From the NCBI RefSeq assembly GCF_000799075.1, contig NZ_JTLI01000041.1, forward strand, positions 1 to 32,569: a stretch of DNA of 32,569 bases, in the 5' to 3' direction. Source of the DNA: Cetobacterium sp. ZOR0034 (GTDB taxonomy: Bacteria > Fusobacteriota > Fusobacteriia > Fusobacteriales > Fusobacteriaceae). The position numbers and the translations under genes are program-made. Below the pieces are notes generated by a model. The model was not told the origin of the DNA, did not search any database, and saw nothing but the letters and a program-made list of their open reading frames with translations. Numbering within the stretch: the first letter of the stretch is position 1; each line of letters begins with the position of its first letter. Below, piece by piece: positions 1 through 32,569 of the stretch.

Positions 1-30
1 TCATACTGATATTATACAACGTTATGAAGG

Positions 31-75
31 GAAAAGAAAAGCAGCTCACGTCATTTTTGTGAGCTGCTATTTTTT
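31..75. terminator. Bidirectional intrinsic terminator
   Basis: A 10-bp perfect stem (AGCAGCTCAC at 40-49, GTGAGCTGCT at 59-68) with a 9-nt loop is followed on the plus strand by six T (70-75). On the minus strand it is followed by a T-rich run (complement of 31-40). It overlaps the stop codon of the minus-strand SPFH gene (67-69), so it probably ends that operon and an unseen plus-strand gene lying left of the window. Confidence 0.85.
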
Positions 76-945
76 AGCTTCGTGGAATAACTCACTTAGA
101 GTTACGATGCTTTGTAATTCACTAGGAATTATAATTTTTGTAGCTTGACCATTTGCAACCTTTTCAAAAGCTTCCATTCCTTTAAGAGTTAGAACACTCT
201 TATCAGGTGCAGCTTCTTTTATAAGTCTGATAGCTTCAGCTTGAGCTTTTTGAATACTTAAAATAGCTTCAGCTTCTCCTTCTGCTTCTCTAATAGCAGC
301 TTCTTTTTTAGCTTCTGCTCTTAAAATTGTAGACTCTTTTTCTCCTTCAGCAACAAGGATAGCCGCAGTTTTTTGTCCCTCAGCTCTAAGAATAGATTCT
401 CTTCTCTCTCTTTCAGCTTTCATCTGCTTTTCCATAGCGTCTTGAATCTCAGCTGGAGGAATGATATTTTTAAGTTCAACTCTATTAATTTTTATTCCCC
501 AAGGATCTGTAGCTTCATCTAAAATAGCTCTCATCTTAGTATTAATAGTATCTCTTGATGTAAGAGTAGCATCAAGTTCCATCTCTCCGATGATATTTCT
601 AAGAGTTGTTGCAGTTAAATTCTCAATAGCATTCAATGGATTTTCAACACCGTAAGTATATAACTTAGGATCAGTTATTTGGAAATATACAACTGAATCA
701 ATTTGCATAGTAACATTATCTTTTGTTATAACTGGTTGTGGTGGGAAATCAATAACTTGCTCTTTTAAAGATACCCTTTTAGCTACTCTATCAATAAAAG
801 GTATCAATACATTAAGACCAACGTCCCAAGTAGTAAGGTAAGCTCCAAGTCTTTCAATGACGAAAGCCTGAGATTGAGCAACAATTCTAACGTGTGTTCC
901 TATTAGAAATATCGCAATAAAGATTAAAATAAATATAAACAACAT
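67..945 (-). CDS. qmcA: SPFH/Band 7 (stomatin-like) membrane protein, QmcA type
   Basis: 292 aa. A single N-terminal membrane anchor (about residues 1-18) is followed by a prohibitin/Band 7 domain (about 20-180). The domain has the family segments 'NPLNAIENLTATTLRNIIGE' and 'DPWGIKINRVELKNI'. A long Ala/Glu-rich coiled coil (about 180-245) with repeated AEGE/AEA units follows. The length and the order of segments fit E. coli QmcA as I recall it. These proteins oligomerise in the inner membrane and organise membrane microdomains or regulate membrane proteases. The nfeD gene lies 17 nt upstream on the same strand, the usual SPFH/NfeD pair, so the two are probably co-transcribed and physically interacting. 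The molecular role in this organism is unknown. Confidence 0.9.
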   Translation of the reverse strand: MLFIFILIFIAIFLIGTHVRIVAQSQAFVIERLGAYLTTWDVGLNVLIPFIDRVAKRVSLKEQVIDFPPQPVITKDNVTMQIDSVVYFQITDPKLYTYGVENPLNAIENLTATTLRNIIGEMELDATLTSRDTINTKMRAILDEATDPWGIKINRVELKNIIPPAEIQDAMEKQMKAERERRESILRAEGQKTAAILVAEGEKESTILRAEAKKEAAIREAEGEAEAILSIQKAQAEAIRLIKEAAPDKSVLTLKGMEAFEKVANGQATKIIIPSELQSIVTLSELFHEAKK

Positions 946-962
946 AAAACCCTCCCTAAAAT

Positions 963-1370
963 CTATAATTTTTTAATTAAAAACAGTTTGTTTCCGACAA
1001 TCTTTTGAACAATAGCATTCTCTCCAATTTTAAAATCATCTGAAGATATTGCTTCCCAAATTTTTCCATCTAGATAAACTGTGTAAAAGGTTTGGTTTCC
1101 TTTTAAAGTAATATCTTCGATAGTTACTTCTTTTTCTGTGATACGGTTTAATTCTTTTGAATTGGTTTTGAAATATTTTAAAGCAATTTTTCTAACCAAG
1201 ATTAAAGAAAGAAGTGATGTACCCACAAAAATATAAAATTGATGCTCTAAAGCTAAATTATAAAATGGCATTGTTAAAAAAGCTCCAAGAGCAAACCAGA
1301 TTGAAATAAGTCCAAAAGTTAAAAGTTCAACTCCTAAAAGCACTAAGCCAGCAATAAACCATATTAGCAT
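963..1370 (-). CDS. NfeD-family membrane protein (SPFH partner)
   Basis: 135 aa. Hydrophobic N-terminal half with a first helix at about 2-22 and further helices up to about residue 65. A C-terminal beta-rich OB-fold-like domain (about 80-135) contains 'GNQTFYTVYLDGKIWEAISS'. This is the short NfeD form without the N-terminal ClpP-like protease domain. NfeD proteins assemble with SPFH proteins, and here the gene is first in a two-gene operon with the SPFH gene. The start follows AAAGGAG at suitable spacing, and an excellent promoter lies just upstream (1406-1434). The family call is secure and the cellular role is inferred. Confidence 0.88.
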   Translation of the reverse strand: MLIWFIAGLVLLGVELLTFGLISIWFALGAFLTMPFYNLALEHQFYIFVGTSLLSLILVRKIALKYFKTNSKELNRITEKEVTIEDITLKGNQTFYTVYLDGKIWEAISSDDFKIGENAIVQKIVGNKLFLIKKL

Positions 1371-1403
1371 AACGACTCCTTTCTAAAAAAAATATTCTTA
1401 GGT

Positions 1404-1434
1404 AGAGTATACTCTCAAAAATCAGGATTGTCAA
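1404..1434 (-). promoter_or_regulatory. Promoter of nfeD-SPFH operon, with palindrome on the -10 box
   Basis: On the minus strand TTGACA (1434-1429), a 17-bp spacer and TATACT (1411-1406) form a near-consensus sigma-70 promoter. The -10 box is embedded in a perfect 12-bp palindrome, AGAGTATACTCT (1404-1415), which could serve as an operator. Confidence 0.75.
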
Positions 1435-1481
1435 AATAGAAAAATAACAGGAAAAAATAACAGTTACAAAAAAGTGCGTAC

Positions 1482-1510
1482 TTGTTAAAAAAAAGTTAAT
1501 ATTTTATAAT
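1482..1510 (+). promoter_or_regulatory. Promoter of the flavin oxidoreductase gene
   Basis: TTGTTA (1482-1487), a 17-bp spacer and TATAAT (1505-1510) lie 30 bp before the start codon at 1541. Just upstream is GTTAC-N6-GT (about 1463-1475), which partly resembles the palindrome in front of the hxlR-type gene. Confidence 0.7.
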
Positions 1511-1540
1511 TCATTTGAGAGAAAAAATTTGGAGGTTGTT

Positions 1541-2650
1541 ATGAAAAGAATTTTAGACGAAACTAAATTAGGAAATTTAAAAATGAAAAATAGAATAGTA
1601 AGAGGAGCACTTTGGGAGGATTTAGCTGATGAGAAAGGGCATTTAACTTCGGAGCTAGAAGCAGTATATGAGGAGCTAGCTCAGGGTGGGGTTGGAACTA
1701 TAATTACAGGGTACGCATTTGTAACAGAAAATGAGCAGCCAAACCCAGGAATGTTAGGAATATATGATGATAAATTTATTTCAGAGTATAAAAAGTTTAC
1801 AGATAAAATTCATAGCTATGATACAAATATAATTTTACAAATATGTTATGGTGGATTTATGACTAGACATAATGTAGGAGAAAGAGTTATCTGGGGACCA
1901 TCAACAGCACAGGATGAAGTTAGTGGAACTTGGGCTCAAGAGATGACAAAAGATGAGATAAAAGAGTTGGTAAATGCATTTGGAGATGCGGCTTTAAGAG
2001 CTAAAAAATCAGGATTTGATGGAGTTGAAATTCATGGAGCACATGGATATCTATTAAGCCAATTTTTATCGCCATACTTCAATAAAAGAACAGACGAGTA
2101 TGGAGGGGATGTAGAAAATAGAGGAAGAATTATCTTAGAAGTTTATCAAAATATAAGAGAAAAAGTTGGGTCAGATTTCTCGGTTTGGATAAAATTAAAC
2201 TCAGCAGACTATATAGCTGAAGGAGGATTAACTCAAGAGGATAGTCTTTATGTAGCTAAAAAACTTTCTGAAATGGGAATAGATGCAATAGAGGTATCTG
2301 GTGGAAACGCTTCGATAAAAGAGGTTATAAAAAATAACTTAGCTCCAGCAAGAACAAAAGTTGTAGTTTCAAAAGATAATGAATCATACTTTAGAGATTA
2401 TGCTGTTAAACTAGCTGAAATGGTAGAAACTCCAGTTATTTTAATAGGTGGAAATAGAAGTGTTGATGTTATGGAAAATATTTTAAATACAAGTAAGGTT
2501 GAATACTTCTCAATGGCAAGACCTTTAACTTGTGAACCAAATCTAATTAATATTTGGAAGTCAGGAGATATGAAAAAACCAAAATGTGTATCGTGTAATC
2601 AATGCTATATGACACCAGGAAAAAGATGTATCTTTAATATAAAAAAATAA
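1541..2650 (+). CDS. NADH:flavin oxidoreductase, old yellow enzyme family
   Basis: 369 aa, a single FMN-binding TIM barrel. The family signature 'IHGAHGYLLSQFLSP' is at about 164-178, followed by 'NKRTDEYGG'. Its His pair (165/168) sits where OYE-type enzymes bind substrate and flavin. The C-terminus has four cysteines (349, 352, 355, 363; CxxCxxC-x7-C), resembling the Fe-S motif of 2,4-dienoyl-CoA/2-enoate reductases but shorter and without their second flavin domain. It probably reduces activated C=C bonds or quinone/electrophile substrates with NAD(P)H; the substrate is unknown. ATG 1541 is chosen over the in-frame TTG 1529 because GGAGG (1531-1535) lies between them. It converges with an HxlR-type regulator, which may control it. 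Confidence 0.9.
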   Translation: MKRILDETKLGNLKMKNRIVRGALWEDLADEKGHLTSELEAVYEELAQGGVGTIITGYAFVTENEQPNPGMLGIYDDKFISEYKKFTDKIHSYDTNIILQICYGGFMTRHNVGERVIWGPSTAQDEVSGTWAQEMTKDEIKELVNAFGDAALRAKKSGFDGVEIHGAHGYLLSQFLSPYFNKRTDEYGGDVENRGRIILEVYQNIREKVGSDFSVWIKLNSADYIAEGGLTQEDSLYVAKKLSEMGIDAIEVSGGNASIKEVIKNNLAPARTKVVVSKDNESYFRDYAVKLAEMVETPVILIGGNRSVDVMENILNTSKVEYFSMARPLTCEPNLINIWKSGDMKKPKCVSCNQCYMTPGKRCIFNIKK

Positions 2651-2671
2651 AAGTTTATAAAATTATAGAAT

Positions 2672-2705
2672 AAAAGGGAGTAATCTTAAATGAAATCTCC
2701 CTTTT
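2672..2705. terminator. Bidirectional intrinsic terminator
   Basis: AAAAGGGAG (2672-2680) pairs with CTCCCTTTT (2697-2705) around a 16-nt loop, with A/T tracts on both flanks. It sits between convergent genes and overlaps the stop codon of the minus-strand regulator. Confidence 0.75.
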
Positions 2706-3051
2706 AATCTATTTTTGTAGGTGTTGAAGTATATTCGAAATACTCTTTTGTCCATTGTTCAATAAGATTTAAAGCGGGAAGAAGAGCAAGCCCTTTTTCT
2801 GTTAGTTTATACTCAACCTTAGGAGGAACTTCTGGGTATACAACACGGCATATAATATTTTCCTCTTCTAAAGCTTTAAGTTGCTCTGTCAAAATCTTTT
2901 GAGTAATTCCATACACTCTTCTTTGTAACTCTAAAAATCTAACCGGTTCCTCTCTTAAATGGCAAACAATAAGAGCTTTCCATTTTCCACGAATAAATTC
3001 TAAACCTAAATCGAGTTCACAAAAAAAATCTTTATCTTTATAATGTAACAT
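2704..3051 (-). CDS. HxlR-family winged-helix transcriptional regulator
   Basis: 115 aa, entirely one HxlR winged helix. It has 'LEFIRGKWKALIVCHL' (family hallmark GGKWxxxIL), the 'RFLELQR...ITQKILTEQLKALEE' recognition region and the wing 'PPKVEYKLTEKG'. A Cys at position 11, just before the first helix, matches the position of the redox-sensing Cys in YodB/HypR-like members, so it may sense quinones, aldehydes or disulfide stress. A palindrome (3074-3088) in its own promoter region suggests autorepression. The convergent OYE-type reductase is a plausible target. Start ATG is preceded by AAGGAG. Confidence 0.9.
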   Translation of the reverse strand: MLHYKDKDFFCELDLGLEFIRGKWKALIVCHLREEPVRFLELQRRVYGITQKILTEQLKALEEENIICRVVYPEVPPKVEYKLTEKGLALLPALNLIEQWTKEYFEYTSTPTKID

Positions 3052-3073
3052 TTTATCTCCTTTGAATAATTAT

Positions 3074-3088
3074 TTACTAAAAAAGTAA
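3074..3088. promoter_or_regulatory. Candidate HxlR-type operator
   Basis: TTACT-AAAAA-AGTAA is a perfect 5-bp-arm inverted repeat lying 23 bp upstream of the regulator gene. It resembles the TACT/AGTA-type operators reported for YodB and relatives. The binding assignment is inference. Confidence 0.5.
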
Positions 3089-3188
3089 CTTTATAAGTTT
3101 AACACATTTTTTACCTTAAATAAAGATAGTTTTAACTTTGATGCGATATAATAACAGAGGATGATAAAATTACAGGAAGAGGAGAATT

Positions 3189-5042
3189 ATGTTTAGTGTA
3201 AAGAAAAGTTTAATAGGATTACTAGCATTGATAGGAGCGACAATGGTAAATGCTCAAGATGAATATAAGGTTGCATTTGTTTCAGATGTGCATTTTCATG
3301 ATGTATATGGAGATTTTAAAGGGGATTTTAAAGGGTTGAAGAGTGAGGTAACAGGGAAATATGCAACAATAAGAACAATGGATTCTCAAATGAATTCGAC
3401 AAGATTATTTAACGAAAACTATTTTGCATTTATAGCTGTTTTAGATGACTTGGTAAAAAAGGATATAAAATATATTGTTCTTCCAGGAGATTTTAGTGAT
3501 GATGGACAAGAGGTTCATATAGAAGGTTTGAAAAAGATTATGGATAACTATACTAAAAAACATGGGATAAAGTTTTATATAACATTTGGAAACCATGACC
3601 CTGTTATGCCAATGACAGTTGATAAAGGAAAGATGGATTATCTTGGAGAGAATGGAAAAGAGCAGCCTATTTTCAGTAAAAATTCAAAGATAAAAGAAAA
3701 AGATGGAATGAATCCGGTTATATTCTCAGAAGTTGTTAAAGAGCAAGGGTATGAGGATATAATGAAACAGATAAATAGTTTTGGATTAGTTCCTGAGAAA
3801 AGTGATATCTACTGGGAGACTCCGTTTTCAAAATACAGTTATGAGCAATATAGTTTTGAAAAGGCTTTAGAGGATAGCTCTTCTAAAAATAGAAAATATG
3901 AAATCTCTTATGAGGGCTCTGGAGATAAACTAGGAAATGAAAAATTTGAAATTGTTGATGGAAGCTACTTAGTTGAACCGACAAAAGGGTTGTGGCTACT
4001 TGCAATAGATTCGAATGTATATGTACCGACAGAGGATGGGAAAGGATTCACCTCAGCTTCGAATGCTGGATATAATAGAGTTTTAACACATAAAAAACAT
4101 CTTATAAATTGGGTTGAAAAAGTTGCTAAAACAGCTGAAGAAAAAGGAAAAACTTTAGTTACATTTAGTCACTATCCAATGGTAGATTTTTATAATGGTG
4201 CTTCAGAAGAGGTAGAATCTATATTTGGCACAGGTAAATTTGAATTGAGAAGAGTTCCGACAGATGAGGTTGCTAAAACTTTTGCTGACGCGGGAATAAA
4301 ATTACACTTTGGTGGCCATATGCATTTCAATGACACTGGAGTTAAAAAGAATGAAAATGGTAATTTTTTAGTAAATGTTCAAGTTCCTTCAATAGCTGCG
4401 TATATACCAGCTTACAAATTATTATCTATAGATAGTAAGGAAGGTCAAGCTTTAATACAAACAGTTAGAATAGATGAGGTTCCAAGATTTAATGAGTTGT
4501 TTGAGCACTATGAAAAAGAGTATGTTCAATTAGAAAAATCAGGAGTGAAAAATATTTGGAATAAAGATATCTTAAAATCTAAAAGTTATAAAGAGTTTGC
4601 AAATTGGCATATTCAAGAGTTAGTGAGACTTAGATTTTTACCAAAAGATTGGCCAGAGGATATTAAAGAAAATATAATGCCAATGTCAGGAAAAGATATG
4701 TTTAATCTTCTAGCAGTAGGAAATGAGAAAAGTGCAGAGAAGATTTTAAAAGAAAATGGTGTTAAAGTGAGTGATTTAGAAAAATGGAATGGAATAGATT
4801 TAGTTACAGATTTATATCGTTTTAGAAATGCTGGAAATTTAGCTTTAAGTGATGTTTCGACTCAACGTGTGAAAGAGTATAAAGTTATTTATGAGATATC
4901 TTTAAATAACAAAACTGAAGAAAATAAAGTTCCAGATAGAGTGAAAGTTTTATTTAGTATTTTAAATAGATTTATCAATGATTATCCAGATACAGACTTT
5001 ATAATCGATATGAAAACAGGGGATTTAAAAGTTAAAATATAG
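3189..5042 (+). CDS. Secreted calcineurin-like metallophosphoesterase
   Basis: 617 aa. A signal peptide (about 1-22, ending near VNA|Q) is followed by a metallophosphoesterase domain with every metal-binding motif in order: D33/H35 ('SDVHFHD'), G100-D101 ('PGDFSDDG'), N135-H136-D137 ('FGNHD'), H328 ('FSHYP') and G-H377-x-H379 ('GGHMH'). A two-metal hydrolase acting in the periplasm or at the surface on phosphoesters is therefore well supported. The substrate (nucleotide, phospholipid headgroup or other) is not evident. The segment between the third and fourth motifs is long (about 190 residues), and residues after about 430 form an unrecognised C-terminal region of about 185 aa. The gene appears monocistronic. 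A TATAAT (3147-3152) and GGAAGAGGAG precede the ATG. Confidence 0.88.
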   Translation: MFSVKKSLIGLLALIGATMVNAQDEYKVAFVSDVHFHDVYGDFKGDFKGLKSEVTGKYATIRTMDSQMNSTRLFNENYFAFIAVLDDLVKKDIKYIVLPGDFSDDGQEVHIEGLKKIMDNYTKKHGIKFYITFGNHDPVMPMTVDKGKMDYLGENGKEQPIFSKNSKIKEKDGMNPVIFSEVVKEQGYEDIMKQINSFGLVPEKSDIYWETPFSKYSYEQYSFEKALEDSSSKNRKYEISYEGSGDKLGNEKFEIVDGSYLVEPTKGLWLLAIDSNVYVPTEDGKGFTSASNAGYNRVLTHKKHLINWVEKVAKTAEEKGKTLVTFSHYPMVDFYNGASEEVESIFGTGKFELRRVPTDEVAKTFADAGIKLHFGGHMHFNDTGVKKNENGNFLVNVQVPSIAAYIPAYKLLSIDSKEGQALIQTVRIDEVPRFNELFEHYEKEYVQLEKSGVKNIWNKDILKSKSYKEFANWHIQELVRLRFLPKDWPEDIKENIMPMSGKDMFNLLAVGNEKSAEKILKENGVKVSDLEKWNGIDLVTDLYRFRNAGNLALSDVSTQRVKEYKVIYEISLNNKTEENKVPDRVKVLFSILNRFINDYPDTDFIIDMKTGDLKVKI

Positions 5043-5065
5043 AGAAAAAATTAACAAAAAAATTC

Positions 5066-5094
5066 TTGACGAGATATTTTTTTTATGATAGAAT
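5066..5094 (+). promoter_or_regulatory. Promoter of codBA leader
   Basis: TTGACG (5066-5071), a 17-bp spacer and TAGAAT (5089-5094) form a strong sigma-70-like promoter. Predicted transcription start is near 5101-5103, which puts the leader ORF and attenuator within the first about 190 nt of the transcript. Confidence 0.75.
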
Positions 5095-5129
5095 TCTTTC
5101 TAGTGTAAAAAAAGGAGGTGAAGTATAAA

Positions 5130-5267
5130 GTGAGAAAGAGGAAGAGAGAAAGTGGCGGAATAAACATATTGTTGTCGTTTTTATATTCTTTATCTATTTC
5201 ATCTTTTATATTTTCATCAAACTTTAATATATTTTATTTAAAAAATAGAGTGGTTTCTGCAGCATAG
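5130..5267 (+). CDS. 45-aa leader peptide of the codBA attenuator
   Basis: A GTG start (5130) lies 11 nt after the strong SD AAAGGAGGTG (5111-5120). It begins VRKRKRESGG, followed by a hydrophobic Ile/Leu/Phe/Ser/Tyr-rich stretch, and ends VVSAA with TAG at 5265-5267. Codons 14-37 are very U-rich (44 of 72 bases by my count). The stop codon falls in the loop of the terminator hairpin at 5241-5294. Length and geometry closely match the 44-aa pyrBI leader peptide of enterobacteria, whose translation couples RNA polymerase pausing at U-tracts to attenuation. No function of the peptide itself is implied. An in-frame GTG at 5118 overlaps the SD and is less likely. Confidence 0.7.
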   Translation: MRKRKRESGGINILLSFLYSLSISSFIFSSNFNIFYLKNRVVSAA

Positions 5268-5294
5268 GTTGCAGTGGCTATTCTATTTTTTTTT
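5241..5294 (+). terminator. Attenuator: intrinsic terminator overlapping leader ORF end
   Basis: Arms 5241-5261 and 5270-5290 pair through about 20 bp with one U-U mismatch and four G-U pairs (inner stem CTGCA/TGCAG, 8-nt loop). Nine consecutive T (5286-5294) follow. It lies between the promoter and codB, so it must be read through for codBA expression. A ribosome translating to the leader stop codon would melt the 5' arm. Confidence 0.8.
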
Positions 5295-5331
5295 AGGCAA
5301 AATCAAAGAAGACTTAATTAAGGAGAGGGAG

Positions 5332-6582
5332 ATAACTATAGCAAAAAATTATGATTCAGACTTTTCATTTGGAGCAGTAGCAGAGAGTGATAAAAGAGGG
5401 CTACTTTCAATGTTTGTAATAATGTTAGGATTTACATTCTTTTCGGCAAGTATGTGGACAGGGGGTACATTAGGAATAGGACTTACAGGAGCAGAGTTCA
5501 TACTAGCAGTACTTTTAGGAAATTTAATTCTTGGAATTTTCACTGGAGCTTTAGCTCACATTGGTGCAAAGACAGGGTTATCTACACATCTTTTAGCTAA
5601 ATACTCTTTTGGAGAGAAAGGATCATATTTAGGTTCGTTCTTACTAGCTTTAACACAAGTTGGATGGTTTGGTGTAGGAGTAGCGATGTTTGCTATACCT
5701 GTAAATAAAGTAACAGGAATAGATATGAAGCTTTTAGTTGCTGTATCGGGAGTATTGATGACATTCACAGCGTACTTTGGAATTAAGGCTGTTACAATTC
5801 TATCAGCAATTGCAGTACCAAGTATAGCAGTTTTAGGTGGAACTTCAGTAGTAAGTGCCATAAATCATGCTGGTGGATTGAAAGAAGTGATGAATATAGC
5901 TCCGATAAATTCAATAACAGTTATGACTGGAGTTGGAATGTGTATAGGTTCATTTATAAGTGGAGGAAGTTTGACAGCTGACTTTGCAAGATTCTCAAAG
6001 AATAGTAGAGTTGGAGTTATAAGTACACTTGTAGCATTTTTCCTTGGAAACTCTTTAATGTTTATATTCGGGGCTGTTGGAGGAAAAGTTTTCGGAACAG
6101 CGGATATTTCAGAAGTTATGTTCTCACAAGGGATTATAATTCCAGCAATTATCGTTTTAGGATTTAATATCTGGACAACAAATGACAATGCTCTTTACTC
6201 ATCTGGATTAGGATTCTCAAGTATCACAAAGTTACCAAAAAGTAAGATGGTTATGTTAAATGGAGTTTTAGGAACAGCATTTGCACTTCCAATTTATAAT
6301 AACTTTGTAGGATGGTTAAATCTTTTAAATACTCTTCTTCCAGGAATTGGAGCGATTATAATTTGTGATTACTTCTTTGTAAAAAAAGGTGAGTATGATA
6401 AAATAGAGAATATGGAGTTCTTAGGAGTAAATGTGATTGCGATATCAGCTTGGGTTATTGGGATAGCTGCTGCGAAATTTATTCCAGGAATAGCACCTAT
6501 AAACAGTGTTATCTTTACAATGGGAGCTTACTATGTAGGAACTAAAGTGATGGAAACAAAAAGAAGGAGTGAGGCATGTTAA
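5332..6582 (+). CDS. codB: Cytosine permease CodB
   Basis: An NCS1-family cytosine:cation symporter with about 12 TM helices that imports cytosine for CodA. It aligns almost end to end with E. coli CodB as recalled: '[18 protein letters not shown]', '[17 protein letters not shown]', '[17 protein letters not shown]', '[11 protein letters not shown]', '[11 protein letters not shown]'. The start is problematic. The upstream in-frame TTG (5269) lies inside the attenuator hairpin and adds residues homologues lack, and the next ATG (5410) would remove the conserved '[13 protein letters not shown]' lead-in. A strong SD (AAGGAG, 5320-5325) points to about 5332-5340, where only ATA codons (5332, 5338) are in frame, so the start given is provisional. 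It overlaps codA by 7 nt, implying translational coupling. Confidence 0.93.
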
Positions 6583-7835
6583 TTAAAAACGCAAAATTAA
6601 GAGATAGAGACGAACTAGTTGATATTCTGATAGAGAATGGAAAGTTCGTTAAAATAGAAAAAAATATTGAGAGAACTAATGTTGAGGTTATAGATATAGA
6701 AGGAAACATCTTAATGGAACCTTTTGTTGAGCCACATATCCATTTAGATACTACGATGAGTGCTGGTGAACCAAGATGGAATAGAAGTGGAACGCTTTTT
6801 GAAGGAATAGAGTGTTGGGGAGAAAGAAAGGCTATGCTTAGCCATGAGGACGTAAAGAGAAGAGCTAAGAAAGCTCTAAAATGGCAAATCTCAAACGGTA
6901 TTCAATTTGTAAGAACTCATATAGATATCACAGATCCAACTCTTATGGCACTGAAGGCGATGGTAGAATTAAGAGAAGAGATGAAAGAGTTTGTGGAGAT
7001 TCAAATAGTTGCGTTCCCACAAGAGGGAATTCTTTCGTATCCAAATGGAGAGGCTCTTATGGAAGAGGCTCTAAAATGTGGAGCGGATGTTATTGGAGCT
7101 ATTCCTCACTTTGAGTATCAAAGAGATTGGGGAGTAGAATCTCTGAGAAAGATTATAAAACTTGCTCAAAAATATGATAGATTAGTTGATGTACATTGTG
7201 ATGAGATTGACGATGAGCAATCGAGATTCTTAGAGGTGTTAGCAGCTGAAGCATGGGCAGCTGGAATTGGACACAAGGTAACAGCGAGTCATACAACTGC
7301 GATGGGTTCTTACAATGACGCTTACACTTATAAGTTATTTAGACTGCTGAAGCAATCTGGAATAAATTTTGTGGCGAATCCACTTGTAAATATTCATTTA
7401 GGTGGAAGATTTGATACTTATCCAAAGAGAAGAGGAGTTACGAGAGTTAAAGAACTTTTAGAGGCGGGAATAAATGTAGCTTTTGGACATGATGATATAT
7501 TCGATCCTTGGTATCCACTAGGAAATGGGAATATGCTACAAGTTTTACACATGGGATTACATGTTTGTCATATGATGGGATATGATGAGATTTCAAAATC
7601 TCTTGATATGATATCGAAGAACTCAGCTAAAGCTCTTTGTCTTGAAGATAACTATGGTATAGAAGTTGGAAAAGCAGCTAACTTTATAGTGCTGTCTGAA
7701 AATAATGATTTTGATGCTGTGAGATTACAAGCAGCTGTAACTCACTCTGTGAGAAATGGAAAGTTGATAGCTATATCGGTTCCAAAAGTTTCTAAGTTAT
7801 TCTTAGGTGAAGAAGAGATGGTTACATTTAAATAG
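6576..7835 (+). CDS. codA: Cytosine deaminase CodA
   Basis: 419 aa, an amidohydrolase-superfamily TIM barrel that hydrolyses cytosine to uracil and ammonia in the cytoplasm, feeding pyrimidine salvage. The expected catalytic residues are present: H54/H56 ('EPHIHLD'), H207 with E210 ('[10 protein letters not shown]'), H239 ('SHTTAM') and D306 ('[15 protein letters not shown]'). They correspond to H61/H63, H214/E217, H246 and D313 of E. coli CodA. The start is ATG 6576, preceded by AAGGAG and overlapping the codB stop, so translation is probably coupled. A strong terminator follows at 7845, closing the operon. Confidence 0.95.
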
Positions 7836-7844
7836 ATTTGATGA

Positions 7845-7876
7845 AAACCGTGGGTGAGAGCCTACGGTTTTTTTTG
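7845..7876 (+). terminator. Intrinsic terminator of codBA
   Basis: AAAACCGTGGGT (7845-7856) pairs with GCCTACGGTTTT (7861-7872; two G-U pairs) around GAGA, and a T8 tract (7869-7876) begins in the last four bases of the stem. Confidence 0.85.
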
Positions 7877-8297
7877 AAAAATTGGAAAAATAATGGCAAA
7901 AAGTGGTATAATTAAGAAAAGTTAAGAGATTTTGATTAAATTAATAATTTTTTATAAGTTGAAAAAATACTTCATATATTGTATTATTTTAAATAAAGTA
8001 CTTTTTTAGGGGTCTTTTTTGGGTGATAAATTTAAAATTACTAGAAAAAGGACAAAAGTTCGTTAAAATGACGCTTTTATTTTAATTTTAAGGGGTTGCT
8101 AAAAAAAGAGCCTTATTCTAGATATAGCTGCAAAAATATCCCTTTAGAGAGAGTAAGATAGGGTAAAAAAACGTTTAAAAATCTTTTGAAAACGATTGGT
8201 TAGAGAGGGTTTTGAATAGAAAAGTTAAGCTTGAAAGGTATTAGTTTTCTAGAAATTTAGAAACTCTAAAAAGAAAAGTTCTGACGGAGGAAATAAA
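7877..8297. other. Gene-free gap with possible structured element
   Basis: About 420 bp with no ORF above about 11 codons on either strand. It contains short G-runs unusual for this AT-rich DNA. One potential long hairpin (8090-8144) has AAGGG/CCCTT outer and TTGC/GCAA inner arms. No riboswitch class, tRNA or insertion-sequence end was recognised. It may be a long 5' leader of the next gene, an sRNA locus or a decayed gene. Confidence 0.3.
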
Positions 8298-8555
8298 ATG
8301 AAAAAAACACTATATATAAAAGAAGGTTTGGAAGAGTGTCAAAAAGTTAAAGATTTTTTTCTGAATAGAAAAGATGTGAACATCATTACATCTGAAGAGT
8401 TGTTAGAGAAAAATGATATAAAAGTAACACCGACCTTAGTTGTAGAAACTTGGGAAGAAGTTCTAATTTTTACTGGATTTGAAAAAATAGAAGAGTATTT
8501 GAATGATGAACCTACACCAGACTATCCATGTGTTTGTTCAGATGTAGAAAATTAA
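8298..8555 (+). CDS. Small thioredoxin/glutaredoxin-fold protein
   Basis: 85 aa. The beta-alpha start 'TLYIKEGLEECQKVKDFF' followed by the cis-proline segment 'KVTPTLVVE' matches glutaredoxin/NrdH topology. The first Cys of the usual CxxC is absent (Leu11) and only the second (Cys14) remains. The C-terminus instead carries a CxC ('PCVCSDVEN'). It could be a monothiol redox protein or a redox-inactive adaptor; the function is unknown. SD is GGAGG, 7 nt before the ATG. It is followed 17 nt later by the ankyrin-repeat gene, probably in the same transcript. Confidence 0.7.
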   Translation: MKKTLYIKEGLEECQKVKDFFLNRKDVNIITSEELLEKNDIKVTPTLVVETWEEVLIFTGFEKIEEYLNDEPTPDYPCVCSDVEN

Positions 8556-8572
8556 TAAGAGGAGGAAGAGAG

Positions 8573-8956
8573 ATGTTAGAGTTTAAAAATGCATTAAAAA
8601 ATTGTGATTTAGAGGTTTTAAAGATTAAATTAGATGAAGGCATTGATGTTAATGATAGAAGTGGAGAGTATAGATATCCAATTCATAAAGCAGCATTGTT
8701 AGGGAATGTATCAATAATTGAGTTGTTCCTTGAATATGGAGCAGATATAGATACTGTAGAACCTTTACAAGGAAATACATCTATCAATCTAGCTATTTTT
8801 AACAAAGATTTAGAGATGGTAAAGTTTTTGAAAAAAAAAGGTGCTAACTTGGATATAAAAAATAGTTGGGGAATGACATCCATAGAGTACGCAACGTATT
8901 TAAAAGATAATATGGATTATAAAGATATTTCTGAGATAATAGAGATATTGAAATAA
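8573..8956 (+). CDS. Ankyrin-repeat protein
   Basis: 127 aa with about three ankyrin repeats: 'YPIHKAALLGNVSIIELFLE' with 'YGADIDTV', then 'NTSINLAIFNKDLEMVKFL' with 'KKGANLDIKN', then 'GMTSIEYATY'. No signal peptide is seen, so it is presumably a cytoplasmic protein-protein interaction module. ATG 8573 is chosen because GGAGG lies just upstream. The longer reading from 8528 overlaps the preceding gene and has no SD. Partner and role are unknown; the proximity to the thioredoxin-like gene suggests co-expression. Confidence 0.82.
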   Translation: MLEFKNALKNCDLEVLKIKLDEGIDVNDRSGEYRYPIHKAALLGNVSIIELFLEYGADIDTVEPLQGNTSINLAIFNKDLEMVKFLKKKGANLDIKNSWGMTSIEYATYLKDNMDYKDISEIIEILK

Positions 8957-8999
8957 AACTTTATAAAAAAGGAAAATAGAAAAAATTTTGTAAATAATC

Positions 9000-9028
9000 T
9001 TGTCATTTGTGGTCCTACATTGTACTAT
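9000..9028 (+). promoter_or_regulatory. Promoter of outer-membrane protein gene
   Basis: TTGTCA (9000-9005), a 17-bp spacer and TACTAT (9023-9028) lie 20 bp before the ATG at 9049, leaving a very short 5' UTR with GAGGTG as SD. Confidence 0.55.
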
Positions 9029-9048
9029 AAAAATGAGGTGATTAAATT

Positions 9049-9765
9049 ATGAGAAGATTAGGTTTCATATTAGGAGTTGTCTTGACGATGAGCTCTTTAT
9101 CCTATACAAAAGAAGCACCAGAAAAACTTATAATACTTGAAGAAAATTTATTGGGATATACACCGATTTACAATATATATACTAAAGCAGGATTAGATAT
9201 AAAATCAGAATATGAAGAATGGATGTTAGATGAGATAAAAATTAATAAGAAAGAAACTCATAGATTAGGATTTGAGGTAGGATTTGAAGCGACTAGGAAT
9301 ATAGATCATAATTTCGAATTAGGAATTGGAGGTGCTTATCAAAATCATACGAAATTTAAAGCAAAGATATACACTGATGAAACGTATGATATGCCTAAAT
9401 TTGATTCAATTCCTCTTTATGCAGTAGCGAAATATAAGTTTGAAACAGAAACAATCTGGAAACCATATTTAAAATGTACATTAGGTTATTCATTTAATTT
9501 TAAAGATAAGGATACAGAGAATAAATCTTTATATATAGACGAAAGTAATATATTTGAAAATTTGATAAAATTTGACACAGATTTAAGTGATGACTTGTAT
9601 TATGGTTTTGGAGCGGGAGTGGAGTATAATAGTTTTTTTGCAGATTTAATGTATAAAGTTAATGAAGCAAAAGCAAATTTGGAAGAGGACAAAGAGATTT
9701 TAGGAAAAAAAGATTTTGATTATTCAAGAATTACATTGGGTTTTGGTTATAAATTTAGTTTTTGA
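9049..9765 (+). CDS. Outer-membrane beta-barrel protein
   Basis: 238 aa. A signal peptide (about 1-20, 'RLGFILGVVLTMSSLSYT') is followed by alternating amphipathic strands with aromatic girdles, for example 'GFEVGFEATRNI', 'FELGIGGAYQNH', 'LYYGFGAGVEYNSFFADLMY' and 'RITLGFGYKFSF'. It ends in Phe, the C-terminal signal for BAM-mediated insertion. The size suggests an 8- to 10-strand OmpA/OmpW-like barrel. No peptidoglycan-binding domain is present. The specific function is not recognisable. It is monocistronic, with its own promoter and a downstream hairpin. Confidence 0.8.
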   Translation: MRRLGFILGVVLTMSSLSYTKEAPEKLIILEENLLGYTPIYNIYTKAGLDIKSEYEEWMLDEIKINKKETHRLGFEVGFEATRNIDHNFELGIGGAYQNHTKFKAKIYTDETYDMPKFDSIPLYAVAKYKFETETIWKPYLKCTLGYSFNFKDKDTENKSLYIDESNIFENLIKFDTDLSDDLYYGFGAGVEYNSFFADLMYKVNEAKANLEEDKEILGKKDFDYSRITLGFGYKFSF

Positions 9766-9799
9766 AAAATCAAATTCTTAAATAAAAAATTAGATTCAG

Positions 9800-9837
9800 A
9801 AAGCCTACGGATATTTATTGTTCGTAGGCTTTATTAA
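9800..9837 (+). terminator. Hairpin terminator after outer-membrane protein gene
   Basis: AAAGCCTACG (9800-9809) pairs perfectly with CGTAGGCTTT (9823-9832) around a 13-nt loop. The following tract (ATTAAAT) is only moderately T-rich, so efficiency is uncertain. Confidence 0.65.
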
Positions 9838-9878
9838 ATATGCTATAATATAAAAAAATTAGAGTAAAGGAAAAGAAC

Positions 9879-10052
9879 ATGAAAAAAGAAATTTTAAGTT
9901 TTATAGCTCTTAATATTTTTACATATATTATGATGGCTATTTTTAATCCTATTTTAAAAAAGATATTTAATAAAAAAGAGTATAAACATAATAATCAAAA
10001 ATTAAATAATCAAAAAGTTATTAATCAAAGAATAAATAAGATAAAAAGTTAA
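9879..10052 (+). CDS. Small single-TM protein with Asn/Gln/Lys-rich tail
   Basis: 57 aa starting MKKEILSFIALNIFTYIMM. One N-terminal hydrophobic helix (about 5-26) is followed by a basic tail rich in Asn, Gln and Lys containing near-repeats KLNNQK/VINQR. It is preceded by AAAGGAAAAG and a TATAAT at 9844-9849, and ends 23 nt before the osmoprotectant transporter gene, so co-transcription is likely. No family is recognised. It could be a small transporter-associated membrane peptide or simply a fast-evolving orphan. Confidence 0.5.
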   Translation: MKKEILSFIALNIFTYIMMAIFNPILKKIFNKKEYKHNNQKLNNQKVINQRINKIKS

Positions 10053-10075
10053 TTTAAATTATGGGGGGGTATAAA

Positions 10076-11620
10076 ATGAATGTATTTTTTAATTATTTTA
10101 TTTCAAGATTACCTGAGATTGGAAAACTTCTCAATCAACATCTTCAAATATCAGGAATAGCAGTTTTAGTTGCAATAATGATTGGAGTTCCAAGTGGAAT
10201 AATGATTACGAAAAATGAGAAAATTGCAAAAGGCGTGCTTAGTATTGCCGGGGTTTTTCAAACGATTCCTAGCTTAGCTTTATTTGGATTAATTATTCCA
10301 TTTTTGGGAATTGGTGCAAAACCCGCGGTCTTTGTATTATTTCTTTATTCATTATTGCCAATTGTTACTAATACATATATAGGTTTGAAAAATGTTGATA
10401 ACGCTACAATTCAAGCTGCTATAGGTATGGGAATGACAAATTTTCAAGTTTTGTTAAAAGTTAAGTTACCCATAGCTCTTTCTGTTATCATGGGTGGAAT
10501 TCGAATAGCAACAGTTTCTATGATAGGAACAACAACAATAGCAGCTTTGATTGGTGCTGGAGGATTAGGAGAACTTATTTTTAGAGGCATAGCAACAAGT
10601 AACAACAATTTAGTTCTTTGTGGAGCTATTCCAACAGCAATATTAGCTTTTGTAGCAAATTATTTTTTAGGTATAATTGAAAAAGCCTTAGATCCTCTTG
10701 TAAATAAAAATCTAAAAATAAAAAATAGAAAAAAATTGGCTCTTGCATCAATTTTATTTTTTATTTTTGGTTTTTTTCAAATTCAAAAATATATATCTAA
10801 GAATAGATATATTACTGTAAAAATAGGGCATAAAACTTTTACAGAGCAAAGAATTTTAGGAAATATGATAGCTATAATGATTCAAGAGAAAACTCCTTAT
10901 AAAGCAACAATAACAGAATTAGGAGGAACAAATATAAATTTCGAAGCGATTAAAAATGGTGAAATTGATATTTATCCAGAGTATACGGGAACATCTTTTT
11001 TAGCAATTTTAGGAGAAAAAGAGATGTTAGCACCTAGAGATATCTTTTATAAAGTTAAAAATATTTATAATGAAAGATTCGAACTAGATATTTTAGAACC
11101 ATTAGGTTTTGAGAATACATACGCACTAGCTGTGAATAGAGATTTTTCAGAAAAATTTGGAATAATAAAAATATCTGATTTGAAAAAAATCTCAAAAGAA
11201 TCATATTTGATAGGTGGTCATGAGTTTATGGAAAGAGTAGATGGACTTAAAGGTATGATTGATACTTACAATATGGAATTTAGAAGAGTAAACTCTATGG
11301 AGCCAGGATTGATTATTCCAACGATTCATTCAAAAAAAGCAGATGTAGGAGTTGTTTATTCAACTGATGGATTACTTGAAAAATATGACTTAGTTGTTTT
11401 AGAAGATGATTTGAAATTTTTTCCTCCTTACGAGGCAGTTATAACAATTTCAAATAAACTTAAAAAAGAGCATCCTATGATAGAAAAAGAACTGAACAGA
11501 TTAAATAATATGTTTACAAATAAGGATATGCAAAGATTGAACTTGAGAGTGACTGAAGGAATTGATAGCGAATACAATACTGCAAGAGAAGCTTTAAAGT
11601 CAAAAGGATTGATAGATTAG
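10076..11620 (+). CDS. Osmoprotectant (betaine/choline-type) ABC permease-binding protein fusion
   Basis: 514 aa. The N-terminal permease (about 1-212; five to six TM helices) has an EAA-type loop 'AAIGMGMTNFQVLLKVKLPI' and 'GTTTIAALIGAGGLGE', as in OpuCB/ProW. A further TM helix (about 221-240) tethers a C-terminal type-F substrate-binding domain (about 246-514). That domain has 'VKIGHKTFTEQRILGNM' and the hallmark 'DIYPEYTGT' (298-306). This arrangement is that of OpuFB/ChoQ-like fusions importing glycine betaine, choline or carnitine. No ATPase gene is adjacent, so an OpuCA-like partner must be encoded elsewhere. ATG 10076 is preferred over 10061 because the G-rich SD lies between them. 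Confidence 0.9.
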   Translation: MNVFFNYFISRLPEIGKLLNQHLQISGIAVLVAIMIGVPSGIMITKNEKIAKGVLSIAGVFQTIPSLALFGLIIPFLGIGAKPAVFVLFLYSLLPIVTNTYIGLKNVDNATIQAAIGMGMTNFQVLLKVKLPIALSVIMGGIRIATVSMIGTTTIAALIGAGGLGELIFRGIATSNNNLVLCGAIPTAILAFVANYFLGIIEKALDPLVNKNLKIKNRKKLALASILFFIFGFFQIQKYISKNRYITVKIGHKTFTEQRILGNMIAIMIQEKTPYKATITELGGTNINFEAIKNGEIDIYPEYTGTSFLAILGEKEMLAPRDIFYKVKNIYNERFELDILEPLGFENTYALAVNRDFSEKFGIIKISDLKKISKESYLIGGHEFMERVDGLKGMIDTYNMEFRRVNSMEPGLIIPTIHSKKADVGVVYSTDGLLEKYDLVVLEDDLKFFPPYEAVITISNKLKKEHPMIEKELNRLNNMFTNKDMQRLNLRVTEGIDSEYNTAREALKSKGLID

Positions 11621-11639
11621 CTAATCTCTACCAAAACAG

Positions 11640-11667
11640 TTGACAAAATATTTAAATATGATAAAAT
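11640..11667 (+). promoter_or_regulatory. Promoter of small secreted protein gene
   Basis: TTGACA (11640-11645), a 16-bp spacer and TAAAAT (11662-11667) are followed by GAGGAG and the ATG at 11709. Confidence 0.65.
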
Positions 11668-11708
11668 TCTTTTTATAAATAAAAAAAGTTATTGAAACGA
11701 GGAGAGAA

Positions 11709-12077
11709 ATGAAGAAAGTAGTTTTAGCAGTAATGATTATGTTGTCAGCATTGGTTTTTGGAGATTATTTAGAAGATAAATTAGAGATGAAACTTATGAG
11801 AAATTACCCAAGATTAACAGATGGGATAAATAAAATGTCTATAAAAGAATATGATGTAGATGTAAAAAAAGATAGAGTTGAAGTTGAGATAAAAGTTCCA
11901 AAAGAACAGGCTAGAGAGGAATTTGCAAAACTTGATAGAGATGGATTAGAAAAAGAGTTAGAAAAAATGGTCGCAGATATCAGAAAAGAATTGAATGATA
12001 ATATTCCAGTTAAGGTAGAAATTGAGATTGAGAAAGAGTCATCTTCATCAAAAAAATTATATAGTAATTATTTATAA
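11709..12077 (+). CDS. Small secreted charged protein of unknown function
   Basis: 122 aa. A signal peptide (about 1-18, 'KKVVLAVMIMLSALVFG') precedes a highly charged mature part of alternating Lys/Glu/Asp with predicted beta segments ('VEVEIKVP', 'IPVKVEIEIEKE') and amphipathic helices between. It ends in a Ser-rich/Tyr tail. There are no cysteines, lipobox or recognised domain. It is probably periplasmic. It has its own strong promoter and is separate from its neighbours. Confidence 0.65.
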   Translation: MKKVVLAVMIMLSALVFGDYLEDKLEMKLMRNYPRLTDGINKMSIKEYDVDVKKDRVEVEIKVPKEQAREEFAKLDRDGLEKELEKMVADIRKELNDNIPVKVEIEIEKESSSSKKLYSNYL

Positions 12078-12174
12078 CTCCATATAAATAGACTTATCTG
12101 AATGAAGGATTTGTTTTTTATAATTAGTATATTTATTATAGATTACAAAGCTTTAGTTTTTTGGAGGTATTTTT

Positions 12175-12861
12175 ATGAAAAAAGTATTATTTGTAGTTAC
12201 ATCGCATGATAACTTAGGAAAAACAGAGAGAAAAACAGGAGTATGGCTATCTGAACTTGTAGAGCCTTATTTTACATTCAAAAATAGAGGAATAGAAATT
12301 ACAATAGCTTCTCCAAAAGGAGGAAAAATACCCATAGATCCAGCGAGTTTAGAAGACTCACATACTAATCCTTTAGTAAAAATATTTTTAGAGGATGATA
12401 TGGATATATTAGAGAATAGTATAAGCTTAAATAAAATTGATTTTCATCAATATGACGCTATTTTTTATCCTGGAGGACATGGTCCAATGTGGGATTTATC
12501 AGAAAGTGAAGAGAATGCAAAACTTCTATCAGATTTTTTTAATAATGGGAAGATAGTTGGTGCAGTATGTCATGGAACAGCAGCATTATTAAAAGGAATA
12601 AATCATAGAACAGGAGAAGCACTAATTAAAAATAGAGATATTACAGGTTTTTCAAATTCTGAAGAGAGAGCTGTTGGTTTAGAAGATATCGTTCCTTTTC
12701 TTTTAGAAAGTAAGATTGTGGAGTTAAAAGGGAACTATTCCAAATCAAATAAAGATTTTGATCCATATGTTGTTGTAGATGGTTCAATTTTTACGGGACA
12801 AAATCCAGCATCTGGAATACCACTTGCTGAAAAAATTATAGAGGAACTTTACTCTAGATAA
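12175..12861 (+). CDS. DJ-1/PfpI (ThiJ) family protein, Hsp31-like
   Basis: 228 aa, an alpha/beta flavodoxin-like class I amidotransferase fold. The nucleophile elbow 'GAVCHGTAAL' gives catalytic Cys132-His133. The family's 'TGVWLSELVEPYFTF' supplies the conserved Glu, and 'YPGGHGPMWDL' is the oxyanion region. The sequence fits the single-domain Hsp31/glyoxalase III-like branch, which converts methylglyoxal to lactate or acts in protein deglycation or stress repair; which of these applies here cannot be read from the sequence. SD is TTGGAGG. A strong bidirectional terminator follows. Confidence 0.88.
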   Translation: MKKVLFVVTSHDNLGKTERKTGVWLSELVEPYFTFKNRGIEITIASPKGGKIPIDPASLEDSHTNPLVKIFLEDDMDILENSISLNKIDFHQYDAIFYPGGHGPMWDLSESEENAKLLSDFFNNGKIVGAVCHGTAALLKGINHRTGEALIKNRDITGFSNSEERAVGLEDIVPFLLESKIVELKGNYSKSNKDFDPYVVVDGSIFTGQNPASGIPLAEKIIEELYSR

Positions 12862-12863
12862 AG

Positions 12864-12902
12864 AAAATAGCAGCTCACAAATTAATGTGAGCTGCTATTT
12901 TT
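12864..12902. terminator. Bidirectional intrinsic terminator
   Basis: A long stem, AAAATAGCAGCTCACA (12864-12879) with TGTGAGCTGCTATTTT (12886-12901), and a 6-nt loop lie between convergent genes. The stem core AGCAGCTCAC is the same as that of the terminator at 31-75. Confidence 0.9.
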
Positions 12903-12917
12903 AAGAAAAAAATTAAT

Positions 12918-13109
12918 TTAAATAATCTCTTGAACTCTTCCAACAGTTCCATCAATTAGTCTTACTTTTATTCCGTGAGGATGGTTAGCAGAGTTTGTAA
13001 GAATATCTTTAACAATACCCTCTGTTAATTTCCCTGTTCTTTGATCCTCTTTTTTAACCACTTTTACTGTTATACCAGCTTTTATATCTTTTCTATTTTT
13101 ACCGTTCAT
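12918..13109 (-). CDS. YwbE family protein
   Basis: 63 aa: begins MNGKNRKDIKAG and contains 'EGIVKDILTNSANHPHGIKV', a strong match to the small conserved YwbE/DUF2196 family found in Firmicutes and others. The composition fits a compact KOW-like beta barrel. Function is not established. SD AGGAG precedes the ATG. Confidence 0.85.
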   Translation of the reverse strand: MNGKNRKDIKAGITVKVVKKEDQRTGKLTEGIVKDILTNSANHPHGIKVRLIDGTVGRVQEII

Positions 13110-13177
13110 GACTTCTCCTGATATTTTTCTATAATTATAACATTAATTTCATTTTTTAAAAACTCTTTATTCAAAGG

Positions 13178-14425
13178 TTAAATTAAAAGAGAACGATATT
13201 TCTCTAGAGCATTATATTGAATCAATCTAATATTTTCATATTTTATTTTTGAATCAGTGAGCATCTCTTGAGATTTTAGAAAATCTAATATAGTAATCAT
13301 TCCTTTTTGAAATTTTAAAGTATCTTTTTTATAGTTTTCATTAGCTTGTTCAAATGCTTTTGAGTATGCAATCTCAAGTTTATTTAATCGTATTAACTCT
13401 AGATAAGCTTTTTTTAGATTTATTTCGATATTATTATGAGTAATTTTTTCTTGTGATTTGGAATTTTCGACATTTAATTTACTCGCTTCATAGTTATCAT
13501 AATCTTTTCCAAATTGAAATATATTCCAACTAACAAGGACTCCTCCTCCCCATGAATTTTCTGTTCGATGGTCTTCAGTAACATATTCTTTACCAATAAA
13601 TCCTTTTACTTGAGGTAACATTTCAGCTCTTGCAATCATTTTTTCGACATCAGCTTCTTGAATGTGAAGTTTCGCAAAATTAGCTGCTATTCCATTATTT
13701 AGTGCTTCATCTAAATCAATATTATAATTAATTGAATCGATAGCCTCTCTGTAAACATAGAAATTTTCTATATCAATCTCCTCAGACGATGAAAAATTAA
13801 GTTTTTGTTTTAAAGTTAAAAGACCAATTTCTATTTCGTTTTGAATATTTAAAATAGAGGTTTCAATATCTAGAAGCTGGTACTCAGCTTTTAGTAGTTC
13901 TACATTTGTTATTTTTCCAAGACGTTCATTTTCTTTAGCAAAATTTAAAGCTTCATTTAGTTGCATTTTAGATGTGTTATAGACTTCGAGAGTATTTTTA
14001 GCTAAAATAATCCCAGTATATATAGATATAACTTCAAGTCTTGTATCTCTTGTTTGTTTTAAAAGAGCCAGAGTATTTTTTTGTTCTTCTATTTTCGCTT
14101 TTTTAACTTTAGCAGCAATAGAACCGCCTTGAAATATCGGTTGAGATATTCCAAGAAAATTTATATAGCCACTCTTGGCTGTTTGGATAGGAGTATTTTC
14201 TAAAAAAGCGCCATCTGTTTTTAAATATCCTCCGGTATAAAAAATGTTAGGTAGAGCTGTTTTAAATGCAGAGTTTAACTGTTTTTTTGAAATAATTAAC
14301 TCCCTATTAGCTATATTATTTTCCTCTCCATTTTGAATAGCCAAATCGATGGCTTCATTGATTGTTATAACTCTAGCAAATAGAGAGAATGAAATAGTAA
14401 AAATCATAAAAATTCTTAGTTTCAT
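13178..14425 (-). CDS. TolC-family outer-membrane efflux protein
   Basis: 415 aa. A signal peptide (about 1-17) is followed by two repeated helical-hairpin halves characteristic of OEP/TolC: 'ITINEAIDLAIQNG' opens the first and 'IDLDEALNNGIAANF' the second. Strand-like segments such as 'YINFLGISQPIFQGGS' and 'GGGVLVSWNIFQFGKDYDNY' insert in the outer membrane. It forms the trimeric exit duct of the tripartite system encoded directly upstream. The gene lies 19 nt after the permease and is the last of the operon. Confirmation that it serves this ABC pump rests on gene order. Confidence 0.9.
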   Translation of the reverse strand: MKLRIFMIFTISFSLFARVITINEAIDLAIQNGEENNIANRELIISKKQLNSAFKTALPNIFYTGGYLKTDGAFLENTPIQTAKSGYINFLGISQPIFQGGSIAAKVKKAKIEEQKNTLALLKQTRDTRLEVISIYTGIILAKNTLEVYNTSKMQLNEALNFAKENERLGKITNVELLKAEYQLLDIETSILNIQNEIEIGLLTLKQKLNFSSSEEIDIENFYVYREAIDSINYNIDLDEALNNGIAANFAKLHIQEADVEKMIARAEMLPQVKGFIGKEYVTEDHRTENSWGGGVLVSWNIFQFGKDYDNYEASKLNVENSKSQEKITHNNIEINLKKAYLELIRLNKLEIAYSKAFEQANENYKKDTLKFQKGMITILDFLKSQEMLTDSKIKYENIRLIQYNALEKYRSLLI

Positions 14426-14444
14426 AGTTCGTTTCTCCTTCTCT

Positions 14445-15566
14445 TTAATCTAATGTTTTTTTGAACTTTTTAATCGAAACTACAATTATAATAATAATTA
14501 AAGTCATAAGAGCAGCTATAGGATGAAGAAGCTCTCGTATTCCAACACCTTTTAATATGATGCCTCTGAGTATTTCATTAAAATAAGTTAAAGGAATGAA
14601 GCAACTTATAAAATAGATGATTTTAGGCATAGCTTCTCGAGGAAAAACAAACCCCGAAAGAATAACGCTAGGAAGAAGATATGCTAGGGATAAATGCATA
14701 GCTTCAAGTTGAGTATTTGATATTGTAGATATAAATATACCGATGGCTAATGAAGATGTTAAAAATATAGTTCCTAGAAAAATTAAAAGAATTAAACTTC
14801 CTTTTATGTCAACACCAAATATAATTTTCCCAAGAATCAAAGTAACATCTAATTCAAAAAAAGCAATAAAGACATATGGTGCAATTTTTCCGATTACAAG
14901 TTCTAAAGGAGAGATAGGAGTCATGATTAATTGTTCAATAGTCCCTTTCTCTTTTTCTCGAACAATTGAAAAAGCAGTTAACATAATTGTTATATTTTGT
15001 AAAATTAGACCGATAATTCCAGGGATATTAAATTTACTACTCTCTAAAGTTGGATTGTATAAAAGTAGATTATAAGGTTTTATAAGAGTTTCCTTATTTT
15101 TTGAACTATAGTTTGCCAGTTTTAGTTGAGAGTAGTGATTAATAATCTGTGAAGAGTATGATGCTGCAGTTTTAGCTATATATGGATCTGATCCATCTAT
15201 TAGAAATTGAACATCTGTTGACTCTCCTCTTCGTAATTTTTTAGTAAAATAATCGGGAATGATGACGCCTATTTTTGTTCTACCATAATCAAGACTTTTT
15301 TCGACAGCATCCGGAGTATCAACATACTCATATACTTTTAAATAAGTTGAGTTATTCAATTTATTTATAAGTTCTCTACTTTCAATAGTTTTACTTCCAT
15401 CATAAACAGAGAGTTTTAAATTATCAACATCAGAACTTACAGCAAAGCCAAACAGAAGCAAAAGAAAAATGGGTAAAATTAAAGCTATAACTAAACTTGC
15501 ACGATCTCTTTTTATATGGATAATCTCTTTTTTAGCAATAGTTAGAATACGATTTATATTAATCAT
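14445..15566 (-). CDS. ABC-2 type transporter permease (drug efflux type)
   Basis: 373 aa. A first TM helix (about 17-43) is followed by a large extracytoplasmic domain (to about 170) and five C-terminal TM helices. The segment 'IVREKEKGTIEQLIMTPISP' is the conserved coupling region of YhhJ/YbhR/YadH-like exporters. It is the only permease gene, so a homodimer is likely, whereas E. coli YbhFSR has two. ATG 15566 is chosen because GTGGAGG lies between it and the upstream in-frame ATG 15587. It overlaps the ATPase gene by 8 nt. Confidence 0.9.
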   Translation of the reverse strand: MININRILTIAKKEIIHIKRDRASLVIALILPIFLLLLFGFAVSSDVDNLKLSVYDGSKTIESRELINKLNNSTYLKVYEYVDTPDAVEKSLDYGRTKIGVIIPDYFTKKLRRGESTDVQFLIDGSDPYIAKTAASYSSQIINHYSQLKLANYSSKNKETLIKPYNLLLYNPTLESSKFNIPGIIGLILQNITIMLTAFSIVREKEKGTIEQLIMTPISPLELVIGKIAPYVFIAFFELDVTLILGKIIFGVDIKGSLILLIFLGTIFLTSSLAIGIFISTISNTQLEAMHLSLAYLLPSVILSGFVFPREAMPKIIYFISCFIPLTYFNEILRGIILKGVGIRELLHPIAALMTLIIIIIVVSIKKFKKTLD

Positions 15567-16380
15567 TTTTATCCTCCACTTTCTCATCTTTATGCTTTAG
15601 TTGATCAAAAGAGGAGATGACCTCTTTATGAGAGAGTTCTTTAACATAGATAATGAAAATATCTTCAAGATTATCAGTATTATATTTCTTATATAAATTT
15701 TTAGGAGTATCAATAACAACTAGTTTCCCTTCGAAAATAAAGCCAATGATATCACAAACAGAAGCTTCATCCATATAGTGAGTTGTAGCTAGAACAGTAA
15801 TATCTCCATATTTGATAAGATCTTTTATTGTGGTCCAAAACTCTCTTCTTGCAACAGGGTCAACTCCAGCTGTGGGCTCATCAAGAATAAGAAGTTCTGG
15901 TTTATGAATAATAGCACATCCTAGAGCTAATCTTTGTTTCCAACCTCCAGAAAGATTTTTGGATAAGACATCTCTTTTTTCGTTTAGATTTAACATCTTT
16001 ATAACTTCTTCAATTCTTTCGTTTAGATGTTCTTTTGGAATAGAGTAGATTTCTCCATAAAAAATTAGATTTTCCTCAATAGTTAAATCTTCGTAAAGAC
16101 TGAATTTTTGTGACATATACCCAATTTTTGATTTTATTTTTTCAGGATTACTTTTTAAATCGTAGCCTAAAACTTTACCTTCACCAGATGTAGGAGTTAA
16201 TACCCCACAAATCATTCTTATAGTTGTAGATTTTCCACTTCCATTAGGTCCAAGAAATCCAAAAATAACTCCTTTAGGAATATTAAAACTTAAAGAATCA
16301 ACAGCTGTATATTTCTCAAATTTCTTAGTTAAGTTTTTAATTTCTATTGCATATTCACTCTTTAGATTTTCAACACTCAT
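15559..16380 (-). CDS. ABC transporter ATP-binding protein (YbhF-like, single domain)
   Basis: 273 aa. Walker A 'GPNGSGKS' (44-51), Q-loop near 'YMSQKFSLYEDLT', signature 'LSGGWKQ' (143-149), Walker B 'LLILDEP' (163-169) and H-loop His201 are all intact. It is a single NBD, unlike the duplicated NBD of E. coli YbhF, and powers the ABC-2 exporter. It begins with a 4-nt overlap with the adaptor gene (ATGA) and overlaps the permease by 8 nt, so translation of the operon is tightly coupled. Confidence 0.95.
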   Translation of the reverse strand: MSVENLKSEYAIEIKNLTKKFEKYTAVDSLSFNIPKGVIFGFLGPNGSGKSTTIRMICGVLTPTSGEGKVLGYDLKSNPEKIKSKIGYMSQKFSLYEDLTIEENLIFYGEIYSIPKEHLNERIEEVIKMLNLNEKRDVLSKNLSGGWKQRLALGCAIIHKPELLILDEPTAGVDPVARREFWTTIKDLIKYGDITVLATTHYMDEASVCDIIGFIFEGKLVVIDTPKNLYKKYNTDNLEDIFIIYVKELSHKEVISSFDQLKHKDEKVEDKND

Positions 16381-17507
16381 AATCCTAAATCAACTCCTAC
16401 AAGCATTCCACTTTTTAATTTATCATCACCATTCAAAAGTTTAACCTTTAATTCATAAACTAATTTTAAACGGTCTTTTTTTGTAACTATATTCATAGGA
16501 GTAAATTCTGAGTCGGATGATATGTATATAATTTCTCCTGCATATTCTTTATCTATAAAATCGCTATTCAATTTAACTTTTTGCCCTAGTTTTACAGATG
16601 GAAGAAGTTTTTCTGGGATATATATTTTAGTCCAGATATTACTGTTATCAAGCATAGTAATAGCAGCTACACCAGGACTAATAACTTCACCTATTTTTAG
16701 ATTAACAGTTTCTACGATACCGTCAATAGGTGCTACGAGATTGTTTTTTTCAGCATATATCTTAGTCAATTCTAAGTTTTTTTGAGAAGAGGCGATTTTT
16801 AATTTATCTGCCTCAATATCTCTTACAGAAAATCCATTAATCATATATCTAAGATTATCTTCAGCAGAATTTTTTTGTGCATGAAGAGCAACTAAATTTT
16901 GGTTACCATTTTCTAAATTGTTTTGAGCAATAGTAAATTGATTCTGTGCATTTTCAAAATTTAATTTTGCAATGTCAAATGCGTATTGACTTTCAAATTT
17001 TTTTTCAAATAGATCTTTTGTGTCGAAATATATCTTTTTTTTATTTTCGAAATTAGAAATAGCAAATTTATAAGCACTTGTAAGTGCAACTAGGTTTTGT
17101 TTTCCTTGATTAACTTGACTTTCTAATTGTTTAACAATCTCTTTTTGTGAAGAGATTTGCTCTTCCCGAGTGCCATCTAATGTTTTCTGAAGTTGATTTT
17201 CAGAAGATTTTACAGAGATTTCACTATTTTCAATCTTCAATTTATTTTCTTTGTCATTTATAGAGATTAGTTTTTGTTCTTTTTTTACAAATTCACCATC
17301 TTTGACATAAACTGTTTCGATTTTTCCAAGTAGCTCTGAAGAGATGTTTAGTTTGTCAACCTCTAAAACTCCATAGTATATTTTATCCTCTTTTTTACTG
17401 AGAATATAATCTCCAATAAAATAGAAAATAAGAGTTAGTATTCCTACTCCAAATAGATATTTTACATCTATTTTTTTGAATCGTTGTAAAAGTTTAATCG
17501 CATTCAT
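16377..17507 (-). CDS. HlyD/YbhG-type periplasmic adaptor subunit
   Basis: 376 aa. One N-terminal TM anchor (about 18-34) precedes a split lipoyl/barrel-sandwich domain: first half 'LLGKIETVYVKDGEFVKKEQ', second half 'LVAPIDGIVETVNLKIGEVI'. The halves flank a long alpha-helical coiled coil (about 80-245) rich in Gln/Asn/Lys. A beta-barrel domain follows. It bridges the inner-membrane exporter and the TolC-like duct. It is first in the four-gene operon adaptor-ATPase-permease-TolC. No regulator is adjacent. Confidence 0.92.
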   Translation of the reverse strand: MNAIKLLQRFKKIDVKYLFGVGILTLIFYFIGDYILSKKEDKIYYGVLEVDKLNISSELLGKIETVYVKDGEFVKKEQKLISINDKENKLKIENSEISVKSSENQLQKTLDGTREEQISSQKEIVKQLESQVNQGKQNLVALTSAYKFAISNFENKKKIYFDTKDLFEKKFESQYAFDIAKLNFENAQNQFTIAQNNLENGNQNLVALHAQKNSAEDNLRYMINGFSVRDIEADKLKIASSQKNLELTKIYAEKNNLVAPIDGIVETVNLKIGEVISPGVAAITMLDNSNIWTKIYIPEKLLPSVKLGQKVKLNSDFIDKEYAGEIIYISSDSEFTPMNIVTKKDRLKLVYELKVKLLNGDDKLKSGMLVGVDLGL

Positions 17508-17595
17508 GACTCCACCTCGTGTTTTTTATTATTTAAATTTATTGTTATTTTACAATCTCTTCTTACCTAATCTTAATTGTTTTTCCTGTTTTAAA

Positions 17596-17640
17596 ATAAA
17601 AAAAAGACACTTTTTCAAATTAAGAATAAAAGTGTCTTTT
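17596..17640 (-). terminator. Intrinsic terminator of tnaA-transporter operon
   Basis: Arms AAAAGACACTTTT (17602-17614) and AAAAGTGTCTTTT (17628-17640) pair perfectly. On the minus strand the hairpin is followed by a run of T (complement of 17597-17605). Confidence 0.85.
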
Positions 17641-17662
17641 GAATTTAATATATTAAATTTAA

Positions 17663-19000
17663 CTATCCAATTCCTCCATAGAAGATTCCCAAGATATAAA
17701 CTGCAATTGCAATACCACAGAAGAAATATTTTGTAACAGGTTCAAACCATGCACCGATTATTTTATCTCTTCCTATTTGGGCTTGCTCTCTTGCAAAACC
17801 TGGATTACAAATCCAGTAGATAACGATTCCTGCAAGAAGGGCTCCTAAAGGGATAACATAGATTGAAACAAAGTCCATCCAAGGTGAAAGATGATCCCCA
17901 TGTAAGAAAACTCCGACAACAAATGCAATAATCGCAACAATAGAGATTGAATTTCTTCTAGATAATCCAACTTTGTTTTGTAAGGCTTCTATGGGAGTTT
18001 CAAAAAGATTCATAAGTGATGTTACTCCTGCAAATAGAACAGCTATAAAAAATATGATGGCAATTAGTTGTCCACCAGGCATATTTTGAAAAACCATAGG
18101 TAATGTTACAAACATAAGTCCAGGACCAGCCCCAGGCTCTAATCCGAAAGCAAATACTGCAGGGATAACTACAAGAGCTGCTAGCATAGCAGCACAAGTA
18201 TCAAAAAATGAAACATTTAAAGCTGAGTTTACAATATCTTCATTCTTACTTAAATAGCTTCCATAAACTACAGTACCAGATCCAGCAAGAGAAAGGGAGA
18301 AGAACGCTTGTCCTAGAGCAAAAATCCAAGTTCTTATCTCTAAAAGAGCTGACCACTCAGGCTTAAAAAGATAAGCATAACCGGCTTCAGAACCAGGTAA
18401 TGAGTATATTTTAAATGCTAAAAATATAAATAGAAAAAAGAAAGCAGGCATTAAAATTTTATTAACTTTTTCAATACCGCCAGCAATCCCCATAGACATT
18501 AAAAAAAATGTAATTGCTAAACCAGCTATATGCCAAGGGATACTTCCAAAATCAGAAGCTAACATACCAAAATATGGTCCAGCTTCAACATTTATTAAAG
18601 TTCCTGAAATAGATGAAATACAATATCTCAATATCCATCCAACTACAACGGCGTATCCGATAGCTATAGCCAATGAACCAATAACAGGTATAAATCCAAT
18701 AATAGTTCCACCTTTTAATCCTCTTTGTTTGAAAGCTTTTTCAAAAGCTCCAAGAGGTCCAGTTTCCATAGAACGTCCAAGTGTCATCTCGCCAATAACT
18801 CCAGAAAATCCAATTAAAAGAACAAATGTAAAATACGGAATAAGAAAAGCTGCTCCTCCAAACTGTCCAACTCTATATGGAAACATCCAAATATTTCCCA
18901 TTCCAACTGCTGAACCAATACAAGCTAAAATAAATCCAAATTTTGAATTAAAACCATCTCGATTATTTTCATCTATTAAAACCGTTTTTACATCATTCAT
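17663..19000 (-). CDS. Na+-dependent amino-acid transporter (NSS/SNF family), probable Trp importer
   Basis: 445 aa, about 11 TM helices with the LeuT fold. The NSS signature in TM1 is 'GSAVGMGNIWMFPYRVGQFG', with the unwound Na+/substrate site, and TM6 contains 'ALGQAFFSLSLAGSG'. The length and 11-helix layout match bacterial MhsT/TnaT-like NSS members. It lies 25 nt downstream of tryptophanase in the same operon, which makes tryptophan (or another aromatic/hydrophobic amino acid) the likely substrate, imported with Na+. Substrate assignment is inference from context. Confidence 0.92.
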   Translation of the reverse strand: MNDVKTVLIDENNRDGFNSKFGFILACIGSAVGMGNIWMFPYRVGQFGGAAFLIPYFTFVLLIGFSGVIGEMTLGRSMETGPLGAFEKAFKQRGLKGGTIIGFIPVIGSLAIAIGYAVVVGWILRYCISSISGTLINVEAGPYFGMLASDFGSIPWHIAGLAITFFLMSMGIAGGIEKVNKILMPAFFFLFIFLAFKIYSLPGSEAGYAYLFKPEWSALLEIRTWIFALGQAFFSLSLAGSGTVVYGSYLSKNEDIVNSALNVSFFDTCAAMLAALVVIPAVFAFGLEPGAGPGLMFVTLPMVFQNMPGGQLIAIIFFIAVLFAGVTSLMNLFETPIEALQNKVGLSRRNSISIVAIIAFVVGVFLHGDHLSPWMDFVSIYVIPLGALLAGIVIYWICNPGFAREQAQIGRDKIIGAWFEPVTKYFFCGIAIAVYILGIFYGGIG

Positions 19001-19025
19001 AAAAATATAAACCTCCCCTAATTAT

Positions 19026-20423
19026 TTATTCTTCAATAATTTCTAGGGATGCTTGGAAGTGTCTTAATATAGGTGGTTCCCATGTTATTTTATATCCTCT
19101 TTTTATTTCGTGAGCTCTTTCTTTTATTGCAATTAATGCATCCGCAATAACATCTAAATGAGCTTGAGTATAAACTCTACGTGGAATTGCAAGTCTTGTG
19201 AATTCGAAGTCTGCTTCTAATTGTTCATTTGTATCAGGATCATTTCCTAACATATATGAACCAATATCACAGCTTCTAATTCCAGCTTCTTTATAAAGTT
19301 CTATTGCTAAAACTTGTCCAGGAAATTCGTTATAAGGTATATTAGGGAAAATTTTAGAAGCATCTACGAAAACTCCGTGCCCTCCAACAGGTGATTGATA
19401 GATAATTCCAGCATCATCAAGTCTAGAAGCTAAATATTCCATCTGTCCAATTCTGTATCTTAAGAAATTTTCATCGATTCCTTCTAATAAGCCGATAGCA
19501 AGAGCTTCTAAATCTCTACCAGAAAGACCTCCATATGTTGTGAATCCCTCATAACTTATACAGTTGGCTTTTATTTTTAAAATCATATCGGCATTTTCAA
19601 GAGAATTTTTAACTCCGATAAGTCCTCCCATATTAACAATAGTATCTTTTTTAGCTGACATAGTAAAGAAATCAGCATATGAAAACATCTGGTTAATAAT
19701 CTCTTTTATAGACATGTCTTTACATTCTTCCTCATCTCTTTTAATGAAATAAGCATTTTCAGCATAACGTGCAGCATCAATATTTAGAGGAATGTTATAT
19801 TTTTTACAAATTGCAGCAACTTCACGAGCATTTTTCATAGAAACTGGCTGTCCACCAGCTGAGTTATTTGTGATTGTCAATACAACTAAACCAATTTTTT
19901 CAGGTCCGTATTCTAAGATGAGTTTTTCCATTTTTTCTACATCCATGTTTCCTTTAAATTTCGATCTTTTTGCAGGATCTTTAGCTTCTGGAACAACACA
20001 GTCTAATGGTCTTGCTCCTGCTAGAATAACGTGAGCTCTTGTTGTATCAAAAAACATATTTGAAATAGCATATTGCCCAGGTTTTAAGAAGGTAGGGAAT
20101 AAAACTTTTTCTGCTGCTCTTCCTTGATGAACAGGTTGGATATACTCATATCCAAAAATTTCTTGAGCAGTATTTACTAATTTGAAATAACTAGAAGCAC
20201 CAGCATAAGCTTCGTCTCCTCTCATAACACCGGCCCATTGATCTTGGCTCATTGCGTTTGTACCAGAGTCAGTTAATAGATCGATATAAACATCTTCTCC
20301 CTTAAGGTTAAAAAGGTTATAGTTTGCCTCTTTAATCTTTTCTTCTCTTTCCTCTGGTGTTGTCATCTTAATTGTTTCAACCATTTTAATTCTAAATGGT
20401 TCTGGAATATACTTGATAGCCAT
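19026..20423 (-). CDS. tnaA: Tryptophanase (L-tryptophan indole-lyase)
   Basis: 465 aa, a PLP enzyme of the beta-eliminating lyase family that cleaves tryptophan to indole, pyruvate and ammonia. Features include '[12 protein letters not shown]', 'GDEAYAG', 'HQGRAAE', '[14 protein letters not shown]' and the PLP-binding lysine in 'MSAKKD' (K259 by alignment with E. coli K270). The C-terminal 'ILRHF' has His where tryptophanases have H463; tyrosine phenol-lyases have Phe there. 'DIGSYMLG' likewise matches tryptophanase rather than the TPL Arg region. The sequence is close to the fusobacterial tryptophanase as I recall it. First gene of a two-gene operon with the NSS transporter; the leader is structured and lacks a TnaC-like peptide. 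Confidence 0.93.
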
Positions 20424-20429
20424 AAAAAT

Positions 20430-20478
20430 CCCTCCGTTTTTAGTCTACCCCGGTCATCTTTTCAGATAGGCGGACGGT
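20430..20478 (-). promoter_or_regulatory. GC-rich structured 5' leader of tnaA (candidate RNA switch)
   Basis: In the about 86-nt leader, 20478-20440 is strikingly GC-rich against its surroundings. On the minus strand it has a GAAA-capped hairpin (ATCT-GAAA-AGAT, 20469-20458), GUC/GAC and CC/GG pairings around it, and CCGT (20477-20474), which can pair with ACGG (20437-20434). That last pairing overlaps the first two bases of the SD GGAGGG (20435-20430). It could control translation by exposing or hiding the SD. No riboswitch class was recognised. Confidence 0.45.
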
Positions 20479-20515
20479 ATTTCCTTAATTAGAATTTTTT
20501 CAATTCCAATATAAC

Positions 20516-20544
20516 TATATACTTCATGATATTTGCTTTGTCAA
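20516..20544 (-). promoter_or_regulatory. Promoter of tnaA operon
   Basis: On the minus strand TTGACA (20544-20539), a 17-bp spacer and TATATA (20521-20516). Predicted start is near 20509, giving an about 86-nt leader. Confidence 0.75.
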
Positions 20545-20580
20545 ATTTAAATATTTTTTTAAAAAAATAAAAAATAAAAA

Positions 20581-20609
20581 TTGATTTTCGAAAAATAAAA
20601 TAGTATTAT
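20581..20609 (+). promoter_or_regulatory. Promoter of first binding-lipoprotein gene
   Basis: TTGATT (20581-20586), a 17-bp spacer and TATTAT (20604-20609), divergent from the tnaA promoter. SD GGGAGG lies just before the ATG at 20638. Confidence 0.6.
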
Positions 20610-20637
20610 TTATTAAATACTTTTTTGGGAGGTTCGG

Positions 20638-22131
20638 ATGAAAAAAATATTAGTTATTACATTAACATTGATTTTGACATTATTGGGAGGATGTGAGGAG
20701 AAAAAAATCGAAAAAAAAGATAAACTTACTTTTGCGCAGTTGAGTGATCCGAAAACATTGGATCCACAAAATTCAACAGATAATTATTCTCAGATAGCCA
20801 TAACTCAGATATATGATAGATTATTTGAAATAGATGAAAAAACAGGAACTCCAATTCCTAGTTTGGTTGAAAGCTATGAGAGAGTAAACGATAAAATATT
20901 AGATATTAAATTAAAAAAAGATGTAAGATTTACAAATGGAGATGTTTTAACTTCTGAAGATGTAAAGTTTACAATAGAAAGAGCAAAAGCTAATCCAAAA
21001 GTATCTCATCTTTATAAAATGATAAATAATATTGTTATACTATCAGATAACGAGTTTCAAATAATAACTGAACAGGCATTTTCACCTTTATTAAATCATT
21101 TAAGTCACAAATCTTCATCAGTTATAAATAAAAAAGAGGTTCTAAAAGATGAAAGTAAGTATTTTGAAAACCCAATAGCAACAGGGCCTTATAAAGTTGA
21201 AAGTTGGGCAATAGGAGATAATATCACTTTATCATCAAATCAAAATTACTATAAAGGAATTCCAAGTATAAAAACTGTAGTTATAAAAGCTGTTCCGGAA
21301 GAAAATAGTAGGGTAATAGGACTGGAAACAGGAGAGATAGATATGTCTTTAGATATTCCTGCAATCTCTTGGAATGATTTAGAAAAGGATGGAAAGATTA
21401 GAGTATATTCAGCCCCTTCAACTACAACTGGATATATAGGATTGAACACAAATTCTTCTATACTATCAAATAAAATTTTAAGACAAGCTATTGCTTTAGC
21501 AATTGATAAACAAAGTATAGTTGATACTATATATTTAGGAAAAACAAAAGTGGCTAATCAATTTTTAGCTCCTCCAGTTTTTGGATATAATCAAAAAGAG
21601 AGTGATGGAGAGTTTAATCCAGAGAAAGCAAGAAAAATATTAGAGGATAATGATTTAATAGGAACTAAACTTAAAATTGCTGTAAGTAGTCCGGAAAGAG
21701 TTCAAGTAGCAACAATAATTCAAGATCAATTGAAAAAAATAGGGATAAATTTAGAAATAGAATTATTAGAATGGGGAGCTTTTTTATCACAAACAGGATC
21801 TGGAAATACAGATATGTTTATAATGGGATGGGGACCATCAACTTATGATGCAGATTACGGATATTACCCTAATATTCACAGTAGTCAATTAGGAAGTAAT
21901 GGAAATAGAACTTTTTATTCAAATTTAAAAGTGGATGAGTTATTAGAGATGGCAAGAAAAGAGAGTGACAATGAAAAAAGAAAAGGGTATTATATAGCTA
22001 TCCAAAAAATATTAAATGATGAAGTTCCATTAATACCACTATATCATGGAAATGTTGTTTATGGAGCGAGTACATCTCTAAAAAATGTTTCAGCAACAGG
22101 ATATCCAGAGTTTTATAAATATGAGTTTTGA
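20638..22131 (+). CDS. Family-5 (oligopeptide/nickel-type) ABC substrate-binding lipoprotein, copy 1
   Basis: 497 aa. The lipoprotein signal has lipobox LGGC with Cys19. The SBP_bac_5 fold follows: 'FAQLSDPKTLDPQNSTDNYS', 'IYDRLFEID', 'DVLTSEDVKFTIERA', 'GPYKVESW', 'LETGEIDM', 'RQAIALAIDKQSIVD'. It should bind peptides or a similar ligand in the periplasm for an ABC importer. No permease or ATPase genes are nearby, so it must dock to a transporter encoded elsewhere. It lies 20 nt upstream of an M42 peptidase gene. It is paralogous to the lipoprotein at 28791-30311 (shared 'AIDKQSIVD..YLGK..VAN' and 'IPLYYKN/IPLYHGN' blocks). Confidence 0.92.
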   Translation: MKKILVITLTLILTLLGGCEEKKIEKKDKLTFAQLSDPKTLDPQNSTDNYSQIAITQIYDRLFEIDEKTGTPIPSLVESYERVNDKILDIKLKKDVRFTNGDVLTSEDVKFTIERAKANPKVSHLYKMINNIVILSDNEFQIITEQAFSPLLNHLSHKSSSVINKKEVLKDESKYFENPIATGPYKVESWAIGDNITLSSNQNYYKGIPSIKTVVIKAVPEENSRVIGLETGEIDMSLDIPAISWNDLEKDGKIRVYSAPSTTTGYIGLNTNSSILSNKILRQAIALAIDKQSIVDTIYLGKTKVANQFLAPPVFGYNQKESDGEFNPEKARKILEDNDLIGTKLKIAVSSPERVQVATIIQDQLKKIGINLEIELLEWGAFLSQTGSGNTDMFIMGWGPSTYDADYGYYPNIHSSQLGSNGNRTFYSNLKVDELLEMARKESDNEKRKGYYIAIQKILNDEVPLIPLYHGNVVYGASTSLKNVSATGYPEFYKYEF

Positions 22132-22151
22132 ATTTAAGGGGAGTGAAAAAA

Positions 22152-23216
22152 ATGAACAAGATTAAATTACTAGAAGAATTATCAAATTTACATGGTGCAC
22201 CAGGACATGAACATGATGTTGTAGAGTTTATAAAGAAACAAATGAAAGGTTTTAATTGTAAAAGAGATTCTATAAACAATCTATATATTCAAACTGAGAA
22301 TCAAGGGGATTCAAAACCAGTTGTTGCTTTAGATTGCCACAGTGATGAGGTTGGATTCATTGTGGAGGGAATTAAATCTAATGGAACACTAAGTTTTTTA
22401 CCATTAGGAGGTTGGCATATAGCAAATATTCCAGCTCATTCAGTAGTTATAAAAAACTTCAAAGGTGAATATATAAGAGGGGTTGTTTCATCAAAACCAC
22501 CTCACTTTATGACGGCAGAAGAGAAAGCTAGATTACCTAAAATAGATGAATTAGTAATAGATATAGGAACAAGTTCGTATGAAGAAACAATAAGTTTATA
22601 CGGAATTGAAGTTGGAAACCCTATAACACCGGATGTACAGTTTTCTTATGATGAGAAAATAGATGTTGTAAGAGGAAAAGCTTTCGACAATAGAGTTGGA
22701 TGTGCAATTGTAATGGAGATATTAAAAGAAGTAAAAGATTGTAAATTAGATGTGATTCCGATTGGAGTTATAAGTTCTCAGGAAGAGATTGGATTAAGAG
22801 GGGCACAAGTAGCTGCGAATACAATAAAACCAGATTTTGCAATTATATTTGAAGGATCTCCAGCAGATGATACATTTAAAGATAGTTTCTTATCTAAAGG
22901 AGCGATAGGAAAAGGAGTTCAATTTAGAGTTTTAGATGCAGGAATGGTTTCTAATCCTAGAATTCAAGAGTTTGTAAAAACAATAGCTACTGAAAATAAC
23001 ATAAAATATCAAGTTATAGCAAGAAGTGGTGGAAGTACAAATGGTGGAAAATATCATGTAGCTGAAAAGAGCATTCCAACTGTTGTTATAGGAATACCAA
23101 CAAGATATATACATACTCACTATACTTATGCTTCTGCTAAGGATTATAGAGATGCGATTGTTTTAGGAAGAAAAATATTAGAAAATTTAACGAATGAAGT
23201 AATAAAAACCTTTTAA
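22152..23216 (+). CDS. M42-family metalloaminopeptidase, copy 1
   Basis: 354 aa, cytoplasmic, no signal peptide. The M42 di-metal site is readable: H63/D65 ('DCHSDEVGF'), bridging D179 ('AFDNRVG'), general base/ligand E211-E212 ('SSQEEIGLRG'), an acidic ligand in 'FEGSPADD' and the C-terminal His in 'YIHTHYTY' (H321/H323). Family members form dodecameric tetrahedral shells that trim short peptides. ATG 22152 is chosen because AAGGGGAG precedes it; the TTG at 22128 lies inside the upstream gene. Operonic with a peptide-binding lipoprotein, suggesting that it processes imported peptides. Confidence 0.92.
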   Translation: MNKIKLLEELSNLHGAPGHEHDVVEFIKKQMKGFNCKRDSINNLYIQTENQGDSKPVVALDCHSDEVGFIVEGIKSNGTLSFLPLGGWHIANIPAHSVVIKNFKGEYIRGVVSSKPPHFMTAEEKARLPKIDELVIDIGTSSYEETISLYGIEVGNPITPDVQFSYDEKIDVVRGKAFDNRVGCAIVMEILKEVKDCKLDVIPIGVISSQEEIGLRGAQVAANTIKPDFAIIFEGSPADDTFKDSFLSKGAIGKGVQFRVLDAGMVSNPRIQEFVKTIATENNIKYQVIARSGGSTNGGKYHVAEKSIPTVVIGIPTRYIHTHYTYASAKDYRDAIVLGRKILENLTNEVIKTF

Positions 23217-23247
23217 AAAATGCAGGGCATCATGCCCTGCATTTTTT
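23215..23247. terminator. Bidirectional intrinsic terminator
   Basis: A perfect palindrome of AAAAAATGCAGGGCAT and its complement flanks a single C (23231), with A6 and T6 flanks. It lies between convergent genes. Confidence 0.92.
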
Positions 23248-23268
23248 AAAAATTATAACTAAAATAAT

Positions 23269-24255
23269 TTACAATTGATTTTCACAAACGCCTTTTTTAA
23301 TAAATTCATCAAGATTCTCATACGAAATCTCAATCATATTTGTTAAAGCTTCATCTGTGTATGATCCAATATGGGGAGTGATTAAAACTTTAGGATAGAA
23401 ATCTAAAAGTTTTTGAATAGTAGTATCAATCTCTTTATTTTTCATATCTTTGAAGAAGAAATCTTTTTCATTTGTAAATACGTCGCTTGCGTATCCACCA
23501 ACTTTCCCAGTTTCTAATCCTTTAAGGATAGCTTCAACATCTTGTAACTCTCCTCTTGCAGTATTGATTAGAATAACATCTTTTTTAGCTTTTGAAATTA
23601 ATTCGTCATTGATTAGGTTATCATTTTGTCCTTTGATATATGGGCAGTGTAAAGTAATAATATCTGAATTCTTTATTAAATCATCCATTGAAACATACTC
23701 TAAAATATCTTTAGCATTTTCATTAGGATAGATATCATAAGCTAAAACTTTAGCTCCTAGACCTTTGAATAGTCTAGCTGTTGTAAGACCTATTTTTCCA
23801 GTTCCAACAACTCCTACAGTTAGGTTTCTAATCTCTCTGCTGAACATGAATTCATCAACAACAAAGTTTTTTTCTCTAGATCTGTTAATCATATAAGTCC
23901 CTTTTCTAACTAAGTTCATCGCAAATGTAATTGCAAGCTCAGCAATTGCATTTGGAGAATAAGTGGGAACTCTAGCCATTTTGAATCCCATCTCTTTAGC
24001 AGCTTCTAAATCGATATGATTATATCCAACAGTTCTAGTTAGTAGATATTCTACACCATAACTTTTTATGATTTCTAAATTTTTTCTATTAGCAGGACAA
24101 TTCGCTCTTAGCATAACAGCTTCATGTCCTTTAATCAGATGTATATTATCATCGTTTAATAATGCTTCAACAAGAGTTAACTCATATCCAAATCTATTTA
24201 ATTTTATGAAGAACTCCTCTTCTACTTTTCTAACACCAAAACATATTAATTTCAT
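23269..24255 (-). CDS. D-2-hydroxyacid dehydrogenase, (R)-2-hydroxyglutarate/D-lactate type
   Basis: 328 aa, NAD-dependent D-isomer-specific family. The Rossmann motif 'GVVGTGKIG' is at 148-156, catalytic Arg234 in 'NTARGEL' and catalytic His295 in 'TPHIGSYTD'. The overall sequence ('RANCPANRKNL', 'TRTVGYNHID', 'KNFVVDEFMFSREIRN', 'PKVLITPHIGSYTDEA') is closer to Acidaminococcus HgdH, as I recall it, than to plain D-lactate dehydrogenases. Interconversion of 2-oxoglutarate and (R)-2-hydroxyglutarate in glutamate fermentation is therefore attractive, but D-lactate or branched/aromatic 2-hydroxyacids remain possible. ATG 24255 is chosen because TAGGAGG precedes it; the 24282 reading overlaps the AEC gene. 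It lies 19 nt after the AEC carrier gene. Confidence 0.85.
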   Translation of the reverse strand: MKLICFGVRKVEEEFFIKLNRFGYELTLVEALLNDDNIHLIKGHEAVMLRANCPANRKNLEIIKSYGVEYLLTRTVGYNHIDLEAAKEMGFKMARVPTYSPNAIAELAITFAMNLVRKGTYMINRSREKNFVVDEFMFSREIRNLTVGVVGTGKIGLTTARLFKGLGAKVLAYDIYPNENAKDILEYVSMDDLIKNSDIITLHCPYIKGQNDNLINDELISKAKKDVILINTARGELQDVEAILKGLETGKVGGYASDVFTNEKDFFFKDMKNKEIDTTIQKLLDFYPKVLITPHIGSYTDEALTNMIEISYENLDEFIKKGVCENQL

Positions 24256-24274
24256 TTTTCCTCCTAAAAAATTA

Positions 24275-25318
24275 TTATCCAAATATCTCTAAAGATTTAA
24301 TAACCTCTAAAATTACAATCCATAACGGCATACATATTACACTGAAAACTGTAGATAGTAAAGAACAATTTGAAGTCATAAGTGATTCTTTATCAAATTT
24401 AATTGCGTAAGCTGCAGCAACAGTGGCAGTAGGTGTTGCCATCATTATAACAACAGTAGCAAGTCCAACAAAAGATATAGGTAAAATATTTGTTACGTTT
24501 AAAATATATAAAGCTACTATATTTATTGCAGGAACCCCTAAAACTTTGATGAAGCTATATATCCAAGAATCTTTAGATGAGAATGCTTCTTTAAGAGATA
24601 TATCAGCTAATTTTGCACCGATAGATATCCAAGCTAATGGAGAGCAAAGAGCTGCTAAGTATGTCATAGGTCTAAATAACCAGAAAGCTGTTTTATCGAT
24701 TCTTAAAAATGCATACTCTTTACCAGCAACTGTAATTTGAGGTAGAGAACTTTGGAATACCCAGATAAACATCCCTAAGAAAGTAGCTAAAACAATTGGA
24801 TTTAAAAACATTTGAGCTACATTTTTCTTATCAACTTTAACACCAGACATTTTGATATATCCATAAGAGTAAAGGAAAACTCTATAAGCAATATTAAAGA
24901 TAGAAGCATACATAACTCCAAGCTCACCATAAACAGCTGCAATGATTGGAATTCCAAAGAATGTAGTTGAACCGAAAATAGTTAAAACTTCAAGAACAGC
25001 TTTTTTATCTCCTTTATACTGAATATATAAAACTTTTGTTAAAAATATTAAGATGATATATATTGCAAATCCCCAAATTAAAAGATTTAAACCTTGTTCT
25101 AGGCTGTTTTTATTTATATCTTGCATAAATGAATTAAACGCTAAAGCAGGTAAAGATGCTGAAAGAATAACGTCACTAAGTGTTTTAGATGTACTTGCTG
25201 TTAGAACCTCTTTTTTTCTTAAGTAGAAACCAAAAAGTATAATTAAAACCGACGAAGAGATAGCTCCAACAATACTATTGTTACTTAGAATACTTGAAAA
25301 AATTTCACTAAAATTCAT
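24275..25318 (-). CDS. AEC-family (auxin efflux carrier) organic-acid transporter
   Basis: 347 aa with about ten TM helices in two five-helix halves. Characteristic segments are 'LSDVILSASLPALAFNSF' (half 1), 'FGSTTFFGIPIIAAVYGELG' and, near the C-terminus, 'VVIMMATPTATVAAAYA'. Bacterial members such as MdcF, MleP-like malate permeases and lactate/malate exchangers move mono- or dicarboxylates. First gene of an operon with a 2-hydroxyacid dehydrogenase and divergent from a CitA/DcuS-type sensor, so a 2-hydroxy- or dicarboxylate substrate is likely. SD AGGAGG precedes the ATG. Confidence 0.88.
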   Translation of the reverse strand: MNFSEIFSSILSNNSIVGAISSSVLIILFGFYLRKKEVLTASTSKTLSDVILSASLPALAFNSFMQDINKNSLEQGLNLLIWGFAIYIILIFLTKVLYIQYKGDKKAVLEVLTIFGSTTFFGIPIIAAVYGELGVMYASIFNIAYRVFLYSYGYIKMSGVKVDKKNVAQMFLNPIVLATFLGMFIWVFQSSLPQITVAGKEYAFLRIDKTAFWLFRPMTYLAALCSPLAWISIGAKLADISLKEAFSSKDSWIYSFIKVLGVPAINIVALYILNVTNILPISFVGLATVVIMMATPTATVAAAYAIKFDKESLMTSNCSLLSTVFSVICMPLWIVILEVIKSLEIFG

Positions 25319-25376
25319 AAAAATCCTCCTAATTATAATAAAAATTGTTATTTAATAAATACTTCATAACTACTAT

Positions 25377-25424
25377 AAATCTTTTTAAATAGATTTACAA
25401 TTTTTTAAACTTTATAAATAGTTT
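25377..25424. promoter_or_regulatory. Two operator-like inverted repeats in divergent promoter region
   Basis: AAATCT-N8-AGATTT (25377-25396) and AAACT-N8-AGTTT (25407-25424) share the same 8-nt spacing, similar spacers (ttttaaat/ttataaat) and centres 29 bp apart. They lie between the AEC operon and the two-component genes and may bind the CitB-like regulator. Confidence 0.45.
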
Positions 25425-25505
25425 TTAAACTTTTTTAAGTAAAATTAAGAGAAAATAGGTGTGAGTTAGATAAAAAAGTTATCATAGTTTGTATAATAAT
25501 TTAAT

Positions 25506-25534
25506 TTTACGAACTCTTTTAAATATGGTAGTAT
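25506..25534 (+). promoter_or_regulatory. Possible promoter giving a leaderless sensor-kinase mRNA
   Basis: TTTACG (25506-25511), a 17-bp spacer and TAGTAT (25529-25534) place the transcription start at about 25541-25542, on the ATG itself. An alternative TATAAT (25492-25497) has no good -35. Confidence 0.4.
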
Positions 25535-25541
25535 ATCAGTT

Positions 25542-27095
25542 ATGAAGAAGTTAAATTTTAAAAATAAAATAATGGTTTGGGTTTTAATAATAAATATGAT
25601 TCCTTTGATATTTTCATATACAATATTTTTAAACGAGAAAATAAAAAGTGATGAAAATAATATAACCAAAAATCTTTTAGAAGCAGCAAAGATAGTTAGT
25701 ACAAATAAAGAGATAAGAAATAACTTAGAGTTAAGTTATGAAAAAAATAATATAGAAAAAAAGGTTGATAGTTTGATTGAGATATTTAGAGATATTGATA
25801 TTATTGTGGTCGCAAATATAGATGGAATAAAATATTCGCACCTAGATAAGTCACAAATAGGAGATAAATTTGTTAATCCTGTAGAGTGGGAAAAAATAAA
25901 AAAAGGAGAGGGATATTTCTCAAGAATGCTTGGTTCGATGGGAGTTACTTTTAGAAGATTTGAACCAATATATGATAATAAAAATAAAGATATTATTGGA
26001 TTTGTAATGGTGGGGAAATATTACAAATCAATTTTAGATATGAATAGAAAAACAACTTTGATGTTAGTGTTTTTATTTATAACATCAATAACACTATCTA
26101 CTATTTTAGCAGCAAATTTTGCAAAAAAAATAAAGAAAAGTTTATTTGGTCTTGATCCAGAAGAGATAGGAAGATTGTATATAGAAGAGCGTTTAATAAT
26201 AGATAATTTAGAATCTGGGTTAATAGCTTTAAATACAAAAAATGAGATATTGAAAGTAAATAGTGTTTTTTCAAAAAAATATGTAGAGCTTTGTTCTGAG
26301 ATGGTTTTAAAAAAAGTGAGTCATTATTTGGAAAAGAAAGAGAATACCGCTAGAAATATTGAGGTTTTAATAGATGGTGGATATTACTATGTTAAAATAC
26401 TACCAATTTATAATTTAAATGAATATTATGGAACAATCTTACTTATAAAAACAAAAGATGACGTAAATAGATATGCAAGAGAGATTACAGGGATAGATCA
26501 ATTAGTGGATGGAATGAGAGCTAATATACATGAGTTTAAAAATAGATTGCATGTTATTTTAGGGTTGATAAATTTAGACAAAATTGAGATGGCAAAAAAA
26601 TATATTCTTGAGATTCAAGATTTAAATGAATATGATTTCAAAAAATTTATAAATATAAAAAATCCATTTTTAAAAGCAATATTATTAGGAAAGGATGCTA
26701 TTTGTAAAGAGAGGAAAATTCAATTTTTAGTAAATGCAGAGTCTTTAGTTTCAACAGAGATTAGAATTCCAATTTTTGAAGATATTAGTACAATTATTGG
26801 AAACCTAATAGAAAATTCGATAGAATCATTTAAAGAGTATAATATTAAAGATAAGAAAATAGAGATAAAAATAATAGAAACAGAGAAAGAGATAGAATTT
26901 GAAGTATGGGATAATGGAGAACAGATTCCACAAGAAAATTTTATTAAAATATATGAACAAGGATTCTCAACAAAAGGAAGTTCGCGTGGAGTAGGATTGA
27001 ATATAGTAAAAAATAAAGTTGATTTGTATAGTGGAACTGTTGAGTTTGAGCAAGATGAAGATGGGAAATTTTTTAAAGTAAGGGTGATGAAGTAG
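25542..27095 (+). CDS. CitA/DcuS-family sensor histidine kinase
   Basis: 517 aa. TM1 (about 11-30) and TM2 (about 172-193) enclose an extracytoplasmic PDC/PAS-like sensor of about 140 aa ('IVVANIDGIKYSHLD', 'GKYYKSILDMN'). The family linker 'LFGLDPEEIGRLY' leads to a cytoplasmic PAS (about 215-300). The phosphoacceptor His330 is in 'NIHEFKNRLHVILGL'. The ATPase domain has an N-box near 'IIGNLIENSIESF', G1 'DNGEQIP' and G2 'GSSRGVGL'. Such kinases sense citrate, C4-dicarboxylates or malate. The periplasmic ligand Arg/His pattern is not clear enough to name the ligand. No Shine-Dalgarno sequence is visible before the ATG. Confidence 0.93.
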   Translation: MKKLNFKNKIMVWVLIINMIPLIFSYTIFLNEKIKSDENNITKNLLEAAKIVSTNKEIRNNLELSYEKNNIEKKVDSLIEIFRDIDIIVVANIDGIKYSHLDKSQIGDKFVNPVEWEKIKKGEGYFSRMLGSMGVTFRRFEPIYDNKNKDIIGFVMVGKYYKSILDMNRKTTLMLVFLFITSITLSTILAANFAKKIKKSLFGLDPEEIGRLYIEERLIIDNLESGLIALNTKNEILKVNSVFSKKYVELCSEMVLKKVSHYLEKKENTARNIEVLIDGGYYYVKILPIYNLNEYYGTILLIKTKDDVNRYAREITGIDQLVDGMRANIHEFKNRLHVILGLINLDKIEMAKKYILEIQDLNEYDFKKFINIKNPFLKAILLGKDAICKERKIQFLVNAESLVSTEIRIPIFEDISTIIGNLIENSIESFKEYNIKDKKIEIKIIETEKEIEFEVWDNGEQIPQENFIKIYEQGFSTKGSSRGVGLNIVKNKVDLYSGTVEFEQDEDGKFFKVRVMK

Positions 27096-27761
27096 TTGAA
27101 AAAAGTTTTAGTCGTAGAAGATGATCCAATGGTTGCAATGATAAACATGGAATATATATCTAAAATATCAGATTTAGAGATTGTTGGTTTAGCAATAAAT
27201 AAGGAAGAAGTCTTTAGATATTTGAAAATAGAAAAGGTTGATTTGATATTGATGGATATTTTTTTAGGCGGAGAAAATGGTTTAGATATTTTAAAAGAGA
27301 TCAGAGGAGAGGGACATTTAACTGATGTTATTATGATTACGTCAGCTAATGGGAGTGAAGAGATAAAAAAAGCACTCTCTTTTGGGTGTTTAGATTATTT
27401 AATAAAACCGTTTGATTTTGAAAGATTTAAATGTGCAATCAGAAAGTTTTATGACAGAAATGCTATATTTAACGAAAAAAAGATAGTTCAAGAAGATTTG
27501 GATAAATTAAGTTCTGCTTCAGATGAAACAAATATAAATTTACCTAAAGGATTAAATGACAAAACATTGCGGTTAGTTATAGATAAAATTGAAGAGTTAA
27601 ATGGAAAAGAGTTCAGTATAAAAGAGATTTGTGAACTTGTTGAGATGAGTAACGTATCTACAAAAAAATATCTAGATTATTTGCAAAAAGTAAAACACAT
27701 TGAAGAGAAAATTATATATGGTAACATAGGTAGGCCACAGTATATTTATAAAAAGAGATAG
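27096..27761 (+). CDS. CitB/DcuR-family response regulator
   Basis: 221 aa. The receiver domain has the acidic pair E8/D9-D10, phosphoacceptor D54 ('ILMDIFLGGENG'), Thr/Ser near 82 and K104 ('LIKPFD'). The C-terminal helix-turn-helix (about 155-215, 'EFSIKEICELVEMSNVSTKK') matches the CitB/DpiA/MalR output domain. The TTG start directly abuts the TAG of the kinase gene, so translation is coupled. It probably regulates the divergent AEC/dehydrogenase operon. Confidence 0.92.
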   Translation: MKKVLVVEDDPMVAMINMEYISKISDLEIVGLAINKEEVFRYLKIEKVDLILMDIFLGGENGLDILKEIRGEGHLTDVIMITSANGSEEIKKALSFGCLDYLIKPFDFERFKCAIRKFYDRNAIFNEKKIVQEDLDKLSSASDETNINLPKGLNDKTLRLVIDKIEELNGKEFSIKEICELVEMSNVSTKKYLDYLQKVKHIEEKIIYGNIGRPQYIYKKR

Positions 27762-27765
27762 ATTA

Positions 27766-27810
27766 AAAAAATAGCAGGTTTGTATTAAATTTACAAATAC
27801 TGCTATTTTT
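27766..27810. terminator. Bidirectional intrinsic terminator
   Basis: An outer stem AAAATAGCAG/CTGCTATTTT and an inner stem TTTGTA/TACAAA form a long hairpin flanked by A and T tracts. It lies between convergent genes. Confidence 0.85.
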
Positions 27811-27820
27811 AATATAGGTA

Positions 27821-28606
27821 TTAATTATTATGAATATTAATATACGAAGTACCTTCTGCTACAATATCTACAGGGCCATCTATAAATGTATTACTATTTT
27901 CAATAGAAACAATTAAAAAACCACCAGGTTGATTGATTTTTATAGAGTCGATATTTTTATAGGTGTTCAAATAAAATCCAAGAGCAGAGGTTCCAGAAGC
28001 ACAGCTATTTTCCCAAGTTCCTCCTATACCTTCAATATAAACATATGGAATCATAAATAATTTTTTAGAATCGAAAAACATGACTCCAAAGTTTAAAATT
28101 CCATAATTCTTGCAATAATTATGAATTAATTCGAGTAGAAAATTATCAATCTCCTTAGATTCGACGATAAAGTGTGTTATACCTGAGAAATAGAATATAT
28201 AAATTTGATAGTTATTTAAAACGATAGTTTCGGTAGCGATATAATTAGGCATTTTAATTTTGGCAAAATAGCGATTTTTAAAAGCAGTACCAGTAATTTC
28301 TAAATTTAAGGGAGTGGATTCACCAGAACATGTGATAGTGTATATTTTTTTATCTTTAAAGCTATCGTCATTAAATGCAAGAAAAGCACCAAAAGAGCGA
28401 CAGGCATTTCCGCAGAACTCTCCGTCCATCATTTCCAAGTGAGTTGTATTAATAAAACCTACTTGCTCAGCATCTAAAGAGTTTTTAGTCATTGAAACTT
28501 TTGAAATAGCTTTAAATTCATCTTTTATGATATTGTTTTGATGATAAAGTAGTGTGATATTTCCAGATGGGTTAATTTTTACGAATTTTAATTCTTTTAA
28601 ACTCAT
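27821..28606 (-). CDS. DapF-like cofactor-independent amino-acid racemase, probable histidine racemase
   Basis: 261 aa, two pseudo-symmetric DapF-fold halves. The two active-site thiols are Cys65 in 'DGEFCGNACRSFG' and Cys202 in 'ENSCASGTSALG'. The second loop departs from the ECGTG-type motif of true diaminopimelate epimerase, and the protein is somewhat shorter. The 'MMDGEFCGNA' form and overall layout resemble CntK and the histidine racemase reported from F. nucleatum. Conversion of L-His to D-His is therefore the best guess, with lanthionine/DAP epimerisation the alternative. Divergent from a family-5 binding lipoprotein with back-to-back promoters. SD is a G-rich AAGGGGG. Confidence 0.8.
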   Translation of the reverse strand: MSLKELKFVKINPSGNITLLYHQNNIIKDEFKAISKVSMTKNSLDAEQVGFINTTHLEMMDGEFCGNACRSFGAFLAFNDDSFKDKKIYTITCSGESTPLNLEITGTAFKNRYFAKIKMPNYIATETIVLNNYQIYIFYFSGITHFIVESKEIDNFLLELIHNYCKNYGILNFGVMFFDSKKLFMIPYVYIEGIGGTWENSCASGTSALGFYLNTYKNIDSIKINQPGGFLIVSIENSNTFIDGPVDIVAEGTSYINIHNN

Positions 28607-28654
28607 GTTATCTACCCCCTTAAGTTTTATTTAAGATTTTTATATTGATAATAG

Positions 28655-28683
28655 TATATACCTCGAAAAGTTTTAATTGTCAA
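28655..28683 (-). promoter_or_regulatory. Promoter of racemase gene
   Basis: On the minus strand TTGACA (28683-28678), a 17-bp spacer and TATATA (28660-28655). Confidence 0.7.
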
Positions 28684-28727
28684 AAAATAAAAAAAAACAA
28701 AAAATGAAAAAATATTTTCAAAATTTA

Positions 28728-28757
28728 TTGACAAATATCTTGTATATAGAGTAATAT
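28728..28757 (+). promoter_or_regulatory. Promoter of second binding-lipoprotein gene
   Basis: TTGACA (28728-28733), an 18-bp spacer and TAATAT (28752-28757). Its -35 lies about 45 bp from that of the divergent racemase promoter. Confidence 0.6.
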
Positions 28758-28790
28758 TGTTGAAATTACTTACTTGAGGAGGTTTTAGAA

Positions 28791-30311
28791 GTGAAGAATA
28801 AAAAATATTTTTTAGGATTACTATTAGCAGGAATTACAGTAACTGGATGCGGATCAAAAGACAGTTCGAGTTCAAAAAACAATGAATCAAAAATTGTAAC
28901 AGTCTCTTTAGGATCAAAGCCAAAAAGTTTAGATCCAACAATGTACAATGAAATCCCATCTCTATCTATCGTAAAACAAATATATAATACACTTTTTAAA
29001 ATAGATTCGAATGGAAATATAGTTCCAGAATTAGCGGAATCATTCGAATATGTAACTCCAACTGAGTTGGTAATAAAGTTAAAAAAAGGAGTTAAGTTTC
29101 ATAATGGAGAGGAATTAAAAGCGAGTGATGTAGTTTTTAGTATAAAGAGAATGACAGAAAAACCAGCTACTAAAGTTATGTTAGATGTGGTTCAATCTGT
29201 AGAGGCAGATGGAGAATACGGAGTTATAATAAAATTAAAGGAACCATCAGCACCTTTATTATTTACATTATCTTATCCATTGACTGCTATTTTAAATGAA
29301 AAATATATTTTAGAAAAAGGAAATAACATAGGAACAGATGCTATGGGAACAGGAGCATTCAAATATGCCAATTGGGGAGATGGCGAAAAAATTCAATTAG
29401 TGGCTAATGAAAACTATTTTGGTGATAAAGCTAAAATCGATGAACTTATATTTAGAGCAATTCCAGAAAATACAAGTAGGTTAGCTGCTCTAGAAACAGG
29501 AGAGATAGATATAACAACTGTTGCACCTATAGATGTTCAAACTGTGGAAAGTAATAACGAGCTATATGCAGTTTCATTCCCAACAACATCTACGGAATAT
29601 TTGACTTTAAATATGAACAGAGAACCATTTAAGAATAAAGAATTTAGGAAAGCACTACACCATGCAATAGATAAACAAAGTATTGTAGATGCAGTATATT
29701 TAGGTAAAGCTAGCGTGGCAAATACGATTGTAAACCCAACTGTTTTTGGAAGCGATCAAACTATTGGAAAAACAGATTATAATCCAGAAAAAGCCAAGGA
29801 ATATTTAGAAAAATCAGGAGTAAAAAATAGAACAATAAAAATAATGTCAAATGATAATTCGGTAAGACTTCAAGCAGCTCAGATAGTTCAAGCTAATTTG
29901 AAAGAGATTGGAATAAATGCAGAAATAGAAACTGTTGAGTGGGGAACTTATTTACAAATGACGGCTCAAGGAGACTATGACATTTTTATTGGTGGATGGG
30001 TTGCAGGAACATCAGATGCAGATATAGTTTTATTCCCACTACTTCATAGTAGCTATAAGGGAGGAGCAGGAAACAGAGCTAATTTTGATAACAAAGATTA
30101 TGATAAACTGGTAGAGTTAGGAAGAACATCAACTGAACCTTCTGAAAGATTGAAAGCATATTCAGAAGCACAAACAATTTTAGAAGAGGAAAGTCCATTA
30201 ATTCCTTTATATTATAAGAATGAAAATATGGGATTAAATAAAAGAATTACAAATTTTGAAGCTATGCCAAATCTGATTCATGATTATTCAATAATAGAGA
30301 TTAAAGATTAG
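28791..30311 (+). CDS. Family-5 (oligopeptide/nickel-type) ABC substrate-binding lipoprotein, copy 2
   Basis: 506 aa, GTG start with GAGGAGG 8 nt upstream. The lipobox is VTGC with Cys20, followed by a Ser/Lys/Asn linker. The SBP_bac_5 body has 'VSLGSKPKSLDPTMYNE', 'ELKASDVVFSIKRM', 'GTGAFKYANWGDGEK', 'LETGEIDI', 'FRKALHHAIDKQSIVD' and 'DIFIGGWVAGTSDAD'. No transporter core genes are adjacent. It is paralogous to 20638-22131, and like it is followed by an M42 peptidase. Family-5 proteins bind oligopeptides, dipeptides, haem, or nickel/opine complexes; the racemase next door raises a D-His/metallophore link, which is only a hypothesis. Confidence 0.92.
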   Translation: MKNKKYFLGLLLAGITVTGCGSKDSSSSKNNESKIVTVSLGSKPKSLDPTMYNEIPSLSIVKQIYNTLFKIDSNGNIVPELAESFEYVTPTELVIKLKKGVKFHNGEELKASDVVFSIKRMTEKPATKVMLDVVQSVEADGEYGVIIKLKEPSAPLLFTLSYPLTAILNEKYILEKGNNIGTDAMGTGAFKYANWGDGEKIQLVANENYFGDKAKIDELIFRAIPENTSRLAALETGEIDITTVAPIDVQTVESNNELYAVSFPTTSTEYLTLNMNREPFKNKEFRKALHHAIDKQSIVDAVYLGKASVANTIVNPTVFGSDQTIGKTDYNPEKAKEYLEKSGVKNRTIKIMSNDNSVRLQAAQIVQANLKEIGINAEIETVEWGTYLQMTAQGDYDIFIGGWVAGTSDADIVLFPLLHSSYKGGAGNRANFDNKDYDKLVELGRTSTEPSERLKAYSEAQTILEEESPLIPLYYKNENMGLNKRITNFEAMPNLIHDYSIIEIKD

Positions 30312-30319
30312 TTTAAAGA

Positions 30320-30348
30320 TTGACAAAACTCTTTCATGAGAGTATGAT
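30320..30348 (+). promoter_or_regulatory. Promoter of second M42 peptidase gene, with operator-like repeat in spacer
   Basis: TTGACA (30320-30325), a 17-bp spacer and TATGAT (30343-30348). The spacer holds the inverted repeat ACTCT-N6-AGAGT (30328-30343), a position where a repressor would block polymerase. Confidence 0.6.
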
Positions 30349-30378
30349 AATTAACAATTTAGAGAGTGGGAGGAGATT

Positions 30379-31407
30379 ATGAAATTAGATTTGCATTATA
30401 CACTAGAATTTACAAAAGAGATTTTAAATATTCCGAGTCCAGCTGGGTATACAGAAAAAGCCATGGATAGAATTGCTAAAGAGTTGGATTTTTTAGGTTT
30501 TACTTATACTTATAGCAGAAAAGGTTGTTTGATTGTTAAGCTTGAAGGAGAGGATAGTTCATATACAAGATTACTTTCAGCACACGTAGACACTCTTGGA
30601 GCAATCGTAAAAAAAGTAAAAAAAAATGGTCGTTTAGAACTGTTAAATATTGGTGGATATGCTTGGGGATCGGTTGAAGGAGAAAATGTAACTATTCATA
30701 CTTTAGATGGAAGAGAGTATGAGGGAACAGTTCTTCCAGTTAAAGCATCAGTTCATGTTTATGGGGATATTCCAAGAGAGATGCCAAGAACGGCTGAAAC
30801 CATGGAAGTCAGATTGGACTATGATGTTTTTAGTGAAGTAGATACGAGAGCGTTAGGGATTTGTCAAGGAGATTTTGTAAGCTACGAAACAAATACTAGA
30901 GTTACAGAGTCAGGATATATAAAATCAAGATATTTGGATGATAAACTTTGTGTAGCACAAGTTTTAACATACTTGAAATATTTAAAAGATAATAAGAAAA
31001 AACCTAAAAATAATCTATATCTTTACTTTTCAAATTTTGAAGAGGTAGGGCATGGAGTTTCAGAGATTCCTAAAGATGTAGATGAGTTTGTAGCTTTAGA
31101 CATTGGACTTGTAGCGGAAGATGCAGATGGTGATGAGAAAAAAGTAAGTATTGCAGCAAGAGATAATAAAACTGTTTATGATTTTGGAATAAGAAAAAAA
31201 ATACAAGCAGCAGCAGATAAGCATGGAATAGCCTACACAGTTGGAGTATATAATAGATATGGTTCAGATGCCACAGCTTCAATTCTTCAAGGAGCAGATT
31301 TGAGATATGCTTGTATTGGACCAAATGTAGATGCGACACATCACTATGAAAGAACTCATATAGATGGAGTAGTTGAAACAATAAAACTTTTAATAGCATA
31401 TTTATAA
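30379..31407 (+). CDS. M42-family metalloaminopeptidase, copy 2
   Basis: 342 aa, cytoplasmic. Metal-site residues are H69/D71 ('SAHVDTLGA'), a bridging Asp at 187/188 ('YLDDK'), E221-E222 ('NFEEVGHG'), D241 ('ALDIG') and a His cluster at 321-327 ('ATHHYERTH'). It is only distantly similar to the copy at 22152, so the two probably differ in peptide specificity. It has its own promoter but stands directly behind a family-5 binding lipoprotein. SD GGGAGGAG precedes the ATG. Confidence 0.92.
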   Translation: MKLDLHYTLEFTKEILNIPSPAGYTEKAMDRIAKELDFLGFTYTYSRKGCLIVKLEGEDSSYTRLLSAHVDTLGAIVKKVKKNGRLELLNIGGYAWGSVEGENVTIHTLDGREYEGTVLPVKASVHVYGDIPREMPRTAETMEVRLDYDVFSEVDTRALGICQGDFVSYETNTRVTESGYIKSRYLDDKLCVAQVLTYLKYLKDNKKKPKNNLYLYFSNFEEVGHGVSEIPKDVDEFVALDIGLVAEDADGDEKKVSIAARDNKTVYDFGIRKKIQAAADKHGIAYTVGVYNRYGSDATASILQGADLRYACIGPNVDATHHYERTHIDGVVETIKLLIAYL

Positions 31408-31415
31408 AAGCTAGA

Positions 31416-31450
31416 AGGGATGCAAAGTTATATTGCATCCCTATTTCTTA
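31416..31450 (+). terminator. Intrinsic terminator
   Basis: AGGGATGCAA (31416-31425) pairs perfectly with TTGCATCCCT (31433-31442) around a 7-nt loop and is followed by ATTTCTTATTT. Confidence 0.75.
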
Positions 31451-31487
31451 TTTAACTTCTAAGTCAATATTCTAAATGGTGAAAATA

Positions 31488-31496
31488 TGATATAAT
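31488..31496 (+). promoter_or_regulatory. Extended -10 promoter of terminal membrane-protein gene
   Basis: TGATATAAT is an extended -10 element. No good -35 is seen at 17 bp. It lies 45 bp before the start codon at 31541. Confidence 0.5.
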
Positions 31497-31540
31497 AATA
31501 CAGTATTTTGAACAAAATTAGCTTTAAGAGGAGTTATGAA

Positions 31541-32569
31541 ATGGTTTTAGGGGAATTTTTAAAAAGAAAAGATGTTAAGTTATCTGGAAAGAGATATTTT
31601 GTAGATGCCTTAGGAGCAATGGCTTTAGGTATGTTTTCAACTTTAATCACAGGATCGATATTAAATATGATAGGAGAGAGATTAGGGATTCTTTTTCTGT
31701 CACAGGTTGTATGGCCGACAGCTAGAAATATGGCCGGACCAGCTATTGGAGTAGCAATAGCATATGCTTTAAAAGCACCGCCATTAGTTTTATTTTCATC
31801 AACTTTTACAGGAGCAATTGGATATTCTTTAGGAGGGCCAGTCGGTGCTTATGCAGCTGCTTTAATCGGATCTGAATTAGGAAAGATGATATCAAAAGAA
31901 ACAAAAGTAGATATCATTTTAACACCGGTGGTAACAATGATGGCAGGTAGTATTGTAGGAGTATATTTTGGTCCAATTTTAGATAAGATGATGACAGCTT
32001 TAGGATTTCTTATAATGCAGACAACAGAATTACAGCCTTTATTTATGGGAGCTTTAATCTCTGTATTTATGGGAATGGCTTTGACGCTTCCAATAAGTAG
32101 TGCTGCAATAGCGATGATGTTAAAATTAGAAGGACTAGCCGCAGGAGCTGCAACTTTAGGGTGCTGTACACAGATGGTCGGTTTTGCAGTTATAGGATTT
32201 AAAGAGAATGGTTGGGGAGGATTAGTTGCTCAAGGTCTTGGAACTTCTATGCTACAATTTTCAAATATAGTAAAGAATTGGAAAATATGGATACCGTCAA
32301 TTTTAGGATCTATAATTTTAAGTCCACTAGTAACTATAGTTTTTAAGATGGAAAATACCTTTGCAGGAGCTGGAATGGGAACAAGTGGTTTGGTAGGAAT
32401 TTTTGAAAGCTATGTAGCGATGTCAAAAATTGGTAGAGGTGGAAGTAAAATGATTTTAATAATAATTGTTTTATATGTTATTCTTCCTGCTATAGTAACA
32501 TATTTAATCTCAGTTTTTATGAGAAGGAAAAATTATATAAAAGATGGTGATTTAAAAATAGAGCACAAG
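31541..32569 (+). CDS. PTS EIIC-like membrane protein (PfoR/PTS_EIIC_2 family), 3' end outside window
   Basis: An open frame of 343 codons without a stop runs off the right edge. About ten hydrophobic segments are rich in Gly/Ala/Met, with 'GAMALGMFSTLITGSILNMI', 'ARNMAGPAIGVAIAYALKAP', 'GGPVGAYAAALIG' and 'TLPISSAAIAMML'. This matches the PTS_EIIC_2 family, which includes Clostridium PfoR. No EIIA/EIIB domain is seen, and whether members transport sugar or regulate is unsettled. Start: AAGAGGAG (31525-31532) then ATG 31541; the ATG at 31536 opens only a four-codon frame (M-K-W-F-stop) overlapping the true start. Confidence 0.8.
   Translation, partial: MVLGEFLKRKDVKLSGKRYFVDALGAMALGMFSTLITGSILNMIGERLGILFLSQVVWPTARNMAGPAIGVAIAYALKAPPLVLFSSTFTGAIGYSLGGPVGAYAAALIGSELGKMISKETKVDIILTPVVTMMAGSIVGVYFGPILDKMMTALGFLIMQTTELQPLFMGALISVFMGMALTLPISSAAIAMMLKLEGLAAGAATLGCCTQMVGFAVIGFKENGWGGLVAQGLGTSMLQFSNIVKNWKIWIPSILGSIILSPLVTIVFKMENTFAGAGMGTSGLVGIFESYVAMSKIGRGGSKMILIIIVLYVILPAIVTYLISVFMRRKNYIKDGDLKIEHK

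What the first reader, a model, noticed from the sequence alone, without database searches (positions are those of the whole stretch)
5066..5343. pyrBI-like UTP-sensing attenuator in front of codBA
Between a strong promoter and the cytosine permease/deaminase genes lie a good SD, a 45-codon GTG-started ORF whose second half is U-rich (44 of 72 bases in codons 14-37), and a terminator of about 20 bp with a T9 tract. The hairpin loop contains the leader stop codon. In pyrBI, low UTP makes RNA polymerase pause in U-tracts so the ribosome catches up and melts the attenuator. The same logic fits here: low pyrimidine allows read-through, cytosine uptake and deamination to uracil. E. coli codBA is also UTP-controlled, but by start-site selection and reiterative transcription, so this would be an independent solution in another phylum.
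Basis: partly seen in the sequence, partly recalled or inferred. Interest (0 to 1): 0.78.

Follow-up and report, generated by a model that had tools for sequence, protein, structure and literature searches.

The report
Pyrimidine-sensing leader-peptide switch before codBA
In front of the cytosine-salvage genes of this AT-rich bacterium lies a small switch, a short U-rich leader gene running into a transcription stop signal, and the same switch sits before other pyrimidine genes in its relatives, so it probably turns these genes on when the cell runs short of UTP.

Summary
The only congener with codBA keeps all of it. The reading as a pyrBI-type attenuator is well supported by comparison. The same anatomy precedes pyrB in all 12 genomes of the genus and at 41 pyrB loci in nine genera. 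A covariance model of pyrB, codB and symporter leaders then found carA and pyrK leaders not used to build it. This genome holds three such leaders: pyrB-K-D-F-C-E, codBA and a sodium:dicarboxylate-family symporter. PyrR occurs in only one genus of the phylum, which lacks this leader; Firmicutes codBA homologues carry PyrR sites instead. So codBA probably took over a local module. A further feature: the U-rich tract is complementary to the leader's own ribosome-binding site beyond composition in 13 of 15 groups, so it may both sense UTP and close the leader to ribosomes. UTP response, termination and leader translation are untested. No description was found in the open-access papers searched. 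New variant of a known kind.

The parts
5066..5094 (+). sigma-70-type promoter TTGACG-17-TAGAAT with TG before the -10; inferred transcript start about A5102
   Evidence: start site inferred from spacing, not mapped
5102..5110 (+). 5' end AGUGUAAAA; the motif GUGUAAAAA-SD is shared with pyrB and symporter leaders of the genus
   Evidence: 25 matches to GTGTAAAAAN{0,10}GGAGG in 12 genomes against 1 for the reversed pattern; 14 of the 25 are these leaders, the others lie before or in unrelated genes
5111..5118 (+). Shine-Dalgarno AAAGGAGG of the leader ORF
   Evidence: sequence
5130..5267 (+). leader ORF, 45 codons, GTG start: VRKRKRESGGINILLSFLYSLSISSFIFSSNFNIFYLKNRVVSAA*
   Evidence: same length in congener L002; 0 stops in frame, 3 and 2 in the other frames
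5169..5240 (+). U-rich tract, codons 14-37 (44 of 72 T); proposed UTP-sensitive stretch and anti-RBS
5103..5232 (+). predicted long stem in which the U-rich tract covers the leader SD and start codon
   Evidence: predicted RBS pairing 0.92 with the tract and 0.09 without it
5240..5294 (+). intrinsic terminator (attenuator): hairpin 5240-5291 with T9 5286-5294; leader stop UAG 5265-5267 in the loop
5320..5331 (+). SD of codB (AAGGAGAGGGAG)
   Evidence: sequence
5338..6582 (+). codB, cytosine permease; expected start codon AUA (AUG in congener)
   Evidence: NF008241 553 bits, cut-off 326
6576..7835 (+). codA, cytosine deaminase
   Evidence: NF006685 731 bits, cut-off 483

Best explanation
A transcription attenuator governed by coupling between RNA polymerase and the ribosome on a U-rich leader ORF, working like E. 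coli pyrBI. With UTP plentiful, polymerase crosses the U-rich tract quickly; the tract folds back on the leader's ribosome-binding site, the leading ribosome is absent or far behind, the hairpin forms and transcription stops before codB. With UTP scarce, polymerase slows in the U-rich tract; the ribosome-binding site stays open longer and the ribosome closes up behind polymerase, so that at the leader stop codon, inside the hairpin, it prevents the hairpin and codBA is transcribed. The module is an inherited pyrimidine-control leader of the family, used before pyrB, carA, pyrK and a symporter, and copied in front of codBA. Shown from sequence: anatomy, conservation, covariation of the hairpin, association with pyrimidine genes, complementarity of tract and RBS. 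Inferred: leader translation, UTP as signal, order of events.
For: Same anatomy in the only congener with codBA. 58 leaders tabulated, each with an ORF of 25-70 codons whose stop lies in or within about 15 nt of the hairpin; no stop in frame, while the other frames hold stops in nearly every case. Hairpin covariation: 97% of cells paired, 46 two-sided changes against 14.4 +/- 4.1 in shuffles, lost when slid by 1-3 columns. The model search found carA and pyrK leaders that were not used to build it. The own pyrB leader heads pyrB-K-D-F-C-E. PyrR protein is absent except in one genus, which lacks this leader. U-rich tract beyond any coding stretch of the window. Leaders prefer F/Y/I/L over A/V/G/M: 59:10 against 125:144 in CodB, p 2e-9. 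RBS complementarity of the tract, clade-mean z -1.40, p 3e-4, with a control segment at +0.65.
Against: No experiment shows termination, leader translation or UTP response. The gene association could equally reflect another pyrimidine signal (UMP, CTP, uracil). A hydrophobic peptide also makes coding DNA U-rich. RBS complementarity is weak in some groups (g13, g12, carA), modest for codB itself (z -1.2 and -1.8), and E. coli pyrL shows a similar value. The symporter's substrate is unknown. The AUA start of codB could mean that the gene is poorly expressed or that the base is a sequencing error. At least one strong model hit (46 bits, G082) is an ordinary terminator.
Confidence: 0.72

Rival explanations
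1. Pyrimidine control through an RNA-binding protein or a nucleotide-binding RNA acting on this terminator (PyrR-like or riboswitch), the ORF being incidental.
For: Hairpin sequence is partly conserved between pyrB, codB and symporter leaders. Firmicutes codBA homologues are preceded by PyrR sites.
Against: PyrR protein over the cut-off in only 3 of 98 genomes, none in this genus; no PyrR site in the genus; no Rfam family above its threshold in the window. No recurrent antiterminator pairing of the 5' arm in nine folded leaders. The hairpin sequence diverges in g5, g2 and f6 while ORF and U-tract stay. ORF frame and stop position are kept in all leaders.
Confidence: 0.1
2. Classical attenuation by an amino acid: ribosome stalling at scarce Phe, Ser, Ile or Leu codons decides between terminator and antiterminator.
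For: Leaders are rich in Phe, Ile, Leu and Ser.
Against: Downstream genes are pyrimidine genes, not amino-acid genes. No run of one codon is conserved. No conserved antiterminator was seen. Stalling in the tract would leave the hairpin free to form.
Confidence: 0.05
3. Ribosome-coupled attenuation as above, but sensing a general lag of translation or another nucleotide (CTP, GTP) and not UTP.
For: The coupling logic is the same and the signal is not shown by sequence. The 5' half is purine-rich (33 of 39 bases in codons 1-13).
Against: The stretch before the terminator is enriched for U; C is only 8 of 72 in this leader. Pyrimidine genes dominate the targets.
Confidence: 0.1
4. The ORF encodes a working small membrane peptide, and the terminator merely separates it from codBA.
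For: A basic start and hydrophobic remainder resemble a small membrane peptide.
Against: The peptide diverges strongly between the two codB leaders and between genera while position and length hold; no Pfam or NCBIfam match; A, V, G and M, common in membrane segments, are avoided.
Confidence: 0.03

Closest known systems
E. coli pyrBI attenuator with leader peptide PyrL
   Same: SD, leader ORF of about 44 codons, pyrimidine-rich tract, intrinsic terminator with a U run directly before aspartate carbamoyltransferase (L298). Tight coupling across pyrL is reported to be needed to prevent the terminator (PMC5021804). In some relatives (L103, L184, L177, L183) the ORF runs through the terminator as in E. 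coli.
   Different: No U run at the inferred transcript start for slippage; a much longer U-rich tract (17-23 T in the best 30 bases against 14); AU-rich hairpin; stop usually inside the hairpin; the module recurs before codBA, carA, pyrK and a symporter. pyrI was not looked for.
PyrR-controlled attenuators (RF00515) of Firmicutes
   Same: Same genes (pyr operon, codBA) and the same position of a terminator in the leader; found by Rfam before codB homologues.
   Different: Needs PyrR and its RNA site, both absent from this genus; most of those codB leaders show no ORF of this kind.
E. [quoted passage not shown]
   Same: Same genes and, on the present reading, the same signal.
   Different: Acts at initiation; here the inferred start lacks the U run and control lies at an attenuator.

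Membership tests
pyrBI-type UTP-sensitive coupled attenuator | Leader ORF with SD upstream of an intrinsic terminator before the first gene | tested here: met
pyrBI-type UTP-sensitive coupled attenuator | U-rich stretch in the leader ORF upstream of the terminator | tested here: met
   44 of 72; above all other in-frame stretches of the window
pyrBI-type UTP-sensitive coupled attenuator | ORF end placed so that a ribosome close behind polymerase blocks the hairpin | tested here: met
   stop in or within about 15 nt of the hairpin in 58 leaders
pyrBI-type UTP-sensitive coupled attenuator | Controls pyrimidine genes | tested here: met
   position before pyrB operon, codBA, carA, pyrK; symporter unexplained
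pyrBI-type UTP-sensitive coupled attenuator | Read-through rises at low UTP and needs leader translation | not testable with these tools
   needs bench work
pyrBI-type UTP-sensitive coupled attenuator | Common descent with enterobacterial pyrL | not tested
   no alignment made; the leader peptides match no family
E. coli codBA/pyrBI initiation control | U run within the first transcribed bases (slippage) | tested here: inconclusive
   inferred start AGUGUAAAA has none, but the start site is not mapped
PyrR attenuator (RF00515) | PyrR binding site in the leader | tested here: not met
PyrR attenuator (RF00515) | PyrR protein in the genome | tested here: not met
   only G018, G030 and G062 over the cut-off
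Amino-acid-specific attenuator (trp/phe type) | Conserved control codons and a competing antiterminator | tested here: not met

The most novel reading that the evidence does not exclude
The U-rich tract is a double device: its synthesis time reads UTP, and once made it closes the leader's own ribosome-binding site, so that UTP sets a time window in which a ribosome can load. This self-closing leader would be a portable pyrimidine-control module that stands in for PyrR in this phylum and has been copied before salvage and transport genes.
Probability: 0.35. Interest if true: 0.75.

Novelty: new variant of a known kind. Interest (0 to 1): 0.62.

Why it matters
UTP-sensing coupled attenuation is known in detail essentially from pyrBI and pyrE of enteric bacteria (own knowledge). 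Here it would be the main pyrimidine control of a largely PyrR-less phylum, as a family of copied leaders governing synthesis, salvage and perhaps transport. It would show that codBA entered an existing regulon by gaining its leader, while Firmicutes relatives reach the same control with PyrR. It also gives many natural variants with which to test how coupling of RNA polymerase and ribosome reads a nucleotide pool.

Tried and rejected
PyrR site and Rfam families in the window: none. uraA-like permeases: no such leader. codB of other genera of the family (about 50% identity): no such leader. Antiterminator pairing with the 5' arm: nothing recurrent in nine leaders. The first alignment with L002 was on the wrong strand and was replaced. 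The codon table was off by one base for the window; coordinates corrected. No paper on pyr attenuation in Fusobacteria was found; the library lacks most subscription journals.

Full report
What is there. A promoter with an extended -10 (5066-5094) lies just downstream of an unrelated gene ending at 5042. The inferred transcript begins near A5102 and carries AAAGGAGG (5111-5118) and a GTG ORF of 45 codons, 5130-5267. Codons 1-13 are purine-rich (33 of 39 bases); codons 14-37 hold 44 T in 72. No in-frame 72-base stretch of the window's other genes exceeds 39. The ORF ends in the loop of a 23-bp hairpin, -27.4 kcal/mol, z -6.5, with a T9 tract. codB and codA follow and are above the curated cut-offs for cytosine permease and cytosine deaminase.

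Congener. Only one other genome of twelve in the genus has this codB (91% identical). Its leader (L002, minus strand) has the same promoter, a 45-codon ORF ending at the same place, and a hairpin that keeps pairing through changes on both sides. The upstream gene is different, so the leader travels with codBA. The peptide has diverged: VRKRKRESGGINILLSFLYSLSISSFIFSSNFNIFYLKNRVVSAA against MRIRKRKIKDLNVFLMFLNFLTNLFFIFLSRFKIYYLNNGVVPTI.

The same leader before pyrB. Upstream of pyrB in all 12 genomes of the genus lies the same arrangement. In the window's own genome it heads an operon whose products look like PyrB, PyrK, PyrD, PyrF, PyrC and PyrE (named by inspection of the sequences). Across the phylum, pyrB upstream regions were fetched. 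The anatomy was found at 41 pyrB loci in nine genera, eight of one family and one of another. It was not found at pyrB in g3, g9, g11, g12 (where pyrB lies downstream of another gene of the operon) or in most of family f4. Genus g8 has no such leader; it is the only genus with PyrR over the cut-off, and the only PyrR-site match among the searched relatives is there (51.5 bits, just under the gathering score).

Check by blind search. A pattern search for the shared 5' end turned up a third target in the genus: a sodium:dicarboxylate symporter family protein (PF00375) with a leader of the same kind. A covariance model of the 3' part of 25 leaders was searched over the genus: every sense-strand match above 46 bits is pyrB (12), codB (2) or the symporter (9; L255, L245 and L247 read), the window's own genome holding all three. 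Over the family it recovered leaders in front of carA and pyrK, genes that had not been used to build it (L279), and a symporter in genus g2 (L287). It is not perfectly specific: one 46-bit hit, G082, is an ordinary terminator with no such leader (L277), and not every g12 hit was inspected. Hairpin covariation is strong: 97% of cells pair, 46 two-sided changes against 14.4 +/- 4.1 shuffled, and 39-63% paired when slid; the structure was derived from the same alignment, which favours it.

Origin. Leaders of codB, symporter and pyrB are alike in sequence beyond composition (z 2.7-8.6 within the genus and with g4 and g10), so codBA probably acquired a copy. Outside the phylum, CodB is nearest to Firmicutes proteins (62-64%), and five of six tested Firmicutes codB loci carry a PyrR binding site directly upstream. 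The control logic seems the same while the mechanism differs. Transfer of codBA from Firmicutes is only a suggestion; no tree was built.

Coding or not. In all 58 tabulated leaders the ORF frame is open while the other frames hold stops in nearly every case; the ORFs were chosen to be open, so the kept length and stop position are the stronger point. Leaders prefer F, Y, I, L over A, V, G, M (59:10 against 125:144 in CodB, p 2e-9), as expected if U content and not membrane insertion is selected; CodB is a single comparator.

A further feature. In folded leaders the U-rich tract pairs with the SD and start codon. Mean predicted RBS pairing is 0.79 with the tract and 0.40 without it. The complementarity exceeds codon-permuted targets in 13 of 15 groups (mean z -1.40, p 3e-4) and shuffled RBS in 14 of 15 (mean z -1.20, p 2.6e-4); an adjacent control segment shows the opposite (+0.65). 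Groups are not fully independent. E. coli pyrL gives z -2.5 by the same test, though its RBS is predicted paired with or without the tract. I read this as a closing window for ribosome loading. It may instead only spare translation of terminated RNA.

Mechanism. The simplest account is coupled attenuation as in pyrBI, where tight coupling across pyrL prevents the terminator (PMC5021804). The symporter fits if it brings in orotate or aspartate: E. coli and Salmonella take up orotate through DctA (cited in PMC13328217), but its substrate here is unknown and it is below the DctA and GltP cut-offs.

Limits. The leader stop, start and promoter are read from sequence only. All mechanism beyond sequence is inference.

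Noticed in passing
window 5338-5340: codB has no AUG, GUG or UUG at its expected start: the codon is AUA with a good SD (5320-5331), AUG in congener L002. Either a rare AUA start, a strain mutation or a sequencing error. A UUG one base after the leader stop (5269) is in the codB frame.
   Followed up: partly
L255 (G000:C25:7156-7245) and L208, L209, L227, L230, L245, L247, L256: A sodium:dicarboxylate family symporter in 9 of 12 genomes of the genus bears the same pyrimidine-type leader; candidate orotate, aspartate or dicarboxylate importer.
   Followed up: partly
L280-L286: In genus g12 the carA and pyrK leaders share a peptide motif (DVPY..GA) and the bases GATGTTCC(C/T)TAT, unlike other leaders; a possible pause or stalling element.
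   Followed up: no
L008, L010, L022, L029, L081 upstream of codB: Firmicutes codB homologues carry PyrR binding sites (RF00515) directly upstream.
   Followed up: partly
L132-L137, L139-L141, L143, about 50 bases before the permease start: A uraA-like permease of the genus has a short leader with a conserved CTATTNAATRG around the likely start of transcription, with a T run that might allow UTP-dependent slippage.
   Followed up: no
L203, L204, L092 (genus g8): Only genus of the phylum with PyrR; it lacks the leader-peptide attenuator at pyrB and has a PyrR-type leader in at least one genome, a swap of mechanism within one family.
   Followed up: partly

What the first reader, a model, noticed from the sequence alone, without database searches (positions are those of the whole stretch)
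20424..20509. tnaA leader: GC-rich folded RNA over the SD, no TnaC peptide
The best-known control of tryptophanase uses a TnaC leader peptide with a critical Trp codon. Here the about 86-nt leader has no Trp-containing ORF. Instead it has an island of GC-rich sequence with a GAAA-capped hairpin and a CCGT/ACGG pairing that includes part of the SD. In such AT-rich DNA, retained GC suggests a selected structure. It could be a riboswitch or translational switch responding to tryptophan, indole, Na+ or another ligand.
Basis: partly seen in the sequence, partly recalled or inferred. Interest (0 to 1): 0.58.

Follow-up and report, generated by a model that had tools for sequence, protein, structure and literature searches.

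The report
Putative natural tryptophan riboswitch controlling tryptophanase
The RNA just in front of a bacterium's indole-making gene looks like a small switch that senses the amino acid tryptophan and uncovers the ribosome site; the same switch sits before the same gene in over a hundred other bacterial records, is not in the RNA family library, and its core closely resembles a tryptophan-binding RNA made in the laboratory.

Summary
The 86-nt tnaA leader (minus strand, 20424-20509) has no Rfam match and no Trp-codon leader ORF. It carries a conserved RNA, consensus YACYGUCCGCYA-[hairpin]-RACCGGGGUA. A covariance model scores it 50.7 bits (E 1.4e-13), and covariation supports the fold. The motif precedes tnaA in Fusobacteriota, Bacillota and one gammaproteobacterium. 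Of 108 places found by one pattern in 84,980 species genomes, 102 lie before a tryptophanase gene. It precedes two tryptophanase subfamilies about 35% identical. It was not found before the tyrosine phenol-lyase-like paralog of the same genome. The usual neighbourhood is ridA - motif - tnaA - Na+-dependent transporter. In the window a P1 strand pairs either with the aptamer's other half or with the Shine-Dalgarno (SD). Forcing the aptamer raises predicted SD accessibility from 0.20 to 0.86, so an ON switch is predicted. The core (CYA/GAC internal loop, unpaired G three pairs below) matches a published synthetic L-tryptophan aptamer. Most likely this is a natural L-tryptophan riboswitch that turns on tryptophanase translation. 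Binding is not shown. The window's own copy has CCU, not CYA. Several motif-free tnaA genes exist.

The parts
20516..20544 (-). putative promoter: TTGACA (20544-20539), 17-base spacer, TATATA (20521-20516)
   Evidence: read by eye; a similar arrangement is visible upstream of L003-L008; not listed by the consensus scan
20440..20484 (-). riboswitch-like aptamer (tnaA RNA motif), as matched by model R2
   Evidence: cmsearch R2, 50.7 bits, E 1.4e-13; the window copy is one of the 27 rows used to build R2
20476..20479 (-). P1 outer 5' strand UACC (pairs with GGUA 20449-20446)
   Evidence: covariation A-U/G-U/G-C at column pair 7-53
20474..20475 (-). bulged G-U; the G is conserved in 85 of 86 distinct sequences
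20471..20473 (-). P1 inner 5' strand CCG (pairs with CGG 20452-20450)
20468..20470 (-). core loop 5' side, CCU here (CYA in most relatives)
20456..20467 (-). P2 hairpin AUCU-GAAA-AGAU
   Evidence: P2 pairs covary
20453..20455 (-). core loop 3' side GAC; A and C conserved in 86 of 86 distinct sequences
20446..20452 (-). P1 3' strand CGGGGUA
20431..20435 (-). Shine-Dalgarno GGAGG, sequestered by the 5' strand of P1 (20483-20471) in the alternative fold
   Evidence: SD unpaired 0.86 with aptamer forced, 0.20 with aptamer forbidden
19026..20423 (-). tnaA, tryptophanase (465 aa)
17663..19000 (-). sodium-dependent transporter of the NSS family, 25 bases after tnaA, likely same operon (tnaT-like)
   Evidence: NCBIfam NF037979; an NSS/permease hit lies within 1.5 kb downstream of tnaA in 48 of 55 motif loci that hold enough sequence

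Best explanation
The leader is a member of a so far unlisted riboswitch class that senses L-tryptophan and switches tryptophanase translation on. Shown by computation: a conserved small aptamer (P1 with a bulged G-U, three pairs, a 3x3 core C-Y-A / R-A-C, then a variable P2 hairpin) precedes tryptophanase genes across Fusobacteriota and Bacillota. Inferred: L-tryptophan is the molecule that stabilises the aptamer, so the cell makes tryptophanase (and, in the same operon, a Na+-dependent transporter) when tryptophan is plentiful.
For: (1) Covariation: on 27 sequences aligned by MAFFT without structure, 7 of 13 pairs change on both sides, 95.4% of cells are paired, covariation score 0.319 against 0.195 shuffled (0 of 500 shuffles reach it), and all slid controls are far lower. 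RNAalifold finds the same helices unprompted. (2) Gene link: of 108 pattern places in genome contigs, 102 precede a tryptophanase gene, 3 are cut at the locus edge (two of these start like the 550-aa tryptophanase), 1 precedes an NSS transporter, 2 are unrelated. All 19 Fusobacteriota matches (19 of 98 genomes) precede tryptophanase genes (15 short type, 4 long type). In further model searches all matches with E<1e-5 but one (L345) lie at tna loci. (3) Substrate: downstream proteins long enough to show it carry SELGD/AELGD/CDIGS and none MERG, while the own-genome paralog carries MERG (tyrosine phenol-lyase signature, recalled) and has no motif. PDB entries 8sij and 8sl7, the closest solved relatives of the two types, are named tryptophanase. 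(4) Neighbours: ridA hit upstream on the same strand in 51 of 108 loci; NSS/permease within 1.5 kb downstream of tnaA in 48 of 55. In Megamonas the motif precedes ridA and, again, tnaA. (5) Switch logic: window SD unpaired 0.86 (aptamer forced) against 0.20 (forbidden), the aptamer state 3.2 kcal/mol less stable; over 117 leaders 0.34 against 0.13, with 104 of 117 in this direction; linker-shuffled control 0.42 against 0.36. (6) Ligand: the published synthetic L-Trp riboswitch Blc3 (PMC11126579, passages) contains G-bearing bulge / 3 bp / CCA-GAC loop / hairpin, and its trimmed core folds that way. A descriptor written from Blc3 matches 95 of 117 leaders strictly and 116 of 117 in relaxed form; when three P2 pairs are also required, 69 and 86 (shuffles: 0.55, 3.3, 0.05, 0.00). 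PMC5492135 (passages) says the simplest L-Trp site absolutely needs a G flanking the binding loop.
Against: No binding or expression data. The window's own copy has CCU, not CYA, at the core (U at that place in 13 of 86 distinct sequences), so it fails the strict Blc3 descriptor and meets only the relaxed one. In the longer Blc3 transcript the lowest-energy fold pairs P1 otherwise; only the trimmed core folds like the natural motif. In several Fusobacteriota leaders (L009, L011, L015, L016, L046, L049, L050) the predicted SD exposure goes the wrong way. The shuffled control keeps SD and P1 and so does not remove the 5'-strand mechanism. The 117 leaders are related, not independent. Of 30 TnaA-family loci that were looked at, 15 (L017-L031) lack the motif, including seven leaders of close TnaA (75-79% identical).
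Confidence: 0.77

Rival explanations
1. A riboswitch of the same structure whose ligand is another molecule of the pathway: indole, 2-aminoacrylate/pyruvate, 5-hydroxytryptophan or another indole derivative, or pyridoxal phosphate.
For: Gene association alone (tryptophanase, RidA, transporter) fits any pathway metabolite; RidA acts on the aminoacrylate intermediate (recalled).
Against: The transporter in the operon (48 of 55), a motif before an NSS transporter without tnaA (L188) and the match to an L-Trp aptamer point to the substrate; a PLP sensor would be expected at other PLP enzymes, and the tyrosine phenol-lyase-like paralog lacks it.
Confidence: 0.12
2. A protein-binding site: a Trp-responsive RNA-binding protein recognises the conserved core and controls SD access.
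For: Small, highly conserved stem with internal loop; PMC11109978 notes the same caveat for its own candidates (section read).
Against: The same element occurs in Fusobacteriota, Bacillota and an Orbaceae species, which would need one widely shared regulator; tandem copies (L174, L314, L317/L321) and a match to a protein-free aptamer favour direct sensing.
Confidence: 0.07
3. A TnaC-type leader peptide or other attenuation system.
For: It is the textbook tnaA control in E. coli (recalled).
Against: No enrichment of SD-headed short ORFs with Trp codons: 4 of 115 leaders against 2.9 expected; no terminator-like site in the window leader.
Confidence: 0.02
4. A constitutive translation-tuning structure with no sensing role.
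For: Weak hairpins around SDs are common (recalled); z-score of the window leader is only -1.39.
Against: Unpaired core letters are near-invariant over 86 distinct sequences, which a passive hairpin does not need; two mutually exclusive folds are predicted.
Confidence: 0.02

Closest known systems
In vitro selected L-tryptophan aptamer of Majerfeld and Yarus (2005; refined 2010), used as synthetic riboswitch Blc3
   Same: CCA/GAC 3x3 internal loop closed by G-C and hairpin P2, three base pairs, then an unpaired G on the 5' strand, then P1.
   Different: Selected in the laboratory; GGG over A where the natural RNA has a G-U bulge; in nature Y may be U, A may be U and G may be A; the natural P1 is built into SD switching. 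The two original papers were not held, so their published structure is recalled or inferred.
trpB motif (SRC-39-1), NAR 2024, PMC11109978
   Same: Found in Firmicutes and Fusobacteria; linked to tryptophan-related genes.
   Different: By its text it has a second hairpin that is an intrinsic terminator and mostly precedes ABC transporters, sometimes trpB; the present motif precedes tryptophanase, and the window leader has no terminator. Its alignment was not available, so no sequence comparison was made.
TnaC attenuation of E. coli tna
   Same: Turns tryptophanase on when Trp is high (recalled).
   Different: Uses a Trp-containing nascent peptide; no sign of one here.
ON riboswitches for amino-acid breakdown, e.g. 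glycine (gcvT)
   Same: Sense the substrate of the breakdown enzyme (glycine: PMC7266159 passages); tandem copies also occur here.
   Different: Different aptamer; no Rfam match.

Membership tests
Riboswitch (general) | Conserved structured RNA in the 5' UTR with covariation | tested here: met
Riboswitch (general) | Consistent association with genes of one pathway | tested here: met
   102 of 108 before tryptophanase genes
Riboswitch (general) | Expression platform with two exclusive folds | tested here: met
   by prediction only; clear for the window, not for every leader
Riboswitch (general) | Direct ligand binding without protein | not testable with these tools
   needs in-line probing, ITC or SHAPE
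Rfam 15 families | Score above a family's gathering cut-off | tested here: not met
   0 matches in the window, 0 in six other motif loci; at E<=10 only unrelated matches
In vitro L-Trp aptamer (Majerfeld-Yarus) | CYA/GAC internal loop between two helices | tested here: inconclusive
   95 of 117 leaders strict, 116 of 117 relaxed; the window copy only relaxed (CCU/GAC)
In vitro L-Trp aptamer (Majerfeld-Yarus) | Essential unpaired G flanking the loop | tested here: met
   bulged G in 85 of 86 distinct sequences; requirement stated in PMC5492135
In vitro L-Trp aptamer (Majerfeld-Yarus) | Binds L-Trp | not testable with these tools
   binding assay needed
TnaC leader peptide | Short upstream ORF with Trp codon | tested here: not met
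   4 of 115 leaders, 2.9 expected
trpB motif SRC-39-1 | Second hairpin is an intrinsic terminator | tested here: not met
   no terminator-like site in the window leader; other leaders not scanned
trpB motif SRC-39-1 | Sequence match to its alignment | not tested
   alignment files not available

The most novel reading that the evidence does not exclude
A natural L-tryptophan riboswitch class, so far unlisted, in which evolution reached nearly the same minimal tryptophan-binding site that laboratory selection found in 2005; it controls tnaA in many indole-forming gut and oral anaerobes and occurs in single and tandem form with at least two kinds of SD platform.
Probability: 0.68. Interest if true: 0.93.

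Novelty: new variant of a known kind. Interest (0 to 1): 0.86.

Why it matters
Indole from tryptophanase is a major signal in gut and mouth communities, yet control of tnaA outside bacteria with TnaC did not come up in the papers searched here. A direct Trp sensor in the mRNA would explain it in many anaerobes. It would be, as far as the searches here reach, a first natural tryptophan riboswitch. It would also let one compare a natural binding site with one chosen in the test tube, a question raised in work on the origin of the genetic code.

Tried and rejected
Na+-riboswitch idea (DUF1646): no Rfam match; paper passages show no tna link. Energy of folding alone: not significant. The first SD-accessibility script forbade the wrong pairs (adding a forbidden pair removed its rivals) and was replaced. 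Weak model matches L310, L311, L319, L320, L323 and also L345 (E 4.5e-6) were judged chance after looking at their surroundings. Pattern hits L194 and L203 were counted as unrelated. The promoter scan did not list the promoter I read by eye.

The shuffle expectation is not a proper null for homologous leaders. The better question, how often an unrelated conserved two-helix motif would carry this loop, I estimate by hand at about 1 in 10,000 or less; I thought of the laboratory aptamer only after seeing the loop. Other papers opened by passages without use: PMC6711949, PMC3488411, PMC3050877, PMC11036396 (a DNA aptamer), PMC12269668.

Full report
What is there. The window's tnaA gene (19026-20423, minus) encodes a tryptophanase, 95% identical to tryptophanases of four other genomes of its genus. 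One of these, G007, has a contig of 9749 bases, the length of record L177, titled uncultured Cetobacterium, so the window is probably from a Cetobacterium relative. A sodium-dependent (NSS) transporter follows 25 bases later. The leader has a GC island, no Rfam match and an unremarkable folding energy.

Relatives. Searching 100 related genomes with TnaA gave 30 loci that I examined (L002-L031; further matches in the table were not fetched at that point). Fifteen (L002-L016) share a motif upstream and fifteen (L017-L031) do not. A covariance model from eight sequences, run on 98 Fusobacteriota genomes, matched 19 genomes: the 15 above and four leaders of a longer, about 550-aa tryptophanase. 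A second long-type gene in G041 also has the motif.

Spread. One degenerate pattern, run on the species genomes of genome contigs, found 108 stretches. Titles show mostly Oscillospiraceae, Agathobaculum, Butyricicoccus, Lachnospiraceae, Peptoniphilaceae and Fusobacteriaceae, with one Megamonas and one Zophobihabitans. Downstream, 95 have the long tryptophanase, 7 the short one, 1 an NSS transporter (L188, where a short ORF lies between), 3 are cut by the locus edge and 2 are unrelated. The pattern was written from Fusobacteriota sequences, so more divergent members are missed. I did not test which of these genomes have tnaA. Every match with E below 1e-5 lies at a tna locus except L345; five weaker ones are chance.

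Structure. An alignment made by MAFFT without structure (A5) and RNAalifold give P1 (UACY / GGUA), a G-U bulge, CCG/CGG, a 3x3 core and P2. Counting gives 95.4% of 351 cells paired and 7 of 13 pairs with changes on both sides. The C16-G45, U16-G45, U16-A45 series suggests one more pair inside the core. Over 86 distinct sequences A46, C47, C48, G14, G50 and G52 never vary and G10 varies once.

Switching. In the window, 5'-GAAAU-A-CC-G-UCCG (starting at 20483) can pair with CGGA-G-GG-AUUUU over the SD, or its UACC and CCG can pair with CGGGGUA in the aptamer. The SD is 0.86 unpaired with the aptamer forced and 0.20 with it forbidden, and the aptamer state is 3.2 kcal/mol less stable, a gap a ligand could bridge. 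Among 117 leaders, 65 have an anti-SD of at least 6 pairs just after P1 and 24 have at least 6 pairs between the 5' P1 strand and the SD (4 have both); 32 have neither at this cut, the window among them because its helix is interrupted. Forced against forbidden is 0.34 against 0.13, higher in 104 of 117, with linker-shuffled controls 0.42 against 0.36. Several Fusobacteriota leaders do not follow (L009, L011, L015, L016, L046, L049, L050). Tandem copies occur in L174, L314, L316 and L317/L321.

Ligand. The genes served belong to tryptophan breakdown and, by family, uptake: tryptophanase; ridA, hit upstream on the same strand in 51 of 108 loci; an NSS or other permease within 1.5 kb downstream of tnaA in 48 of 55. 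The own-genome tyrosine phenol-lyase-like paralog has no motif. The core resembles a laboratory L-tryptophan aptamer: Blc3 in PMC11126579 (passages read, where it is attributed to Majerfeld and Yarus 2005 and Yang 2013) has unpaired G's, three pairs, CCA/GAC and a hairpin; its trimmed core folds so, though the longer transcript prefers another P1 pairing. Written as a descriptor, it fits 95 of 117 leaders strictly and 116 of 117 when A/U and G/A are allowed. That the simplest L-Trp site needs a flanking G is stated in PMC5492135 (passages). The name 'CYA' for that site and the content of the two original papers are recalled; the papers were not held. The window copy itself has CCU, so it fits only the relaxed form.

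Known or new. Papers found with 'tryptophanase' and 'riboswitch' (22 listed), with tryptophan-riboswitch phrases and with orphan-riboswitch terms were seen as search listings, plus passages of PMC11109978, PMC8632094, PMC9337991, PMC7266159 and PMC12566513 and section 11 part 1 of PMC11109978. The tryptophan riboswitches met in the passages I opened (PMC11126579, PMC7977183, PMC12566513) are synthetic; the other listed papers I did not open. The trpB motif of PMC11109978 differs by its description (terminator hairpin, ABC transporter genes) but could not be compared by sequence. Subscription papers and preprints were not searched, so a report elsewhere is possible.

Verdict. A conserved, tryptophanase-linked RNA element is close to certain; L-tryptophan as ligand and ON logic are well supported but unproven.

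Noticed in passing
window 13178-17507 (-): TolC-like outer membrane protein, RbbA-like ABC permease and ATPase, and HlyD-type adaptor form an export operon after the tna genes.
   Followed up: no
window 20638-23216 (+): Divergent to tnaA: a peptide-type ABC substrate-binding protein and an M42-type aminopeptidase, which could feed peptide-derived tryptophan.
   Followed up: no
L282 (own genome contig C14, 75048-76394): A second TnaA-family gene with the MERG signature of tyrosine phenol-lyase (recalled) and no motif.
   Followed up: partly
L179 3488 and 3990: Megamonas carries the motif before ridA and again, with a degenerate P1 (GGAGUG), before tnaA.
   Followed up: partly
L188 1886-1958 (-): Motif before an NSS transporter with a short ORF between and no tnaA match downstream in the locus.
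   Followed up: partly
L221 5726 and L174 (-) 6190: Upstream extra copies of the motif are followed by T-rich runs, perhaps a terminator-type use of the same aptamer.
   Followed up: no
L334, L335: Very compact version: loop GAAA, P1 and SD only a few bases apart.
   Followed up: no
L017-L023: tnaA genes 75-79% identical to the window's whose leaders lack the motif; their control is unknown.
   Followed up: partly
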